From: Asticcacaulis sp. SL142 | GTDB lineage: Bacteria > Pseudomonadota > Alphaproteobacteria > Caulobacterales > Caulobacteraceae | DNA length: 64,000 nucleotides | Reading direction: 5' to 3' | NCBI RefSeq assembly: GCF_026625745.1 | Contig: NZ_CP113061.1 | Location: forward strand, 62,001-126,000 | In this document: piece after piece, positions 1-64,000 of the stretch | Position numbering within the stretch: position 1 is the first letter of the stretch | How the letters are laid out: each line of letters starts with the position of its first letter | Notes under the pieces: generated by a model | Told to the model about the DNA's origin: nothing | Databases searched by the model: none | What the model saw: the letters and a program-made list of their open reading frames with translations, nothing else | Position numbers and translations under genes: made by a program

Positions 1-1142
1 GCCGCTTCTTCGGTCAGATAGCCATCACCCTTAGTATAGTGAACGGCGGCGTTTAAAACCAGACTTGGCGACAGGTTCCAGCGGGCATATGCGGTATAGG
101 CCTGGGTTGATAAATCGCGGGTTTCGAGTTGACGGTTGTTATCATAGGCGAAATTGGTCAGGTTGACGACCTTGGCCACGCCGTCTTCGACCACTACGGG
201 CGTGATGGAGCTTTGGGAGAAGTTGCCGAACACGAGTTGCGTGACGTCGTAATTGGTCTCATCCTTTGAGTACACGCCCGCAAACCCAAGTTTCAGATCT
301 TCGGTAGCCTTGTATTCCAGGCCGAAGTTGAACTGTGTGCGGTCAGAGGTGCGGTCAATGCGGCGATAACGGAAACGGCGTGGCACCAGCGTACCTGCGG
401 GGGTAGCGACACCGCCATTGAATTCACCGGTCGTACCGGCGGCGGTGTACCAACGGTCCATAAACAGGTAGTCGGCGCGGTCATCAAGCTGCTGAAAGTT
501 AAGGCCAGCATAGATGCCCAGCTTGCCATCCAGATACTGGTTCGCATAGGTCAAGCCCACGGCAGGGTTAACGCCTGCATCTGCCAGAGTGGCTTGCTGC
601 GCCTTTACTGAAACGATCAGCTTCTCGCCCTTGATGTCGAGGGGCTTGGCAGTCGAAATATCAATCGTGCCGGCAAGTCCGCCCATGTCCATGTCAGCGG
701 TCGGTGACTTATAGACCTGAACACCGCTGGCCAGCTCGGTTTGAATGATGTCGAAGCGGAAGCCGTCGATGAAGTTCGGGTTGGCAAAGTCCTGGCCGTT
801 GATGGTGACCTTGGCGTATTGTGGCCCAAGGCCGCGCACGCTGATGGTTGCCCCGCGGCCGTTGACGTTCTGAATCTGCACGCCCGGAATGCGTTGAATG
901 GCTTCGGCGATGTTATCGCTGGGGAACTTACCCAGATCTTCGGCAGATATGCCGTCCGAAACGCGAATGTCGTTTTTCTTAGTCTGAAGTGCGGTGGCGA
1001 GGCTTTTTCTAAAGCCGGTAACCACCACTTCCTGTACGGGCTCATCGGCAGTGGTAGCTGCCTGATCCTGGGCCATGGTTGCGGAGGTCGCCAGAAGCCC
1101 GGTCAGGGCGGTACTCACTAAGACATAGTGCTTGAAAGTCAT
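1..1142 (-). CDS. TonB-dependent receptor, C-terminal part cut off by window edge
   Basis: Outer-membrane receptor for TonB-driven uptake of a large substrate, here probably a pectin oligosaccharide. The reading frame is open from the ATG at 1142 to base 1, giving about 380 N-terminal residues. It begins with a signal peptide ending near ATMAQ, followed by a TonB box-like EVVVTGF and a plug domain with the usual AEDLGKFPSDNIAEA and VRGLGPQYAKVTING stretches. Most of the barrel lies outside the window. The gene is downstream of a GntR regulator on the same strand, with ExuR-type palindromes in the 460-bp gap between them, so control by that regulator is likely. The substrate is inferred from the pectinesterase nearby. 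Confidence 0.9.
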   Translation of the reverse strand, partial: MTFKHYVLVSTALTGLLATSATMAQDQAATTADEPVQEVVVTGFRKSLATALQTKKNDIRVSDGISAEDLGKFPSDNIAEAIQRIPGVQIQNVNGRGATISVRGLGPQYAKVTINGQDFANPNFIDGFRFDIIQTELASGVQVYKSPTADMDMGGLAGTIDISTAKPLDIKGEKLIVSVKAQQATLADAGVNPAVGLTYANQYLDGKLGIYAGLNFQQLDDRADYLFMDRWYTAAGTTGEFNGGVATPAGTLVPRRFRYRRIDRTSDRTQFNFGLEYKATEDLKLGFAGVYSKDETNYDVTQLVFGNFSQSSITPVVVEDGVAKVVNLTNFAYDNNRQLETRDLSTQAYTAYARWNLSPSLVLNAAVHYTKGDGYLTEEA

Positions 1143-1265
1143 AGATTTATCCCCTTTTGGCGTCTGGACACGACCGCTCACATGGAGACAGCGTTGTCCC
1201 ATCACTCGACACCGTTAAATATTAGCTGTGCGGGCAATGCCCTTCCGTGAATACCACTTTGTAGG

Positions 1266-1279
1266 ATTGGAAGGCCAAT
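1266..1279. promoter_or_regulatory. ExuR/UxuR-type operator, site 1
   Basis: ATTGG-AAGG-CCAAT, two 5-bp inverted arms 4 bp apart, 124 bp upstream of the TBDR start at 1142. The layout equals the ATTGG-TATA-CCAAT core known for the GntR/FCD regulators ExuR and UxuR. Confidence 0.6.
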
Positions 1280-1306
1280 TGCTGAGTTTAGACTATGGCT
1301 TGAAAA

Positions 1307-1320
1307 ATTGGCCTGTCAAT
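1307..1320. promoter_or_regulatory. ExuR/UxuR-type operator, site 2
   Basis: ATTGG-CCTG-TCAAT with flanking AA/TT that extends the dyad. The arm spacing is the same as in sites 1 and 3. Centres of sites 1 and 2 are 41 bp apart, close to four helical turns. Confidence 0.55.
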
Positions 1321-1542
1321 TTCAATGTCGATTCTGTGAACTTTTTTTGTCAGCCAATTTTGCGGCTTCGAAAGCTTTGAGATATCGTCTATAAAAATAA
1401 TTATTTATATACAGACTATTATTTGAAATATTTCAGATTGTGGGAATGAAATTCGCAGCTTTATTGGTTGATGTGTGTGATAATTATGTAACTTTAATTG
1501 AATGGAAGAGTCTGGCGGTAAGGTCTGCCGTGTTGGGTTTTG

Positions 1543-1560
1543 AAATTGGTTGGCCAATTT
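1543..1560. promoter_or_regulatory. ExuR/UxuR-type operator, site 3
   Basis: AAATTGGTTGGCCAATTT, the best copy: all 14 non-central bases match the published ExuR/UxuR consensus arms AAATTGG/CCAATTT. It lies just past the 3' end of the GntR gene and about 400 bp upstream of the TBDR. Confidence 0.6.
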
Positions 1561-1600
1561 TCAGCGCCAAAATCACTTTGGTATGGTGCGAAATGCCGCC

Positions 1601-2347
1601 TTATTCATCCACTAGGGCGATGGTTTTAATATGCTCGAAATGCTGCCACATGGCAAAGAAGGCCCCGCCCTGATCGCGCCGTTTCAGGGCGTCAACGATT
1701 TTGCGGTAATTTTCAGCCTGGGTGGATTTACGCGGGTCGTCCGGGGTGCGCGCCATCAGGCTCATCCACAGCGGGTTGTTGTCGCGGCGGTGCCACAGGG
1801 CGGCCACCATGCCGGTAAACTCCGGGTTCTGGGCGCCGCGGCTTATGGCCAGGTGAAAGGCCATATCCAGCCGCTCACGGACTTCGCGCAACTGGGCCAG
1901 CACGTAATCATCATAGGCCTTTTCGAGTATCCGCAGGTCGTCATCGGTAATTTTGGTAGCGGCGATCTGGGCAATATGGCTTTCCAGCCACTGCTGCGCT
2001 TCCAGTAATTGCACCGGATTGGCGGGCCCAATAAGCGATAATGCGGCATTGCCAAGGTTTGCGGCATGGTCGACCGCATCGGCCTCATAGGCTTTGCGGG
2101 TGATATAGATGCCTGAGCCCTGCCGCGATTGCACCAGCCCCTTGACCTCCAGCATGACCAGCGCGTCGCGGATAACGGCGCGACCGACGTTATAGACTTC
2201 GGCCAGTTCACGTTCGGGTGGCAACTTGCCTATGGTGCGAAATTCGCCGCTTCTTATGCGTTCCAGCAGCGACTTGCCGACGACCTGATAGGCGCGAACG
2301 TCCTTTTCAGCATCGGTCCAGTCAAATGCGCTATCTGATGCTGCCAT
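1601..2347 (-). CDS. GntR-family (FadR/FCD) regulator, ExuR/UxuR-like
   Basis: DNA-binding repressor of 248 residues. The N-terminal winged helix-turn-helix (about residues 20-85) contains LPPERELAEVYNVGRAVIR, typical of the FadR subfamily. The C-terminal all-helical FCD effector domain follows, with DMAFHLAISRG and the late MWQHFEHI as likely metal/ligand residues. I chose the ATG at 2347, which has GGAAG six bases upstream; a longer TTG start at 2386 has no such site. The ATTGG-N4-CCAAT palindromes around it match the ExuR/UxuR operator, so hexuronates from pectin are the likely inducers. Autoregulation is possible through a weaker site at 2403-2420. Family call is firm; the ligand is inferred. 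Confidence 0.85.
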   Translation of the reverse strand: MAASDSAFDWTDAEKDVRAYQVVGKSLLERIRSGEFRTIGKLPPERELAEVYNVGRAVIRDALVMLEVKGLVQSRQGSGIYITRKAYEADAVDHAANLGNAALSLIGPANPVQLLEAQQWLESHIAQIAATKITDDDLRILEKAYDDYVLAQLREVRERLDMAFHLAISRGAQNPEFTGMVAALWHRRDNNPLWMSLMARTPDDPRKSTQAENYRKIVDALKRRDQGGAFFAMWQHFEHIKTIALVDE

Positions 2348-2402
2348 GTCATACTTCCGGGATTGATCTGTGCGGTGGTCATCCAATTAACGGGTGTTAC
2401 GA

Positions 2403-2420
2403 AAATTGGTCAATGATTTT
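2403..2420. promoter_or_regulatory. degenerate ExuR-type half-palindrome upstream of gntR
   Basis: AAATTGGTCAATGATTTT: the left arm is perfect and the right arm only partly kept. It sits 56 bp upstream of the regulator's start codon, a sensible place for autorepression. Confidence 0.3.
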
Positions 2421-2442
2421 ACTAAAGAAAGCGCCCCGCCGA

Positions 2443-2477
2443 AAGAAAAGACCGCTTTGTCACGGGGACAAAGCGGT
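2443..2477 (-). terminator. terminator of the pectinesterase operon
   Basis: Read on the minus strand, ACCGCTTTGTC and its complement form an 11-bp stem with a 5-nt loop, followed by CTTTTCTTTC. It lies 50-80 bp after the pectinesterase stop codon. Confidence 0.7.
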
Positions 2478-2525
2478 TAAGGCTGGACGCGTCAACGGGG
2501 AAGAAGCGTCGGATCGGGTTGTGGC

Positions 2526-3650
2526 TTAAGGGGCAGACACTGCGGGCCAGTCTTGGGACAGGTGACGGCGCACGGCGGTGATATCCAGCGCGTCTTTCCA
2601 GGTGATGCTCCAAGTGATGCCTATGTCGCGGCGGGCCGCACCGGGGCCGCTTGAGCCGGTTTCAAAAAAGCGTGAGTCCTGCGGATAAAACACAGCGGTC
2701 TTGGTGCCGTCGCGGGCCGTGCCGTTCATGCTGGTCCAGTGGTCGGGGTGGATGTGGGCGTCCATGGTGCAGTCAATGAACGAGGCCTGTCCGACGGCAT
2801 CCGGGTCGGCATAGCGGCCATCGGCAAAGGTGGTGGTCGGATGCCAGGGCCGCGCCAGCGCCACCGAATGATCAGGCACACCAGCTTCACGGGTTAGCTT
2901 TGAGCGATAGACCACAATGCCAACCGGCTGGCTGAGCGGCGTGGATGGGGCCAGCAGGTAGGAATGAAACTCACCGGGCGCTATGGCCGCAGCGCGGTTG
3001 CGCGTGCGGATTTCGCTACCTTCGATCAGAACCTGACCATTGCCGAAAATGAAGTCGATATTGCCGGAGATCAGGCTGTCGCGGATCACGGCGCGCTTAC
3101 CATTGGCAAACAGCGTGTCCTGATAGCCGACCAGCGCCGCGTCCCGGATCAGTATCCGGTCGCTGTCGATATCGAGCAGAACGGCGACCCCCTGGGAATT
3201 GGAAATTTTCTTCGGATCGGCATCGAGCAGGGCGTCGTTCGACAGGTAATCGAAGGTGTTCTCAATCGTGATGCCTTCGACCGTAACCTGATCGGCATTG
3301 ATGGTGAGCGTGGCCGAACCGGGCGTGCCCCAGTTACGGCGGTGATATTTGCCTGCGGTCTCGGCCACAGCATCGTAATGCAGGCGGGTTTTATCAGGCC
3401 CAGCCCCGCGCAGGCGGATTTTGTGGCGGCTGATCGTGACTTTTTCATAGTAATCGCCCGCCGCGACCTTGATGGTAATCCACTGATCGCTGGTATCGGC
3501 CTTGGCGGTATCCAGTGCGGATTGCAGGCGGGTAAAGCAGTGCTTTTGGTCGCCGCAAGACGGGCTGACGGTATAGTGAGCATCAGCCATTGCCGGAACA
3601 GCAAGGGCCAGAATGGCAAAAAACGGGGCAAGGCAAACGGCGCGAAGCAT
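2526..3650 (-). CDS. pectinesterase (pectin methylesterase, CE8)
   Basis: Removes methyl esters from pectin, giving methanol and polygalacturonate. The protein has 374 residues with a signal peptide (cleavage near MADA), so it acts in the periplasm or outside. Family signatures are all visible: GYQDTL at 175-180 (Asp178) and GNIDFIFG at 196-203 (Asp199), the acid/base and nucleophile aspartates, then ARPWHP carrying the conserved Arg. It follows the esterase gene by 10 bp on the same strand, so the two are probably cotranscribed. Together with the upstream TBDR and FecIR genes it defines a pectin-degradation locus. Confidence 0.93.
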   Translation of the reverse strand: MLRAVCLAPFFAILALAVPAMADAHYTVSPSCGDQKHCFTRLQSALDTAKADTSDQWITIKVAAGDYYEKVTISRHKIRLRGAGPDKTRLHYDAVAETAGKYHRRNWGTPGSATLTINADQVTVEGITIENTFDYLSNDALLDADPKKISNSQGVAVLLDIDSDRILIRDAALVGYQDTLFANGKRAVIRDSLISGNIDFIFGNGQVLIEGSEIRTRNRAAAIAPGEFHSYLLAPSTPLSQPVGIVVYRSKLTREAGVPDHSVALARPWHPTTTFADGRYADPDAVGQASFIDCTMDAHIHPDHWTSMNGTARDGTKTAVFYPQDSRFFETGSSGPGAARRDIGITWSITWKDALDITAVRRHLSQDWPAVSAP

Positions 3651-3660
3651 ATATGAAACC

Positions 3661-4614
3661 TTATTGTTCCGTCAGAAAACTATCGATCTGGTCGACGATC
3701 TGACCGAACCATGGGTCGAACAGCCAGATATCGTGCGGGGCATTTTCAAACGCCGTGTAGCGGTACTTCACGGCTTGCGCTTTGAGTTTGGCCTCAACGA
3801 TCTCACGACCGGCGGTGAAACGCGGGATGCCGCTGCTGATGACCAGAGTGGGTGGTGACTGCGGCCCGGCATGTTGGGCGGCACTGGCCTCACGCCAGCG
3901 GTCGGGGACATCTTCCATCGCACCGCCCAGCCACAAGCCGGCGGCGGAACTCTTTCCGGCAGCGTTTTCAAACTGCAAGGCCAAAGGTGTGGTGAAATCC
4001 AGCACGCCGTCGATATCAATCAGGGCGCTCACCCGCGTGTCGTCGCCGGGCGTGGTTTTAAACAAGGGCTTATCGGCGGTGTAGGCCAGCAATGCCGCCA
4101 TCTGGCCCCCCGATGATGCCCCGCCGATCGCCAGCTTATCGCGGTCAATGCCAAAGGTGTCGGCCTGAGATTTTACCCACACAAGGGCGTCGTTGACATC
4201 CATCAGACCCGCCGGATAGGGCGCTTCGGGCGACAGGCGAAACTCCGGCAGAAAAACGGCGTAACCTTTTTGCGCCAACCGGTTGGCCAGGCCGTAAAAG
4301 TGGGATTTGCCGCCGGAACGCCAGCCACCGCCATGCACCAGAACAATGCCTTTGCCGGTTTTGACTTCGGGCGCAGGCAGGAACACATCGATATGCAGTT
4401 CACGCGCACCCACCGATTTATAGCGGCGGTCAAACAGAACCTGCTGGCCGGTCTGGAACGTGGAGACGGGCCAGGTGATGCCCGCAAACTCATTCTTATA
4501 GCGTTCATAACGCTGGGAAATCGTATAGCTGTCGTCAACGGGGATAAGCTCTCCCGCCAGCGCGGGGCCGGATAGGGCCATAACTACAGCCAATTTCGAC
4601 CATAACAAACGCAT
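3661..4614 (-). CDS. secreted alpha/beta-hydrolase esterase
   Basis: Serine esterase of 317 residues with an N-terminal signal peptide (about 1-20). It has the oxyanion-hole motif HGGG at 94-97, the nucleophile elbow GASSG at 165-169 (Ser167) and a late APHDIW carrying the probable catalytic His. This pattern fits the BD-FAE/carboxylesterase group that removes acetyl or feruloyl groups from plant polysaccharides. Placed 10 bp before the pectinesterase in the same direction, it may deacetylate pectin so that the methylesterase can act. The exact ester bond cannot be read from sequence. Confidence 0.8.
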   Translation of the reverse strand: MRLLWSKLAVVMALSGPALAGELIPVDDSYTISQRYERYKNEFAGITWPVSTFQTGQQVLFDRRYKSVGARELHIDVFLPAPEVKTGKGIVLVHGGGWRSGGKSHFYGLANRLAQKGYAVFLPEFRLSPEAPYPAGLMDVNDALVWVKSQADTFGIDRDKLAIGGASSGGQMAALLAYTADKPLFKTTPGDDTRVSALIDIDGVLDFTTPLALQFENAAGKSSAAGLWLGGAMEDVPDRWREASAAQHAGPQSPPTLVISSGIPRFTAGREIVEAKLKAQAVKYRYTAFENAPHDIWLFDPWFGQIVDQIDSFLTEQ

Positions 4615-4633
4615 GTTTTACCCCGTGAAAGCT

Positions 4634-4664
4634 GCGGCCTCTGGTGATATCCACCAGAGGCCGC
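4634..4664 (-). terminator. hairpin between TBDR and esterase
   Basis: A 13-bp perfect stem (GCGGCCTCTGGTG and complement) with a 5-nt loop lies directly after the TBDR stop codon. The T run on the minus strand is poor (AGCTTTC). It may reduce rather than stop transcription into the esterase gene. Confidence 0.5.
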
Positions 4665-4674
4665 GTTCAGTCTA

Positions 4675-7600
4675 TCAGTACTTATAACGCAGGCCCAAGA
4701 TCCACTGGGCGCCGGTGTGGGTATATTCGCGCGTCAGATCCATGCTGCCGGTATCGCCGGTGCCATAGATGCGCTCGACCTCATCAGTAATGTTGATGCC
4801 TTCAAAGGTCAGGGTCAGGCGGGGCGTGACATTGTAGAACGACGCCAGATCAACATGGGTCGGGCCGTATTTACGCTCCTGAACGTGACCATTGCCGCCC
4901 GGCTCACTCAGCAGGTAATCGTCGCGCTTATTGACCGACAGCCGCGCCCCGAAGGTCTCGGTGTCGTAGTAAAGCGTCATGTTGTAGGAGTTGGGCGACA
5001 GGCCGGTCGAATCTTCGGCCTCGACATGGGTGTAGTTGGAGGCGACCCCAAAGTTCGACCATATCCCCGGCAGGAAGGTGAACGGCTGGTTATAGGTGAT
5101 TTCAAAGCCCTTGACGTTATTGCCGTCATCATTATTGACCGGGATGGTGAAGGTATAGGGTACGGTTGCGGGGTCGGCATTATAGGACGTGTCATAGAGC
5201 GGATCGGCATAGATGGCCGGCCAGAAGGACGGGTCGATCATCTGGGTGACAACATCAGTCCGCAATGAGCGCACGATGTCTTTGTTGAACACAGTAAGCG
5301 CCAGCAGGCCTTCGCTGCCGAAGTACCACTCGACACCCAGATCAAGATCGTTGGACTCATAGGGCTTAAGCGACGGGTTGCCGACATTGCCAACCGTGCG
5401 GGTGGTGTAACCAAACACAGGTCCTGCGATATTTAGCGTGCTCAGGCCCGGCCGGGTCATGCTGCGGCCATAGGAGGCCCGCACCACCAGATCGCTGCGG
5501 ACATCAAGGGCGGCATTGATCGACGGCAGGTAGTTGTCATAGGAGACATTGACCTCAACCGGCGTGCCGCTGACCAGGGCCTGAGAGGTCACATTGGTCT
5601 TGACGTACCGCAAGCCCGCATTGGTGCGCAGCGGCATACCGGCGATGTCAAACTCGGCATTGATCTCGCCGTAAGCCCCGATGGTTTCTTCGCCGACTTT
5701 CCAGGCGGCACCGGCATTGTTGGTATAGCCTGCCGGTATAATGCCTGCCGCCGCGATAGCGTCGAAATCAGCCACCCGGAACGGCAGGAGGCCGGGGCCG
5801 TCCAGACCGTCACCGAAGTCGGACACCGGGAACGGCTTGGTATAGTCCGACGGATCAAAGGTCGGGGCAGCACCTAAGCCTTCGGTATAGCTGACCGTGC
5901 GGTCATTATAGCTCAGGCCCGCCTTGAGCGACAGGCGATCCACCGCATAGGTGGCGTCAAACCGTGAGGTGAAGTTTTCCTTCTTGACGGTATTGATGCG
6001 GTTGGAAGCGGTCTGGGCATTGATATAGTTGTCGGCATTATTGGGGTCATAGCTGCCGAAGCTGACTTCCGGCACATACTCATTGCCGCTGTAGTCATAG
6101 GCGTAATAGTGCGGCACCGAGCGGTAATAGAACCGCAGTTCCGAGCGATCGGCATCATCGACCGCCTTACCAATCATGGCCTCCAGCGTCAGGCTGTCAT
6201 TGACATTGTACTTGCCCGACAGGACGACCTGATCAAAGGCGGACTCTGACTTCTGATGGCGGCTTTCGTACCAGGAGGTGACATCATCAAAAGCTGCGGC
6301 CACCAGCGTCTTGCCGTCGGCCCCGACCGTAAACGACCGCGGTGTCTGGCCGGTATAGTTGCCTGCCACACCGTGGGTCAGCAGCCATTCCATCGAATTA
6401 TAGCTTAGGCGATCATTAGTCAGTTCCGAATGGAGCACATCCAGCGTGATCAGCAGATCGTCCGAAGGCCGGTACTGGAATGAGCCGGTCAGGCCGACCC
6501 GTTTTTGGTCATTGCCGAAATAGTCGGCGCGTGGCAGGCGCGGGGCCCACAGGCAATCGAGCGGATCGGCGGCACCGCAATCGCCGGACGGTGTGCCGGT
6601 GACGGTCGGATTGGTATCAGCCCAGGAGTCGCCGTTGACGAACGGTGAGGTCCAGCGAACGCTGGAATAACCTTCCTGATGCACGGTACGCTCAGAGGCG
6701 GCGATGGAGACCAGAGCCCCGAACTTTCCGTCAGCAAAGGTCTTGCTGACCAGTAAAGCGACGCGCGGATCAACCTTCTTGTTCAGGGTGTTGTAATTGC
6801 CTTGGGCCGAGGCCGAGACGGTGAAATCCTTGCGGAAATCGAACGGGCGGGCCGAATAGAGATTGACCGTACCGGCAATGCCGCCTTCTTCGGTCGAGGC
6901 TTTCTGGCTTTTCTCGATGTCGATGCGGTTGAAAAGCTCCGACGCAAACAGATGAAAATCAAAGGCACGTCCGGCATTGAGGGTAACGCCGCCGGTATCG
7001 AGGCCGTCGCTGCTGGCGGGCACTTCCATGCCGTTTAAGGTGGTGCGGGTAAAGTCCGGGCCAAAACCGCGCAGGGTGATGTTACGGCCTTCACCGCCTT
7101 CGCGCGACATGGCCACACCCGGAACGCGCTGGATGGATTCGGCCAGATTGAGATCCGGCATCTTACCGATATCTTCGGCGACGATGCTCTCAATGGCGTT
7201 CGGTGCCCGGCGCTTGATGGAGCGCGCCTTGCTGAGCGATCCGCGAATGCCGGTGACGATAACTTCGGTGACATCGCCATCACTGACCGGCTCGTCAGCA
7301 GCGGTCGCGGTCGCCTCATAGGCGGTCTTGATGACGGACGGCGCGCGGGCAGTGGGGGCCGGGGTGTTTTCGGCCAAAACAATGATATTGTTGGACTGGG
7401 TAACCGGTGTCAGGTTGGTGCCTGCCAGAAGCCGCTCTAAGCCTTCGCGCACCGGCATATTGCCCTCAACCGCTGCGGTCTGCTTGCCCTTGACCAGTTT
7501 TTCCGGAGCCATGAGCTGGATATTGGCCTGCTGGGCGAACTGAGGTATCCCTTTTTCAGCCGCTTGCGCCGGTACACTAAATGACTTGACCGCGTTCTGA

Positions 7601-7689
7601 GCCAGAACAGGCGAAGCCGAAACCATAAGCAACGTCCCACTGGCGAGCAGCAAAGGGCCGTTAAACGCGCGCATGAATGCATTCGTCAT
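4675..7689 (-). CDS. TonB-dependent signalling receptor with STN domain
   Basis: Outer-membrane transducer of 1004 residues. After a signal peptide (about 1-30) comes an STN domain (about 38-108, SFSVPAQAAEKGIPQFAQQA to NNIIVLAE), which in FecA-type receptors touches a FecR anti-sigma factor in the periplasm. A TonB box (EVIVTGI), a plug (AEDIGKMPDLNLAESIQR, LRGFGPDFTRTTLNG) and a 22-strand type barrel follow, ending in LGLRYKY with a C-terminal aromatic residue. FecR and FecI homologues lie immediately upstream on the same strand, as in iron-citrate systems, but the downstream genes are pectinolytic. A pectin-derived oligosaccharide is therefore the likely signal and cargo. Confidence 0.92.
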   Translation of the reverse strand: MTNAFMRAFNGPLLLASGTLLMVSASPVLAQNAVKSFSVPAQAAEKGIPQFAQQANIQLMAPEKLVKGKQTAAVEGNMPVREGLERLLAGTNLTPVTQSNNIIVLAENTPAPTARAPSVIKTAYEATATAADEPVSDGDVTEVIVTGIRGSLSKARSIKRRAPNAIESIVAEDIGKMPDLNLAESIQRVPGVAMSREGGEGRNITLRGFGPDFTRTTLNGMEVPASSDGLDTGGVTLNAGRAFDFHLFASELFNRIDIEKSQKASTEEGGIAGTVNLYSARPFDFRKDFTVSASAQGNYNTLNKKVDPRVALLVSKTFADGKFGALVSIAASERTVHQEGYSSVRWTSPFVNGDSWADTNPTVTGTPSGDCGAADPLDCLWAPRLPRADYFGNDQKRVGLTGSFQYRPSDDLLITLDVLHSELTNDRLSYNSMEWLLTHGVAGNYTGQTPRSFTVGADGKTLVAAAFDDVTSWYESRHQKSESAFDQVVLSGKYNVNDSLTLEAMIGKAVDDADRSELRFYYRSVPHYYAYDYSGNEYVPEVSFGSYDPNNADNYINAQTASNRINTVKKENFTSRFDATYAVDRLSLKAGLSYNDRTVSYTEGLGAAPTFDPSDYTKPFPVSDFGDGLDGPGLLPFRVADFDAIAAAGIIPAGYTNNAGAAWKVGEETIGAYGEINAEFDIAGMPLRTNAGLRYVKTNVTSQALVSGTPVEVNVSYDNYLPSINAALDVRSDLVVRASYGRSMTRPGLSTLNIAGPVFGYTTRTVGNVGNPSLKPYESNDLDLGVEWYFGSEGLLALTVFNKDIVRSLRTDVVTQMIDPSFWPAIYADPLYDTSYNADPATVPYTFTIPVNNDDGNNVKGFEITYNQPFTFLPGIWSNFGVASNYTHVEAEDSTGLSPNSYNMTLYYDTETFGARLSVNKRDDYLLSEPGGNGHVQERKYGPTHVDLASFYNVTPRLTLTFEGINITDEVERIYGTGDTGSMDLTREYTHTGAQWILGLRYKY

Positions 7690-7796
7690 TAAATTATTCC
7701 CTGTAGGTTTGCGCTGTGTCGCGCTTTTTTATTTTCGAAGACTTTAGGCCTTCTTTAACTACGATGTCTTGCCCGCGCACTTCCGTACGCTGTTAT

Positions 7797-8765
7797 TCAT
7801 TTTTTTGTGCCTATAAGGATTATTTTTTCGCTTCGGCTTATGTTGGCACCATAGGCTTGCTGGATCGCATTGGAAAACGCCTCCGGATCATTGGCGCTTA
7901 AGCGGCCAATCAGGCGCTCTTTGGCCAGATCATCATCCTGAATGACAATCTTGATCTGGTTGTAACGATTAAACTCGCCCGCCACCTCCGACAGGCTCTT
8001 GCCATTCAGGGCAATCTGGCCTTCGCGCCACGCCAGATCGTCATCGATATCGTCGGGGGCGTGGCGGATGTGCGCAGGCTTATGATCGCTGATAATCGTG
8101 CGGTCCCCGGCATTCAGCCGTATCGCCCGCTCATCGCCGCCATCCTGGGTGGACCAGGCCATCACCGTGCCTTCGGTCACCAGAACCTCGACGCCGTCCT
8201 CAAGCTTCTTGACCGAAAAGGCTGTGCCAACCGCTCTGACGCGCGCCGTGCCAGCCGCGACGATGAAGGGGCGCTCTTTGTTTTTGGCGACCTTGAACCA
8301 GGCTTCGCCCTTGACCAGTTCGATCCGGCGCTCAGCCTCGGCCATGTCGATGCGCAACCGGCTTTCGGTGTTCATAGCGGCGATCGAGCCGTCACTCATG
8401 GGCAAGCGACGGATTTCGCCGGTGTGGGTCATGGTCTCATGCGTCCTGAGACCGATGACGCCCAGCACACTGGCGGCCACCAGCCCCAGCCCACCCGCGA
8501 CGGCAAAAGCCCGACGCCGTGACAGGTTATGCGTCGGCAACCGTGAGGCCCCCTGCCACTCCGCCGACGGCCCAAGCGCCCGCGCCCGTGACAGGGCGTG
8601 CCAGCCCGCCTGCGCCCGCAACAGCGCGCCCCGACGGCGTGGATCGCCCGCCAGCCAGTCTTGCAAGACCGCCTCATCATCAGGGGACAAAGGATACTCC
8701 TTCACCGCCCATAGACTGGCCGCGTGCTCAATCTGCTCGCTAGTTTCGACCGGCGTCGGTGCCAC
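7797..8765 (-). CDS. fecR: FecR-family anti-sigma factor
   Basis: Inner-membrane anti-sigma factor of 322 residues that should hold the neighbouring ECF sigma factor until the STN receptor signals. The cytoplasmic N-terminal part has LSPDDEAVLQDWLAGDPRRR (DUF4880-type). A transmembrane segment lies at about 86-106 (FAVAGGLGLVAASVLGVIGL). The periplasmic FecR domain has LVKGEAWFKVAKN and VRAVGTAFSV. The C-terminus (SEVAGEFNRYNQIKI) resembles the STN-interacting module. The start is GTG at 8765, with AGGAG seven bases upstream. It overlaps the sigma gene by 26 bp, so translation is probably coupled. Confidence 0.9.
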   Translation of the reverse strand: MAPTPVETSEQIEHAASLWAVKEYPLSPDDEAVLQDWLAGDPRRRGALLRAQAGWHALSRARALGPSAEWQGASRLPTHNLSRRRAFAVAGGLGLVAASVLGVIGLRTHETMTHTGEIRRLPMSDGSIAAMNTESRLRIDMAEAERRIELVKGEAWFKVAKNKERPFIVAAGTARVRAVGTAFSVKKLEDGVEVLVTEGTVMAWSTQDGGDERAIRLNAGDRTIISDHKPAHIRHAPDDIDDDLAWREGQIALNGKSLSEVAGEFNRYNQIKIVIQDDDLAKERLIGRLSANDPEAFSNAIQQAYGANISRSEKIILIGTKK

Positions 8766-9315
8766 GCTTAAACTCCTTTTGGGGTTGGAAACGGCTGTCT
8801 TCGGACGCTATCTCTTTCATGATAAGCCGAAGGGCCTTGGCCGCATCATTTTCAACAATATGTTCACTCAGGCCCATGATCCGGGCGATTTCATTTTGGG
8901 GCAGACCTTCAATCCGGCGCATCTCAAATATCTGGCGGCAACGCGTCGGCAGGCCCGCGATCACCCGCTTAAGACGAGCCAGATCCGACCGGGCCACGGT
9001 CACCTGCTCCGGCGAGGGCAGGTCGCTGCTGATCTCCAGCCGGTCGATCTCATCCACCGACTCCATGCTCACGATCCGCGCGCGCCTTAAGCGCATCAGG
9101 GCGATGTTGCGGGCGACCGTAAAGAAATAGGCCCGTGGCGACGAGATGTGATCAATGCTTATCAGTTCCGCCATCCGGCAGTAGGATTCCTGAAGTATGT
9201 CCTCTATGTCATCGCGTCCCAAACGGGCGCGCAGCAGCCAACGGCGCACGTCCGCCTCATGCGGCAAAATCTGAGTACCAACCCAGCTTACAATGTGTCC
9301 CGGCGCAGAAACCAT
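8740..9315 (-). CDS. ECF sigma factor, FecI-like
   Basis: Extracytoplasmic-function sigma factor of 191 residues. Region 2 (DIEDILQESYCRMAEL and PRAYFFTVARNIAL) and region 4 (LPTRCRQIFEMRRIEGLPQNEIARIMGLSEHIVE) are both complete. GGAGG six bases before the ATG at 9315 supports the start. It heads a minus-strand series sigma, FecR, STN receptor, esterase, pectinesterase. By analogy with FecIRA it should direct transcription of the receptor after the outer-membrane signal. Its promoter sequence could not be identified with confidence. Confidence 0.9.
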   Translation of the reverse strand: MVSAPGHIVSWVGTQILPHEADVRRWLLRARLGRDDIEDILQESYCRMAELISIDHISSPRAYFFTVARNIALMRLRRARIVSMESVDEIDRLEISSDLPSPEQVTVARSDLARLKRVIAGLPTRCRQIFEMRRIEGLPQNEIARIMGLSEHIVENDAAKALRLIMKEIASEDSRFQPQKEFKRGTDAGRN

Positions 9316-9478
9316 AAAGCCTCCTACTCAGACGATGCCTGAGACGGGCCGTTCCGTAAAATTATCTTTTTGAGCATGCGTAAAAAACGGTTTGCGGGCG
9401 CGGGCATGAGGCCTGCCTTGTCTAAGGCTCAAATTCCTCTATCCTGTGGGGACGCCAGGGGCGTTACAAGGATATATA

Positions 9479-10504
9479 ATGACCGGAAAACGGCCGACGT
9501 CTTTTGATATTGCGGCCCTTGCAGGGGTGTCTCAGGCAACGGTGTCGCGTGCGCTCAGTCAGGGCGGGGTGGTCAGTGAGGCGGTGCGCCAGCGCGTGGT
9601 CGATGCCGCCGCGCAATTGAACTACACCGTCGATGTCAATGCCCGCAAGCTGCGCTCCAAAAAGATCAACACGATCGCGGTGCTCATTTCCGAGGACATG
9701 GAAAAATCCGACAGCCCGATCAATCCGTTCTTCATGCCTATGATCGGATCGATCCTGAAATATGCCGGATCAAAAGGCTATGACGTGCTGGTTTCGCTGC
9801 AAAAGCAGAGCGACAACTGGGGCTCGGATTATGGCCATGCGCGGCGGGCCGATGGCATTATTTTCTTAGGCTATAACGATTACGACACCTATACCAAAAA
9901 AGTCGCGGTGCTGGGCGAGATGGGGGAGCCGTGGGTGCTGTGGGGGCCGGTGATCCCTGAACATCCCAATCTGGTCATCGGCTCCGACAACGAAGGCGGG
10001 GCCTATAGAGCGGTCAGGCACCTGATCGGTCTGGGGCGACGGCGGATTGCCTTTCTGGGGGAGCCGTCGGCCAGTCATCTGGAATATAAGGAACGCTTCG
10101 AAGGCTATGTCCGTGCCCTGACTGAGGCCGGGATAACGCCTGACCCGGAGCTTATGATCGACTGCTTTATTTCGCGTGAGGACGGCGTGGCGGCGATTGA
10201 GCGCCTGATGTCGGACGGCGTCGTGTTCGATGCGGTGTTTGCTGTGGCCGATCTTCTGGCGGTCGGGGCGATCCAGCAATTGCTGCGGGCCGGATTATCG
10301 GTACCAAAGGACGTGTCGGTGATGGGCTTTGACGACCTGTGGGTATGCACCTGCACCAGCCCGATGCTGTCGACGGTGCGTCAGGATACGACCGAGGCCG
10401 CCCATGTGCTGGTCGATGCGCTCGATGTGCTGATCAGCGGTCATCCGGTGGAGCTTAAGCGCATCCCGACCCAGTTGATCATCCGGGAATCGTGCGGGGG
10501 ATAA
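9479..10504 (+). CDS. LacI-family transcriptional regulator
   Basis: Sugar-responsive repressor of 341 residues. The helix-turn-helix TSFDIAALAGVSQATVSRAL starts at residue 8 and the hinge helix near ARKLRSKK follows. The periplasmic-binding-protein-like core ends in LIIRESCGG. The ATG at 9479, with AAGGA six bases upstream, places the DNA-binding domain at the usual position; a GTG at 9446 in frame would add 11 unneeded residues. It is divergent from the FecI-type sigma gene and convergent with the GH15 gene. It may control the pectin locus, the starch locus or both; the sequence does not decide. Confidence 0.9.
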   Translation: MTGKRPTSFDIAALAGVSQATVSRALSQGGVVSEAVRQRVVDAAAQLNYTVDVNARKLRSKKINTIAVLISEDMEKSDSPINPFFMPMIGSILKYAGSKGYDVLVSLQKQSDNWGSDYGHARRADGIIFLGYNDYDTYTKKVAVLGEMGEPWVLWGPVIPEHPNLVIGSDNEGGAYRAVRHLIGLGRRRIAFLGEPSASHLEYKERFEGYVRALTEAGITPDPELMIDCFISREDGVAAIERLMSDGVVFDAVFAVADLLAVGAIQQLLRAGLSVPKDVSVMGFDDLWVCTCTSPMLSTVRQDTTEAAHVLVDALDVLISGHPVELKRIPTQLIIRESCGG

Positions 10505-10665
10505 AAGAACTCCCCCTGATGCAGGGGGAGCCGGGGAAAGGCGATAGCCTTGATTACGGAGGGGGTTAAAAATGCACTCGAATGTACCCCCTCTTTGCGT
10601 GTATCAAAGATACCCACAAAGCTCCCCCTCCCAAGTTCTTGGCAAGAGGGGGAGTTCTAAACCTG
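10505..10665. repeat. C/G-rich palindromic intergenic repeat pair
   Basis: The 160 bp between the two convergent genes hold two CTCCCCC...GGGGGAG palindromes (10510-10530 and 10622-10654) and related GGAGGGGG/CCCCCTC segments. They are in the same style as repeats at 20125, 41140, 42600 and 57330. The second palindrome can serve as the GH15 terminator. Confidence 0.5.
10510..10530 (+). terminator. hairpin after lacI
   Basis: CTCCCCCTG/CAGGGGGAG, a 9-bp stem with a 3-nt gap, 6 bp after the LacI stop codon. There is no T run. It belongs to the C/G-rich intergenic repeat family of this genome. Confidence 0.4.
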
Positions 10666-13080
10666 CTATTTAGTCAACTGATCGGCCACGACCGGGTAAT
10701 GATCCCACACTTTTCGATCACGAACTGAGCGCAGCAGCTTGACATATTCGGCGTGGGTCCAGGCCAGAGGGGTGGCGCTGTTGGTGCCTTCGCCGACGGC
10801 ATAGCCGTGGGGTGAGGGCGCGCCCACCCCGTCCCAGACCTGTTCCGGCAGCATCAGGCCGTCATTGGCGAAATATTCCATCGCGGCCACATAGGTTGTG
10901 CGGATGCGGGCGATATCGGCATCCGTGACCCCCTTAGCGGCAGCCAGCGCCAGTTCGTAATGCCCGCGCTCACCGGTAAAGATCGGCCACACCCGCCCGC
11001 GCTGGTTGGGGGAGCTTTGGCCAAAGACGGCGTAATTGCCGCCGGTGACCTGATCTTCGCCATAACCGTCATTGCCGTAGCGACGAAAACCCGGATATTT
11101 GCCCTCGAACGTATATTTGACCCGCAGGTTTTCCGCGATGGTTTCATCATCAATGACGGTCAGGGACTGGGCGATCTTTGCATCACTGGCCGGGCGCACG
11201 CCGTAGCGCACTAACTCCAGAAACCCAGCATCAATGACCTTATCGCTGTTTAGGCCGACCCGTCCATTGCGCTCATCCTGCACGCAGGGAGTGTTGGCAT
11301 CGTCTGAGCGGCTGATACGCAGATAATAGGACTTAGGGCTGCCGGTAACCTCGCCCTTGGTGGTATAGAGGCGCTGATCCAGTTTGGCCGAATAGTCGAG
11401 CGCTTTGGATTTGTAGGTTGCGGCTGAGGGCGCGTCTCCCGCGTGTGTGGCGATATCGGACGCCACCAGCAGGCCTGCGATCACGGCGGCGGTGGTGGAC
11501 GGCGAATGGCCTTCCTGCTCCTCCCAACGCTCCTGCTGGCTATAGGGTGGAGTGATTTTCTGGTTGTTCCAGCCGAGGTTAGGCGTGCCGCCAAAGCTTA
11601 AGAAATCGGCCGCCTTTTTCAGCGACGCCTTATAGGACCCGACCAATTCGGCTTTCGAGATTAGGCCAAGGCTTTCCAGCTTCCAGCCGAGCATGATCGG
11701 CATGGCCGTCTGATCAAGCTGAACGCCGACCCATTCGGGCGTGCCGTCAACATGGGCTTTTTGCAGATACCAGCCGCCGCCGCCTTTATTGCCCGGTGTG
11801 TGCGCGCCGACCTGAACCTTGGGTAGATAGCGGAACGCGGCGACCGGCGTTTCCTTGTCGCCCAGAGCGGCCATCGCCATCGCCACCTGATAGAAGTCGC
11901 GCGGCCAGACCGCCTTATAGCCGGTAGCGCTGACTTTCGGCGTGGCGGTTTCCCCCCACGGATTGGACAGGGACGCAATCAGGGCGCCGGAATAGGTGCG
12001 GTCTTCCTGAACCTTAAGCGCCAGCGCCGACGCATAGAGCAGTTTGCCGTTATCCTCAGACACGGGAATAAGGGTCTTCAGTTCGCTCAAAGAGGCCAGA
12101 TAGTCCTCCCATCCGATGGCCGAGCCTTCGCCATTATAATTGGCCAAAACCTTAGCATAGCCGGTCTTTAAGGTTGCGGCGGCTTCCGCATCGGCGGCGG
12201 CGGTGGTCGCGCCAAAGCCCAGCGCCACATCAAAGGTCGCGCTGGAGGTGACCGGCGACAACTCACCGATCAGGCGGATATTGCCTTTGACGCCCCCGGT
12301 GTCTGACGACAGCTTGCCGAGTTTTTTGCCCGCCAGTAAGTCGGTCAGGCCATCTTTACCGGTAAAGCCGACCGTGGCTTTTTTGAACGGGACACTGGCT
12401 TTGAGCGACAAAGCGGCTTTGCCTTCAAAGGCCTGCAAGGCAGTCGTGCTGGCCTGGCCCTGATCATCGCCGGAGGTGTTGGCGACCGAAGGGTCAAGCA
12501 CGATATAGGGCGTGACCGGCCCCTTTAGCGCGGTCACCGTCACTCGCATCATCAGGGTCTGATGGTCCGGGTCGGTGAAGATGTCTTTCACGATCACAAA
12601 CCGGCCCTGCTTATCGGTATTGGTCAGGCGGTAGGCGGGCGACAGCGGCCGGCCGTCAGCATCGGTATGGATATATTCGATCTTTGAGGTCGTGTCAGAG
12701 GTCTCCAGTGCGACATACCCTTTACCCGCAATCGCGATTTGCAATTCGCGGATCTGGGCCTCATGGATCAGACCGGACATGGTTTCGGTGACGATCCCGT
12801 CGGCCATTGAGAACCACACCTTTGAGACCTTGCCGGTGGCGGCATCGTCGGAGAAGTGAAAGGCTTTATAGGCTTCGTAAGATGCCCCGATCCCCTGCTT
12901 GGCCGAATAGGCCCAGGGCGAAACCTCGCCGGGGCCGTCTGTGGCTTCCTTTTGTACGACCTGGTTCGGGGTATGGGCGGCGTTAGACGCGGTGTCCTGC
13001 GCTGAGGCGGTCATGGCCAATACGCCGGTGGCGGCACTGCACATCAAAAGGACAACGGTTTTGGTTAGTTTGGACGTCAT
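10666..13080 (-). CDS. glucoamylase-type glucan 1,4-alpha-glucosidase (GH15)
   Basis: Releases glucose from the ends of starch or maltodextrins. The mature enzyme is exported: the start at 13080 gives a clear signal peptide ending TASAQ and has GGGAG upstream, unlike the ATG at 13134. Residues 30-280 form the beta-sandwich found before the catalytic domain of bacterial glucoamylases and glucodextranases. The (alpha/alpha)6 barrel carries WPRDFYQ, WVGVQLDQTA, WEEQEGHSPST (general acid Glu) and LPEQVWDG (general base Glu). With about 804 residues it has normal length. It faces the GH97 gene; a TGAATACGTATGCA operator lies in its promoter region. Confidence 0.92.
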   Translation of the reverse strand: MTSKLTKTVVLLMCSAATGVLAMTASAQDTASNAAHTPNQVVQKEATDGPGEVSPWAYSAKQGIGASYEAYKAFHFSDDAATGKVSKVWFSMADGIVTETMSGLIHEAQIRELQIAIAGKGYVALETSDTTSKIEYIHTDADGRPLSPAYRLTNTDKQGRFVIVKDIFTDPDHQTLMMRVTVTALKGPVTPYIVLDPSVANTSGDDQGQASTTALQAFEGKAALSLKASVPFKKATVGFTGKDGLTDLLAGKKLGKLSSDTGGVKGNIRLIGELSPVTSSATFDVALGFGATTAAADAEAAATLKTGYAKVLANYNGEGSAIGWEDYLASLSELKTLIPVSEDNGKLLYASALALKVQEDRTYSGALIASLSNPWGETATPKVSATGYKAVWPRDFYQVAMAMAALGDKETPVAAFRYLPKVQVGAHTPGNKGGGGWYLQKAHVDGTPEWVGVQLDQTAMPIMLGWKLESLGLISKAELVGSYKASLKKAADFLSFGGTPNLGWNNQKITPPYSQQERWEEQEGHSPSTTAAVIAGLLVASDIATHAGDAPSAATYKSKALDYSAKLDQRLYTTKGEVTGSPKSYYLRISRSDDANTPCVQDERNGRVGLNSDKVIDAGFLELVRYGVRPASDAKIAQSLTVIDDETIAENLRVKYTFEGKYPGFRRYGNDGYGEDQVTGGNYAVFGQSSPNQRGRVWPIFTGERGHYELALAAAKGVTDADIARIRTTYVAAMEYFANDGLMLPEQVWDGVGAPSPHGYAVGEGTNSATPLAWTHAEYVKLLRSVRDRKVWDHYPVVADQLTK

Positions 13081-13577
13081 GATGGGTAAGCTCCCTGCCG
13101 TTCGCCGTTGCCCGGTTTGGGCTGTGCGCGACATGTGTTTGAACTGTTTTTAATTATGGTGGGTGCTGAAAGTCACCCGTCGCGTTGTCCCTGAAAAAAC
13201 GCGCCTTATGTGCCTTCATATGGATTTGGAAACCTACCGGCAATGTGAATACGTATGCAGGCGGGTTACAAAACCTTAAGGCGGGCTTTGCGACAAAAAA
13301 ATACCCCCTGTCCATTACATGCGGACAAGGGGCAGGTGTGCTGAGAAGACGCTTACCACTCAAATTGAGCCGTAAACTACAGGCACTCATGAATGTTGCC
13401 ATCCATGAGCCGCAGGACTGACCCCTGTCAGGTGTTAACGGCACCCGCCAGATCAATCCCAATACTAAAGACTGCGGGAGCACACAGCGCGCAAATGTCA
13501 GGGACAACCTTTACACACGTCGATGCGACCACATCTTGGGGTTAAGCCTATTTCACTGAGGCGGGGATTGCGCAACG
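13081..13577. promoter_or_regulatory. divergent GH15/GH97 control region
   Basis: About 500 bp between two divergent glycosidase genes. Apart from the EATACGTAT-type operators at 13246, 13578 and 13609 (listed separately), I see no gene, strong hairpin or repeat here. The small ORFs on both strands have no ribosome site or recognisable sequence. Confidence 0.4.
13246..13259. promoter_or_regulatory. LacI-type operator O1 (GH15 promoter)
   Basis: TGAATACGTATGCA, one mismatch from the perfect 14-bp palindrome found at 13609. It lies 166 bp upstream of the GH15 start. Confidence 0.55.
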
Positions 13578-13591
13578 CGAATACGTATTCA
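13578..13591. promoter_or_regulatory. LacI-type operator O2 (GH97 promoter)
   Basis: CGAATACGTATTCA, one mismatch from the palindrome. Its centre is 31 bp, three helical turns, from that of O3. Confidence 0.65.
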
Positions 13592-13608
13592 CAGGCGGTT
13601 GCTGGTCA

Positions 13609-13622
13609 TGAATACGTATTCA
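13609..13622. promoter_or_regulatory. LacI-type operator O3 (GH97 promoter)
   Basis: TGAATACGTATTCA, a perfect palindrome with a central CG as usual for LacI-family operators. It lies 79 bp upstream of the GH97 start codon. Confidence 0.7.
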
Positions 13623-13700
13623 GGCGGCGTTTGCGCAAAAGCTGGTTATGGTCGCCGCCATAAAGCGCCGTTTAACGGGCGCGTAATCGTTGGAAACGTC

Positions 13701-15770
13701 ATGCGCATATCACTCGTCACGGGCTTATCAAAAGCCGTCTTCATGTTCGTGTTCACCTTGATCGCTAGTCTGGCGATAGCTATTGCCGCCTACGCCGATC
13801 AGGTCGCCACCGCGACGTCACCTGGCGGGCAGCTTGCCGTTCGGATCATGACCGGCAATGAAGGCCACATCACCTATGCCATTGATCGCAAGGGTGTTGA
13901 GGTCATTTCGCCCTCAAAGCTCGGCTTCATTCTGGCTGATCAGCCTAAGCTCGAACGTAACATGGCCCTGACCTCGCAGGCGCAGTCCCGCCACGATGAG
14001 ACCTGGGAACTGCCGTGGGGGGAGCGGCAGTTCGTGCGCAACGATTATACTGAACTGCGCTTAGGTTTTACTGAAAAGACCGGCCTCAAGCGGCAGTTGA
14101 CGGTCGTGTTCCGGCTCTATGACAATGGCTTTGGCTTTCGCTATGAGTTCCCCGATCAGCCGCAGTTAAAGACGGTGAAAATCGTTGAGGAGCTGACCGA
14201 GTTTTCGGTCACGGAACCGGCCACCGCCTGGTGGATCCCGGCGGGGGAATGGAACCGCTATGAATATCTCTATAACAAGACCCCGCTTAATGAAGTCAGT
14301 CAGGCCCATACGCCCATAACGCTCAAAACCACGTCTGGCCTGCATATGGCGTTTCATGAGGCGGCCTTGGTTGACTATTCGGCCATGTGGCTGCGTCGGG
14401 TGAGCGGGCAAACGCTTAAGGCCAATCTGTCACCGCATGGCGATGGCCCCAAGGTTACCCGCAACGCCCCGTTCAATACCCCGTGGCGCACCGTGCAGAT
14501 GGCTGATACCGGCGGGGGGCTGGTCGAAAATGATCTGGTGCTGAACCTCAATGAACCCAATGCCCTGGGGGACGTGAGTTGGGTTAAGCCCTACAAATAT
14601 GTCGGCATCTGGTGGGACATGCACCTCAATAACAGCACTTGGGGTTCCGGCCCTAAGCATGGCGCGACCACGAAGAAGGCCAAAGATTATATCGATTTTG
14701 CAGCCAAAAATGGCCTGCGCGGGGTGCTGGTCGAAGGCTGGAACATGGGCTGGGATGGCGACTGGTTTGCCAATGGCGATGACTTTGATTTCACCAAGGC
14801 TTATCCCGATTTTGATATCGAAGGACTGGCCGCCTATGCCAAAAAGAAGAAAGTCCATATCGTTGGCCACCATGAAACGGCGGGCAATATCGCGGTTTAC
14901 GAGCCGCAGCTTGAGGCCGCGCTCGATCTTTATCAGCGCCTTGGCATCGACAGCATCAAGACCGGCTATGTGGCGGATGCGGGCGGGGTTAAGGCCCGCG
15001 ATGCCGACGGCAATATTTTCTACACCTGGCATGACGGTCAGGTTATGTCGCGCCACCACCTGAAAGTCGTCACCGAAGCGGCCAAGCGCAAAATCGCCAT
15101 CAATCCGCATGAGCCGATCAAGGATACGGGCTTGCGGCGTACCTATCCCAACTGGGTGGCACGCGAAGGCGCGCGCGGTATGGAATATAATGCCTGGGGC
15201 CAGCCGCCCAACCCGCCGGAGCATGAGATCAATCTGGTCTTTACGCGCCTGTTGTCCGGGCCCATGGACTATGCGCCGGGGGTCTTAAGCCTTGAGGGCG
15301 CGGGCCAGCCCTTGCAATCGACCGTAGCGCGGCAACTGGCGCTCTATGTGGTGATCTATTCGCCCATTCAGATGGCGGCCGATACGATCGAGAACTACCG
15401 CAAACACATGAAACCGTTTGAGTTTATCAAGGACGTGCCGACCGATTGGGCAGACACCAAAGTCCTCAATGGCGAGGTTGGGGATTATGTCACCATCGTC
15501 CGCAAGGATAAGGCGTCTGCCGACTGGTATCTGGGGGCGGCCACCGATGAAGATGGGCGCACGCTTGAGGTGGCGCTCAGTTTCCTTGAGCCGGGCAAGG
15601 TCTACACAGCGCAAATCTATCGTGACGCGGACGATACTGACTACCGCACCGATACCCGCCACCACTATGTCATCGAGCAAAAGACCGTGACGGCCACCGA
15701 TCACTTGACGCTTAAGCTGGCACCCGGTGGAGGGCAGGCCATCCGGTTTGTGGCTGCAAAATCAAGATAG
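13701..15770 (+). CDS. GH97 alpha-glucosidase (SusB-like)
   Basis: Hydrolyses alpha-glucosides such as maltodextrins; exported protein of 689 residues with a signal peptide ending near AAYADQ. Start is the ATG at 13701, which gives the signal peptide; the ATG/TTG codons at 13599-13608 would overlap the operator. The N-terminal beta-sandwich is followed by the (beta/alpha)8 barrel with LVEGWN, HHETAGN, DSIKTGYV, NPHEPIKDTG and NAWGQPPNPPEHE, all GH97 hallmarks. Glutamates in VEGWN, HHET and NPHEP suggest the inverting, calcium-dependent alpha-glucosidase branch rather than the retaining alpha-galactosidases (inference). Two operators lie just upstream. Confidence 0.92.
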   Translation: MRISLVTGLSKAVFMFVFTLIASLAIAIAAYADQVATATSPGGQLAVRIMTGNEGHITYAIDRKGVEVISPSKLGFILADQPKLERNMALTSQAQSRHDETWELPWGERQFVRNDYTELRLGFTEKTGLKRQLTVVFRLYDNGFGFRYEFPDQPQLKTVKIVEELTEFSVTEPATAWWIPAGEWNRYEYLYNKTPLNEVSQAHTPITLKTTSGLHMAFHEAALVDYSAMWLRRVSGQTLKANLSPHGDGPKVTRNAPFNTPWRTVQMADTGGGLVENDLVLNLNEPNALGDVSWVKPYKYVGIWWDMHLNNSTWGSGPKHGATTKKAKDYIDFAAKNGLRGVLVEGWNMGWDGDWFANGDDFDFTKAYPDFDIEGLAAYAKKKKVHIVGHHETAGNIAVYEPQLEAALDLYQRLGIDSIKTGYVADAGGVKARDADGNIFYTWHDGQVMSRHHLKVVTEAAKRKIAINPHEPIKDTGLRRTYPNWVAREGARGMEYNAWGQPPNPPEHEINLVFTRLLSGPMDYAPGVLSLEGAGQPLQSTVARQLALYVVIYSPIQMAADTIENYRKHMKPFEFIKDVPTDWADTKVLNGEVGDYVTIVRKDKASADWYLGAATDEDGRTLEVALSFLEPGKVYTAQIYRDADDTDYRTDTRHHYVIEQKTVTATDHLTLKLAPGGGQAIRFVAAKSR

Positions 15771-15792
15771 GCCGTTAGGGATGGGTTCGGAA

Positions 15793-15839
15793 GGTTCTTG
15801 ACGCCACTGGCGGCTTGCCACTCTATAGCGGCAAGAACC
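15793..15839 (+). terminator. stem-loop between GH97 and lacI
   Basis: GGTTCTTG and CAAGAACC enclose a nested CTTGCC/GGCAAG stem. There is no T run; it may be an attenuator or a processing site. Confidence 0.35.
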
Positions 15840-15871
15840 GACTCCCCCTTTGAGTATTGAGCGTAAATTTC

Positions 15872-16885
15872 GTGAATAAAACCAAGACCCGTCTGGAAGA
15901 TCTGGCCAAAATCGCCGGAGTGTCGGTGGCGACCGTATCGCGGGCGCTCAATGACTCACCGGCGATCAACCGTGTCACTAAGCGGCGCATCTGGGACATT
16001 GCCCGCGAAAACCACTACTTTTCCGGCCATGACCTGCCGATTTCCTTAAGCGGTATTCAGGCGACCATTGCCATTGTTATTCCCCCGCCCCAGGGCCGTG
16101 ACGGGCGTTTTAATGACCCGTTTTATCTGGAGTTGATCTCTGGCGTGGGGGAAGCGGCCCGTGATATGGGCTGCGATCTATTGCTGTCGCATCTGACGCC
16201 GCGTAACCAGCATGACCTGTCGAAGCTGATGCAGAATATCCGCGCCGATGGGGTGATTTTTCTGGGCCAGAGCTATTTTCACGAACGCTTCAACCAACTG
16301 GCCAAAGGGCCGCATAAGTTCATCGTCTGGGGGGCTGAACTGAACGGGCAGACCTATTGTTCGATCGGGTCCAACAATGTGCAGGGTGGGGCGCGCGCTA
16401 CGGCCCATCTGGCGCGGTTGGGGCGGCGTAAAATCGTCTTTCTGGGCGATACCGATGCCCCTGAAATCAAGCAGCGCTACGATGGTTATGTGGCGGCCCT
16501 AACGGAAAATAATATCGCCTTTGATCCCCGTCTGGTCGTGCCCGCCCATTTTGATATTGCGGCGGGTGAAAGCGCCATCGCCGGTTTGCTGGCCAAGGGC
16601 ATAAAGATCGATGGCGTCTTTGCCGCCTCCGATGTCATTGCGGTCGGGGCCATTAAGGGGCTGACGCGGGCGGGACTTCAGGTGCCGCACGATGTCTCGG
16701 TCGTCGGCTATGACAATATTCAGCTTTCCAGTTTTACCCATCCGGCGCTGACGACGATCTCTCAGGATCTGGGACGGGCAGGTAAGCTGATGGTCTCCAA
16801 ACTGATTGGCGCCCTGTCGAATACCGAGATCCGCTCTGAGCGTTTATCCACCGAACTGGTGGTGCGTGAGTCGTGCGGCGGATAG
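15872..16885 (+). CDS. LacI-family regulator of the maltodextrin locus (MalI-like)
   Basis: Repressor of 337 residues. The helix-turn-helix LEDLAKIAGVSVATVSRALNDSPAIN is at the N-terminus and the effector-binding core runs to LVVRESCGG, the same ending as the LacI protein at 9479. I place the start at the GTG at 15872; an in-frame TTG at 15857 adds five residues. It lies between GH97 and the MalA-like TBDR, so it is the best candidate to bind the TGAATACGTATTCA sites at 13246, 13578, 13609 and 21789. Maltose or a maltodextrin is the likely inducer. Confidence 0.9.
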   Translation: MNKTKTRLEDLAKIAGVSVATVSRALNDSPAINRVTKRRIWDIARENHYFSGHDLPISLSGIQATIAIVIPPPQGRDGRFNDPFYLELISGVGEAARDMGCDLLLSHLTPRNQHDLSKLMQNIRADGVIFLGQSYFHERFNQLAKGPHKFIVWGAELNGQTYCSIGSNNVQGGARATAHLARLGRRKIVFLGDTDAPEIKQRYDGYVAALTENNIAFDPRLVVPAHFDIAAGESAIAGLLAKGIKIDGVFAASDVIAVGAIKGLTRAGLQVPHDVSVVGYDNIQLSSFTHPALTTISQDLGRAGKLMVSKLIGALSNTEIRSERLSTELVVRESCGG

Positions 16886-16939
16886 CCCTTTTTTTTTAGC
16901 TCAAAAATGTTAGCGCAACCATCATTTCTGGCGTGAAAT

Positions 16940-16966
16940 TTTGCATGGATTTGCATAAATTTGCAT
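16940..16966. repeat. three helically phased TTTGCAT repeats
   Basis: TTTGCAT occurs at 16940, 16950 and 16960, a strict 10-bp period, in the AT-rich leader of the TBDR gene. It looks like an array of activator or nucleoid-protein half-sites. Confidence 0.5.
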
Positions 16967-17122
16967 TATATTGAAAAAAATATTTCAAGGATTCTAAGGC
17001 TAAAATTCGCGCTGCAATGCAATAAATTAAACAAAATATACGATTTAAGCGCCGAAATGGGCCAAAATTGTATCCTGTTAGCCACAGGGTATGGCAAAGC
17101 GTTTCCTAAATTGTCTGTAATT

Positions 17123-17140
17123 TTGCAAATGCTTGCAAAT
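17123..17140. repeat. two phased TTGCAAAT repeats
   Basis: TTGCAAAT at 17123 and 17133, again 10 bp apart. It is close to the reverse complement of the TTTGCAT units 170 bp upstream. Confidence 0.4.
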
Positions 17141-17322
17141 TTTCGACGACCATGTAGATAAATGCCTCATGGGGCCGCAAGAGCCTCACAAAAGCTGAGA
17201 ATAAAAATACAGGGACACAGATTTTCTACGGTGCCGCCGAGTGTTTCCGCCTATGTGCGGGAGGCGGTGCGTCGTCGTCTGTGTTGCGAAAAGCTTTTAT
17301 AATAACAACCAGGAAGGCTCAC

Positions 17323-20121
17323 ATGTTCTATATCTCAGGCTCTGCATCCCCCCACATCCGTAAAAAAAGACTGACCGTCAGCGCCATAGCGCTGACCGTG
17401 GCCTGCGGGTTTTCCGCACCCGCCTTTGCGCAAGAGGCCGCCCCCACTACGGCCGCTGACTCTGACGTCACCGAAGTCGTCGTCACCGGCATCCGCCGGG
17501 GTATCCAGAACGCCATCGCCACCAAGAAGGGCAATGCCAATATCGTCGAAGTGGTCTCTGCCGAAGACATCGGCAAGCTGCCGGACCAGTCGATCGCCGA
17601 ATCGATCGCGCGCCTGCCCGGTATTGCGGCCCAGCGCACCAATGGCCGCGCCCAGACCCTGTCGATCCGGGGCCTTGGCCCTGACTATACGGTGACCACC
17701 CTGAACGGGCGTGAGCAGGTCTCGACCAATGACAATCGCTCCGTCGAATTTGACCAGTTCCCGTCCGAACTGATCAATCAGGTGCTGATCTACAAAACCC
17801 CGAACGCCGCCATGACCACGCAAGGTATTGCCGGGACCGCCGATCTGCAAACCGTGCGCCCGCTGGCCTATGGACGCAAAGCCATCGCGCTCAATGTGCG
17901 CAAGGAGTACAACTCAGAAGACGCGGCGGTCGCGGGCCTCAGCAATGAAGGTGAGCGCTATTCGATCAACTATATCGATCAGTTCTTTGACAAGACTTTA
18001 GGTGTGGCCCTGGGCTATGCCCGCACGACCTCGCCCTATCAGGTTACGCGCCTTGAGCCGTGGGGTGATGGCGATCTGCCGACCCTGCCGAGCGGCGAGT
18101 TCATCCCCGGCGGCCAGAAAAGCGCGGTTCAGTCCTCAAACCTTGAGCGTGACGGCTATATGGCGGTGGTCGAGTGGCGGCCCAATGACCGCCTGCGCAT
18201 GACCTTTGATGCCTACTATTCCGAATTCGAAGAACTGCAGCGCATCGCCCGCCTTGAATATCCGCTGTACTGGTCGTCATCGGCCCTGCAACCGGGCTAT
18301 ACGACCGAGGGCGGTTATGTGACCTCCGGCACCTTTACCGGCGTCAAGACGGTGGTGGAAAACTACACCAACCAGCGCCAGTCGACCGTGCAGGCCTTTG
18401 GGGTCAATACGATCTATAATCTGAACGATCAGTGGACCCTGATCGCCGATATTTCGACCCAAAAAGTCGAACGCGATGACATTATCATTGAATCGACCGC
18501 CGGCACCGGCCCTTCGGGCAGTGGCGCAACCGACACTATCGATTTCCGCAATACCGGTGAGAACAATGCCTATGTGCTGTCGGGCGTCCTCGACTATTCC
18601 GACTTCAACACCATCTTCCTGACCGATCCGGGCGGGTGGGGCGGGGTGACCAACCGCGCAGGCTTCTTCCGCGCACCGCACGTCGAAGATGAAATGGATA
18701 TCATCAAGCTGGCGGTCGAGCGCACCGTTGGCGCCGGGCCGATCAATAAGGTCACCTTTGGCGTCAGCCGCAACGATCATACCAAGTCCAAGGACGACTA
18801 TGCCGCCTATATGAGCTTAGGGACAGTCGCTCAACTGGTGGTGCCGGAGAAATACCGTCTGGGCACGACCGATGCGTCCTTCCTGGGCAATACATCAGGC
18901 ATGATTTCCTATGACTCGCTGGCCATGTATCGCGACGGCCTGTTTACGCTGGTTCAGTCGTCAGATGCCAGTGAGTTGAAGCGCGACTGGTCGGTGTCGG
19001 AAACCATCGATGTGGTCTTCCTCAAGGGCGATATCGACACGACTTTCTTTGGCATCCCCGTCACCGGCAATGTCGGTATTCAGGTGCAGAAGGCCGAGCA
19101 GGAAGCGACCTCACTGTTCCTAAGCGACACGGAAAACCGTATCGTCACCGATGGCGACGACTATATGGAAACCTTACCGAGCCTGAACCTGAACTTTCAG
19201 GTGGCTGAGGACATGACGGTGCGGGTCGGCGCTGGCACCACACTGGCGCGGCCGCGCATGGACGACATGTCGGCGGGCACCACCTACGATGCCAAGATGA
19301 ACACGGAGACACCGGTGCTGTTCAGCGGCAATGCCTATGCATGGTCCGGCAGCGGCGGCAACGCCCAGATCCGCCCGTGGAAGGCCAATGCCTTTGACGT
19401 GTCGATCGAAAAGTATTTCGGCCGCAAGGGTTATGTGTCGGCGGCCCTGTTCTATAAAGACCTGACCTCCTTTATCTATAACCGTACCGTGCTTAAGGAC
19501 TATACCGGCGCGCCGCTACCCAGCAAATGCTATGAGTCCGGCTCCAACAATACAGTGCAACGTATTGATCCGGTGACCAATATCTGGGTCTGTTCGTTGG
19601 CGGATGAGTTCCGCACAGGCATCACCTCGGCTCAGGCCAATGGCGAAGGCGGCTGGATCAAGGGCGCCGAGTTCACCGTCTCCGTGCCGGGGGAAATGAT
19701 CCATCCGATTCTGGATGGTTTCGGCGCCATCCTGACCGCCAGCTTCAACGATTCTGAGATCAATCCGTCGGGCAGCGCCGTTATTCCGGTGCCGGGCCTG
19801 TCTGAAAAGATCATCAACAGCACGGTCTATTACGAAAAGCATGGCTTCTCGGCACGGGTGTCGAGTCGTTATCGCGGCGACTTCACCGGCGAAGTGCCGG
19901 ACTTCACCAACGCTCTGCAAAACCGGACAGTGCGTGAAGAAACCGTCGTTGATGCCCAGATGAGCTATACCTTCCAGGATGGCCCGCTTAAGGATCTGGC
20001 CATTTCGGTGTCCGGCTCCAACCTGACCAATGAGCCCTTCTACCTCTATAAGGGCAACAACGTGGTCAAGGAAGAAAAGTACGGCTCAACCTATCTGGTG
20101 GGCCTGAGCTACAAGTTCTAA
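17323..20121 (+). CDS. TonB-dependent maltodextrin receptor (MalA-like)
   Basis: Outer-membrane receptor of 932 residues for TonB-driven uptake, probably of maltodextrins. Start ATG 17323 has AGGAAGG six bases upstream; an earlier in-frame start at 17281 lacks one. It has a signal peptide ending AFAQE, a TonB box (EVVVTGIRR), a plug (AEDIGKLPDQSIAESIARLPG, IRGLGPDYTVTTLNG) and a barrel ending GLSYKF. Its neighbours (tryptophan-halogenase-like protein, alpha-amylase, LacI regulator, alpha-glucosidase) have the same makeup as the known Caulobacter crescentus malA locus, which supports the substrate call. It heads a plus-strand cluster with the halogenase and amylase. Confidence 0.9.
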   Translation: MFYISGSASPHIRKKRLTVSAIALTVACGFSAPAFAQEAAPTTAADSDVTEVVVTGIRRGIQNAIATKKGNANIVEVVSAEDIGKLPDQSIAESIARLPGIAAQRTNGRAQTLSIRGLGPDYTVTTLNGREQVSTNDNRSVEFDQFPSELINQVLIYKTPNAAMTTQGIAGTADLQTVRPLAYGRKAIALNVRKEYNSEDAAVAGLSNEGERYSINYIDQFFDKTLGVALGYARTTSPYQVTRLEPWGDGDLPTLPSGEFIPGGQKSAVQSSNLERDGYMAVVEWRPNDRLRMTFDAYYSEFEELQRIARLEYPLYWSSSALQPGYTTEGGYVTSGTFTGVKTVVENYTNQRQSTVQAFGVNTIYNLNDQWTLIADISTQKVERDDIIIESTAGTGPSGSGATDTIDFRNTGENNAYVLSGVLDYSDFNTIFLTDPGGWGGVTNRAGFFRAPHVEDEMDIIKLAVERTVGAGPINKVTFGVSRNDHTKSKDDYAAYMSLGTVAQLVVPEKYRLGTTDASFLGNTSGMISYDSLAMYRDGLFTLVQSSDASELKRDWSVSETIDVVFLKGDIDTTFFGIPVTGNVGIQVQKAEQEATSLFLSDTENRIVTDGDDYMETLPSLNLNFQVAEDMTVRVGAGTTLARPRMDDMSAGTTYDAKMNTETPVLFSGNAYAWSGSGGNAQIRPWKANAFDVSIEKYFGRKGYVSAALFYKDLTSFIYNRTVLKDYTGAPLPSKCYESGSNNTVQRIDPVTNIWVCSLADEFRTGITSAQANGEGGWIKGAEFTVSVPGEMIHPILDGFGAILTASFNDSEINPSGSAVIPVPGLSEKIINSTVYYEKHGFSARVSSRYRGDFTGEVPDFTNALQNRTVREETVVDAQMSYTFQDGPLKDLAISVSGSNLTNEPFYLYKGNNVVKEEKYGSTYLVGLSYKF

Positions 20122-20124
20122 AAT

Positions 20125-20270
20125 TTCTCCCTCCTGCTCTGCGGGAGGGTGGATTTCGACAGCTTGCTGACGAAAGACGGGAGGGTATTGGTGCCGAACA
20201 AGAAATTACCCCTCCGTCTGATCGCTTCGCGCTCATCCACCTCCCCATGCAGGCATAGGGAGGAGGGAAA
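20125..20270. repeat. palindromic intergenic repeat providing a ribosome-binding site
   Basis: Two inverted copies of the C/G-rich repeat fill the gap between the TBDR and the halogenase: CTCCCTCCTG..GGAGGGTGG..GACGGGAGGG and the opposite CCCCTCCGTC..CCACCTCCCC..GGGAGGAGGG. The terminal AGGGAGGAGGG (20257-20267) ends eight bases before the ATG at 20276 and is the only plausible Shine-Dalgarno sequence there. Confidence 0.65.
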
Positions 20271-20275
20271 TACAT

Positions 20276-21784
20276 ATGAAGTCTGAGGCGATTAAACGGG
20301 TAGTGATTGTCGGCGGCGGCACGGCGGGTTGGCTGTCGGCGGCCATGCTGGCGCGAGTGGTCAACCGCTCCATTGAGATTGTGCTGGTTGAGTCTGAGGA
20401 GATCGGCACGGTCGGGGTGGGGGAAGCGACCATTCCGCCGCTGGCTAATCTGTTTATCTTTCTGGGTATCCCTGAGCATGAGATGCTGGCGGCGGTTCAG
20501 GGCACCTATAAGCTGGGCATCGAATTTGTTGACTGGTACCAGAAAGGCCATCGCTACACCCATGCCTTTGGCAGTCCGGGCCGCGATCTGGGCATTGTGC
20601 CGTTTTACGAATACTGGCTGAAGGAACATCTGGCCGGACGGGGCGGATCGCTGTGGGACTATAGCCTCAATGATCTGGCCGCCCAGGCGGGCCGGTTTGC
20701 GCCATTGAAACAATTGCCAAATGCCCCGATGGCAGGCCTTACCCATGCCTGGCATTTCGATGCGGGCCTGCTGGCTCAGTATCTGCGGCGAGTGTGCGAG
20801 GCGCAAGGTGTCACGCGGCGCGAAGGGATGGTTGCCGGTGTCAATCTGCACGGTGAAGATGGCTTTATCGATAGCCTGACCCTGAGTGATGGGGCCGTAA
20901 TCAATGGCGACCTGTTTATCGACTGTTCCGGTTTTCGGGGGCTGCTGATCGAGGGCGCTCTCAAGGCCGGATATGAGGAGTGGACGCATTTTTTGCCGTG
21001 CGACCGGGCGATTGCTGTGCCGTGCGCGTCAACGCAGATGCTATTGCCCTATACGCGCGCCACGGCCCATAGCGCGGGCTGGCAATGGCGCATTCCCTTG
21101 CAGCACCGTATCGGCAACGGCCATGTGTTCTCAAGTGCCTTCATGACTGAGGATGAGGCGCGGCAAATCCTGATGAATAATCTGGACGGCAAAGCCTTGG
21201 CCGACCCCCGAACCCTAAGCTTCACCACAGGCCGGCGCAAAGCCAGTTGGGTCAAAAACTGCGTCGCCTTTGGCCTGTCGTCCGGCTTTATGGAACCGCT
21301 GGAATCGACCAGTATCCATCTGGTGCAATCGGGCATGACGCGGTTCCTTAAATTCTTTCCGGATAAGGGCTTTAGTCCGCTTGAAATCGCCGAATATAAC
21401 CGCTTGACCGCCCACGAATATGAACTGATCCGCGATTTTCTGGTGCTGCACTATAAGGCGACGCAGCGCGACGACAGCGATTTCTGGAACCATTGCCGCA
21501 CTATGGCAATCCCCGACAGTCTGGCGCACAAGATCGACTATTTCCGAGAGCATGGCAGGTTGATTATCGAAGAGGCCGACCTGTTCCGCGACAGCAATTG
21601 GGCGCAGGTACTGATCGGGCAGGGGATTATCCCGAAATCACCGTCGCCCCTGACCCTGACGGTCAGCGACGAAAAACTGGCGGAGTACATGGCAAATATC
21701 CGCCAACTCCTCAGCGCCACAGTCGCGGGCTTGCCCGATCACGGGGCCTATGTGACGCAGAATTGCCGGGCGAAAATTGATTAA
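20276..21784 (+). CDS. flavin-dependent tryptophan-halogenase-like protein
   Basis: FAD-binding protein of 502 residues related to PrnA. It has GGGTAGW at about 12-18, the conserved Lys79 (TYKLGIEF) in exactly the position of the PrnA catalytic lysine, WQWRIP (the W-x-W-x-I signature near 265) and PLESTS with Glu343 matching PrnA Glu346. All residues needed for halogenation appear present. Such genes recur next to TBDRs in starch loci of Caulobacterales and Xanthomonadales, where the substrate and role are unknown. There is no signal peptide, so it is cytoplasmic. The ribosome-binding site is supplied by a repeat element. Confidence 0.9.
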   Translation: MKSEAIKRVVIVGGGTAGWLSAAMLARVVNRSIEIVLVESEEIGTVGVGEATIPPLANLFIFLGIPEHEMLAAVQGTYKLGIEFVDWYQKGHRYTHAFGSPGRDLGIVPFYEYWLKEHLAGRGGSLWDYSLNDLAAQAGRFAPLKQLPNAPMAGLTHAWHFDAGLLAQYLRRVCEAQGVTRREGMVAGVNLHGEDGFIDSLTLSDGAVINGDLFIDCSGFRGLLIEGALKAGYEEWTHFLPCDRAIAVPCASTQMLLPYTRATAHSAGWQWRIPLQHRIGNGHVFSSAFMTEDEARQILMNNLDGKALADPRTLSFTTGRRKASWVKNCVAFGLSSGFMEPLESTSIHLVQSGMTRFLKFFPDKGFSPLEIAEYNRLTAHEYELIRDFLVLHYKATQRDDSDFWNHCRTMAIPDSLAHKIDYFREHGRLIIEEADLFRDSNWAQVLIGQGIIPKSPSPLTLTVSDEKLAEYMANIRQLLSATVAGLPDHGAYVTQNCRAKID

Positions 21785-21788
21785 AGGC

Positions 21789-21802
21789 TGGATACGTATT
21801 CA
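21789..21802. promoter_or_regulatory. LacI-type operator O4 (amylase promoter)
   Basis: TGGATACGTATTCA, one mismatch from the palindrome at 13609, five bases after the halogenase stop codon and 67 bp before the amylase start. Confidence 0.6.
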
Positions 21803-21868
21803 TGGGCCCGCAAGGTAGGCAGCCCGTGCGCCGTGTGGTTTGCTCCCTAAAACTCAGGGAGAAACCTA

Positions 21869-23440
21869 ATGACGCTCAAAACCTTCGCCGCCTGTATCGG
21901 CGCACTGTGCCTTGCTGTTGGCGCCGAAGCTGCGCCCGCCGTTGATGTCTCAACGGTAGCGGCCCAACCCAAAGACACCGGCCTTGGGGCCGGCTGGAAC
22001 AGGCGCGCGACCTTTATGGAAATCTTTGTGCGCTCCTATCAGGACAGCGACGGCGACGGTATTGGCGATTTCAACGGCCTGACCGCGCGGCTGGATTACC
22101 TAAAAGACTTGGGCGTGACCGGTATCTGGCTGATGCCCATCCATCCGTCGGCCGATAAGGATCATAACTATGCGGTCACCGATTACCGGGCCATCAACCC
22201 TGATTTTGGCACCATGGCCGATTTCGAGCGCTTTTTGAGCGAGGCCCATAAGCGCGGCATTGGCGTCATCATCGACTATGTGGTCAATCATTCAGCCAAT
22301 GATAATCCGATCTTTGTGGATGCGGCGCGCTCGACCTTAAGCGCGTACCGTGACTGGTATATTTTTGCAGATACCGATCCGAAGTGGCAGGGCTTTTCCT
22401 GGGGGCCGTGGCGTCAGAATAAGGTCGGGGGCGGTTATTTCTACGGCCTGTTCGATGATCAGATGCCGGATTTCAACCTAAAAAACCCCGAAGCTTTAGG
22501 CTATCATGCCGATAATTTCCGCTTCTGGCTGAATAAGGGTGTCGATGGCTTCCGTATCGATGCCGTGACCATGCTGGTCGAAAATGGGCCCACCGCCTAT
22601 ATGGATCAGCCCGAAAATCTTGAGATTTTGAAACAGTTAAACGCCGTCGTGAAATCCTATGGCAACCGCTATCTGATCTGTGAGGCGTCGGAACAGCCCG
22701 CCCTTTATGCCGGTGAGGCCTGCACCAATTCGTTTGCGTTCGGCACCCAAAAAGAGATCAAGGACAGCGCCAAATCAGGCCGCCTGTCGGAAAAACTGGC
22801 CGCAGTGCTCAGCAGTGAAAAACGCCCGCTGATGCCGCTGGTGCTGCAAAGCCATGACAGTTACGTCGGCGACCGGCTGATCCATGAATTTGCCGGCAAT
22901 GAGGGTGCCTACCGTGTGGCGGCGGCGATCTCTATATTGGCCTCCGATACGCCGTTTTCTTACTATGGCGAAGAAATCGGCATGGCCAATAATGGCAAGT
23001 ATGATGATCCGGGCCTACGCGCGCCGATGTCGTGGGACGCCACACAGGGGCACGGCTTTACGACCGCAGCCAAACCCTATCGCCCCTATGCCGTCAATGC
23101 GGATACCCACAATGTGACGGCTCAAACCGGCGTGAAAACAAGTTTGCTGGAATATTACCGCGCGCTCTACATGGCTCGTCAACGCTATCCAGTGCTGGCC
23201 GACGGGCAGTTTAGCCTGATCTCCAAAGCCGGTGACGATCATCTGATCTTTGCCCGCGAAAAGGACGGCGTGCAGGCGCGGGTGCTGATCAACCTGACCG
23301 GCGCGCCGCAAACCCTGTCTGTGGCGGGGACGGGTGTGTGGACATCCGCGCTGGATAGCACGCAACTGACGGCGCAGGGCGGCACGGTTGTGGTCACTCT
23401 GCCGACCCACGGCGTCGCCGCCTATGTTAAGGTCTGGTGA
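21869..23440 (+). CDS. secreted alpha-amylase family enzyme (GH13)
   Basis: Cleaves internal alpha-1,4 bonds in starch or maltodextrins. 523 residues with a signal peptide ending near AEAAP. The four GH13 regions are visible: DYVVNHSA, GFRIDAVT with nucleophile Asp231, ICEAS with acid Glu272 and SHDS with Asp330. GGGAGAAACCT precedes the ATG. Operator O4 lies 67 bp upstream, so it can be transcribed independently of the TBDR and halogenase. It ends convergently with hutC, overlapping it by 14 bp. Oligo-1,6-glucosidase or cyclomaltodextrinase activity is possible in this family. Confidence 0.92.
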   Translation: MTLKTFAACIGALCLAVGAEAAPAVDVSTVAAQPKDTGLGAGWNRRATFMEIFVRSYQDSDGDGIGDFNGLTARLDYLKDLGVTGIWLMPIHPSADKDHNYAVTDYRAINPDFGTMADFERFLSEAHKRGIGVIIDYVVNHSANDNPIFVDAARSTLSAYRDWYIFADTDPKWQGFSWGPWRQNKVGGGYFYGLFDDQMPDFNLKNPEALGYHADNFRFWLNKGVDGFRIDAVTMLVENGPTAYMDQPENLEILKQLNAVVKSYGNRYLICEASEQPALYAGEACTNSFAFGTQKEIKDSAKSGRLSEKLAAVLSSEKRPLMPLVLQSHDSYVGDRLIHEFAGNEGAYRVAAAISILASDTPFSYYGEEIGMANNGKYDDPGLRAPMSWDATQGHGFTTAAKPYRPYAVNADTHNVTAQTGVKTSLLEYYRALYMARQRYPVLADGQFSLISKAGDDHLIFAREKDGVQARVLINLTGAPQTLSVAGTGVWTSALDSTQLTAQGGTVVVTLPTHGVAAYVKVW

Positions 23441-24179
23441 TGGCGTTGCGCCTCATGGCATCAAAGTGAGCTATAAGCCTGTAGCGCGTGCCATCATAGG
23501 TCTGACGCACTGTGGTGATGCGCTCTGGCCCGCGCCAGGTGCGCCGGTCGAGCACGAGGCAAGCCTGACCTTTTTCGATCCCCAGCCGCCGCGTCAGTTC
23601 GGCATCAGCCTCGGTCGCGCTGATCTCATTTTCCACCTGCGTCCACGGCACGGCCTCCAGCAGCCAGTGACCGGGTGACAGGCGGCTGAAATCGACGGCT
23701 TCGGCCTCCGGCACAGCGGCCAGATTGATCAATCGTTCTTCGACCGCCAGAGGCTTTCCCGATGCCAGATGAAGGCCCGTCAGGCTCAAGACCCGGCCAT
23801 CCTCTCCGGCCAGTTCGCGCTCTTTTGCGGTTACGGCCGTGCGGACGCGCCGCTCAATCAGTTCAAAGCCGTAAGACTCTCCGCGCGCGGTAATGTCGAT
23901 CTGGATATCGGGTATGTCGATGACGGTCGAATCGAGGCGGGGCAGCTTAACGAAGGTGCCCGCCCGCTTACGGCGCTCAATCAGTCCCGCCGCGCTCAAG
24001 GCCGACATGGCCTTATTGACCGTCATGCGTGAGCAGTTATAGACCGTCATCAACTCGTGCTCAAAAGCCACCTTTTGCCCCGGTACCAGCCGGCCGGAAC
24101 GGATTTGATCCTCAAGGTCGCGCCGGATCTGGACATGCAGCGGTAGGGCGGGCTTACCAGGGTCGCTGAGGGCGGTCAT
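23427..24179 (-). CDS. hutC: HutC, GntR-family repressor of histidine utilisation
   Basis: Repressor of 250 residues that releases DNA on binding urocanate. The winged helix is at 10-80 (AFEHELMTVYNCSRMTVNKAMSALSAAGLIERR) and the UTRA ligand domain at 95-240, including SPGHWLLEAVPWTQVENEISA, a stretch typical of HutC. It overlaps hutF by 4 bp (ATGA), so the two are one minus-strand operon divergent from hutIHGUD. TGTCTATACA and TGTCTAGACT sites in the shared promoter are the expected targets. A close paralogue lies at 37012-37752. Confidence 0.93.
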   Translation of the reverse strand: MTALSDPGKPALPLHVQIRRDLEDQIRSGRLVPGQKVAFEHELMTVYNCSRMTVNKAMSALSAAGLIERRKRAGTFVKLPRLDSTVIDIPDIQIDITARGESYGFELIERRVRTAVTAKERELAGEDGRVLSLTGLHLASGKPLAVEERLINLAAVPEAEAVDFSRLSPGHWLLEAVPWTQVENEISATEADAELTRRLGIEKGQACLVLDRRTWRGPERITTVRQTYDGTRYRLIAHFDAMRRNAITRP

Positions 24180-25537
24180 GACAACAGCCTTTCCATCAGG
24201 CGGGCATAGTCATCTGTGATCGCATCACGCGCCACATGCCGTCCGTCGCTGACCCATTTGCGCCCATGCCGCCAGACGCCGTCAATCGCTCCCGTTGAGG
24301 TCGCAAAAATCAGGCTGTCGATCACTTCATGGTCCCCCTTACCCACCAGTGAGGGATGGCGGGCCTTGAGGCTGACTATATCCGCACTGTGGCCTTCGGC
24401 AAGGCCTGCGCCCGTGCCCAAAGCTTGGCCCCCGCCGGAGAGGGCGCCGGAAAACAACCGCTCGCCGGTCGAGCCACCAGACGTCGCCAAAACATTGCGC
24501 GCACGGTGGTGCAGGCGCTGCGGATATTCCAGCATCCGCAGTTCATCGACCATGCTGATCAGGACGTTGGAATCTGAGCCAATCCCGAACCGACCACCAT
24601 GACTGAAATAATCCGCCGCCGGAAAAATGCCGTCGCCCAGATTGGCTTCGGTAATCGGGCACAGGCCAGCCACGGCTTTCGAACGGGCCAGTCGCAGCGT
24701 CTCATCCTCAGTCATATGGGTGGCATGGACCAGGCACCACTGAGCATCGACACTAACGTGATTAAGCAGCCATTCGACCGGACGCTGACCGCTATAGGCC
24801 ACGCAGTCATCAACCTCACGCGTTTGTTCGGCAATGTGAATATGGATCGGCGCGCCTTCGGCCAAAGGGATGAGGGCGGTCAGTTCATCACCTGTCACAG
24901 CCCGCAAGGAATGGGGGGCAATGCCGACCACGGCATCCGGCAGGTGTGCGGCGTGACGCCGCGCGCCCTCAAGTAACCGTGTAAACCCGCTGATATCGTG
25001 AATGAAACGTGCCTGTCCCGCCGTCGGAAGCTGTCCGTTAAAACCCGAATGAGCATAGAAAACCGGCAGTAAGGTGAGGCCGATGCCAGTCTGATCCGCC
25101 GCGGCGCAGATCATGGCCGACATCTGGGCCGGGTCGGCAAAGGCCTGACCGCTTTGATCGTGGTGCAGGTAGTGGAACTCACCGACCCGCGTAAAGCCAG
25201 CCTCCAGCATTTCCATATAGGCCAGAGCCGCGATGGTTTGCAGTTCATCCGGCCCGATGCGCGCTTGAAGGCGGTACATCTGTTCGCGCCAGCTCCAGAA
25301 GGAATCGGCGGAAGGGCCCCGTCGTTCGGTAAGACCCGCGATCACCCGCTGAAAGGCGTGGCTGTGCAGATTGGGCATGCCGGCCAAGCCTATGGCATGG
25401 CGCTCATCCGTGGATTCGGGCATAGTGTCGGTAGTGACCGTACTGATCCGTCCGTCTTCGATAGTCAGCCGGACTTTGTGCGCCCAGCCTTCGGTGAGCC
25501 GGGCCTGTTCAAACCACAGATGTGAACGGGTCATCAT
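24176..25537 (-). CDS. hutF: formimidoylglutamate deiminase
   Basis: Converts N-formimino-L-glutamate to N-formyl-L-glutamate plus ammonia, the first step of the two-step hut branch. Amidohydrolase fold, 453 residues. Metal-binding residues are visible in MPNLHSHAFQR, FHYLHHDQSG, HIHIAEQ, HATHM and GIGSDSN. HutG in the facing operon completes the branch. The two adjacent ATG codons at 25537 and 25534 are both usable, with AGGA upstream. It shares its promoter region with hutI. Confidence 0.95.
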   Translation of the reverse strand: MMTRSHLWFEQARLTEGWAHKVRLTIEDGRISTVTTDTMPESTDERHAIGLAGMPNLHSHAFQRVIAGLTERRGPSADSFWSWREQMYRLQARIGPDELQTIAALAYMEMLEAGFTRVGEFHYLHHDQSGQAFADPAQMSAMICAAADQTGIGLTLLPVFYAHSGFNGQLPTAGQARFIHDISGFTRLLEGARRHAAHLPDAVVGIAPHSLRAVTGDELTALIPLAEGAPIHIHIAEQTREVDDCVAYSGQRPVEWLLNHVSVDAQWCLVHATHMTEDETLRLARSKAVAGLCPITEANLGDGIFPAADYFSHGGRFGIGSDSNVLISMVDELRMLEYPQRLHHRARNVLATSGGSTGERLFSGALSGGGQALGTGAGLAEGHSADIVSLKARHPSLVGKGDHEVIDSLIFATSTGAIDGVWRHGRKWVSDGRHVARDAITDDYARLMERLLS

Positions 25538-25622
25538 ATTTTCCTGAGTGGTTTTCAGTGACGTTCAAAAAAGTTTGCCAAAAAAAGTTTGCGCACCTGC
25601 ACAATGGCGCTTGCCAATGGAT

Positions 25623-25634
25623 ATGTCTATACAT
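25623..25634. promoter_or_regulatory. HutC operator, site 1
   Basis: ATGTCTATACAT, one mismatch from a perfect dyad, in the hutF/hutI divergent promoter. It matches the TGTCTATACA core known for HutC. Confidence 0.7.
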
Positions 25635-25642
25635 TATCAAAA

Positions 25643-25654
25643 ATGTCTAGACTT
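25643..25654. promoter_or_regulatory. HutC operator, site 2
   Basis: ATGTCTAGACTT, centre 20 bp (two helical turns) from site 1 and 48 bp before the hutI start codon. Confidence 0.65.
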
Positions 25655-25695
25655 ATTTTAGTCGTGTTTCTGTCCAAAATCCATAGGCACACACT

Positions 25696-26913
25696 ATGCC
25701 CGATATCGTCAAATGCGATTGTTTATGGACGAATGCCCGCCTGCTTATGACGAACGGGCAGGGCGCGCTTTCGATTGTTGAGCCTGGCATTATCGCGGCC
25801 CGTGACGGGCGGATCGTCTATGCAGGGCCGGGGCATGATCATGTGCAGGCGGATAGAATAATTAATGTTGATGGGCGGCTGATTTCGCCGGGCTTGATTG
25901 ATCCGCACACGCACCTTATCTATGGCGGCGATCGGGCCCATGAGTTCCGGCTGCGGCTTGAGGGGGCGTCCTACGAACAGATCTCCCGCGCGGGCGGCGG
26001 TATCGTCTCAACCATGACAGCGACCCGCGCGGCCAGTGAGGCGGGGTTGATCGCTCAGGCCCTGCCACGGCTCGATGCATTGTTGAATGAGGGGGTATCA
26101 ACCCTTGAGATCAAGTCCGGATACGGCCTGACGCTGGATGACGAACTTAAGATGTTGCGGGCGGCGCGAGCCCTCGAAGGATTGCGGCCCGTGCGTATCA
26201 AAACGACGTTTCTGGGCGCGCACGCTTTGCCGCCGGAATATGCCGGTCGCGCTGACGACTATATCACTGAGGTTTGCGAGGTCATGATCCCGGCCGTGGC
26301 CGCCGAAGGGCTGGCTGATGCGGTCGACGTATTCTGCGAAGGGATCGGGTTTAGCCCCGCCCAGACCGAGCGTGTATTTCAGGCGGCGCAGGTGCAGGGT
26401 TTGCGCATCAAGCTTCATGCCGAGCAGTTGTCAAACCTGAACGGATCAGCCTTGGCGGCGCAATATGGGGCATTGTCGGCGGACCACCTTGAATATCTGG
26501 ATGAGGCGGGCATCGCCGCCATGAAGGCGTCGGGCACGGTGGCGACCCTGTTACCCGGCGCGTTTTACTTTGTGCGGGAGACAAAGCTGCCGCCGATTCA
26601 GGCCCTGCGCGACGCCCGTGTGCCTATGGCGCTGGCGACCGACAATAATCCCGGCACATCGCCGCTGACGTCGCTTTTGCTGGTCATGAATATGGCCGCG
26701 ACCCTGTTTCGGATGACGGTTGATGAGTGCCTGCTGGGGGTGACGCTCAATGCCGCCCGCGCCTTGGGCCTTCACGCAGAAACCGGCAGTCTTGAGGCTG
26801 GTAAGGTCTGTGATCTGGCGATCTGGGATGTCGCACGGCCTGAAGAGCTGGTTTATCGCATCGGGTTCAACCCGCTTTTCGCGCGCGTTTTCAATGGAGT
26901 ACATTATGAGTGA
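25696..26913 (+). CDS. hutI: imidazolonepropionase
   Basis: Hydrolyses 4-imidazolone-5-propionate to N-formimino-L-glutamate, third step of histidine breakdown. Amidohydrolase of 405 residues with metal-ligand motif [16 protein letters not shown], substrate-site [21 protein letters not shown] and [10 protein letters not shown]. It is the first gene of the plus-strand hut operon, 158 bp from the divergent hutF, and overlaps hutH by 8 bp. Confidence 0.96.
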
Positions 26914-28450
26914 TCTGGTTCTGACGGCGGGCGCGGTATCATTAGCTGAGTGGCGGGCCATCTATCGCGGGGCGACGTTCCGGCTGGATGCGGAGTGTCT
27001 GCCCAAGGTCGCGGAAAGTGCCGCTGCCGTTAGCCGCATCCTCTCAAAAGGTGAGCCAGTCTACGGCATCAATACCGGCTTTGGTAAGCTGGCCTCGACG
27101 CGCATTGACGACGCGGACCTTGCGACCTTGCAGCGTAATATCATCCTCAGCCATGCCGCTGGTGTTGGTGCGCCGTCGCCCAAATCGGTGGTGCGCCTGA
27201 TGATGGCGCTCAAGCTGGTCAGTCTGGCGCAGGGCGCATCCGGCATCCGGCCTGAGACGCTGGAGCTGATGCAGGCCATGCTCGATCACGATCTGATCCC
27301 GATTGTGCCGTGTCAAGGCAGCGTTGGGGCTTCGGGCGATCTGGCGCCATTGTCGCACATGGCGGCCGCCATGATCGGGGTGGGGGATATTGATGCCTCC
27401 GGTGTCATCATGCCCGCGATGGAGGCTCTGACCTCAGCCGGTCTGTCGCCGCTCACGCCCGGCCCAAAAGAAGGTCTGGCCTTGCTTAATGGCACGCAGT
27501 TTTCGACCGCCAATGCCCTGGCGGGACTGTTTGAAGCCGAAGTATTGATGCAGACGGCGCTGGTGACGGGCGCATTGTCGACCGAAGCGGCCAAGGGCTC
27601 GGACGCGCCGTTTGATCCACGCATCCATAATCTGCGCCGCCATAAGGGTCAGATCGATACAGCGGCGTCTTTGCGCGAGTTAATGAACGGGTCGGCCATC
27701 CGCGCCTCCCACCTCAAGGGCGATGAGCGTGTGCAGGACCCGTACTGCCTGCGCTGCCAGCCACAGGTGATGGGGGCGATTTTGGATATCCTGCGTCAGG
27801 CGGCGGAGACGCTTTTGACCGAAGCCAATGGCGTGTCAGATAATCCGCTGATCTTTATCGGGGTGGGGGGGGAGGAAGACGAGGCCCTGTCCGGTGGCAA
27901 TTTCCATGCTGAGCCGGTCGCCTTTGCCGCCGACATGATCGCTATGGCCGTCTGTGAAATCGGATCTCTGTCGGAACGGCGCATTGCCATGCTGGTCGAT
28001 CCGGCGCTATCGGGATTACCCGCGTTTCTAACGCCGCGTCCGGGCCTCAATTCCGGCTTTATGATCCCGCAGGTGACCGCGGCGGCGTTGGTGTCGGAAA
28101 ACAAGCAGCGCGCCTATCCGGCCTCGGTTGATTCTATACCGACCTCAGCCAATCAGGAAGACCATGTCTCCATGGCCGCCCACGGGGCGCGCCGATTGAT
28201 GGAGATGTGCGAAAACGCTTTTGCGGTAATTGGGATTGAGCTCCTGGCGGCGGCGCAAGGGGTTGATTTTCACGCCCCGCTGACTTCATCGGACGCGCTT
28301 GAGCGGGTGCGCGAACTGACCCGTCGGGCGGTGCCGTCGCTGGATCACGACCGCCATTTCCATCCTGACATGCAAAAGGCAATCACCCTGGTGCGCTCCG
28401 GCGCGATTGCCGCAGTGGCCGAACTTAAACTGCCGGATGTCGCGGCATGA
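26906..28450 (+). CDS. hutH: histidine ammonia-lyase
   Basis: Removes ammonia from L-histidine to give trans-urocanate, the first step of the pathway. 514 residues from the ATG at 26906, which lies inside the end of hutI; a longer in-frame start would lie deep in hutI. The self-cyclising Ala-Ser-Gly that forms the MIO cofactor is at 142-144 in [26 protein letters not shown] near 53 and the NQEDHVSMA loop (about 415) are conserved. The ATGA overlap with hutG implies coupled translation. Confidence 0.97.
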
Positions 28451-29259
28451 GTGGCCTTGAAATCCATCGGGGCGACGCCCCCTTGATTGTCGCGTTTCCG
28501 CATACAGGCACGGACATTCCGCCGGATATCGAAGCGCGCCTGATTGATCCGTGGCGGGCGCGCAAGGATTGCGACTGGTGGATTGATCAGTTGTACGCCT
28601 TTGTGCGCGATATGGGGGCGACCACCGTCCGCACCACGATGTCGCGCACGGTGATAGACGTAAATCGTGACCCGTCCGGCGCCTCGCTCTATCCGGGGCA
28701 GGCGACGACAGAGCTGTGCACAACCACCACCTTTGATGGTGAGCCTCTGTATCGGCACGGCTGGGCACCGGATGAAACCGAAATCAGCCATCGCCGTACC
28801 GTTTGGTTTGATCCCTATCATGCTGCCCTTGAGGCCGAGATCGCGCGTCTGAAAGCCGTCCATGACACTGTCGTGCTCTATGACGCCCATTCGATCCGCT
28901 CAAACGTGCCGCGCCTGTTTGACGGCGAACTGCCGCAGTTCAATATCGGCACCAATAACGACACAACTTGCGATCCGGCTTTAAGCGAAGCGGTAAAAAG
29001 CGTTTGTGAACAGAGCAGTTTTAGCCATGTCCTGAATGGTCGGTTCAAGGGTGGATGGACCACCCGCCACTATGGTCAGCCCCTTATTGGGGTGCACGCT
29101 ATCCAGATGGAATTGGCCTGTCGCGGCTATATGGATGAGTCGTCAACAGTTGATTTTGATAATTGGCCCACGCCCTTTGACGCAGACCGCGCCCGCGCTG
29201 TGCAAACCCAACTTTCACATATCATCGCCGCCGTTCTGGTGTTCGCTGCCCGTAACTAA
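28447..29259 (+). CDS. hutG: N-formylglutamate deformylase
   Basis: Splits N-formyl-L-glutamate into glutamate and formate, the last step. 270 residues of the N-formylglutamate amidohydrolase family, with [40 protein letters not shown] and [13 protein letters not shown]. Presence with hutF shows that the two-step route is used rather than formiminoglutamase. It overlaps hutH by 4 bp and ends 11 bp before hutU. Confidence 0.95.
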
Positions 29260-29270
29260 AGGAGCATAAA

Positions 29271-30950
29271 ATGAATCCGCACCCTACATTTCCGGGCAAT
29301 GTCCGAGTCATCAAACCCGCCACCGGCACGCAACTGTCCGCCAAAAGCTGGCTGACCGAAGCGCCCTTGCGGATGCTGATGAACAACCTGCATCCCGATG
29401 TCGCCGAACGCCCCGAAGATCTGGTGGTTTACGGCGGGATCGGCCGCGCCGCCCGCGATTGGGACAGCTTTGACAAGATCGTTGAGACCCTGCGCCGTCT
29501 GGAAAATGACCAGACCCTGCTGGTGCAATCCGGCAAACCGGTCGGCGTGTTCCAGACCCACGCCAATGCGCCACGGGTGCTGATCGCCAACTCCAATCTG
29601 GTACCGAAATGGGCGAACTGGGAACACTTCAACGAACTCGATAAAAAGGGTTTGATGATGTACGGCCAGATGACGGCCGGATCGTGGATCTATATCGGCA
29701 CGCAAGGCATTGTGCAGGGCACCTATGAGACCTTTGTTGAGATGGGCCGTCAGCATTATAACGGATCTCTAGCGGGCAAGTGGCTGCTGACCGCAGGGCT
29801 GGGCGGCATGGGTGGGGCCCAGCCTCTGGCGGCGGTCATGGCCGGCGCGTCGTGTCTGGCCATTGAGTGTCAGGCGTCGCGCATCGATATGCGCCTGCGC
29901 ACCGGCTATCTGGATCGCTCGACTGAGTCGATTGATGAGGCGTTGGCGTGGATCGAAGAGTCGTGCGCGGCCAAGACCCCGATTTCGGTCGGCTTGCTCG
30001 GCAACGCTGCCGACATTTTGCCGGAATTATTTAAGCGTGGGGTGCGGCCTGATCTGCTGACCGATCAGACCTCGGCTCATGACCCGATCAATGGCTATTT
30101 GCCGTCGGGCTGGAGCGTCGATCAGTGGCAAACCGTGCGTGAAACCGATCCGGAATCGGTCGCCAAGGCGGCTAAGGCATCGATGGCTCAGCACGTTCGT
30201 GCCATGCTCGATTTCGCTAAGGCCGGAGTGCCGACCACCGATTACGGCAACAATATCCGTCAGGTCGCCAAGGACGAAGGTGTAGAGAATGCCTTTGATT
30301 TTCCTGGCTTTGTCCCCGCCTATATCCGGCCGCTGTTCTGCCGCGGGGTCGGGCCGTTCCGTTGGGTGGCCCTGTCGGGTGATCCCGAAGACATCTATAA
30401 GACCGATGCCAAGGTCAAGGAATTGCTGCCCGACAACGCACACCTGCATAACTGGCTGGATATGGCGCGCGAGAAGATTAAGTTTCAGGGCCTGCCCGCG
30501 CGGATTTGCTGGGTCGGTCTGGGCGACCGTCACCGTCTGGGGCTGGCCTTCAATGAGATGGTCAAAAGCGGTGAACTCAAGGCACCAATCGTCATTGGCC
30601 GCGACCACCTCGATTCAGGGTCGGTCGCGTCGCCTAACCGTGAGACTGAGGCCATGAAGGATGGATCGGATGCCGTATCCGACTGGCCGCTGCTCAATGC
30701 GCTTTTGAATACGGCGTCCGGGGCGACCTGGGTATCTCTGCACCACGGTGGCGGGGTCGGTATGGGCTATTCACAACATTCGGGCATGGTCATTGTGGCT
30801 GACGGCACCGATGATGCGGCTCAGCGTCTGGGGCGTGTGCTGTGGAACGACCCGGCCACCGGCGTCATGCGCCATGCCGATGCCGGATACGATATTGCCC
30901 TTGATTGCGCCCGCGAAAAGGGGTTGGATCTGCCCGGAATTTTGGGGTGA
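29271..30950 (+). CDS. hutU: urocanate hydratase
   Basis: Adds water to urocanate to give 4-imidazolone-5-propionate, the second step, using tightly bound NAD. 559 residues, the normal length. [12 protein letters not shown] is the NAD-binding motif, [12 protein letters not shown] and [20 protein letters not shown] are family signatures, and [15 protein letters not shown] is the conserved C-terminal loop. AAGGAG lies seven bases before the ATG. The next gene starts inside the stop codon (GTGA). Confidence 0.97.
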
Positions 30951-31492
30951 TCCGCTTTCTGCCCGCCAGCGCGCGCGTGTCTCAGCCGTGGAAAAACGGC
31001 GGCGGGTTCACGCGTGAGATCATCGTGTCGCCGCCCGGTGCATCCATGACCGATTTCGACTGGCGCATCAGCATGGCCACGGTCGATGTCGCGGGGCCGT
31101 TTTCGGCCTTTGCGGGCATCGACCGGCATTTGACGGTGCTGGAAGGGCATTTACGCCTGACGGTGCACGGTAACATGCATCCGTTATCAGCGGGGCAGGG
31201 GCTGGCCTTTGCCGGTGATGTTCCGGCACAAGGTGAGCCGCTAGGCGGGCCGGTTACCGACCTGAACATCATGACTCGGCGCGGGCGATTTAAGGCCACG
31301 GTTACGGTTGTGGCACCGCAGGCGAGACTTTTGCCTTTTGTGGGGGCGACGGTTTTGCTGGCCTGCGCGCCCACGGTCGTGTGTAGTCATAAGCTTAAGG
31401 TCTATGACGCGTTGTGGCTGGATGAGTGGCCGACCGACGATTTGATGAACGGCGCGGGTGAGCTGATCCGCATCGATATACTGAGCGTCTGA
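30947..31492 (+). CDS. hutD: HutD-family cupin
   Basis: Small cupin of 181 residues encoded at the end of hut operons. HutD is thought to moderate urocanate levels or hut induction; its biochemical role is not settled. The N-terminus [23 protein letters not shown] and [12 protein letters not shown] fit the family. I use the GTG at 30947, which overlaps the hutU stop by 4 bp and aligns with known HutD starts; 30905 is inside hutU. A strong terminator follows 25 bp downstream. Confidence 0.88.
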
Positions 31493-31517
31493 AATAACTA
31501 TGTTTAGTCTCGAATAA

Positions 31518-31549
31518 GGGCCGCAGATTTCGATCTGCGGCCCTTTTTT
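31518..31549 (+). terminator. terminator of hutIHGUD
   Basis: GGGCCGCAGAT and its complement form an 11-bp stem with a 4-nt loop, followed by six T. It closes the hut operon. Confidence 0.9.
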
Positions 31550-31880
31550 GTGTCCGTTTCACAGAACCCATCATGAGCGAGTTGAGTCATTTAGCCTCTG
31601 GGTTGAGCCGCGATGACGTCACGGTTCCGCATTATGAAAAAAATACGACGATGAGTTTCACTTATATGTAATTAATTGTTGCGATGCGTGACAATTACAG
31701 TTCACGCATTTGTAAATATATGAAATAATAGGTTATTGCGAAAGGCGATCAATGTCGTAGTGAATTGAAAATAAATAATTTAATTTGCGCAACCTATACA
31801 TAATAAAGAATATTTGTTGCGACGGAAACGGCTTCGCAGGTGCGTAAAAAGAGTTGACGATATCTGAATGTCGTTGTGAA
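31550..31880 (+). promoter_or_regulatory. AT-rich promoter region of the hut-linked TBDR
   Basis: A 330-bp gene-free, AT-rich stretch. TTGACG at 31854-31859 is a candidate -35 element, so the HutC palindrome at 31881 would overlap the -10/start-site area. I see no gene or repeat. Confidence 0.4.
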
Positions 31881-31894
31881 TATGTCTAGACATA
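31881..31894. promoter_or_regulatory. HutC-type operator of the TBDR gene
   Basis: TATGTCTAGACATA, a perfect 14-bp palindrome with the same core as the two hutF/hutI sites, 67 bp upstream of the TBDR start codon. Confidence 0.7.
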
Positions 31895-31960
31895 ATTTCT
31901 CGCGCTGTCTGATCCGGCGATCAGGTCGCGGCTGTGAGATATCTGAAAGGGGATATTCAG

Positions 31961-34273
31961 ATGGCTATCAACACCAAAGCATTTCACGGTTTGCGCACCC
32001 GCTCTCTGCGGATGGCCCTGCTGACCACATCGATGATGGCGGCGGCAAGTTTCGCCTATGCCAATGAGGCCGCTGACGCGGCAGATGCCCCGGCCGCCGA
32101 TGAACCGGTTGCCGAAGTGGTCGTCACCGCCACCAAGCGCAACACCAAACTTCAGAAAACCCCGATGGCGATTTCGGCGGTCACCGGTGATACCCTGGCC
32201 AAGGTTGGCGCCATGACGATGGACGAATATGTCAAGTTCGTGCCGTCGCTGAAAGTCTCCGATGACGGTCCTGGCCGTGGCCGGATATCCTTGCGCGGTA
32301 TTCAGGGCACCGGCGAAGCTCTGGTCGGCGTGTTCTACGACGAAGCCCCGATCACCGGCTCAGTCGGCGTGTCTTCGGATGCCGGTGGCCGTAACCCGGA
32401 CACCACGGCGACCGACGTTGAGCGCATCGAAGTCCTGCGCGGCCCGCAAGGCACCATGTACGGCGGCTCGGCCATGGGCGGTGCGGTGCGCATCATTATG
32501 AAAAAGCCGCGCCAGGTCTATGAAGGCTTTGTCTCCGGCAACTATTCCAGCGTTGACGGCGGTAAGGCAAATCACCAGGCGTCGGCCATGGTGAACGTGC
32601 CGCTGATCGAGGATAAGCTGGCAGCCCGTGTGGTCATGTATGAGCGTGAGCAGGGCGGCTGGATCGATAACCGCTACCTCGACCGCGAAGACATCAACAA
32701 AAGCACCACCAAGGGCGGGCGGTTACTGCTGCGCTATACCCCGATCGATAGCCTGACCATCGATGCCGCCGCCTTTGTTCAGAGTACAGATGCCGTGTCC
32801 AACAACAACTGGAACCCGGCCTACGGCGACTATGTGCAGGAATCAAAGCTGCTGCTGCCTTACGAAGAAGACACCAAGGTCTATTCGCTATCGGCGAACT
32901 GGGATATCGGCGACTACACCATCACCGGGTCATCAAGCTATTTCGTAGCTAAGTCGATCTATGCGGCGGACGATACCACCTATGTGGCCAGCTACCGCAC
33001 GCCGGCGCGCTGCTCGGCCTATCTGGGCGTGACCTGCGTGGCAGGCACCCAGCAATACACAGACTATCTGGCCTATGTGAATTCCTACTATCCGGCCGCG
33101 ATCTACTATCCGGACGAAGTGCGCAACTGGACTAACGAAATCCGCGTCAGCTCCAACTATTCCGGGCCGATCAATTTCACGGCGGGCGTCTATTATGAAA
33201 ACCGCGATCAGGACACGGTCGGTTCCGACGTTCTGGCTGATGAAGCCACGGGTGAGCTGATCAAGCCGATTAAGTTCATCTATCACCGCTATGTCGATGA
33301 TCATCTGGAGCAAAAGGCGATCTTCGGTGAGGTCAATTATGACGTAACCGACAAGTTGCTGATCACGGTTGGCGGGCGTTTCTTTGAATATGAAAAATCT
33401 GTGGGCGGTGAAACCGACATTCCGTGGGATCTGATCGGGGCAAACTATCGTCCGTACTATGTGCGCCGTACCAAAGAAGATGGTACCTTGCTAAAGTTCA
33501 ATGCCAGCTACGACTTCAACGAAGACATCATGGCTTATGTCAATGTCGCCGAAGGCTATCGCCCCGGCGGCGTCAACCAGACCTTTGGTTTGCCGGACGC
33601 GCTAATCCCTTATGAATCCGACAGCCTGACCAACTACGAAGCCGGTATCAAGACGGGCTGGTTTGATCGCACGCTTTACGTCAATGCGGCCATCTACACG
33701 GTCAAATGGGAGAATATGCAGGTCTCTGGGCGCACGCCCAATGGCGCCTTCAGCTTCATCTCAAACGCGGGTGCGGCTGAGGTTAAGGGCTTTGAGCTGG
33801 AATCAACCTGGACGCCCCTTCCTGGCCTGACGGTGAGCGGTAACTATAGCTACAACGACGCCCAACTGACCGAAGACCAGATCAATTCATATGTGACTGC
33901 GGCTGGCCGCAAAGGCGATCGCATCACCTTCATCCCCAAGCATAAGGGCGCGATCTCAGCGGATTACAGCCGTCCGATCACTGCCTCGCTCAAGGGCTTT
34001 GTGCGCGGTGATGTCAACTATGTCGGCATTTCCTACTCGGAACTGTCGGTGGCCAATGTCTACCGTATGAAGAACCCGGCCTATACTCTGGCCAATCTGC
34101 GCGCCGGTATCAGCCCGCAGGACGGTAACTGGGAAGCGTCAGTGTTCGTCCATAACCTGTTCGATCATGTCGCCATCACCCGTCTGACCAATTCTTCGAC
34201 CACCCCGATTGGTGGTTCGGCGGTTTCGGCTCTGCCGCGCACGGTCGGCGTCAGCCTGACCAAGAAGTTCTGA
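31961..34273 (+). CDS. TonB-dependent receptor, HutC-controlled (histidine or histidine-peptide uptake)
   Basis: Outer-membrane receptor of 770 residues. ATG 31961 follows AAGGGGA; the in-frame ATG at 31934 has no ribosome site. Signal peptide about 1-34 ending SFAYANE, TonB box-like EVVVTATKR, plug with TPMAISAVTG and VERIEVLRGPQGTMYGGSAMGG, barrel ending VGVSLTKKF. The plug style differs from the carbohydrate TBDRs in this window and is closer to iron/peptide-type receptors. The perfect HutC palindrome in its promoter, the hut operon upstream and the M14 peptidase downstream point to histidine, urocanate or histidine-rich peptides as cargo (inference). Confidence 0.9.
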   Translation: MAINTKAFHGLRTRSLRMALLTTSMMAAASFAYANEAADAADAPAADEPVAEVVVTATKRNTKLQKTPMAISAVTGDTLAKVGAMTMDEYVKFVPSLKVSDDGPGRGRISLRGIQGTGEALVGVFYDEAPITGSVGVSSDAGGRNPDTTATDVERIEVLRGPQGTMYGGSAMGGAVRIIMKKPRQVYEGFVSGNYSSVDGGKANHQASAMVNVPLIEDKLAARVVMYEREQGGWIDNRYLDREDINKSTTKGGRLLLRYTPIDSLTIDAAAFVQSTDAVSNNNWNPAYGDYVQESKLLLPYEEDTKVYSLSANWDIGDYTITGSSSYFVAKSIYAADDTTYVASYRTPARCSAYLGVTCVAGTQQYTDYLAYVNSYYPAAIYYPDEVRNWTNEIRVSSNYSGPINFTAGVYYENRDQDTVGSDVLADEATGELIKPIKFIYHRYVDDHLEQKAIFGEVNYDVTDKLLITVGGRFFEYEKSVGGETDIPWDLIGANYRPYYVRRTKEDGTLLKFNASYDFNEDIMAYVNVAEGYRPGGVNQTFGLPDALIPYESDSLTNYEAGIKTGWFDRTLYVNAAIYTVKWENMQVSGRTPNGAFSFISNAGAAEVKGFELESTWTPLPGLTVSGNYSYNDAQLTEDQINSYVTAAGRKGDRITFIPKHKGAISADYSRPITASLKGFVRGDVNYVGISYSELSVANVYRMKNPAYTLANLRAGISPQDGNWEASVFVHNLFDHVAITRLTNSSTTPIGGSAVSALPRTVGVSLTKKF

Positions 34274-34282
34274 TCTGACTAA

Positions 34283-34316
34283 GGCCCGCACGATTTGAAC
34301 CGTGCGGGCCTTGTTT
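34283..34316 (+). terminator. hairpin between TBDR and peptidase
   Basis: GGCCCGCACG/CGTGCGGGCC stem with an 8-nt loop, then TTGTTT. It should terminate most TBDR transcripts, with read-through or a separate promoter for the peptidase. Confidence 0.75.
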
Positions 34317-34341
34317 ATAAAAAGTAAGAGGGATCTACAAA

Positions 34342-36888
34342 ATGTTACTGCGGGTTAAACTCAAAACCTATGCGATGCTGGCTGCCTCCGTGTTGGCGCT
34401 GGCGACTGCCCCGATAGCGCTGGCAGACGTGCCGACCGCCGTCTCCGTGATCGGCTTTACGCCGGGCGATGATTACAAACTCGCCAACTATCAGGACTCG
34501 ATCAAGTATTTTAAGGCGCTGGCCGCCAGTTCCGACAGCATCAAGATGGTTGAGGCGGGCAAGTCCACTCAGGGCCGCGTGATGCAGTATGCGGTGATTT
34601 CCTCACCGGCCAATCTGGCCAAGCTTGATCACTATATTGATATTTCCAAGAAGCTGAGTTCGGCCCGCGGCCTGACGGACGATCAGGCGAAAGCCTTAGC
34701 CAAAGAAGGCAAGGTCATAATCCACATCGACGGCGGTATGCACGCCTCGGAAGTGGCTGATCACCAGTTGCCGCTGGCTCTGGCCTATAAGCTGTTGTCA
34801 TCACCGAACGATACCGAAGTGCAGGCCATCCTTGACAATGTCATTCTGGTGCTGTGGCCGACTCTCAACCCGGACGGTCAGGACATGGTCGTTGACTGGT
34901 ACCGTAAGAACCTCGGCACCAAGTATGAAACCAGCCGTATGCCCTATCTCTATCAGGATTATGTCGGTCACGATAACAACCGTGACGGCTATATGCTGAA
35001 CATGAAGGAAACGAAAGTCGCAACCAAAGCCGCGCGTGATTACGATCCGGTCATCTGGTACTCTCAGCATCAGACTGCGCCGATGCCGGCCCGTATCTGG
35101 ATGCCGCCGTTTGCTGATCCGGTATCGTCAAACATCAGTCCCTATATGCGCATCTGGACCAGCGCCATCGGCACCAACATGATGGCCCGCTTTGAATATG
35201 AGCAAAAGCCGGGCGCGATCGCTCAGGCGCGCTTTGACAACTGGTATGCCGGTTTCCTCGACTACACCCACGTTTTCCGCAATACGATCTCGTTCTTCAC
35301 CGAAGTCGCCCACGATTCCGCCACGCCCAAGGTCTATGACCCCAAGGACTTCCCCAAGAAGACACAGGATTTCAAAGCCCAGATCATGTATCCGAACCCG
35401 TGGAAGGGCGGTCTGTGGCGCCTTAAGGACTCGGTCGATTACATGATGACGGCGTCGATGTCAGTGCTCGATACCGGTGTGCGCTATAAGGACGTCCTGC
35501 TCTATAACCGCTATCAGGCCGGACGCGACAATATCAAGAAGTTCCCGTCCGAAGGCTTGCACGGCTATGTCATTCCGGCCGGTCAGACCGATATGGGTGA
35601 GGCCGCTGAACTGACGCAAAAGTTCATCGACCTTGGCGTCGAAGTTCATCAGGCCAAGTCCGAGATCACCTTGGGCGGCAAGACCTATCCGGCCGGATCG
35701 TTCGTGCTGCTGACCGATCAGCCGTTCTCCGGGCTTATCCCTGAATTGCTGGGTATCCAGAAATATCCGGACGCCATTCTGGCCGGTGACGGCACGGCGG
35801 CGGAACTGCCTTATGACACAACCGGCTGGACCCTGCCGCTGCAGATGGGGGTAACCGCTGAGGCTGTGAACGCCCCGGTGGGTATGGCAGAACGCGCTCA
35901 ACTGGCCAAGATCACCACAGCTTCGGCACCGGCGGGTGCTATCACGGGTAAGGGCAGCCGCTATGTCCTTAGCCGTAAGGTCAATGCGTCCTATGCGGCG
36001 ACCAATGATGTCATCAAAGCAGGCGGCAAGCTGGCCTATGCCAAGTCGACCGGTGATTTCGTGGTCACCGGCCTGAAGCCCGCCGCCATGCAGACCATTG
36101 CCTCAAAGCATAAGCTGGCGGTCACGACTGCGGCGTTTGGCACCAGCACCGACTCGCTTAAGCCTGCCCGTATCGGCATGTATCGGCCATGGGGTTCCAA
36201 CATGGACGAAGGCTGGACGCGCTGGATTCTGGAGCAGTACAACTATGGCCTGACCAGCCTCTATAACGGCGACGTCAAGGCGGGCGCCCTGGATGACAAG
36301 TTCGACACCATCATCCTGCCCGACATGGGTGGTCGTCGCACGGCCAGCGTTCTTAAATCCATGAAGGACGGCCTGAGCGCCGAAGATACCCCCGCAGACT
36401 ACGCTGGCGGTATTGGCGAAGAGGGTGCCGAGGCCCTCAAAAGCTTCGTCTCCGAAGGCGGCACCCTGGTGGTCATGAACAACACCTCTGACGCCATTAT
36501 CGAGCTGTTTGACCTGCCGGTCACCAATGTCCTCAAGGACGTAAAGCCGGAAGTGTTCTTCTGCGCCGGGGCCTTGCTTGAGGTCGAATTGGGCGAAGCG
36601 TCTGAGGTTACTGCCGGTTTGTCGGCCAAGCCGATCATCATGTTCCAGGGCGGTCCGGCCTTTGAGGTCAAGGACGGCTTTAAGGGCAAGGTGCTGGCGT
36701 CTTACGCTAAGGATGCAAGTCCGCTACGCTCAGGCGTGATCCACGGCCCTGAAGTCATTCAGGGTAAGGCGGCGGCCCTTGAGGTTGAATACGGTAAGGG
36801 CAAGATCCTACTGTACGGCTTTGAACCGCAATGGCGCGGGCAAACCCACAACACCTATAAGTTCGTCTTCAACAGCTTTTATAAGTAA
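34342..36888 (+). CDS. secreted M14-family zinc metallopeptidase
   Basis: Predicted carboxypeptidase of 848 residues with a signal peptide (about 1-28, cleaved near LADV). The zinc motif HxxE is at 134-137 (GGMHASEVAD); PTLNPDGQD and WYSQHQTAP (likely third ligand His) follow, then FTEVAHD near 328. The C-terminal 300 residues include a GATase-1/ThuA-like segment (IGMYRPWGSNMDEGWTRWILEQ, LVVMNNTSDAI), an arrangement seen in large bacterial M14 proteins. AGAGGGA precedes the ATG. It sits after the HutC-linked TBDR and before the second hutC, so it may trim imported peptides to free histidine in the periplasm. The substrate is inferred from context only. Confidence 0.87.
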   Translation: MLLRVKLKTYAMLAASVLALATAPIALADVPTAVSVIGFTPGDDYKLANYQDSIKYFKALAASSDSIKMVEAGKSTQGRVMQYAVISSPANLAKLDHYIDISKKLSSARGLTDDQAKALAKEGKVIIHIDGGMHASEVADHQLPLALAYKLLSSPNDTEVQAILDNVILVLWPTLNPDGQDMVVDWYRKNLGTKYETSRMPYLYQDYVGHDNNRDGYMLNMKETKVATKAARDYDPVIWYSQHQTAPMPARIWMPPFADPVSSNISPYMRIWTSAIGTNMMARFEYEQKPGAIAQARFDNWYAGFLDYTHVFRNTISFFTEVAHDSATPKVYDPKDFPKKTQDFKAQIMYPNPWKGGLWRLKDSVDYMMTASMSVLDTGVRYKDVLLYNRYQAGRDNIKKFPSEGLHGYVIPAGQTDMGEAAELTQKFIDLGVEVHQAKSEITLGGKTYPAGSFVLLTDQPFSGLIPELLGIQKYPDAILAGDGTAAELPYDTTGWTLPLQMGVTAEAVNAPVGMAERAQLAKITTASAPAGAITGKGSRYVLSRKVNASYAATNDVIKAGGKLAYAKSTGDFVVTGLKPAAMQTIASKHKLAVTTAAFGTSTDSLKPARIGMYRPWGSNMDEGWTRWILEQYNYGLTSLYNGDVKAGALDDKFDTIILPDMGGRRTASVLKSMKDGLSAEDTPADYAGGIGEEGAEALKSFVSEGGTLVVMNNTSDAIIELFDLPVTNVLKDVKPEVFFCAGALLEVELGEASEVTAGLSAKPIIMFQGGPAFEVKDGFKGKVLASYAKDASPLRSGVIHGPEVIQGKAAALEVEYGKGKILLYGFEPQWRGQTHNTYKFVFNSFYK

Positions 36889-36953
36889 CTGGTCTACAGG
36901 GAAAATAATCGCGAAGTAGACTAAGCCTCAGTTAGTAAGCATAGCGTGTGAAG

Positions 36954-36987
36954 CGGCGGCCCTCAGAAGCGTGAGGGCCGCCGTTTT
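36954..36987 (+). terminator. terminator of the M14 peptidase gene
   Basis: CGGCGGCCCTCA/TGAGGGCCGCCG, 12-bp stem, 6-nt loop, then TTTT. It lies between convergent genes. Confidence 0.85.
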
Positions 36988-37011
36988 GCGTTTAATATGC
37001 CGTCAGATTAC

Positions 37012-37752
37012 TTAAGCCTTTTCTACCTCGTCGCGGGTTGAGCGCGCAACCAGGCGATAGGTTTTGCTATCGAATATTTGCCGCACGGTCGTAATGCGTT
37101 CATCGGCCCGCCAGGTGCGCCGCTCAACCATCAGGCAGACCATCTTACGGTCGCCCCACAATAAACGCGTCGTGTCTGCATCGGCATTAATGGCGCTGAT
37201 TTGGTTTTCCACTTGCGTCCAGGGCACGGCCTCCAGCAGCCAGTGACCAGGGGATTGCGTGCTGAAATCAGCCTGTTCGGCCTCCGCGACAGCCCTAAGA
37301 TTGATCAGGCGGTCCTCGTGACCCATTGGCCGCTCTGCCGCAAAATGCACGCCGGTGAGATGCAGGATACGCCCGCCTTTACCGGCCAGTTCGATCTCAT
37401 CTGCGGAAGACGCGCGCCTGACGGTTTTGGAGGTCAGCTCAAACCTGTAGCTTTCACCACGGGCAGCCACTTCGATCTGTATGTCTGGCACATCGAGCAC
37501 GGTCGAATCTACCCTTGGCAGTTTGACAAAACTGCCTGCACGTTTACGGCGCTCAATGACCCCGGCAGCACTGAGGGCCGATAAAGCCTGATTGACGGTC
37601 ATGCGCGCGCAGCCGTAGGTCTGCATCAATTCATGCTCAAACGGGATTTTGTGGCCCGGACGCAAGGTGCCATCGTTGATCTGCGCTTCTATGTCCTGAC
37701 GGATGCGCAGGTGAAGCGGACGCTTGTCGGCTGTTACGGTGTCGGTAGTCAT
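37012..37752 (-). CDS. second HutC-like GntR/UTRA repressor
   Basis: 246 residues, clearly paralogous to the HutC at 23427-24179 across the whole length: both share FEHELM, RMTVN, ALSAAG-IERRKRAG, FVKLPR-DST, PDIQI and SPGHWLLEAVPWTQVEN. Identity looks well above half by eye. It lies convergent to the M14 peptidase and at the far end of the hut-linked block. A CATCTATACA sequence overlapping its own start codon (37749-37758) is 8 of 10 to the HutC core and may mediate autorepression. Differences in the UTRA part suggest a different or modified effector, for example imidazolepropionate or histidine rather than urocanate (speculative). Confidence 0.88.
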   Translation of the reverse strand: MTTDTVTADKRPLHLRIRQDIEAQINDGTLRPGHKIPFEHELMQTYGCARMTVNQALSALSAAGVIERRKRAGSFVKLPRVDSTVLDVPDIQIEVAARGESYRFELTSKTVRRASSADEIELAGKGGRILHLTGVHFAAERPMGHEDRLINLRAVAEAEQADFSTQSPGHWLLEAVPWTQVENQISAINADADTTRLLWGDRKMVCLMVERRTWRADERITTVRQIFDSKTYRLVARSTRDEVEKA

Positions 37753-37927
37753 CTATACAGCCGTCCCGGAGGGTAAATCAGGCAACAGATGTAAAGGGCG
37801 CACTGAATTGAGTAAAGGGGTTGTGTAGATTAACGCCGGTGTAACCAACCCATATTTTCATATATACAGTGCGGTTCTGAAATCCGTTTCTGCCATTAAA
37901 AAAGCTTCCATGAGAGAGCTGTTTTAA

Positions 37928-38017
37928 TGGCGGACAGAGAGGGATTCGAACCCTCGGTACGCTTGCACGTACACACGCTTTCCAAGCGTGCGCGATCGAC
38001 CACTCCGCCACCTGTCC
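37928..38017 (-). tRNA. tRNA-Ser (anticodon GGA)
   Basis: A 90-nt class II tRNA read on the minus strand. The acceptor is GGACAGG/TCTGTCC with discriminator G and an encoded CCA. The T arm is GAGGG-TTCGAAT-CCCTC. There is a long variable arm typical of serine tRNAs. The anticodon GGA is complementary to 37981-37983. Confidence 0.96.
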
Positions 38018-38170
38018 GCATTATGCCCGCAGGTCTGAACTGTCGCGGGAAGGCGGCGTTTATACCCACCCATCGCGAAAGCGCAAGTCCTAATGGCTAT
38101 GGCGTTTCGTTTTTTCCGTCCTATATAAGAAATCCGAGTTCATTATCCCCAACTTCGAGGTTGTTTTCCC

Positions 38171-38809
38171 ATGTTCGGTTTGAAAACCCAAATGATTTCA
38201 AAAGATCAGGCCCTGACGGGCCGCCCTGATCCGATCCCTACCGATGATATCCATGCTGTGCTCGGCACCCCGATCAAGGGGCCGTTCCCGGAAGGTTTAG
38301 AGACGGTCGTGGTGGCGATGGGCTGTTTCTGGGGCGTGGAGCGGCTGTTCTGGAAGCAGGACGGGGTTTATTCGACGGCGGCTGGTTACATTGGCGGCTA
38401 TACGCCGAACCCGACCTATAAAGAAGTGTGCTCCGGTCAGACCGGCCATACCGAAGGCGTGCAGATCGTTTATGATCCGGCCAAAATCAGCTTCAACCAG
38501 TTGCTGAAACTGTTCTGGGAAGAGCATGACCCGACCCAAGGCCACCGTCAGGGCAATGATGTTGGCACTCAGTACCGATCAGCCATCTTTGCCCGCACCG
38601 ACGCTCAGTATCAGGCGGCGCTGGCCTCGAAAGCGGCGTTTGAGACGGACCTTAAGGCCCGCGGTTTGGGTGAGATCACCACGGAAATCTTTGGTCCCGA
38701 TGAGGATACGCCCTTTTACTACGCCGAGGATTACCATCAGGGGTATCTGGAGAAAAACCCCGGCGGCTATTGCGGCCTCAAAGGCACCGGCGTGGTCTGC
38801 GCGATTTAA
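38171..38809 (+). CDS. msrA: peptide methionine sulfoxide reductase MsrA
   Basis: Repairs methionine-S-sulfoxide in proteins. 212 residues with the active-site GCFWG (Cys52), [45 protein letters not shown] and a C-terminal [13 protein letters not shown] that carries the recycling cysteines. The N-terminal extension [15 protein letters not shown] is short and has no export signal. It stands alone, with a tRNA-Ser gene upstream on the other strand. Confidence 0.96.
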
Positions 38810-38822
38810 GGCATTATCTTTC

Positions 38823-38851
38823 TGCCCCTCTCCCCCGCGTGCGGGGAGAGG
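38823..38851. repeat. C/G-rich palindrome after msrA
   Basis: CCCCTCTCCCCC GCGTGC GGGGAGAGGG, about 10-bp arms, in the gap between convergent msrA and nnrD. It is of the same general kind as the other repeats and has no T run. Confidence 0.45.
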
Positions 38852-38855
38852 GAAG

Positions 38856-39725
38856 TTAGCCATGCATATTAAAGCCATTGTGGCCAAGCGACAGGCCCTG
38901 CCAGACGCGGGGAAGCTGATCGGGCAGGTCTTCGGCGATCAGGCCGGGGCCGAACAGATAGGCGGCTTCCGCGTGCATCCAGCAGGCGGCACAGGCGGCC
39001 TCAAACGCGGGCATGCCTTGCACCAGCAAACTGACGCATAAACCCGCCAGCACGTCACCTGATCCGGCAGTCGCCAGCCATTCCGAGGCATTGCGGTTGA
39101 CCACCACCCGGCCATCTGGAGCGGCAATGACTGTATCGCGGCCTTTGAGCACAACCACCGCCCCGCTTTTGTCGGCGGCGGCCACAGCGTCAGCTTCGCG
39201 GTTGGTGACCTTGCCAAACAGACGGGCGAATTCGCCTTCGTGCGGGGTGAGTATGACTGGGGCTGTGATGGCCTCAAACAGCGTATCGGGTGCGCCTTCA
39301 AACACGCTCAACGCATCGGCATCCAGCACGCAGGGCTTACCGGCCTGTAACGCGGTCAGCGCAAACGCCCGCGTCCGGTCATTGACCCCCGCCGCAGGCC
39401 CCATCAGCACGCCGGTTATGCGCGGATCGCTGATCAATTCGGCAAATGCCTCCGCGTCCTTGACCGGCTTGGTCATCACCGCCTCACACGCCACCGCATA
39501 GACCATCAGGGCCGACGGATCGCAGGCGATGCTGACCAGGCCCGCACCCGCCCTAAGCGCCGACCGGGCCGACAGCCGTGCGGCCCCCGTAGACGCCACA
39601 GGCCCGCCCAGCACGACCGCATGACCGCGATCATATTTGTTGCCGTCCGGCTCCGGCCAGTTGAGCGCCTCTGCCCACAGGGCCGGGCTGTTGTCGCCCC
39701 TCTTAAAACTTGGAGAATCAGGCAT
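38856..39725 (-). CDS. nnrD: ADP-dependent NAD(P)HX dehydratase (carbohydrate-kinase-like domain only)
   Basis: Repairs hydrated NADH/NADPH. 289 residues of the ribokinase-like YjeF C-terminal domain, with [58 protein letters not shown] and [11 protein letters not shown] (nucleotide-binding and catalytic Asp). The epimerase half (NnrE) that is fused in many bacteria is missing and not seen elsewhere in the window. It overlaps the upstream zincin-like gene by 8 bp, so the two are cotranscribed. Confidence 0.9.
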
Positions 39726-40434
39726 TGCTGGCTCCGGATGACGCCGAAGGCTTTTTTGCGCGGGCTTTGGGTTTTGCGATTTTAGGGGCCGCTTTTTTAG
39801 GCTCCGCAGTTTTAGTTGGGGCGGTTTTCGCCTCTGTTTTAGGCTTCGGCGGTTTCTTTTTCGCGGGCGCTTTAGGGGCCGGGGCCGGGGCCAGAGCAGG
39901 GGGTGCTGCGGCCATCACGATTGGCATCAACGGTTCGGTATCATCCGCAAACGGCACCAGAACCGACAAATCCCGGACTGAGCATCTGTGATTATAGCGG
40001 GCCATACAGCGGTGGTTCAGGCGCGCCCAGTCTTCGACCATCGCGGCCTGCTGCTCATAGCCATATTTTTTGAACGGCTGATCCGGCAAGATTTTATACT
40101 TATAGCGCCCGCGTTCACGGAACATGTACTTGAAGATGTTCATGCCGCTTTGGTACTGCCACACATGGGTCAGCTCATGGGCCAAAAGCCCGATCAGTTC
40201 AGGCTTGGCCGACAGATCATCGGGCAGGCGCGGCCAGTAGATGTTCGATCCGCGCACCACAATGACATGGCGGTGACCCAGGATATAGCGCGCCAGCCAG
40301 CCGACCGGGTGGCGGCCATTGATCAGCCGCACCCGTTTAAGGTCGATCATATCCGCCATCCGGCCGGGCAGGGCCTTGATTTCGGCATCACTCAGGGGGC
40401 GGTTAGGGGGCGGTTTCATGCTGGGGTCGGGCAC
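39718..40434 (-). CDS. zincin-like HELTH protein with Lys/Ala/Pro tail
   Basis: 238 residues. HELTH at 86-90 is the HExxH zinc motif of a metallopeptidase-like fold of the DUF4157 type; upstream of it stands RHVIVVRGSNIYWP. Residues 155-238 are low complexity, rich in Lys, Pro and Ala (AKKKPPKPKTEAKTAPTKT), like DNA-, RNA- or wall-binding tails. There is no signal peptide. It overlaps nnrD by 8 bp. Whether it is an active protease is unknown: a third zinc ligand is not obvious. Confidence 0.7.
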   Translation of the reverse strand: MPDPSMKPPPNRPLSDAEIKALPGRMADMIDLKRVRLINGRHPVGWLARYILGHRHVIVVRGSNIYWPRLPDDLSAKPELIGLLAHELTHVWQYQSGMNIFKYMFRERGRYKYKILPDQPFKKYGYEQQAAMVEDWARLNHRCMARYNHRCSVRDLSVLVPFADDTEPLMPIVMAAAPPALAPAPAPKAPAKKKPPKPKTEAKTAPTKTAEPKKAAPKIAKPKARAKKPSASSGASNA

Positions 40435-40530
40435 TTCATGGGTCTAAAAATCACGCAATTGTCACTACGCTAAACCACCTGTTGAACCTAATGTCGAGGC
40501 GATTTTCAGACCCTACAGCAGGAGATTTAC

Positions 40531-41130
40531 ATGGCCAAGATATTGGTACTTTATTATTCGTCCTACGGCCATATTGAAACCATGGCCGGTGCGATCGCCG
40601 AAGGGGCGCGCAAGGCCGGGGCCACGGTCGATATCAAGCGCGTGCCGGAAAGCGCCCCCTTAGAGGTCGCCAAGGCCGCGCATTTCAAGCTGGATCAGGC
40701 GGCCCCCATTGCGACCATAGCCGAACTGGCCGATTATGATGCGATCATCATCGGCACCGGCACGCGCTTTGGGCGGATCACATCGCAGATGGCGGCGTTT
40801 CTGGATCAAGCGGGCGGGCTGTGGGCCAAGGGTGCGCTCAATGGCAAGGTCGGGGCGGCGTTCACCTCAACCGCCACGCAGCACGGCGGGCAGGAGACGA
40901 CACTGTTTTCGATCATCACCAATCTGCTGCATTTCGGGATGGTGATCGTGGGGCTGCCCTACAGCTTTCAGGGGCAGATGCGCCTGGATGAAGTCACCGG
41001 CGGCTCACCCTATGGGGCCACGACGATTGCCGGCGGCGACGGGTCACGTCAGCCGTCGGAGAACGAGCTTGCGGGCGCGCGTCACCAGGGCGAACTGGTC
41101 GCGCAGACGGCGATTAAGTTGTTTGGGTAA
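40531..41130 (+). CDS. wrbA: NAD(P)H:quinone oxidoreductase WrbA
   Basis: Flavodoxin-like enzyme of 199 residues that reduces quinones by two electrons and protects against oxidative stress. The FMN phosphate loop [12 protein letters not shown] is at the N-terminus, [24 protein letters not shown] and [17 protein letters not shown] are family signatures, and [23 protein letters not shown] is near the end. AGGAG precedes the ATG. Confidence 0.96.
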
Positions 41131-41139
41131 GGCAAGGTA

Positions 41140-41290
41140 AAGAGCCCCCACCACCATTTCGCTATCGCTCATGGTCCCCCTCCCCGGCACGCCGGGGAGG
41201 TATAAACAAAGGTGGGATGTGGCATTTTTCTTATACTCCCCCGGTGTACCGGGGGAGGTGGATGGCCGAAGGCCAGACGGAGGGGGCCTC
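41140..41290. repeat. paired palindromic intergenic repeats
   Basis: Two copies in opposite orientation. The first is GGTCCCCCTCCCCGGCACGCC..GGGGAGGT and the second CTCCCCCGGTGTACCGGGGGAGGTGG..GACGGAGGGGG. They occupy the whole gap between wrbA and the convergent gene at 41296. Confidence 0.65.
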
Positions 41291-41295
41291 TTACT

Positions 41296-41877
41296 TTAAC
41301 CGCCGCCGTAATCCGGTCGTTCCGGAGGGCGCCAGTACTGAACCGGTGCGCGCAGAGGGTCTTGCGTATCAATAACCCGCGCTAAGGGCGGCTCAGGTTT
41401 GGAGGCAGGGGCCACGACCTCATCGGACAGGTCATCGATCAGGTCGTCGTCTTCGTCGCCGTAGCCTTCGAAAATCTGTGTCCAGTCCGTATAAACGGGC
41501 GGCGAGGGGGCCGGAACCGGCGCAGGCGCGGGCTTAAGTGTTTTGGCTTCCTCGGCTTCACGCGCAAGCCGCAAACCGTTGACGCGGTCCACCCAGTAGG
41601 CGTGGTGTTCGGCGCGTCTTTGCTCGGCCTCAGCCGCCTCGGCTGCTTCTTGTTCAGGGGTGAGCGGCGGCGGGGGCGCGCGGCGTTCAGCTATATCGAC
41701 GCGGGCATAGAGCCGCTCGATCATAAGGCCGACGCGCACGGTGCGCTCAAGCTCAGGCACATCCTGCGGCGGGGCTAAGTCTTCGAGGTGATCCAGCATC
41801 CGGTCGGCAAAGGCCCGCAACCGCGCGCACCGTTCTTGCGGCGTGTAGCGTTCAACTGTGTGCGGGTCGGATGTCAT
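41296..41877 (-). CDS. hypothetical protein, coiled and proline-rich
   Basis: 193 residues from the ATG at 41877; the ribosome site (AAGGGG) is almost touching that ATG, and a longer start at 41979 would overlap hepT, so the start is uncertain. Residues 1-60 look helical (RLRAFADRMLDHLEDLAPPQDVPELERTVRVGLMIERLYARVD). A Glu/Ala-rich segment (TPEQEAAEAAEAEQRRAEHH) and a Pro-rich, acidic linker with DDDLIDDL follow. The end is VQYWRPPERPDYGGG. I do not recognise the family. It has no signal peptide or membrane segment. Confidence 0.6.
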   Translation of the reverse strand: MTSDPHTVERYTPQERCARLRAFADRMLDHLEDLAPPQDVPELERTVRVGLMIERLYARVDIAERRAPPPPLTPEQEAAEAAEAEQRRAEHHAYWVDRVNGLRLAREAEEAKTLKPAPAPVPAPSPPVYTDWTQIFEGYGDEDDDLIDDLSDEVVAPASKPEPPLARVIDTQDPLRAPVQYWRPPERPDYGGG

Positions 41878-41915
41878 CCCCTTAGCATGGGGGAAATCGA
41901 CGGGGCGGGGATAAG

Positions 41916-42266
41916 TTACCCTAAAAGCGTGCTCAGTCTGTCGCGCAAGGGCGGCAGGTCGGTTTTGACGGTTTGCCACACGACCATAGGGTCAACCGAG
42001 AAATAGTCGTGGATCATCTTATTACGCATAGTGCGCATGGACTTCCACGGGATGTCGGGATGGGTGCTGATGAAATCAGGATCATGCTGGCCGATCTTGT
42101 TCGCGGCTTCCCCCAGAATTTCTATGGTACGGATCACGGCGTCCAGTGCTTGCGAATTTTGGCCGAAGGCTACGGCGGTGTCGAAAGGGGCTGTGTAGAT
42201 CAAAGCGCGGTCAATCGCCTCAATCATGTGCCCAATATAGCCGGTTGTGCGTTCAGGTTTGCTCAA
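41916..42266 (-). CDS. HepT-like toxin (DUF86 RNase / HEPN fold)
   Basis: 116 residues. The HEPN active-site motif Rx4HxY is present as R81..H86..Y88 (RNKMIHDY), after AVIRTIEILGEAANKI, a usual HepT helix. HepT proteins are RNases or AMPylation targets held in check by a MntA nucleotidyltransferase. The partner gene is directly upstream with a 4-bp overlap (42263-42266), the standard order for this toxin-antitoxin pair. Confidence 0.88.
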   Translation of the reverse strand: MSKPERTTGYIGHMIEAIDRALIYTAPFDTAVAFGQNSQALDAVIRTIEILGEAANKIGQHDPDFISTHPDIPWKSMRTMRNKMIHDYFSVDPMVVWQTVKTDLPPLRDRLSTLLG

Positions 42267-42553
42267 AGGGCCTTAGCCTCACGCAAGACCTTGGCGCGGA
42301 AGGATGCGGGCAGGGCATCGGGCGTCATGACGGAGACATTGAACCCCAGAAGGGCTTCGGCTTCGTCCTGTAGCTTAGCCAGCGTAAACAGCGTCGTCGT
42401 CTCGGACGGGTCAACCAGCAAATCCAGATCGCTTAGCGGTGTGTCTGTGCCCGTCAGCACCGAGCCGAACACGCGCGGGCGCGACAGGCCGTAACGGCTG
42501 ACAAGGCCACGCAGTTGAACACGTTTGGCATCAAGGGCTTCGGACGGTTTCAT
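42263..42553 (-). CDS. MntA-like nucleotidyltransferase antitoxin
   Basis: 96-residue minimal nucleotidyltransferase with the GSx10DxD signature: Gly30-Ser31 and Asp42/Asp44 (VFGSVLTGTDTPLSDLDLLVD). MntA antitoxins add AMP groups to a tyrosine of HepT and so inactivate it. The length is normal for this group. It is encoded upstream of, and overlapping, hepT. Confidence 0.87.
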   Translation of the reverse strand: MKPSEALDAKRVQLRGLVSRYGLSRPRVFGSVLTGTDTPLSDLDLLVDPSETTTLFTLAKLQDEAEALLGFNVSVMTPDALPASFRAKVLREAKAL

Positions 42554-42599
42554 GAGGTAAGTTTAACGGATCGGACGGGGTATGGCAAATCGGCATACC

Positions 42600-42800
42600 T
42601 TCTACTTCCTGTTGCGGAGCAATGGGGAGGTGGCGCGGCGTAGTCCGCGACGGAGGGGGACGGCTGAGACGAGGTGGTTTGCACCGGCATTAGGGCATCA
42701 CGCAAACTAAGGACGGTGGCTGGAAATCAGGGCGGCGCTGTCCCCCTCCGTCATTTCGCTGCGCTCAATGCCACCTCCCCATCTGCGATAGGGAGGAGGA
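42600..42800. repeat. inverted pair of palindromic intergenic repeats
   Basis: Two copies face each other. GGGGAGGTGGCGCGG..GACGGAGGGGGAC (about 42624-42661) faces GTCCCCCTCCGTC..CCACCTCCCC..GGGAGGAGG (about 42740-42793). They separate mntA from the AT-rich OLD-like gene and mark a GC boundary. Confidence 0.65.
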
Positions 42801-42816
42801 AGTGTAGAGGTTGAGT

Positions 42817-44493
42817 TTATGCACTCAATTTGTTGTGGGGCCCTTTGTGAACCCTCTCTACAAAAGTCCGAAGATCTCCAAGCTTTTCATCATGCAACGG
42901 AACATCAGACAGTAACTTCATCACAAATTTTGGCCCATGGTTGCCAATTTCCGGGCAAAACATTTCGATTTCACCCACTGGAACCAAATATATTCCAATC
43001 TTTTCAAGTGACTCTATTAACTCGTTGAAATCAGATTGTGCTTTACCTTTTGGCACTCCAGCCTTGCCGAATTTTTTAACTTCATACCATGAAGCACCTT
43101 GTTTCATTGCATCGGTTATTTCGCTTTTGGGTAGATTTTCTTCTTCGGATTTTTCAATTACAGCGATAATTTCTTTTTTGATGTCACTGTTAGATTTTGG
43201 CTTTTTCCCTTTTCTTACAGCTGCATCTAAGCGAGTCCATAGGGGGTTAATTTCATCCCAGTTTCCTCCAAAAGCTTCAACTGTTGTCTTTACTAAAGAA
43301 GATTCAGAAAGAAAATCTAGGTCTAATATTGCTTTAACGGGCACACCAATTTGACGAAGAACTCCGGCAATTTTGGCTACACCATGTTTCCCTCCGGTTG
43401 GGACATAAGCGGTGTCTTGCCACTGTTCCGTGGAGTTGCTGGACAAGTGATCAGCGACAGAATTTATCAATCTACAGTCGCTATCGTCCTCACATATTAT
43501 AGTTTGTTCATGGAATATGCCTTCAAGAGCATTGGAATAACGCAATTCTGGCTTTTCCCATAATTCTTGGATCGTAGCTGCTGGTGCTTCTTGTACAAAA
43601 TTTTTGTCTCCTTCTCTACGGATTCTAAGAATTCGTACGTTTCCTTTTGTGCCTTCAAGAAATCCGCGTAAAATGTCACTGCTATGCGTTGCAACGAGTA
43701 ACTGCCCCTTTACCTCAGCGGCCAATGTTTCGCCTAAGCGGCGCATTTGAGGGGGGTGCAAAAAAGCCTCTGGCTCATCAATTAATGTGATATCTAAGTC
43801 TGTGACGACTGCTTCAAAAAGGATACCGGCATAACTTTTCATACCGTCTCCTTGTTGATCTAACAGAGGGTTTTGGCGAACTAAATCAACGTATTCGTTA
43901 CTCACACGATCTAATATTTGGGAAGCCGGTAGTTCACCAACATGAATAGGGAGCTTATTCCCTCCTCTAAAGTCAAACATAATGTCTTTTCCAAAGGCTT
44001 TGCGAAATAAACCACTCACCTTGGACATCAAATGCTGATCATCATAAAGGACGTGTTGCGGTTTTGATTTTTGCTCGTCTGGAGAAATACTGTTTTGTTG
44101 ATTGCATATTGTTAATCTGTCGTTTGCCGCTATATTTTTAATGTAGCCATATAATAAATCATGTTGTAAATATTTATTAGACCAAAATGCTATTTGTTCA
44201 GAGTTGATTTGCCAGCTTTTAAATCTATATTTTCCGTTATAATAATCTCCATTAGTTTCTAAAAATTGTTTTAGATCTTCCTTTGTTCCAGTTTTGTTGA
44301 TTTCCATGTTTGAAATTACAATTGGTCGGAATTTCTCGCCTTGATGCGCAATCGATATTATCTCTCTTAAGGATTGAGATTTTCCGCTGTTATTTGCACC
44401 AACAAGTATAATTTTCTCGCTTGGAGATAAGTCAAAACTTTGTCCGCTTGAAAAAGTTAATTTTGAGATCGAAGCAGTAGGTTTAGAAGTCAA
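42817..44493 (-). CDS. OLD-like ATPase with TOPRIM nuclease domain
   Basis: 558 residues. The N-terminal ABC-type ATPase has Walker A GANNSGKS at 32-39, signature-like region QQGDGMKSYAGIL, Walker B LDITLIDEPEAFLHPPQ and the H-loop ATHSSD. The C-terminal half has a TOPRIM pattern: ICEDDSD (acidic cluster), PTGGKHGVAK and LDLDFL (DxD). This is the plan of class 1 OLD-family nucleases, many of which act in phage defence. No helicase partner (as in Gabija) or reverse transcriptase is adjacent. The gene is much more AT-rich than its neighbours and so was probably acquired by transfer, next to a HepT/MntA pair. Confidence 0.82.
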   Translation of the reverse strand: MTSKPTASISKLTFSSGQSFDLSPSEKIILVGANNSGKSQSLREIISIAHQGEKFRPIVISNMEINKTGTKEDLKQFLETNGDYYNGKYRFKSWQINSEQIAFWSNKYLQHDLLYGYIKNIAANDRLTICNQQNSISPDEQKSKPQHVLYDDQHLMSKVSGLFRKAFGKDIMFDFRGGNKLPIHVGELPASQILDRVSNEYVDLVRQNPLLDQQGDGMKSYAGILFEAVVTDLDITLIDEPEAFLHPPQMRRLGETLAAEVKGQLLVATHSSDILRGFLEGTKGNVRILRIRREGDKNFVQEAPAATIQELWEKPELRYSNALEGIFHEQTIICEDDSDCRLINSVADHLSSNSTEQWQDTAYVPTGGKHGVAKIAGVLRQIGVPVKAILDLDFLSESSLVKTTVEAFGGNWDEINPLWTRLDAAVRKGKKPKSNSDIKKEIIAVIEKSEEENLPKSEITDAMKQGASWYEVKKFGKAGVPKGKAQSDFNELIESLEKIGIYLVPVGEIEMFCPEIGNHGPKFVMKLLSDVPLHDEKLGDLRTFVERVHKGPHNKLSA

Positions 44494-44874
44494 CGGGCAT
44501 CTCCTGTATTTTAAGCTAAACTAATCATATGTCTCAAGATGGAACAAGTTTTGGTTGTGGTCGCTGTTGTGTAATCTTTTCGACCTTTGATCAAACATTC
44601 CGGGTGCAGGGGGCTTGCCCCTTGCGAACCTTTTCTTACCGTCTCAACACCCCTTCCACGCTGCACCCGCGAAAAAATATGCACAGGCGGGGGTGGCGCT
44701 TGCGCTCAGTTTCGGTTATACAGCGCGCGATTCAGACATTCTGAGCCGGTGCCGGGACCATATCTCTTAAGCGGGCTCACGATTTGACGCGCATCTTTTA
44801 CCCGTTTGGGGGTGCGCCCCAACCCCGCAGCCTCTCTGATGCCTGAGAGGCTTTTGTGCGTTTAAAGGCCTTTT
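44494..44874. other. gene-free region before typA
   Basis: 380 bp with no convincing gene. It holds a small GGGGGC-TT-GCCCC hairpin near 44610, a TTGACG element at 44783 and the hairpin at 44829-44852. The typA promoter must lie here. Confidence 0.4.
44829..44856 (+). terminator. terminator-like hairpin in the typA leader
   Basis: AGCCTCTC/GAGAGGCT, 8-bp stem with 8-nt loop followed by TTTT, ending about 20 bases before the typA start. Its position suits an attenuator or a cold-sensitive leader element. Confidence 0.55.
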
Positions 44875-46710
44875 ATGAACTTAAGAAATATCGCGATTAT
44901 CGCTCACGTTGACCACGGCAAGACAACGCTGGTGGATGCGCTGCTGGCACAGTCTGGCGTCTTCCGCGCCAATGAGGCGACGGTTGAGCGCGCCATGGAC
45001 TCTAATGACCAGGAACGCGAACGCGGCATCACCATCCTTGCCAAATGTACCTCTGTTCTGTGGAACGGTAAGGCCGGTGAGACGCGCATCAACATCATCG
45101 ACACGCCGGGCCACGCCGACTTTGGCGGCGAAGTTGAACGTATCCTCGGCATGGTGGACGGCTGTGTGATCCTGGTGGACGCCGAAGAAGGCGTCATGCC
45201 GCAGACCAAGTTCGTGCTGGGTAAGGCGCTGAAACTGGGACTGCGTCCGATCCTGTGCATCAACAAGGTTGACCGCCCGCACGCCGATCCTGACCGCGTG
45301 CATAACGAAGCGTTCGACCTGTTTGCCATCATGGGCGCTACCGAAGAACAACTCGACTTCCCGCACATCTATGCGTCGGGTAAGGCCGGTTGGGCGACGA
45401 TGGATATGAAGGAGCCGTCGGAAACGCTGGCGCCGCTGTTTGACCTGATCGTTGATCACGTCCCGCCGCCTGCCGCGCAATCGCGTGTGGATGAGCCGTT
45501 CCAGATGCTGAGCGTTCTGATCGAATCCGATCCGTTCCTGGGCCGCATCCTGACCGGCCGTATCGCTGCGGGTAAGGCTGTTGCCGGTCTGGCCATCAAG
45601 GCGTTGAACCGTGACGGCGTTGAAATCGAGCGCGGCCGGATCACCAAGGTTCTGGCGTTCCGCGGCCTGAAGCGTCAGCCGATCGACGAAGGCACCGAAG
45701 CCGGTGACATCTGCGCGATTGCCGGTTTGTCCAAGGCGACCGTGGCCGATACGCTGTGCGATATGTCGCTCAATGAGGCGCTGCCCGCACAGCCGATCGA
45801 TCCGCCGACCATCTCGATGACCGTATCCGTCAACGATTCGCCTCTGGCCGGCCGTGAAGGCTCCAAGGTGCAGTCGCGCGTGATCCGTGACCGCCTGCTG
45901 AAAGAAGCCGAATCCAACGTGGCGATCCGCGTGACCGAAACGGCTGAAAAAGACGCCTACGAAGTTGCCGGTCGGGGTGAACTTCAACTGGGCGTTCTGA
46001 TTGAAAACATGCGCCGCGAAGGCTTCGAAGTGGCGATTTCGCGTCCGCGCGTGGTCTATCAGATCAACGAAGAAACCGGCGAGCGCATGGAGCCGATCGA
46101 AGACGTCATGATTGACGTCGATGATGAGTTCTCCGGCATCGTCATTGAAAAGCTGTCGGCCCGTAAGGCTGAGCTTAAGGACATGGGCCCGTCCGGTGGT
46201 GGCAAGACCCGCATCCAGCTCAAGTCGCCGTCGCGCTCGCTGATCGGTTATCAGGGCGAGTTCCTGACCGATACGCGCGGGTCGGGCGTGCTCAACCGCG
46301 TGTTCTCGCACTATGAACCGTATAAGGGCATCATCGACCAGAACCGTAAGGGCGTGCTGGTCTCCAATGGTGACGGCGAAACGGCGGCCTTTGCGCTGTG
46401 GAACCTCGAAGACCGCGGCACCATGTTTGTGGGTGCGGGCGAAAAGACCTATCAGGGCATGATCATCGGCGAAAATGCCCGTTCGGACGATCTCGATGTC
46501 AACCCGATGAAGGCCAAGCAACTCACCAACGTGCGCGCTTCGGGTAAGGATGAAGCCATCCGCCTGACGCCGCCGCGCCGCCCGACGCTGGAGCAGGCGA
46601 TTGCCTATATCGAAGACGATGAACTGGTGGAAGTGACGCCACTCAACATCCGTCTGCGCAAGCGCGAGCTGAACCCTTCGTTCCGCAAGAAGCGCGTGAA
46701 GGCGGACTGA
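44875..46710 (+). CDS. typA: ribosome-associated GTPase TypA/BipA
   Basis: Translation-factor GTPase of 611 residues that helps 50S assembly and growth at low temperature or under stress. G1 AHVDHGKTTL (residues 10-19), G2 in ERERGITI, G3 DTPGHADFGGEV and G4 NKVD are all intact. EF-G-like domains follow (GRGELQLGVLIENMRREGFE), then the C-terminal domain with GSGVLNRVFSHYEPYKG. AAAGG precedes the ATG. Single gene; a strong terminator follows. Confidence 0.97.
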   Translation: MNLRNIAIIAHVDHGKTTLVDALLAQSGVFRANEATVERAMDSNDQERERGITILAKCTSVLWNGKAGETRINIIDTPGHADFGGEVERILGMVDGCVILVDAEEGVMPQTKFVLGKALKLGLRPILCINKVDRPHADPDRVHNEAFDLFAIMGATEEQLDFPHIYASGKAGWATMDMKEPSETLAPLFDLIVDHVPPPAAQSRVDEPFQMLSVLIESDPFLGRILTGRIAAGKAVAGLAIKALNRDGVEIERGRITKVLAFRGLKRQPIDEGTEAGDICAIAGLSKATVADTLCDMSLNEALPAQPIDPPTISMTVSVNDSPLAGREGSKVQSRVIRDRLLKEAESNVAIRVTETAEKDAYEVAGRGELQLGVLIENMRREGFEVAISRPRVVYQINEETGERMEPIEDVMIDVDDEFSGIVIEKLSARKAELKDMGPSGGGKTRIQLKSPSRSLIGYQGEFLTDTRGSGVLNRVFSHYEPYKGIIDQNRKGVLVSNGDGETAAFALWNLEDRGTMFVGAGEKTYQGMIIGENARSDDLDVNPMKAKQLTNVRASGKDEAIRLTPPRRPTLEQAIAYIEDDELVEVTPLNIRLRKRELNPSFRKKRVKAD

Positions 46711-46760
46711 TTGTAGTCATGGGGGAACACGTTCCCCCATGTGCCCCCTTTACTGGTTAT

Positions 46761-46794
46761 GAAAACGGCTCCGGAAACGGGGCCGTTTTCTGTT
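46761..46794 (+). terminator. terminator of typA
   Basis: GAAAACGGC/GCCGTTTTC stem extended inward by CCGG/CGG pairing, ending in TTTTC. A further GGGGGAAC/GTTCCCCC palindrome lies at 46721-46738, just after the stop codon. Confidence 0.75.
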
Positions 46795-46864
46795 AGAGGG
46801 AGATACCGAGTTCCAAATCTACAGCCGGAAGTAAAAAGGCCCGCTGAAGCGGGTCTCTTATCCT

Positions 46865-47674
46865 TTATATACGATCCTTGGCCTCTAGGTAGTCTGCGTC
46901 TCGACCGTCTTCCTGTAACTCTTCCTCGGCTTGGAGCGCTAAGAGGGTCTTTAGCGCGGCAACCTTCTTCTCCAGAAGGCTTAATCCCCTGATATCAAAT
47001 ATGCCACTGATCTGAACTTTATCTCCACGGATATCCATATTCACCTTGTTTAAATCTTGCACTCCATTGGCATGCGCTGAAACTGGGTAAGACAATATAG
47101 GACTTGCTAGTAATGGCATTGGAGTAAGGGAAGGGGGCTGTTGCATTTGAACCTCCTTTGACTGCTCGGTGGATTCTAAAGACGAGCTATCAGGATGGCT
47201 ATAACTTTCGTTTTCTTTTAAATTCTCCACTTCACGGTAGGTCTCCATAAACGCACTGATCGCGGGCCCTACTGCTGTATCGGAGAACTCTTGTTTTATT
47301 AGATAGGACTTGATTGGCCCTTCGGATGGTATGCCGTCAGGAAATCGCTCATGTATGTCTCGAAATAATTGTGGTGTGAAGGCTGCTTTAATCAACGCCT
47401 CATTGCGTTCTCGCTCATTCTCAGCATGTAGAATCTCCACAGCAGTTTGAGTTACTCGAACATCGCCCGTTCCAACGCGAGAAAGTAACCCAAATTGTAT
47501 CAAGGCTGCGATTACAGTCATTGAGCGACCGGTTAAACCGCTATACCCCAGCGCATGGGCAGCGTCTTCGCGCGTGATAACATTTGTTCGGTTTAATCTG
47601 TGAATTTTCGCAACCATATCAACGGATTGTGTCAATGATAGGCTCGGGTAGTTTGGGCTGCGCATTCTGGCCAT
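46865..47674 (-). CDS. hypothetical protein in low-GC islet
   Basis: 269 residues from the ATG at 47674, which has CGGAG seven bases upstream; an earlier GTG adds a basic stretch. Residues 5-75 look like a winged-helix module (LTQSVDMVAKIHRLNRTNVITREDAAHALGYSGLTGRSMTVIAALIQFGLLSRVG). A helical middle (AFTPQLFRDIHERFPDGIPSEGPIKSYLI), a Ser/Gln/Pro-rich linker and a last helix (LEKKVAALKTLLALQAEEE) follow. I do not recognise the family. Base composition is clearly lower in GC than typA or the following operon, so transfer is likely. It may be a DNA-binding regulator (inference). Confidence 0.65.
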   Translation of the reverse strand: MARMRSPNYPSLSLTQSVDMVAKIHRLNRTNVITREDAAHALGYSGLTGRSMTVIAALIQFGLLSRVGTGDVRVTQTAVEILHAENERERNEALIKAAFTPQLFRDIHERFPDGIPSEGPIKSYLIKQEFSDTAVGPAISAFMETYREVENLKENESYSHPDSSSLESTEQSKEVQMQQPPSLTPMPLLASPILSYPVSAHANGVQDLNKVNMDIRGDKVQISGIFDIRGLSLLEKKVAALKTLLALQAEEELQEDGRDADYLEAKDRI

Positions 47675-47771
47675 GGAGCGTCTCCGTTTGCATTTCCGTT
47701 TATATACCACAAATAAACTACGCTATCCATACTTTCTTCCATAAATGGAATGGAAATCGCTTCCGGCTTCT

Positions 47772-47799
47772 TGACGTTATGTGGCAATGTGTTATTAAG
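47772..47799 (+). promoter_or_regulatory. candidate promoter of the orphan unit
   Basis: TTGACG and TATTAA separated by 16 bp, directly in front of a strong hairpin series that ends in a terminator at 48190. Confidence 0.45.
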
Positions 47800-47988
47800 G
47801 ATTTGCTTCGGCCCAAAAACCATTTGAGCCGCACGGCCCCTGGCAGGGGGCACGGCGGCTCAAGCGTTATAGTGATTTTTGGTCTTCCGGGGGACGCTCT
47901 AACCTGTCCTTTAACCCCGGGCTCCGCTTTTGACACTAACATGTCGAATCGGATGATGCAAGGACGCCTCGAAAGATGGAGGTGCTCC

Positions 47989-48084
47989 ATGATAAGCAAA
48001 GCTTGTCATTGGGTCTCCGCATACGTCCGGTTGCGCTTCGGCAAAATCGAACACGTCTGCGGACACTGGCGCTGCTGCGGTTAG
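47989..48084 (+). CDS. possible 31-aa small protein
   Basis: An ORF of 31 residues with TGGAGG seven bases before the ATG. The product is basic and rich in Cys, His and Trp (MISKACHWVSAYVRLRFGK, then IEHVCGHWRCCG). The C-x(9)-HW...C-x(5)-CC spacing could bind a metal. It lies in the middle of the candidate orphan transcript. No family recognised; coding status is unproven. Confidence 0.4.
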   Translation: MISKACHWVSAYVRLRFGKIEHVCGHWRCCG

Positions 48085-48156
48085 TCCCGCACAGCCCTAG
48101 GGTTTAGCTGTTGAGCGTGATGCACTAGGCGAACCCTACCAACCTTAATAGCCTTG

Positions 48157-48190
48157 GCCGTCGCAGGGAACTATCCTGCGGCGGCTTTTT
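48157..48190 (+). terminator. strong terminator of the orphan unit
   Basis: GCCGTCGCAGG/CCTGCGGCGGC stem with one G-U pair, 7-nt loop, then TTTTT. Confidence 0.85.
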
Positions 48191-48273
48191 AATTTTAGTG
48201 CATTCACCTTTCTCGGTAATTAATAGAATTTTTTGCACCGTGAGTCTTAGCTTTATATTCCGCTCATCTAAGG

Positions 48274-48696
48274 TCACCGCAACAAAACCGTTTCCAACTT
48301 GTCGAAAAAGGCCTGCCAGCCGAAGCGGGCGCCGCCGGAGGCTTGTGTCTGATCGGGCCGGAAGCCGGTCTGTTCCATGCGCAGATGCGTACCGCCTGAC
48401 GTGGGGGTGAGGGTAAAGGTCACCACGCTGCGCAGGTCATAGGCCGGGTTCTCATGCACATGGTTCCAGGTGTAGGACAAGGTCGTGTGTGGCTCGACCG
48501 CCAGCACTTCGCAGTCCAGAACGCCGCCCCACTCGCCGCGCAGATTAAACTTATGCCCTGCGACCGGCGCAAAGTCATTTTTCATCAGCCAGTCCTCGAT
48601 CAGATGCGGCTGGGTCAGGGCGCGCCACAGCTTTTCCGGCGGGTGCGCAAATTCGCGTTCAATAATAACGGTCTCGGCCTTATGGTCGGTGGTCAT
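48274..48696 (-). CDS. SRPBCC (AHSA1-type) domain protein
   Basis: 140 residues of the START/Bet v1-like hydrophobic-pocket fold: FAHPPEKLWRALTQPHLIEDWLM at the start, GEWGGVLDCEVLAVEPHTTLSYTW in the middle and the C-terminal GGARFGWQAFFDKLE helix. AHSA1-type proteins of this sort are very often paired with an ArsR regulator, as here. The three genes 49244-48274 form one operon. The ligand is unknown. Confidence 0.88.
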   Translation of the reverse strand: MTTDHKAETVIIEREFAHPPEKLWRALTQPHLIEDWLMKNDFAPVAGHKFNLRGEWGGVLDCEVLAVEPHTTLSYTWNHVHENPAYDLRSVVTFTLTPTSGGTHLRMEQTGFRPDQTQASGGARFGWQAFFDKLETVLLR

Positions 48697-48708
48697 GGGC
48701 TTACTTTC

Positions 48709-48927
48709 TTAAGACGGCTTGCGGCGGCTGATATAGGGCAGGGCGAACAGGTAAAGCCCGCTGAACAGCAGCAAAAACAACGGCGGCAGCGGCAGGTAAT
48801 TCAGCCACAAAATATTATGCCCCAGCCCCAGAGCCACAAAATTGGCCGCGACGGTCAGGGTAAAGATGATGGATATCCATCGGTGACTTTTGCGTATCCA
48901 TAGGTTCAGGTTCATTTTCGGGGTCAT
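48709..48927 (-). CDS. small two-helix membrane protein
   Basis: 72 residues with two hydrophobic segments (about 17-35, ISIIFTLTVAANFVALGLG, and 45-65, LPPLFLLLFSGLYLFALP) and a basic C-terminus (YISRRKPS). The start overlaps the arsR stop (ATGA) and the gene is followed by the SRPBCC gene, so all three are coexpressed. Similar small proteins occur in ArsR/SRPBCC operons; function unknown. Confidence 0.75.
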   Translation of the reverse strand: MTPKMNLNLWIRKSHRWISIIFTLTVAANFVALGLGHNILWLNYLPLPPLFLLLFSGLYLFALPYISRRKPS

Positions 48928-49244
48928 TGATCCATCCTGTTAAGCAGGGCTTCGAGGCCGTCAAACCGACGCTCCCAAAAGCCGGTCATGGCTTGCGTCC
49001 ATGCGGTTAAGGGCGCCAGAGCCTCGACCCTGGCGCTATAGTGGGTCTGACGGCCTGCGGGGCGGTCATCGACCAGTCCGGCGTGCTTGAGTTGGGCCAG
49101 ATGCTTTGACACCACCGGCTGAGAGACGCCAGCCTGAGCGGTAAGCGCCCTGACCGTCTGCTCGCCGTCGTGACACAGGCGCTCAAATATCGCCCGACGG
49201 GTCGGGTCAGCGAGGGCGCGAAAGATAAGGTCGGGGGCGGTCAT
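48924..49244 (-). CDS. ArsR-family transcriptional regulator
   Basis: 106 residues, winged helix: LADPTRRAIFERLCHDGEQTVRALTAQAGVSQPVVSKHLAQLKHAGLVDDRPAGRQTHYS. There is no CxC metal motif, so it belongs to the non-metal subgroup that controls SRPBCC proteins. It heads the operon. An 11-bp inverted repeat that starts at its own start codon is the probable operator for autorepression. Confidence 0.9.
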   Translation of the reverse strand: MTAPDLIFRALADPTRRAIFERLCHDGEQTVRALTAQAGVSQPVVSKHLAQLKHAGLVDDRPAGRQTHYSARVEALAPLTAWTQAMTGFWERRFDGLEALLNRMDQ

Positions 49245-49274
49245 TAATTCATACCTGAATGGCTATGAATTAAT
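49243..49274. promoter_or_regulatory. ArsR operator candidate
   Basis: ATTAATTCATA and TATGAATTAAT, perfect 11-bp inverted arms 10 bp apart, overlapping the arsR start codon and ribosome-binding region. Confidence 0.7.
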
Positions 49275-50253
49275 CAATATCCGTTTGGCTATGAATGTCA
49301 AGCGGGTTGAAGCGCGCAAATCCCATTGCATTTTTGCGGGGCCGGGTGATGAGCGGAAGCTCCTGATCATCAAGAGGCGGTGGCGTGAAGTTAAGCGCAT
49401 ATCCGAAAGTGCTGGTGCGATTGACGCCAAATGGTCCCTGCGCGGGCGGTTCATGGCGGCGGAGGTGCGCGATATCGCTACCCGATGATCCGCGTCTTCA
49501 GGCGAATCGGTGGTGTGCTATCACCATCCTGATGTGGTGAATAAGGCGCTAAAGGCCTTCAATCCCCATGAAGTGCGGCAGGGCTGATTGCCCCCTCAGG
49601 GCGCTCTGGGCGAATTTTAGCGGACACAATTGAATGATATTGCGGCGGCCTTGATTTCGCGAGGCCGGGGGTGTGGTTGCGGCTGACACTATTTGGTCAG
49701 CGTGCTTGAAGTTGACTTCATGGTTTCATGGGTAATTTTATATTCAATAATGAAAAATAATAATCTACCATAATTTTTTATAAGTAAAAATATGAGTTTA
49801 TATTATTATTAGTTTTAGTATTAATTGCATTATGTTTCAATTTTGTTTGAATTTTTAGACAATAATTGAGAGTATAGCTCAGTATTATCTATGTGTAACA
49901 TTAGTAATTGTGATGGCTAAAATATGGCGATTATATGTCTGTGCTGTGATTTTCCTGAAATTGAATATCTTTGTTATGTCAAAAAGGGCTTTGGTATTTG
50001 CAATTTTGTCAAAATAGATTGACTGATCGTAATTGATTGTTAATGATGGAATGAGATAAGATCGATAAAACGATCAAAAAGGATCATACACGGGAGAAGG
50101 TTCGGCAATGGTGCCCTTAAGGGGTGGCGTGTCGGGCGATGGGGTTGAGGGCGCAGTTTCAGCGTTCAGGCACGCTTCCGGGTTAGTTTTAAAACACCAG
50201 ATCGGCGCGATAACGCGTCGGCAATAACACTACGCCAGGAGCCCGCAATAGCT
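49275..50253. other. long gene-free, partly AT-rich region before TBDR
   Basis: Nearly 1 kb. 49285-49585 carries a frame interrupted by a stop at 49486-49488 and ending in VVNKALKAFNPHEVRQG, possibly a gene remnant. From 49730 to 50060 the sequence is very AT-rich and unlike the genome. GATCG-ATAAAA-CGATC at 50060-50075 is a candidate operator, and AGGAG at about 50237 is the ribosome site of the TBDR. Confidence 0.4.
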
Positions 50254-53200
50254 ATGAAATCACGTATCACGCACACATTTGGCGCGCGTCTGCGCCGCAG
50301 TCTGAACCTGAGCACCGCCATGGTCGCGGTAGCCGTTATGTCGGCCTCCGGCGTCGCCATGGCTCAGGAGGCCGCGCCGGCCGAAGCGGCCGCTGATGAG
50401 GTTCAGGAAGTCGTCGTTGTCGGCACGCGCGCGTCGCTTCAGTCGGCCATGAACCGTAAGAAGCGCGCGGGTACGGTGTCGGATTCGATTGTCGCTGAAG
50501 ATATCGGCCAGTTTCCCGACAAAAACGTTGGCGAAGCTTTGGGCCGTATCACCGGTGTGCAGTTGGCACGAGATATGGGTGAGGGCAATCAGGTATCGAT
50601 TCGCGGGGTTGAGCCTGACTTGAACCGTGTTGAAATCAACGGCGTCAGCCTGATGTCTACTGCGGGTAATATCAATGTCTACGGCGGTGGTGGTCGCGGT
50701 AATGATTTCCGCGAACTGCCTTCGGAAATGGTTAAGTCGATCGACGTGTTCAAGGGATTCACGGCGGACATGACCGAGGGGGGCGTCGGCGGTACGGTTT
50801 CGGTTCAAACCCGTCGCCCGCTCGATTTCAAGAAACCGACCTTCTCAATCACGGCATCAGCGCAGAATCTTGATACCCTTGATGGCTGGACGCCACGCGC
50901 CAGCCTGTTTGGGGCCACGCAATTGTTTGATGGCAAGCTGGGGCTGATGGGCAGCGTATCGCGCGATAAGGTAAAGACGCGCGGCGACTATATCGACAAC
51001 CATTCCTGGCGCCGCCTGGCCGACTTTGACAATTCGGAAGAAAAGACGGTTGATTATTACAATTCGGCCTACAATGACACGATCAATGGCGCTTTGTCAG
51101 GTATCGGTTCAGAAGCTGACTGTGCCACCGCCGTAACGCCCGACTCTGGCCAAATCAGCACGACGACCTTCCGTAGCGAATGTCTGACCCAGTGGCATGA
51201 TTATCAGGCCCAGAACCAGCGCTACCGTGTCTGGACGCGTGATGATGACCGCGTTTCCGCGGAATTTACCGCTCAATACCGGGTCAGCGACAATTTCGAC
51301 GTATGGGCCAGCTATCAGCACAACACCCGCCGTCAGCAACTTAACGACATCAATTATGGCACCAGCTTCACGTCCTTGCGTCGTCTTGATAATGTAAACA
51401 CCGGCGGTACCTGTACAGGTACTAACGCGAACAACGCCGGTACGGTTCCCGGTATTGTGGTTGATGAAAATCACAATGTTACCTTGTGGACGGCAGGTAG
51501 CTGCCTGACCTCGGCTAATAACGGCGGCAACAATGCGTTCAGCATTTCGTCGCGTGACTTCAGCTACAAAGCGACGTCGGAGTATGTGTCGTACGGCTTT
51601 AACTATAATGGCGACCGCTGGAAAATTGCCTTTATCGGTGCCAATGCTGAGACCGAGACGCTGAGCAAGTCTAACAATGTCAGTATCGGTTTCGACGTGC
51701 CGGGCATGGTGGTGTCGCTGGGGGCCGACAATGCGCCGACCTTCACCTTTGCTGAGGGGTACAGCCCGTCAGATATAAGTGCGGCGCGGCAGTTCCAGAT
51801 TCAGTATCGCCCGTCACAGGCTGGCAATACAGAAGATCAGTACAAGCTGGACTTCACACACGACACCAACTGGGGCCCGATTGAGAGCGTTCAGTTTGGT
51901 GTGCGTTACTCAGACGCGGTCAACTCCGGCTATGGTTACGGTGGCTATATTGTTAGCCAGGGAAATAACCTGACCAGCAATACCGATGATATTGTTGTCT
52001 ACGCCAATTCCATCAATTCCACGGCGGTTATCACAGACAGTCAACTGGCCGATCAGCTCAATGCGGCAGGCACGGCGCCGTACACCACGACTTTCTGGAA
52101 CAGCAATGAAACCTGGTCACGCGCCTTTGCCAGTAGCGTCTTCCAGGATGCTATGACGCCATTGCCGTCCGCGTTCCACTACGGCGGTGGTGCTATCGCC
52201 AGTCAGTGGCTATACCCAGATTTTAATTCGGTTGCTCAGCATCTGGATACGTCGCATTTCAACCTGGATAATCTCTACACTACGGTCGGCAGTGACGGGC
52301 AGCCCTATAACCAAATTCCGTACCGTATTCAGGAAAAGACCAACGCGCAATATTTACGGGTCAACTACGCTTTCCCGGCCTTCACCTATGATGTCGCGGG
52401 TAACTTTGGTCTACGTCGCGTTACGACCGAGGTCACGTCCTCGGGGCAGTACACCCGCCGCGAAAACCGTGATGTTGATGTTAATCTTGGCACGACTACG
52501 GGCTACGTCGTTGTAGGCAACACCTTCACCACTATGAAAAGTGATTATACGGTTTATCTGCCAAGCTTTAATATCAATGCGTGGATCAAACCGGGTGAAC
52601 TGAATGTTCGCGCGGGCTGGGCGAAGCTGATGGCGCGTCCGAAGCTGAATTTCATCCAGCCCAACATGACCTGTGATATCAACCTGACCAGTGCCGCCGA
52701 AGAAGAACCTGACACCTGTAACGCAGGCAATCCGGATCTGAAACCTTATCGTGCTGATCAGTTCGATCTGAGCGGTGAGTGGTATCCGAACCGCGACACC
52801 CAGCTTTCGGTGGGTTTGTTCTATAAAGATATCAAAAGCTTCTATATCGACAGTCGCACATCTTTAGGTCTCCAGGACGTATTTAATGATGGCACGCTCT
52901 ACTATTACAATACATATGTGAATGGTGAAGGCGCGCAGATAGAAGGTGTTGAACTGACGGCCAAAACGGCCTTTACCTTCCTGCCGGGTATCTGGTCGGG
53001 TTTTGGGGTTGATGCCAACTACACCTATCAGGAAGCCAAGAACGTGGAGCTCTATAGCGAGCTGGACGGCTCGGCCTTGCCGTATCCTGGTCTGTCGTCG
53101 GACAGCGCCAACCTGACCCTGTGGTACGACAAGGGGCCGATCAATGCCCGTCTGGCCTATAACTATCGCTCTGAATATCTGGCGGCTCTAACGGTTGGCA

Positions 53201-53409
53201 GCAACACCAAGAACCCGGTATTTGCCGAAGCGACGGGCTATCTGGACGGTAAGATTACCTGGAAGCCCGGCCCGGAAGGTCTGTCGTTCTTCGCCGAAGG
53301 TAAGAACCTGACCGGCGAAAGTGAGCGTACGACGGCAGGTGATATCCGTCTGATTAACGAAGGCTACTCCGGTAAGCGTTTCTTTGTTGGTGTGACGATC
53401 AAGCGTTAA
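50254..53409 (+). CDS. large TonB-dependent receptor
   Basis: 1051 residues. Signal peptide about 1-38 (ending VAMAQE), TonB box-like EVVVVGTRA, plug with DSIVAEDIGQFPDKNVGEALGRITGVQ and SIRGVEPDLNRVEINGVSL, a long barrel and the terminal FFVGVTIKR. The class (AEDIGxFPDKNVxEAL) is typical of carbohydrate or peptide TBDRs of Caulobacterales and Alteromonadales. Two exported DUF885 proteins follow in the same direction after a terminator, suggesting import of peptides or another amide/ester substrate. The cargo cannot be named from sequence. Confidence 0.92.
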   Translation: MKSRITHTFGARLRRSLNLSTAMVAVAVMSASGVAMAQEAAPAEAAADEVQEVVVVGTRASLQSAMNRKKRAGTVSDSIVAEDIGQFPDKNVGEALGRITGVQLARDMGEGNQVSIRGVEPDLNRVEINGVSLMSTAGNINVYGGGGRGNDFRELPSEMVKSIDVFKGFTADMTEGGVGGTVSVQTRRPLDFKKPTFSITASAQNLDTLDGWTPRASLFGATQLFDGKLGLMGSVSRDKVKTRGDYIDNHSWRRLADFDNSEEKTVDYYNSAYNDTINGALSGIGSEADCATAVTPDSGQISTTTFRSECLTQWHDYQAQNQRYRVWTRDDDRVSAEFTAQYRVSDNFDVWASYQHNTRRQQLNDINYGTSFTSLRRLDNVNTGGTCTGTNANNAGTVPGIVVDENHNVTLWTAGSCLTSANNGGNNAFSISSRDFSYKATSEYVSYGFNYNGDRWKIAFIGANAETETLSKSNNVSIGFDVPGMVVSLGADNAPTFTFAEGYSPSDISAARQFQIQYRPSQAGNTEDQYKLDFTHDTNWGPIESVQFGVRYSDAVNSGYGYGGYIVSQGNNLTSNTDDIVVYANSINSTAVITDSQLADQLNAAGTAPYTTTFWNSNETWSRAFASSVFQDAMTPLPSAFHYGGGAIASQWLYPDFNSVAQHLDTSHFNLDNLYTTVGSDGQPYNQIPYRIQEKTNAQYLRVNYAFPAFTYDVAGNFGLRRVTTEVTSSGQYTRRENRDVDVNLGTTTGYVVVGNTFTTMKSDYTVYLPSFNINAWIKPGELNVRAGWAKLMARPKLNFIQPNMTCDINLTSAAEEEPDTCNAGNPDLKPYRADQFDLSGEWYPNRDTQLSVGLFYKDIKSFYIDSRTSLGLQDVFNDGTLYYYNTYVNGEGAQIEGVELTAKTAFTFLPGIWSGFGVDANYTYQEAKNVELYSELDGSALPYPGLSSDSANLTLWYDKGPINARLAYNYRSEYLAALTVGSNTKNPVFAEATGYLDGKITWKPGPEGLSFFAEGKNLTGESERTTAGDIRLINEGYSGKRFFVGVTIKR

Positions 53410-53472
53410 CCAACCCTACATCTCCTCCCCGAGATTGGCTCCTCGATTAGTCCTCCTGGTGCCATGACTTTA

Positions 53473-53507
53473 CCGCCGCTCTGTTTGATCAGGGCGGCGG
53501 CTTTTTT
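53473..53507 (+). terminator. terminator of the large TBDR
   Basis: CCGCCGCTCTG/CAGGGCGGCGG, nearly perfect 11-bp stem, then CTTTTTT. Confidence 0.9.
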
Positions 53508-53629
53508 ATGGGCGCGGGGCGGGGTGCGAATATTACAAGGAATTCATCTTAGCGTGTCGCAAAACCGTTGCGAATGTAAACACATGGTCCTAGGCTCCCC
53601 CGCAACAGATTAATGACGGAGTGAGTGAC

Positions 53630-55435
53630 ATGGTTGATCGGCGTTCGGTACTGATGGGGGCGGGGGCTTTGGTGGGGGCGACAGCTCTGGGGGGCGGTGC
53701 GCAGGCGGCGGTCACGCCTGCGGCTCAACTCAATGCGACCTTTGAATCCATCTTCAAGGAACTGGTCGCCAACTCGCCGATGACCGCGACCGGTCTTGGG
53801 CTCGATAAGGGCGAACTGGCACCGCTAAAGGCCAAGCTTGATCCGGCCACGCCTGAAGAGCGCGCGCGCGGCCAGGCCTTCCTTGAAAAGTCGATTGCGT
53901 CCATAAAAAAGGTTGATCGCTCTAAGCTTGAGGGCATGGACCGGATCAATTACGACACGGTTCTGTGGGACTATTCCAACACGCTGAGCGGCTATAAGGC
54001 GTTCGATTTTGGCGCGCCCGGTTATCCGGCACCCTATGCCATCACCCAACTGACCGGCAGCTATCAGAGCCTGCCGGATTTTCTGGATTCCCAGCACAGC
54101 ATAGAAACCAAGGCCGATGCCGACGCCTACATGTCGCGCCTGAGCGGCTATGCGACTCTGCTCGATCAGGAGACCGCGCGCTTTAAGGCCGATGTCGCCA
54201 AGGGCATAGTGGCCCCTGATTTCGCCCTGCAAAAAGCGATTACGCAACTGAAAGGCCAGCGCGACACTAAGGCCGCGGATTCGACGCTGGTGACCTCGAT
54301 CACCCGCCGCACCAAGGAAAAAGCCATTGCCGGTGACTGGCAAACGGCGGCCACCATGGCCTATGAAACCGAGGTCGTGGCGGCTCTGGATCGTCAGATT
54401 GCGGCGCTTGAGGCGACCCTGCCGACGGCAACCCATGATGCGGGCGTGTGGCATATTCCAAACGGCGAGGCCTATTATGTGTTCGGGGCCCGAAGCGGCA
54501 CTTCGACCGACATGACGCCGGATGAAATCCACAAGATCGGCATGGATAAGGTCAAGGAAATCAACGCTGAGATCGACCGGATTATGCGCCCGCTCGGCAT
54601 GACCCAGGGGACGACCGGTGAGCGCCTGAAAGCCATGGCCAAAGACCCGAAGTTTATCTATCCCAACACGGATGCCGGTAAGCAAAAGCTGCTGGACGAC
54701 CTGAACGCGCAAATTAAGGTCGTTGAGGCCAAGATCCCTGACTATTTCGGGGTCTATGCCAAATCGCCGGTGACGGTGCGCCGTGTGCCGGTGGCGACGG
54801 AGCTTGGGGCACCCGGTGGCTATTACTGGCCGGCGTCGCTGGATGGCTCACGTCCGGGGGCCTATTACATCAATCTGCGCGACACCGCTGAGGTGCCAAG
54901 CTGGACCCTGCCGACCCTGACCTATCACGAAGCGGTGCCGGGTCACCATATGCAGATTTCGATCCAGCAGGAGAACAAGAACCTGCCGATGCTGCGTCAG
55001 ATTTCGGGCTTTAACGCCTATATCGAAGGCTGGGCGCTCTATTCCGAAGAAGTCGCGGCCAACGACATGGGCATGTACGCCACCGACCCCTATGGCCGGA
55101 TCGGCTATCTGCACGACGCCCTATTCCGCGCCTGCCGTCTGGTGGTCGATACCGGGATGCATAGCAAGCGCTGGACCCGTGAGCAGGCCATGGCCTTTAT
55201 GGATACCAATCTGGGTGACCCGAACGAGACCGAGATCGAACGCTATGCCGTCTGGCCGGGCCAGGCGCTGGGCTACATGGTCGGCAAGATCAAGTGGCTG
55301 GAGCTGCGCGCCAAAATGCAGGCCAAGCAGGGGGCTAAGTTCGACATCAAGACCTTCCACGATACGGGCCTTTTGGCCGGTGCCGTGCCGCTGGCCGTGC
55401 TGGAGCAGGTCTATAAGGATAAGGGACTCATATAA
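53630..55435 (+). CDS. exported DUF885 metallopeptidase-like protein, copy 1
   Basis: 601 residues. The ATG at 53630 has GGAG eight bases upstream; an in-frame GTG at 53621 overlaps that site. The N-terminus DRRSVLMGAGALVGA looks like a Tat signal, so the folded protein is sent to the periplasm. The zinc-type motif HEAVPGHH is at 433-440 (DUF885 signature HEAxPGH), followed by YIEGWALYSEEVA with a possible third ligand Glu. DUF885 proteins are peptidase-like and mostly uncharacterised. It is a tandem paralogue of the next gene. Confidence 0.87.
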   Translation: MVDRRSVLMGAGALVGATALGGGAQAAVTPAAQLNATFESIFKELVANSPMTATGLGLDKGELAPLKAKLDPATPEERARGQAFLEKSIASIKKVDRSKLEGMDRINYDTVLWDYSNTLSGYKAFDFGAPGYPAPYAITQLTGSYQSLPDFLDSQHSIETKADADAYMSRLSGYATLLDQETARFKADVAKGIVAPDFALQKAITQLKGQRDTKAADSTLVTSITRRTKEKAIAGDWQTAATMAYETEVVAALDRQIAALEATLPTATHDAGVWHIPNGEAYYVFGARSGTSTDMTPDEIHKIGMDKVKEINAEIDRIMRPLGMTQGTTGERLKAMAKDPKFIYPNTDAGKQKLLDDLNAQIKVVEAKIPDYFGVYAKSPVTVRRVPVATELGAPGGYYWPASLDGSRPGAYYINLRDTAEVPSWTLPTLTYHEAVPGHHMQISIQQENKNLPMLRQISGFNAYIEGWALYSEEVAANDMGMYATDPYGRIGYLHDALFRACRLVVDTGMHSKRWTREQAMAFMDTNLGDPNETEIERYAVWPGQALGYMVGKIKWLELRAKMQAKQGAKFDIKTFHDTGLLAGAVPLAVLEQVYKDKGLI

Positions 55436-55449
55436 CTCGTGAACAAAGT

Positions 55450-55475
55450 TTTTGGCTAAAGCCAAAATACTTTTT
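55450..55475 (+). terminator. weak hairpin between the DUF885 copies
   Basis: TTTTGGC-TAAA-GCCAAAA followed by TACTTTTT. The short stem suggests partial termination between the two copies. Confidence 0.45.
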
Positions 55476-55503
55476 CACGGAAGGTAGATAGCGGGAGATG
55501 ATC

Positions 55504-57327
55504 ATGGACAGACGGCAATTACTCACGGGTGCGGGCGCGGTTTTGGGGGCGGCGGCACTGCCGTTGAAGGCCAGAGCGCAAACGGTTTCTGATCCGGCGA
55601 CGGTCAAGACGCTGAATGATCTGTTTGATAGCATATTCAACGAAGTGGTCGATAATTCGCCGACCTTGGCGACCTCGCTTGGCCTCGACAAAGGTGATCG
55701 CGCCGCACTGAAATATAAGTTGGGTGACGCCTCCGAGGCGGAAGAGGCCCGCGATGCGGCGCGCAATGATAAGTATATCACCGCGCTCAAGGCCATTGAT
55801 CGCTCGAAACTATCGGGCATGGACCGCATCAATTACGACACGGTTCTGTGGAGCGGTGAGAACCAGAAATCCGGCTATGATAAGTTCAAATTCGGAAGCT
55901 GGGGCTCTGGCCAGCCCTATGTGCTCAGCCAGTTAGGCGGGGCGTACCGGTCGGTGCCGGATTTCCTCAACAACCAGCACACCATTGAAACCAAGGCCGA
56001 TGCCGAGGCCTTCCTGAGCCGTATGGACGGCTTTGCGGTGGTCATCGCGCAGGAAACTGAACGCTTTAAATCCGATGTCGCCAAGGGCGTGATCCCGCCG
56101 GATTTCGCGCTTGATCGCGCCTTGGGCCAGATGGAAGCCATTCGCGCCATTAAGGGCGCCGACAGTTCGATGGCCAAGACTCTGGCCACCAAAACCACCG
56201 CCAAGGGCATTACCGGTGATTGGGCCAGTGAAGCGGCCAAACGGGTCGACGGCGCGATTGCTAAGGCGCTGGACGCGCAAATGGCCGCGGTCAAGGCCGT
56301 GCGTCCGAAGGCTGTGCATGACGCCGGTGTGTGGCGCCTGCCGGACGGTGAGGCTTATTACACTTTTGCCGCGCGGGCCGGCACGACCACGACCCTGACG
56401 CCCGATGAGATTCACAAAATCGGTCTGGATATGGTCGCGGAACTGACCGCCGAGGCCGATACGCGCTTCAAGGCGCTCGGCATGACCAAGGGCACGGTGG
56501 CTGAGCACATGAAGGCCTTGGGCGATGATCCGAAATACCTTTATGACAACACCGATGCGGCCAAGGAAAAGCTGCTGGAAGATCTGAACGTGCAGATCCG
56601 CGCGGTTGAGGCCAAGCTGCCCGACTGGTTCGGCACCCTGCCCAAAACCGCCGTCACGGTGCGGCGTGTGCCGAAGGAAATCGAGGCGGGCGCACCGGGT
56701 GGTTATTATCAGCGCCCAACCCTGGATGGTTCACGCCCCGGTGCCTATTACATAAACTTACGCGACACCAAAGAATGGCCGAAATGGTCGTTGCCGACGC
56801 TGACCTATCACGAAGCCTTGCCTGGCCACCACATGCAGATTTCGATCCAGATGGAAGCGCAAGGCCTGCCCATGCTGCGCCGGATCGGCGGGTTCTCGGC
56901 CTATTCCGAAGGCTGGGCGCTGTATACGGAGTTGGTGGCTGCGGAAATGGGCATGTATGACACCGATCCGACGGGCTATATCGGCTATCTGCAGTCGGCC
57001 CTGTTCCGGGCGATCCGGCTGGTGGTCGATACCGGCATGCACAGCAAGCGCTGGACGCGCGAACAGGCGATCAAATATTTTGTCGACACCAATGGCGATG
57101 CGGAATCGGCGGCCACCACCGAGGTTGAGCGCTATGCCGTCTGGCCGGGTCAGGCCCTGAGCTATATGGTCGGTAAGATCAAGTGGGAGGAACTGCGCGA
57201 AAAATCGAAGGCGCATCAGGGCGCTAAGTTCGACATTAAGGCCTTCCACGATCGCGGTCTGGTCAACGGCCCTGTGCCGCTGCAGGTGCTGGAGCAGGTT
57301 TACCGCGACGGCGGGTTTATCGCTTAA
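55504..57327 (+). CDS. exported DUF885 metallopeptidase-like protein, copy 2
   Basis: 607 residues; the ATG at 55504 has GGGAG six bases upstream, while the ATG at 55498 touches it. Tat-like signal DRRQLLTGAGAVLGAAALP. HEALPGHH begins at His436, then YSEGWALYTELVA. It is collinear with copy 1 along the whole length, sharing VTVRRVP, GAPGGYY, LDGSRPGAYYINLRDT and GMHSKRWTREQA, and so arose by tandem duplication. Divergence is spread evenly, so both copies are probably functional with different substrate ranges. Confidence 0.87.
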   Translation: MDRRQLLTGAGAVLGAAALPLKARAQTVSDPATVKTLNDLFDSIFNEVVDNSPTLATSLGLDKGDRAALKYKLGDASEAEEARDAARNDKYITALKAIDRSKLSGMDRINYDTVLWSGENQKSGYDKFKFGSWGSGQPYVLSQLGGAYRSVPDFLNNQHTIETKADAEAFLSRMDGFAVVIAQETERFKSDVAKGVIPPDFALDRALGQMEAIRAIKGADSSMAKTLATKTTAKGITGDWASEAAKRVDGAIAKALDAQMAAVKAVRPKAVHDAGVWRLPDGEAYYTFAARAGTTTTLTPDEIHKIGLDMVAELTAEADTRFKALGMTKGTVAEHMKALGDDPKYLYDNTDAAKEKLLEDLNVQIRAVEAKLPDWFGTLPKTAVTVRRVPKEIEAGAPGGYYQRPTLDGSRPGAYYINLRDTKEWPKWSLPTLTYHEALPGHHMQISIQMEAQGLPMLRRIGGFSAYSEGWALYTELVAAEMGMYDTDPTGYIGYLQSALFRAIRLVVDTGMHSKRWTREQAIKYFVDTNGDAESAATTEVERYAVWPGQALSYMVGKIKWEELREKSKAHQGAKFDIKAFHDRGLVNGPVPLQVLEQVYRDGGFIA

Positions 57328-57569
57328 TGAATCTCCTCCCTATCGCAGATGGGGAGGTGGATGCGAGCATGGCGAGCAGACGGAGGGGGAATACTTCCGC
57401 TGTCAATCTCGTAGGGGAGAGGGGGCAGATGCCTGTTATTGCCCCCACCACCGCGCCAATAAATTGGCGCGGTCCCCCTCCCCAACAAGTTGGGGAGGTA
57501 TGATTAATACTCCCCCGGCGTGCCGGGGGAGGTGGCATTGAGCGTAGCGAAAATGACGGAGGGGGGCTC
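57328..57569. repeat. cluster of palindromic intergenic repeats
   Basis: At least three copies: CTCCTCCCTATC..GGGGAGGTGG..GACGGAGGGGG near 57335-57390; GGTCCCCCTCCCCAACAAG..GGGGAGG near 57470-57500; CTCCCCCGGCGTG..GGGGGAGGTGG..GACGGAGGGGG near 57509-57565. An additional GCGCCAATAAATTGGCGC dyad is at 57453-57470. They fill the space between convergent genes. Confidence 0.7.
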
Positions 57570-58358
57570 TTATGGCACCGACGTTGTCGTCGTGACTTCA
57601 CACGTTCTGGGGGCGCGGACACGGCTGACCCACAAAGGCTCCATCAGGCGGTCGCCATCATAAAAGCCGGTGTCGCAGGCATCTTCGGCGCGTGAGCGGT
57701 TGGATTTGCGCGCATCGTAGCTGTAGGATATCGCCAGGCTCTGGGTCTCACCGCCGCGTCGCGCATAGCCGTAAGGATGGCCGTACCTGCCGCCGCGATA
57801 GCCCGCGTGGCCATAGCCGCCATAGCCAATCGGATCAAAGCCCCCATAGCCATAACCTAGCGGGTCGTACCCGTAACCATCGTATCCAAAGGGGCTGTAA
57901 CCCCCATAACCGTAACCATAGGGATCGTAGCCGTAGCCATAGACGCTGTTGCGGCCATAGTCGGTCTTGCCAATGGCGATGCCGAGCGTGCCGTGCTCAC
58001 CGACCGGGATCAGCGAAGCGATATAGCCGCTGCGGTAACCGCCGGTGCCGACGCTGACGCTCACCTCGGTCTGGATGCGGCGCTTATAGGGGTTTTCATC
58101 GAGGGTAACCGGCCCGTCGCGGTAGCCAATCGGATCGTCTGAGGTGCGCTCGATCTGGGCGCTGCCATCGAGCGTGGCCAGAAACTGGGATTTTGTGGCA
58201 TCCAGCGCGGAGATGGGTTCAGGGGCGGGGGGACTTTGTGTTTCCGTCGCGGCGGGCAGGGTGCGGGCGGTGGCGACCACGTCTTCGCTGGCGTCAGCAT
58301 AGGCGCTGCCGGTTAAGGTCGCCATCAGGATCGCAAGACTAACGGGAAACGCACGCAT
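57570..58358 (-). CDS. exported Gly/Tyr-rich repeat protein
   Basis: 262 residues from the ATG at 58358 (GGAGG eight bases upstream), with a signal peptide ending GSAYADA. Residues about 120-200 are a degenerate repeat dominated by Gly and Tyr, such as YGYGYDPYGYGYGGYSPFG. The flanks are ordered: QTEVSVSVGTGGYRSGYIASLIPVGEHGTLGIAIGKTDYG before and ETQSLAISYSYDARKS after, with alternating beta-type residues. Two Cys near the C-terminus (EDACDTGF, PRTCEV) could pair. I do not recognise the family; a surface or cell-envelope role is a guess. Confidence 0.7.
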   Translation of the reverse strand: MRAFPVSLAILMATLTGSAYADASEDVVATARTLPAATETQSPPAPEPISALDATKSQFLATLDGSAQIERTSDDPIGYRDGPVTLDENPYKRRIQTEVSVSVGTGGYRSGYIASLIPVGEHGTLGIAIGKTDYGRNSVYGYGYDPYGYGYGGYSPFGYDGYGYDPLGYGYGGFDPIGYGGYGHAGYRGGRYGHPYGYARRGGETQSLAISYSYDARKSNRSRAEDACDTGFYDGDRLMEPLWVSRVRAPRTCEVTTTTSVP

Positions 58359-58497
58359 GAACTCTACCTCCACATAGGCACACTGCATCGCCTATGTAGC
58401 GGAATTAAGGCGTGTTTTTATCGGAGTGGCAAGGGTAGTGTTCTAATGGTCGATGATTTAATCTATCATCAGTGAAACTCCAGAGCCTTAAACTCTC

Positions 58498-58902
58498 ATG
58501 ACGAACCTATCAGAAAAAGCCAGACGTATGGAACTGCGCCGTGTAAGCGGTTTTCGGCAGCAACCGCAGCTAACTGCTACAGTTCCTGCTGCTAGCTACT
58601 TGGTGGCACATGCCTGTTTCAAGTGTCGACGATCATTTAAAATCAATGCCGGTTTTTTGGAATTACGAGAAGCGGCTTGTCCAATGTGTCGTCGCCCGCT
58701 TGCATGGATGGCCCGATCTTTTAAGGCTCCCAAAAGCTCAGATTTGAAGCAGTGGAAAAAGGTCGAGATGCTTTGGAATGCTGGCGTAAGATTCCATAGC
58801 TACGGAGGTTTGGAAAAGCTGCCTGAGACGTTGAAAGAGGTTCCGTCTTTTTTGCAACGCCTGCATGACCGCGAACTTAAGCGATTCAAATCGAACCTTT
58901 AG
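58498..58902 (+). CDS. small zinc-ribbon protein
   Basis: 134 residues. Two CxxC knuckles (Cys40/Cys43 in ACFKCRRS, Cys61/Cys64 in ACPMCRRP) form a zinc ribbon. A basic conserved-looking stretch follows (SFKAPKSSDLKQWKKVEMLWNAGVRF), then an amphipathic C-terminus. Cytoplasmic, lower GC than its neighbours. I have seen this general layout in conserved hypothetical proteins; function unknown. Confidence 0.75.
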   Translation: MTNLSEKARRMELRRVSGFRQQPQLTATVPAASYLVAHACFKCRRSFKINAGFLELREAACPMCRRPLAWMARSFKAPKSSDLKQWKKVEMLWNAGVRFHSYGGLEKLPETLKEVPSFLQRLHDRELKRFKSNL

Positions 58903-58906
58903 CGAT

Positions 58907-59479
58907 TTACGAAATCCCTTCACCACGGGTCAGTTTGACGAGGATATCGTCCATGCGCTTTTGGCGGGTCTGGGGGCGGACGGCGGTGTGCAGGCGGTGA
59001 TAGATGGCAAACAGATGGGCGCGGTTTAAGCCCTCAAACCCTGCCTTGGCCTGCGGGCTTGCCGCCAGCGCCGCCAGAAAATCGTCAGGAATGACAAAGT
59101 TCGCTGACCCGGCATAGGCCTTGTCCCAGCGCCCGTCCTGCTTGGCGGTCTCGACATGCGCAAGGCCTGACGGCTGCATACGGCTCTCTGTGATCAGGCG
59201 CTCGGCATGGTCGCAGTTTTTCTGTGACCAGTTCGATTTCGGCCGGCGCGGCGACAGGCGCTGCAGAAACGACACCTCATCCAGCGACTTTTTGTGGCCG
59301 TCGATCCAGCCCCAGGTCAGGGATGCTACGACGCAGTCTTCCCATGTGACGGACGGCGTGCCACTCTGTTTTTTGAATATCCGCACCCACAGTTCGCGCT
59401 TCGTGGCGTGGTGTGTGGCCAGCCAGTCGGACAGATGTTCGGGCGTTTCAAAGGCCATATAGTCGGCAGGGCTACTCAT
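58907..59479 (-). CDS. YdeI/OmpD-associated family protein
   Basis: 190 residues from the ATG at 59479. It has LSDWLATHHATKRELWVRIFKK, VTWEDCVVASLTWGWIDGHKKSLDEVSFLQRLSPRRPKSNWSQKN and the C-terminal ALAASPQAKAGFEGLNRAHLFAIYHRL, all typical of the YdeI family, which is linked to stress and peptide resistance but lacks a proven activity. It overlaps the end of the VOC gene by 8 bp, so the two are cotranscribed. Confidence 0.85.
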   Translation of the reverse strand: MSSPADYMAFETPEHLSDWLATHHATKRELWVRIFKKQSGTPSVTWEDCVVASLTWGWIDGHKKSLDEVSFLQRLSPRRPKSNWSQKNCDHAERLITESRMQPSGLAHVETAKQDGRWDKAYAGSANFVIPDDFLAALAASPQAKAGFEGLNRAHLFAIYHRLHTAVRPQTRQKRMDDILVKLTRGEGIS

Positions 59480-59906
59480 CAAACTCAACCACCACGCTGG
59501 CGGCGGAGCGGCGGGCGGGGCCGTGATAGACGGCTTCGATATTGTTGCCGTCGGGGTCGATCACAAAGCCAGCGTAATAGCCGGGGTGATACGGGCGCTC
59601 ACCGGGGCCGCCATTATCCGTGCCACCGCTGTTCAGGGCTGCCGCGTAAAACGCTTTGACCATGGCCTCATCCTTGGCCTGAAACGCCAGATGGTGGCGG
59701 CCGGTCAGCTGGCCGTGGGCGGCGGGGCTGTCGGCGCTGCAGACAAACAGTTCATCGACCCAGAAATAGTCAGCGCCGGTGCCGCCCATCGGGATATCGA
59801 GGGCGGCCAATACCGCTTCATAAAAGCGCTGACTGGCGGGCAGGTCTTTGACGACCAGTTGGATGTGGTCAATCAGGCGACCGCGATGCAGGCTTTGGGT
59901 TTCCAT
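59472..59906 (-). CDS. VOC-family (glyoxalase-like) protein
   Basis: 144 residues from the ATG at 59906, with GGAGAG upstream. Two beta-alpha-beta-beta-beta modules: LIDHIQLVVKDLPASQRFYEAVLAAL, then HHLAFQAKDEAMVKAFYAAAL and YYAGFVIDPDGNNIEAVYHGP. His17, His71 and the Glu in NNIEAV are likely metal ligands. Members are dioxygenases, glyoxalases or antibiotic-resistance proteins; the specific role is unknown. Confidence 0.88.
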   Translation of the reverse strand: METQSLHRGRLIDHIQLVVKDLPASQRFYEAVLAALDIPMGGTGADYFWVDELFVCSADSPAAHGQLTGRHHLAFQAKDEAMVKAFYAAALNSGGTDNGGPGERPYHPGYYAGFVIDPDGNNIEAVYHGPARRSAASVVVEFDE

Positions 59907-60008
59907 AATGTCTCTCCGTGATGAGCGGAAATGTACATGTCGATGCTGTCGGTTTTTGTCAGCAGGGTTGCCAGGATGCCAGCCTGGCATAGTCATGGGT
60001 TCGATGCC

Positions 60009-60611
60009 CTAGCTTTGATAGTCTTGCAGCAGGGCCTTGAGGCGTGCGCCTTCGGGTTTGAGGACGCGGACATAGCGGATGGCCTGCCACAGGGCCGACA
60101 CGCCCAAGGCCCCACCAAACAACAGCGCGGCCTGCTGTACATGGGCCAACTCCATCTTGCCCGTGAGCATTAGTTGCCACAGGGCAAATCCGGTAATGAC
60201 CGGGAAAATGGCCATAATCACCAGCAAAATAAGGGCCTGGGTGCGTGCGGCGCGGTTTTCATCGGCCATGACGCGCAAAGTGTCGGGCAGGGTGCCTTCG
60301 GTGTGGGGGAAGGCTCTAAGGTGGCGGTTAAAGCGCTGACGCACCAGCAGGAGTGCTACCCAAGGTGCCGCCAGCATCAGAAGCGGTGCCCATTCGCGCG
60401 CCGGATCGAGGCTGTCGTTTTTGATCAGGTCATAACCCGCCACCAAGGTTATGGTCCCCAGAATGGCGCTCATTAACAGGAAGAACAGGTTTTGGCGGTC
60501 GCGGCGTTGTTTCAGGGTCGTCATCATATCCTCCAGCAGATAGGCCGTAGCCGTGGCATTAAGGTCGTTGTTGTGGGTGCGCCACAGGCGCGCAAACGCT
60601 TCAGTGTTCAT
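60009..60611 (-). CDS. membrane protein paired with ECF sigma (likely anti-sigma)
   Basis: 200 residues from the ATG at 60611, with GAGG six bases upstream. The first 40 residues are soluble (FARLWRTHNNDLNATATAYLLEDM). Four hydrophobic segments follow at about 43-61, 75-93, 129-148 and 160-180. It starts inside the end of the sigma gene (11-bp overlap), the usual order for sigma/anti-sigma pairs. No zinc anti-sigma motif is present, so the anti-sigma role is inferred from position. Confidence 0.7.
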   Translation of the reverse strand: MNTEAFARLWRTHNNDLNATATAYLLEDMMTTLKQRRDRQNLFFLLMSAILGTITLVAGYDLIKNDSLDPAREWAPLLMLAAPWVALLLVRQRFNRHLRAFPHTEGTLPDTLRVMADENRAARTQALILLVIMAIFPVITGFALWQLMLTGKMELAHVQQAALLFGGALGVSALWQAIRYVRVLKPEGARLKALLQDYQS

Positions 60612-61101
60612 CGGATACCTCATGGATCAGGGCCGAAAGACGGGCGCGGGCGCGGGTCAGGCGCGCGCCGATATTGGTCTCAGTCAGGCCATGCAAAGCG
60701 GCCATGTCGGCATAGGACGTCTCTTCCAGCCACAGCAGCATCAGCGACCGGTCGATAGGCGATAACTGACGCAGGGCCGCATAAAGCGCCTCAAGCCGCG
60801 CACTCTCCCCGTCGGTGCCGCCGTCGTTTAAAGCCGCCATGTCCGTCTGAGCGGCGTGTGCGCGAAACAGATTAAGCGACTGGCGCTTTTTCCACGTCAG
60901 GGCGCGGTTGTGAGCGACGCGGTAGATGAAGGTCGAGGGCTTTGCGTCGCCGCGAAAGGCGGGCATGGCTTTCCAGGCGCTGATCATCAGTTCCTGCATC
61001 AGATCATGCTGATCGGCGGGCTCGGCAAAGGCGCGGGCAATGCGCATCAGCGCGCCCATGTGCGGCCTTATCCAGTCATCGAAATGCGCGTTGCCCGTCA
61101 C
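60601..61101 (-). CDS. ECF sigma factor
   Basis: 166 residues, GTG start at 61101. Region 2 is QHDLMQELMISAWKAMPAFRGDAKPSTFIYRVAHNRAL and region 4 is LSPIDRSLMLLWLEETSYADMAALHGLTETNIGARLTRARARL. It is cotranscribed with the membrane protein at 60009. A dyad of TGTAAGGTT arms with GTCTAAC 30 bp upstream of the start codon looks like an autoregulated ECF promoter. Confidence 0.9.
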   Translation of the reverse strand: MTGNAHFDDWIRPHMGALMRIARAFAEPADQHDLMQELMISAWKAMPAFRGDAKPSTFIYRVAHNRALTWKKRQSLNLFRAHAAQTDMAALNDGGTDGESARLEALYAALRQLSPIDRSLMLLWLEETSYADMAALHGLTETNIGARLTRARARLSALIHEVSDEH

Positions 61102-61130
61102 GCCATGCCCTTTGTCAATCGTGGTGTGTT

Positions 61131-61167
61131 TGTAAGGTTAGACACTTATGACCGGGGAAACCTTACA
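61131..61167 (-). promoter_or_regulatory. dyad ECF-type promoter
   Basis: On the minus strand TGTAAGGTT (possible -35) is followed by GTCTAACCTTACA, so the 9-bp arms form a perfect inverted repeat 19 bp apart. It lies 30-66 bp before the sigma gene. Confidence 0.5.
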
Positions 61168-61183
61168 GGCGGGGGCCAAAAAA

Positions 61184-61225
61184 CTCAAAAGGGCGGCCGG
61201 AACTTAATCCGGTCGCCCTTTTGAG
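61184..61225 (-). terminator. terminator of the 30-aa peptide gene
   Basis: CTCAAAAGGGCG plus CCGG and their complements form a 17-bp stem with one mismatch. On the minus strand six T follow. It separates the small gene from the sigma promoter. Confidence 0.85.
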
Positions 61226-61252
61226 TATAGGTTTATGTAATCGCTGTGCGAA

Positions 61253-61345
61253 TTACACGGCAGCGGCAATGGCCATCAAAAATGCCACCAGCAAAGTGCC
61301 GGGTATAGCAAATACAGACGCTTGCCCAAGTCTTTCGCTACGCAT
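61253..61345 (-). CDS. 30-aa predicted membrane peptide
   Basis: 30 residues: MRSERLGQASVFAIP, then GTLLVAFLMAIAAAV. AGGAG lies eight bases before the ATG (CAGGAGATTTTATC). A basic start and one hydrophobic segment from about residue 10 predict an inner-membrane peptide. A strong terminator follows 28 bp after the stop, so it has all signs of an independent gene. It is upstream of the ECF sigma operon on the same strand. Type I toxin or small stress peptide are possible roles; neither is shown. Confidence 0.6.
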   Translation of the reverse strand: MRSERLGQASVFAIPGTLLVAFLMAIAAAV

Positions 61346-61471
61346 GATAAAATCTCCTGTGTGTTTGACAGGATGTATATATGTTGCGGGTGCGAAAGAG
61401 TTAAGGGGCGAAAATGTCGCAGGTCTACACATCGTGTAACGGTGCTTTGCTGTCGCTGTTAAGGTTTGTGA

Positions 61472-62689
61472 TCACTTCTTGAACAACGACAGATCAATGG
61501 CATCGGCCATGGCTTTGAAGCCCGCCGGTGAGGGGTGGATATGGTCGCCCATATCGTATTCCGGCTTAAGGCGCGACGGATCGGCCGGATCGCGGGTAGC
61601 GGCGTCAAAGTCGATCACGCCGTCAAAATTGCCGGGCGTACGAATCCAGGTATTGATCGCCTGACGGTCGGCTTCGTTGAGCGCAGTCGGGCGGTAATAG
61701 TCAAAGCCCATATAGGCCATGATGGTGGCGCCGTAGACCTTGATGCCGTGGCTGCGGGCGCGGCTGATCATCTGCTGATAGGCGGTGATCAGGTCGGTAA
61801 CATGGGCTTTGTGGGCGGCGTCGCTTACCGGCGCTTCGCGGGTCAGGGTGCCGAGGTCATTGACCCCTTCGAGGACGATCAGATACTTCACCCCGGCTTG
61901 TGACAGGACATCGCGCTCAAACCGCGCCATGGCGTTAGGGCCTGAGCCGTCGTTGAGGATACGGTTGCCGCCGATGCCCATATTGAGTACGCCGAGGTCT
62001 TTTAACTTACGGTCGGCCTGCAGCCGTTTGGCCAGCACATCCGTCCAGCGGTCATTGCCATTGGTGGTCGATCCGCGCCCATCGGTGATCGAATCCCCGA
62101 TTGTGACGATGGCTGCACCTTTTTTAGCCTCAACCTCGATGGCGGCGATGTGATACCAGCGATCGACCGGGGTTGGGTTGGTGAAATCAGCGGCGGCGAC
62201 CTGATTGCCGGAGACGCGGTAGGATGTGGTGCGTGACCCCGGATGGCCGGTCTGACGCGCCGGAACTTTGGGCAGATAGAGGCTTATGGCCATATCGGAC
62301 AAGGGCTTGAGCGCCATATCGACCGGATCGGACTCGTAAGCGGCGCCCGCCGGAATGGTCACCGAAGTGCGGCCCGAAAAGGTCAGGGACGTGCCGGTGG
62401 CGGCATCAATACGCGATGTGCCGGGTGTGCCGGGGGCGATGTGGGCCGCCCCTATGGTCAGAGCTTCTGTGCCAAAGGCGTTGGAGATGCGCACCTTAAA
62501 GCGCTCACCGCCACGCGAAACGCGCACGATCTGACGCAAGGTGATGTCCTGAGCCTCGGCGGGCAGGGCGTTGTCGCCTTCGGCCAGATATTGCGATGAG
62601 CCCCATGTCCCGATCCACTTCTCCGCAAACGCGGCAGGCGACGACAAGGCAAAAGCGGCGGCCAGTACGGCCCACATATGGCGTTTCAT
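61472..62689 (-). CDS. secreted SGNH/GDSL hydrolase (esterase)
   Basis: 405 residues with a signal peptide ending AAFAEK. The SGNH blocks are clear: GDSITDG with nucleophile Ser200, GIGGNRI (Gly), LEGVNDLG (Asn) and DHIHPSPAG near the end (Asp and His). The N-terminal 170 residues form a beta-rich domain (IRQIVRVSRGGERFKVRISNAFG, LTFSGRTSVTIPAGA). This two-domain plan is common in carbohydrate or lipid esterases of Caulobacterales. Rhamnogalacturonan deacetylation is possible, given the pectin locus, but is not shown. AAAGGGAGAAAG precedes the ATG. Confidence 0.88.
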   Translation of the reverse strand: MKRHMWAVLAAAFALSSPAAFAEKWIGTWGSSQYLAEGDNALPAEAQDITLRQIVRVSRGGERFKVRISNAFGTEALTIGAAHIAPGTPGTSRIDAATGTSLTFSGRTSVTIPAGAAYESDPVDMALKPLSDMAISLYLPKVPARQTGHPGSRTTSYRVSGNQVAAADFTNPTPVDRWYHIAAIEVEAKKGAAIVTIGDSITDGRGSTTNGNDRWTDVLAKRLQADRKLKDLGVLNMGIGGNRILNDGSGPNAMARFERDVLSQAGVKYLIVLEGVNDLGTLTREAPVSDAAHKAHVTDLITAYQQMISRARSHGIKVYGATIMAYMGFDYYRPTALNEADRQAINTWIRTPGNFDGVIDFDAATRDPADPSRLKPEYDMGDHIHPSPAGFKAMADAIDLSLFKK

Positions 62690-62747
62690 ATCTTTCTCCC
62701 TTTTTGTGGTAGCCTAGAACCAAAGCCACCACAGAGGCAAGAAAAGC

Positions 62748-63092
62748 ATGGTCACGTTTGAAGATATCCGCGCGATTATTTTAAGCTTTCCCGACACAAC
62801 CGAGGGCATGTCGTGGGATGCCCGCTCATTTAAGGTGGGCAATAAGGCGATCCTGTTCTGGAACCCAAAGCATGATTGCCCGGTATTTAAGGTTGCGTTT
62901 GAGGAACGCGATTTCCTGCTGGAGGTCGATCCGGACACCTTTTTCACCACCGATCACCATAAACCCTGGCCGTTGATATTGGGTCGGCCGGAGCGGCTCG
63001 ACATCGACTGGGTGCGCGCCAATATCGAACGGGTGTGGCGGGCTCAGGCGAAGAAGGCGACTATTAAAGCCTATGACCTCGCGCAGCTATAG
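62748..63092 (+). CDS. MmcQ/YjbR-family protein
   Basis: 114 residues of the double-wing (CyaY-like) DNA-binding fold: FEDIRAIILSFPDTTEGMSWDARSFKVGNKAILFW, FEERDFLLEVDPDTFFTTDHH and a final DWVRANIERVWRAQAKK. Proteins of this family are widespread, cytoplasmic and poorly characterised. Divergent from the SGNH hydrolase. Confidence 0.88.
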   Translation: MVTFEDIRAIILSFPDTTEGMSWDARSFKVGNKAILFWNPKHDCPVFKVAFEERDFLLEVDPDTFFTTDHHKPWPLILGRPERLDIDWVRANIERVWRAQAKKATIKAYDLAQL

Positions 63093-63095
63093 GCG

Positions 63096-63130
63096 AAAAA
63101 AAAGACCCCGGAGAAGGGGATCCTCCGGGG
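63096..63130 (-). terminator. terminator of the fasciclin gene
   Basis: CCCCGGAG/CTCCGGGG stem; on the minus strand it is followed by TCTTTTTTTT. Confidence 0.85.
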
Positions 63131-63200
63131 GAAGTAGGGGGCCTAATTAGGGATTAGGGCTTAAAGTATTTCGAACACTTTACGCAACGCTACTATCTAA

Positions 63201-63749
63201 CTACTGGGGTAATACGACCTTATCGATCACATGGATCACACCGTTCGATTGCCAAAGATCGGCCGCGGTGACATGGCCGGATGCGCCGGTTTCATCGATC
63301 AGTTTGATCTTACCCATATCCTGAGTGGCGGTGAGGGTGTCGCCGCTGACGGTGGTGATCTTGTAGCTGCCGCCACCCGCCGCGATCAGTTCACCGAGCT
63401 TTTTGGCCGACACCTTACCGGCGACGACGTGATAGGTCAGGACCTTGGTCAGTTGGGCCTTGTTCTCAGGCTTGAGCAGGGTATCAACCGTGCCGGCGGG
63501 CAGGGCGTTAAAGGCGTTATTGGTGGGCGCAAAGACGGTGAATGGGCCAGTGCCTGACAGGGGGCCCGCCAGATCTGCGGCCTTAACGGCGGCGACCAGG
63601 GTGGAAAAATCCGGGTTGGCGGCGGCGGTTTCGACGATGGTCTTATCGGCTTTTTTGGCATGATGATCCGCCATGGCCGGGGCGGCCATCAGGCTGGCTC
63701 CAATCAGGATGGACGCGGCAAAACGGCCCATCGGGCGCAGATGTGACAT
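63201..63749 (-). CDS. exported fasciclin-domain protein
   Basis: 182 residues from the ATG at 63749 (AAGGAG upstream; 63803 is too far). Signal peptide ending APAMADHH. One FAS1 domain: TIVETAAANPDFSTLVAAVKAADLAGPLSGTGPFTVFAPTNNAFNAL (H1 motif), LLKPENKAQLTKVLTYHVVAGKV and NGVIHVIDKVVLP (H2 motif). Such periplasmic proteins mediate adhesion or envelope contacts. Single gene with its own terminator. Confidence 0.93.
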   Translation of the reverse strand: MSHLRPMGRFAASILIGASLMAAPAMADHHAKKADKTIVETAAANPDFSTLVAAVKAADLAGPLSGTGPFTVFAPTNNAFNALPAGTVDTLLKPENKAQLTKVLTYHVVAGKVSAKKLGELIAAGGGSYKITTVSGDTLTATQDMGKIKLIDETGASGHVTAADLWQSNGVIHVIDKVVLPQ

Positions 63750-63949
63750 GGTAGCTCCTTGAGTGGTTTTTGAATGAAACTTGGAGGGGACATGGAAAAT
63801 CAAAGCGCGCTTCTGATCAGGAATACGCCGCCGAGCGGAGCGCGGATTGCCGCGATCTCAGATTTTGCCGATATTTTATTTTGCCTATGCTCGCCTGCGG
63901 TAACCTAAAGGCCGCAATTGCGACACAGGGCGGTGGTTCAGTTCCGGTT

Positions 63950-64000
63950 ATGGCGGCCCGCAAACCTAACGATAAAAAAACGATCCTGCTGGGTCTGGGC
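63950..64000 (+). CDS. start of a hypothetical gene, cut by window edge
   Basis: An ATG at 63950 opens a frame to the window end (MAARKPNDKKTILLGLG). The basic start followed by a hydrophobic stretch resembles the N-terminus of small conserved hypothetical proteins. Only 17 codons are visible and the ribosome site is weak. Confidence 0.35.
   Translation, partial: MAARKPNDKKTILLGLG

Follow-up and report, generated by a model that had tools for sequence, protein, structure and literature searches.

A folded RNA with a tiny basic protein gene and a divergent winged-helix gene form an undescribed, probably mobile two-part module in Asticcacaulis

Introduction

A short, heavily structured unit in Asticcacaulis sp. 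SL142, located in the interval from typA (44875-46710) to an AHSA1-type gene (48274-48696), encodes a protein of only 31 codons and is divergent from a gene of no recognised family. This raises the question whether the unit stands alone or forms one system with the divergent gene and, if so, what kind of system the two would make. We therefore compared the unit, its predicted fold, its tiny ORF and the divergent gene, hereafter the partner gene, with related loci in other genomes. The window denotes the whole stretch of DNA that was analysed, 64,000 nucleotides in length, and all coordinates are positions within it unless a locus is named.

Results

All elements of the promoter-to-terminator unit described in the sequence-only reading are present and lie within one base of the positions given there (TTGACG starts at 47771). 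The features of the locus are as follows.

46865-47674, minus strand: partner gene for a 269-residue predicted tandem winged-helix protein (from the ORF, its homologues and an AlphaFold model)
47675-47770, no strand: shared intergenic region, a presumed operator (from its position and the repeats of relatives)
47771-47798, plus strand: putative promoter TTGACG-N16-TATTAA, read from the sequence (TTGACG 47771-47776, TATTAA 47793-47798, spacer 16 nt)
47806-48192, plus strand: predicted transcript of ~385 nt with an inferred start (from fold z and the architecture common to seven loci)
47824-47863, plus strand: hairpin with 9-bp arms, arm TTGAGCCGC at 47824-47832 and its complement at 47855-47863, counterpart of hairpin B of relatives
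47887-47920, plus strand: second leader hairpin CCGGGG/CCCCGG, from the fold; relatives have positional counterparts only
47966-47988, plus strand: Shine-Dalgarno sequence (GGAGG, 47978-47982), paired with GCCTC or CTCC in a local hairpin
47989-48084, plus strand: 31-codon ORF, a PHROG 21154 member (ATG 47989, TAG 48082-48084, product MISKACHWVSAYVRLRFGKIEHVCGHWRCCG)
48156-48195, plus strand: intrinsic terminator, stem 48156-48186 followed by TTTTTAATTTT; six of seven loci have a terminator here
48130-48330, minus strand: remnant of a convergent 60-75-residue protein gene over the terminator (relatives: L002 1381-1608; L049 4133-4290)

A simple promoter scan did not return the window promoter because TATTAA lacks the final T that the scan demands. 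Support for this putative promoter is comparative: of 27 related loci that carry the partner gene, 20 have TTGAC at a conserved distance of 84-124 nt ahead of the winged-helix start. Significant operator repeats are present in several relatives; none was found in the intergenic region of the window.

The impression of heavy RNA structure was borne out, with z values of about -5 to -6 against shuffles: region 47800-48192 folds at -172.8 kcal/mol compared with -138.2 +/- 6.7 kcal/mol for dinucleotide shuffles (z -5.2, 0/100), and the predicted transcript (381 nt) gave a z of -6.0. In the predicted leader, the long hairpin is followed by a second one, and small stems enclose the Shine-Dalgarno sequence and the start codon; further stems are found within the ORF and 3' of it, ahead of the terminator. 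Opening the start site in the window would cost 15.4 kcal/mol (z 3.0 against its own shuffles). As a group, the start regions of the seven loci that carry the ORF are costlier to open than those of 20 window genes with a Shine-Dalgarno sequence (Mann-Whitney p 0.0026); tested against its own shuffles, hiding of the start site is clear only in the window and in L073 (z 2.4) and is not significant in the other five. Folding of upstream regions in sliding windows gave results too noisy to serve as sole evidence.

The 31-codon ORF matches PHROG 21154, a phage protein family of no assigned function, in a profile search (E 2.2e-6). Profile searches showed that seven loci have such an ORF in divergent orientation to the partner gene, namely the window, A. 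benevestitus (L065/L077; genome G016), an uncultured Asticcacaulis (L066/L073; genome G014), Pseudaquidulcibacter (L074), Methylocella (L068), Oceanicaulis (L082) and an IMG/VR contig (L086), and all seven ORFs match PHROG 21154 (best 1.8e-11). These loci, counted as independent, are modest in number, and several are related to each other. In A. benevestitus, where the DNA upstream of the partner homologue matches that of the window at 83%, the other strand reads MAYKACHIVRAYTRIRFGKLEFVCQHPRCCGSRNP at the corresponding place. The pN/pS ratio among four of the seven ORFs is 0.31-0.51, with synonymous sites nearly saturated, and on these sequence comparisons we conclude that the 31-codon ORF is a gene under protein-level selection. 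The products are basic in all seven loci (pI 9.2-12.0, net charge +2.7 to +13.7, GRAVY 0.11 to -1.25). The tiny protein of the window is predicted to fold into four short strands (pLDDT 90), with no significant structural match.

The linked ORFs share with PHROG 21154 the core V-x-x-Y-x-R-x-R...E-x-V-x-x-H-x-R; unlike the phage members, they are shorter, often rich in Cys and preceded by a folded leader, and they diverge from a winged-helix gene. The phage members sit between the cI and N genes of lambdoid phages (for example Salmonella phage Oslo, L050 3983-4108). Of 5426 complete E. coli genomes, 232 carry PHROG 21154 member DNA in their chromosomes, where it is unannotated in nearly all of the rows listed. 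A second, distant PHROG 21154-like ORF, MERRVNVRSYYRSRYGRIECVIKHTRRWPR, is carried by the source genome (L055 7054-7179; C1:2788095) without a winged-helix neighbour. A Methylocystis rosea plasmid (L049 4040-4175) has a truncated version of the tiny ORF, FGRLEHVCAHSRCCG, which seems to be fused 3' of another small gene and precedes the same terminator. A literature search returned nothing on phrog_21154 or on the pairing of a winged-helix gene with a tiny ORF.

The architecture is shared across the seven loci. The distance from TTGAC to the partner start is 87-110 nt in five of them and 191 nt in Oceanicaulis, and no TTGAC was found at the Pseudaquidulcibacter locus; the ORF, of 26-40 codons, starts 169-302 nt after TTGAC; a terminator was detected 17-73 nt 3' of the stop in six of the seven, giving six transcripts of 304-436 nt; and the fold z ranges from -3.1 to -6.9. 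The unit had been called an orphan, a description that this comparison overturns, and the check for co-occurrence with homologues of 46865-47674 yielded the same seven loci with both ORF and partner, as expected of the one system that had been suspected.

Some candidate evidence was set aside. An 89% fragment in G014 (L003) is a chance match inside an exonuclease III-like ORF, the true homologue of that genome lying elsewhere (L066), and whole-unit DNA searches otherwise returned only the terminator or chance fragments. Conservation of the terminator was dropped as RNA evidence because the same DNA in relatives is the end of the convergent 60-75-residue protein, which is found in A. benevestitus and on M. 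rosea plasmid pGW6_1 with the pattern MTE..EPPL.L..SF.EA..RF......SK.KKPPQD..PRRP and is only a remnant in the window.

In other genomes, the leader found upstream of partner homologues contains two hairpins, named A and B. A three-sequence covariance model with a hand-written structure recovered five held-out loci at the same place, including that of A. benevestitus; held-out matches of model R3 were L021 (5e-11), L067 (2e-5), L066 (1e-3), L068 (4e-3) and L019 (8e-3). In an eight-sequence alignment, 14 of 25 pairs show changes on both sides, and covariation is 0.356 compared with 0.159 +/- 0.023 in shuffled and at most 0.099 in slid alignments, although the alignment leans toward the structure because it was fitted to the model. 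Across 398 genomes, searched with stricter filters that can lose weak matches, the model gave five matches at E <= 4e-10, each just upstream of the partner gene, and R3 genome matches at E 1e-5 to 0.1 were counted as noise. The earlier view that no known RNA family fits stands, since the unit and 20 related loci had no match in Rfam (release 15, gathering score) except a tRNA. The covariance search proposed along with it revealed a covarying family beside the partner gene in relatives, but the model did not recover the window copy. The hairpin at 47824-47863 agrees in place and form with hairpin B, and the window copy is a derived form with only the second, B-like hairpin; A. benevestitus bridges both forms.

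What lies 3' of the RNA varies (cargo genes were assigned partly by eye). Some copies carry PHROG 21154 members; Henriciella, Hyphomonas and L021 carry an 88-residue protein; and small helix-turn-helix-like proteins, on weak Pfam hints, occupy this place in L070, L078, L017 and L019. At L009, L018, L069 and L075, the RNA and the partner are present, with a terminator but no small ORF before it.

Many relatives have a short leader ORF with a Shine-Dalgarno sequence directly before hairpin A. In 9 of 25 (L009, L014, L015, L018, L067, L069, L075, L079 and L081), this ORF, of the form M..RRV and upstream of the partner gene, begins with tandem AGR-AGR arginine codons, which makes leader-peptide control possible there. 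Both the leader ORF and hairpin A are absent from the window, A. benevestitus and G014 copies. In L071 and L072, the region just before the 88-residue gene can form either a stable hairpin or a terminator-like one, but not both; the latter overlaps the Shine-Dalgarno sequence and has a T run after it, an attenuator-like arrangement that fits gated expression.

The AlphaFold model of the partner contains two winged-helix units, predicted with high confidence, and a long C-terminal helix. The FokI recognition region aligns to residues 8-151 (143 residues, Z 8.2), and many MarR-type domains align to residues 8-90 (Z ~7); either match may reflect a common arrangement only. Against Pfam and NCBIfam the partner gave nothing above cut-off (best DUF6400, 15.2 bits compared with a cut-off of 27.1), and neither it nor the tiny protein was matched by PADLOC, by sequence searches of solved structures or by Foldseek at E <= 0.001. 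The statement that no protein family fits hence survives as far as Pfam and NCBIfam go but not for the ORF, which fits PHROG 21154. Partner homologues, conserved over the first 150 residues and variable in the C-terminal part, were found in 18 of 398 genomes of the order (one genome per species), in 3 of 25 genus members, and in Methylocella, Microvirga, Methyloligella, Beijerinckiaceae, Parvularcula, Henriciella, Hyphomonas and others. The A. benevestitus homologue stands behind a large relaxase-like ORF, and one homologue is on a viral-collection contig.

In genomes whose TypA is near-identical, the match to the window stops at 46752 and resumes only at ~49317, with other DNA of ~4 kb between. 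Because these relatives lack the block, it is variable within the genus. The pair recurs in one layout at unrelated sites of several bacteria, and therefore the winged-helix gene and the folded-RNA/tiny-protein unit are a real, previously undescribed two-part module, which is probably mobile. Several members of the tiny-protein family have IS1595-type transposase genes nearby (L061 7920-8858, L062 7942-8895 and L049 4292-5209). Separately, a candidate defence gene, encoding an OLD-like AAA ATPase with a TOPRIM domain and matched by Old/GajA-type models of PADLOC, is located upstream of typA (42817-44493, minus strand).

Discussion

We give an even chance to the reading that the locus is a small, probably mobile two-part module in which a winged-helix regulator accompanies an RNA-gated tiny basic protein, the small gene being swappable. 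The winged-helix protein would bind the shared intergenic region and control both its own gene and the divergent unit. According to the predicted fold, the leader would hide the Shine-Dalgarno sequence and start codon, and the 31-residue protein would be made only after opening or processing of this leader. The constant core would be formed by the RNA together with the winged-helix gene, with the downstream small gene as its swappable cargo, a PHROG 21154 member in the window copy. The charge and predicted fold of the tiny protein suggest an effector, most likely a nucleic-acid- or protein-binding modulator. Of the earlier guess, the half that proposed a regulator plus a small effector is the better one. 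Because their RNA ends at the terminator without a small ORF, several relatives are left uncovered by this combination of gate and cargo.

Those copies favour the idea of the RNA as the actual product, namely a small RNA working with or bound by the winged-helix protein, to which the tiny ORF was added in some copies to give a dual-function RNA. The concentration of the strongest sequence and pair conservation in the hairpins and the tie of the model matches to the partner gene point the same way; however, the ORF is conserved as a protein in the window and six other loci, and the window leader was not recovered by the model, and we regard this idea as unlikely. Transcription attenuation with a leader peptide, the partner being merely a neighbour in a gene-dense mobile island, would account for the leader ORFs with their AGR-AGR codons and for the alternative hairpins of L071 and L072, features that some relatives share with attenuator leader RNAs. 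Yet the window copy lacks the leader ORF and the first hairpin, as do those of A. benevestitus and G014, the downstream genes are not biosynthetic, and a mere neighbour would leave unexplained that the RNA occurs only beside the partner gene; we consider this account quite improbable.

The other half of the earlier guess, an RNA-based toxin-antitoxin pair in which the tiny protein is a toxin restrained by RNA structure and by the winged-helix protein, is not supported, and we judge it very unlikely. Like type I toxin mRNAs of the Hok, Ldr and TisB kind, many of which hide their ribosome-binding site (PMC4147584), the unit has a tiny ORF in a long folded transcript with a hidden ribosome-binding site; in addition, such a pair would agree with two small linked genes at variable sites and with the places of some PHROG 21154 members, which lie in the immunity regions of lambdoid phages and, on a plasmid, next to HigB/VapC genes. 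However, no antisense RNA candidate was found in the window (outside the unit, complementarity to it did not exceed chance, and the unit itself has no good antisense promoter), PADLOC has no match, copies with the RNA only exist, and the partner is a dedicated DNA-binding-type protein. None of the seven tiny proteins is a small hydrophobic toxin of the membrane type, and the unit is not filed under type I because no antisense candidate was found and its basic protein is not hydrophobic. Nor does it resemble type III, in which an RNA antitoxin and an RNase toxin gene share one operon: no tandem-repeat RNA was found in the unit, and the partner is divergent, a predicted winged-helix protein and without a PADLOC match.

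The regulator-plus-effector module preferred here resembles divergent pairs of a MarR-type regulator and its target in its predicted winged-helix fold and shared intergenic promoter region. It differs from them in its tandem winged helices with exchangeable C-terminal parts, which match no family, and in having as its target a conserved folded RNA whose tiny genes can be swapped. More tentatively, and with less than even confidence, we propose that such loci constitute a new class of mobile regulatory cassette in which a dedicated tandem winged-helix protein and its own structured leader RNA family have different tiny genes plugged in, the PHROG 21154 cargo being also used by lambdoid phages in immunity regions. 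The class would extend across Alphaproteobacteria and, with single loci, to Desulfarculaceae and Lysobacterales metagenome bins.

The module brings together a covarying RNA family absent from Rfam, a DNA-binding-type protein family that has no name and one of the smallest protein families conserved in bacteria. Because PHROG 21154 members occur in so many E. coli genomes, a function found for the family in one setting would inform many others. Overall, the module may show a regulator that carries its own RNA gate and swaps the gene that it controls.
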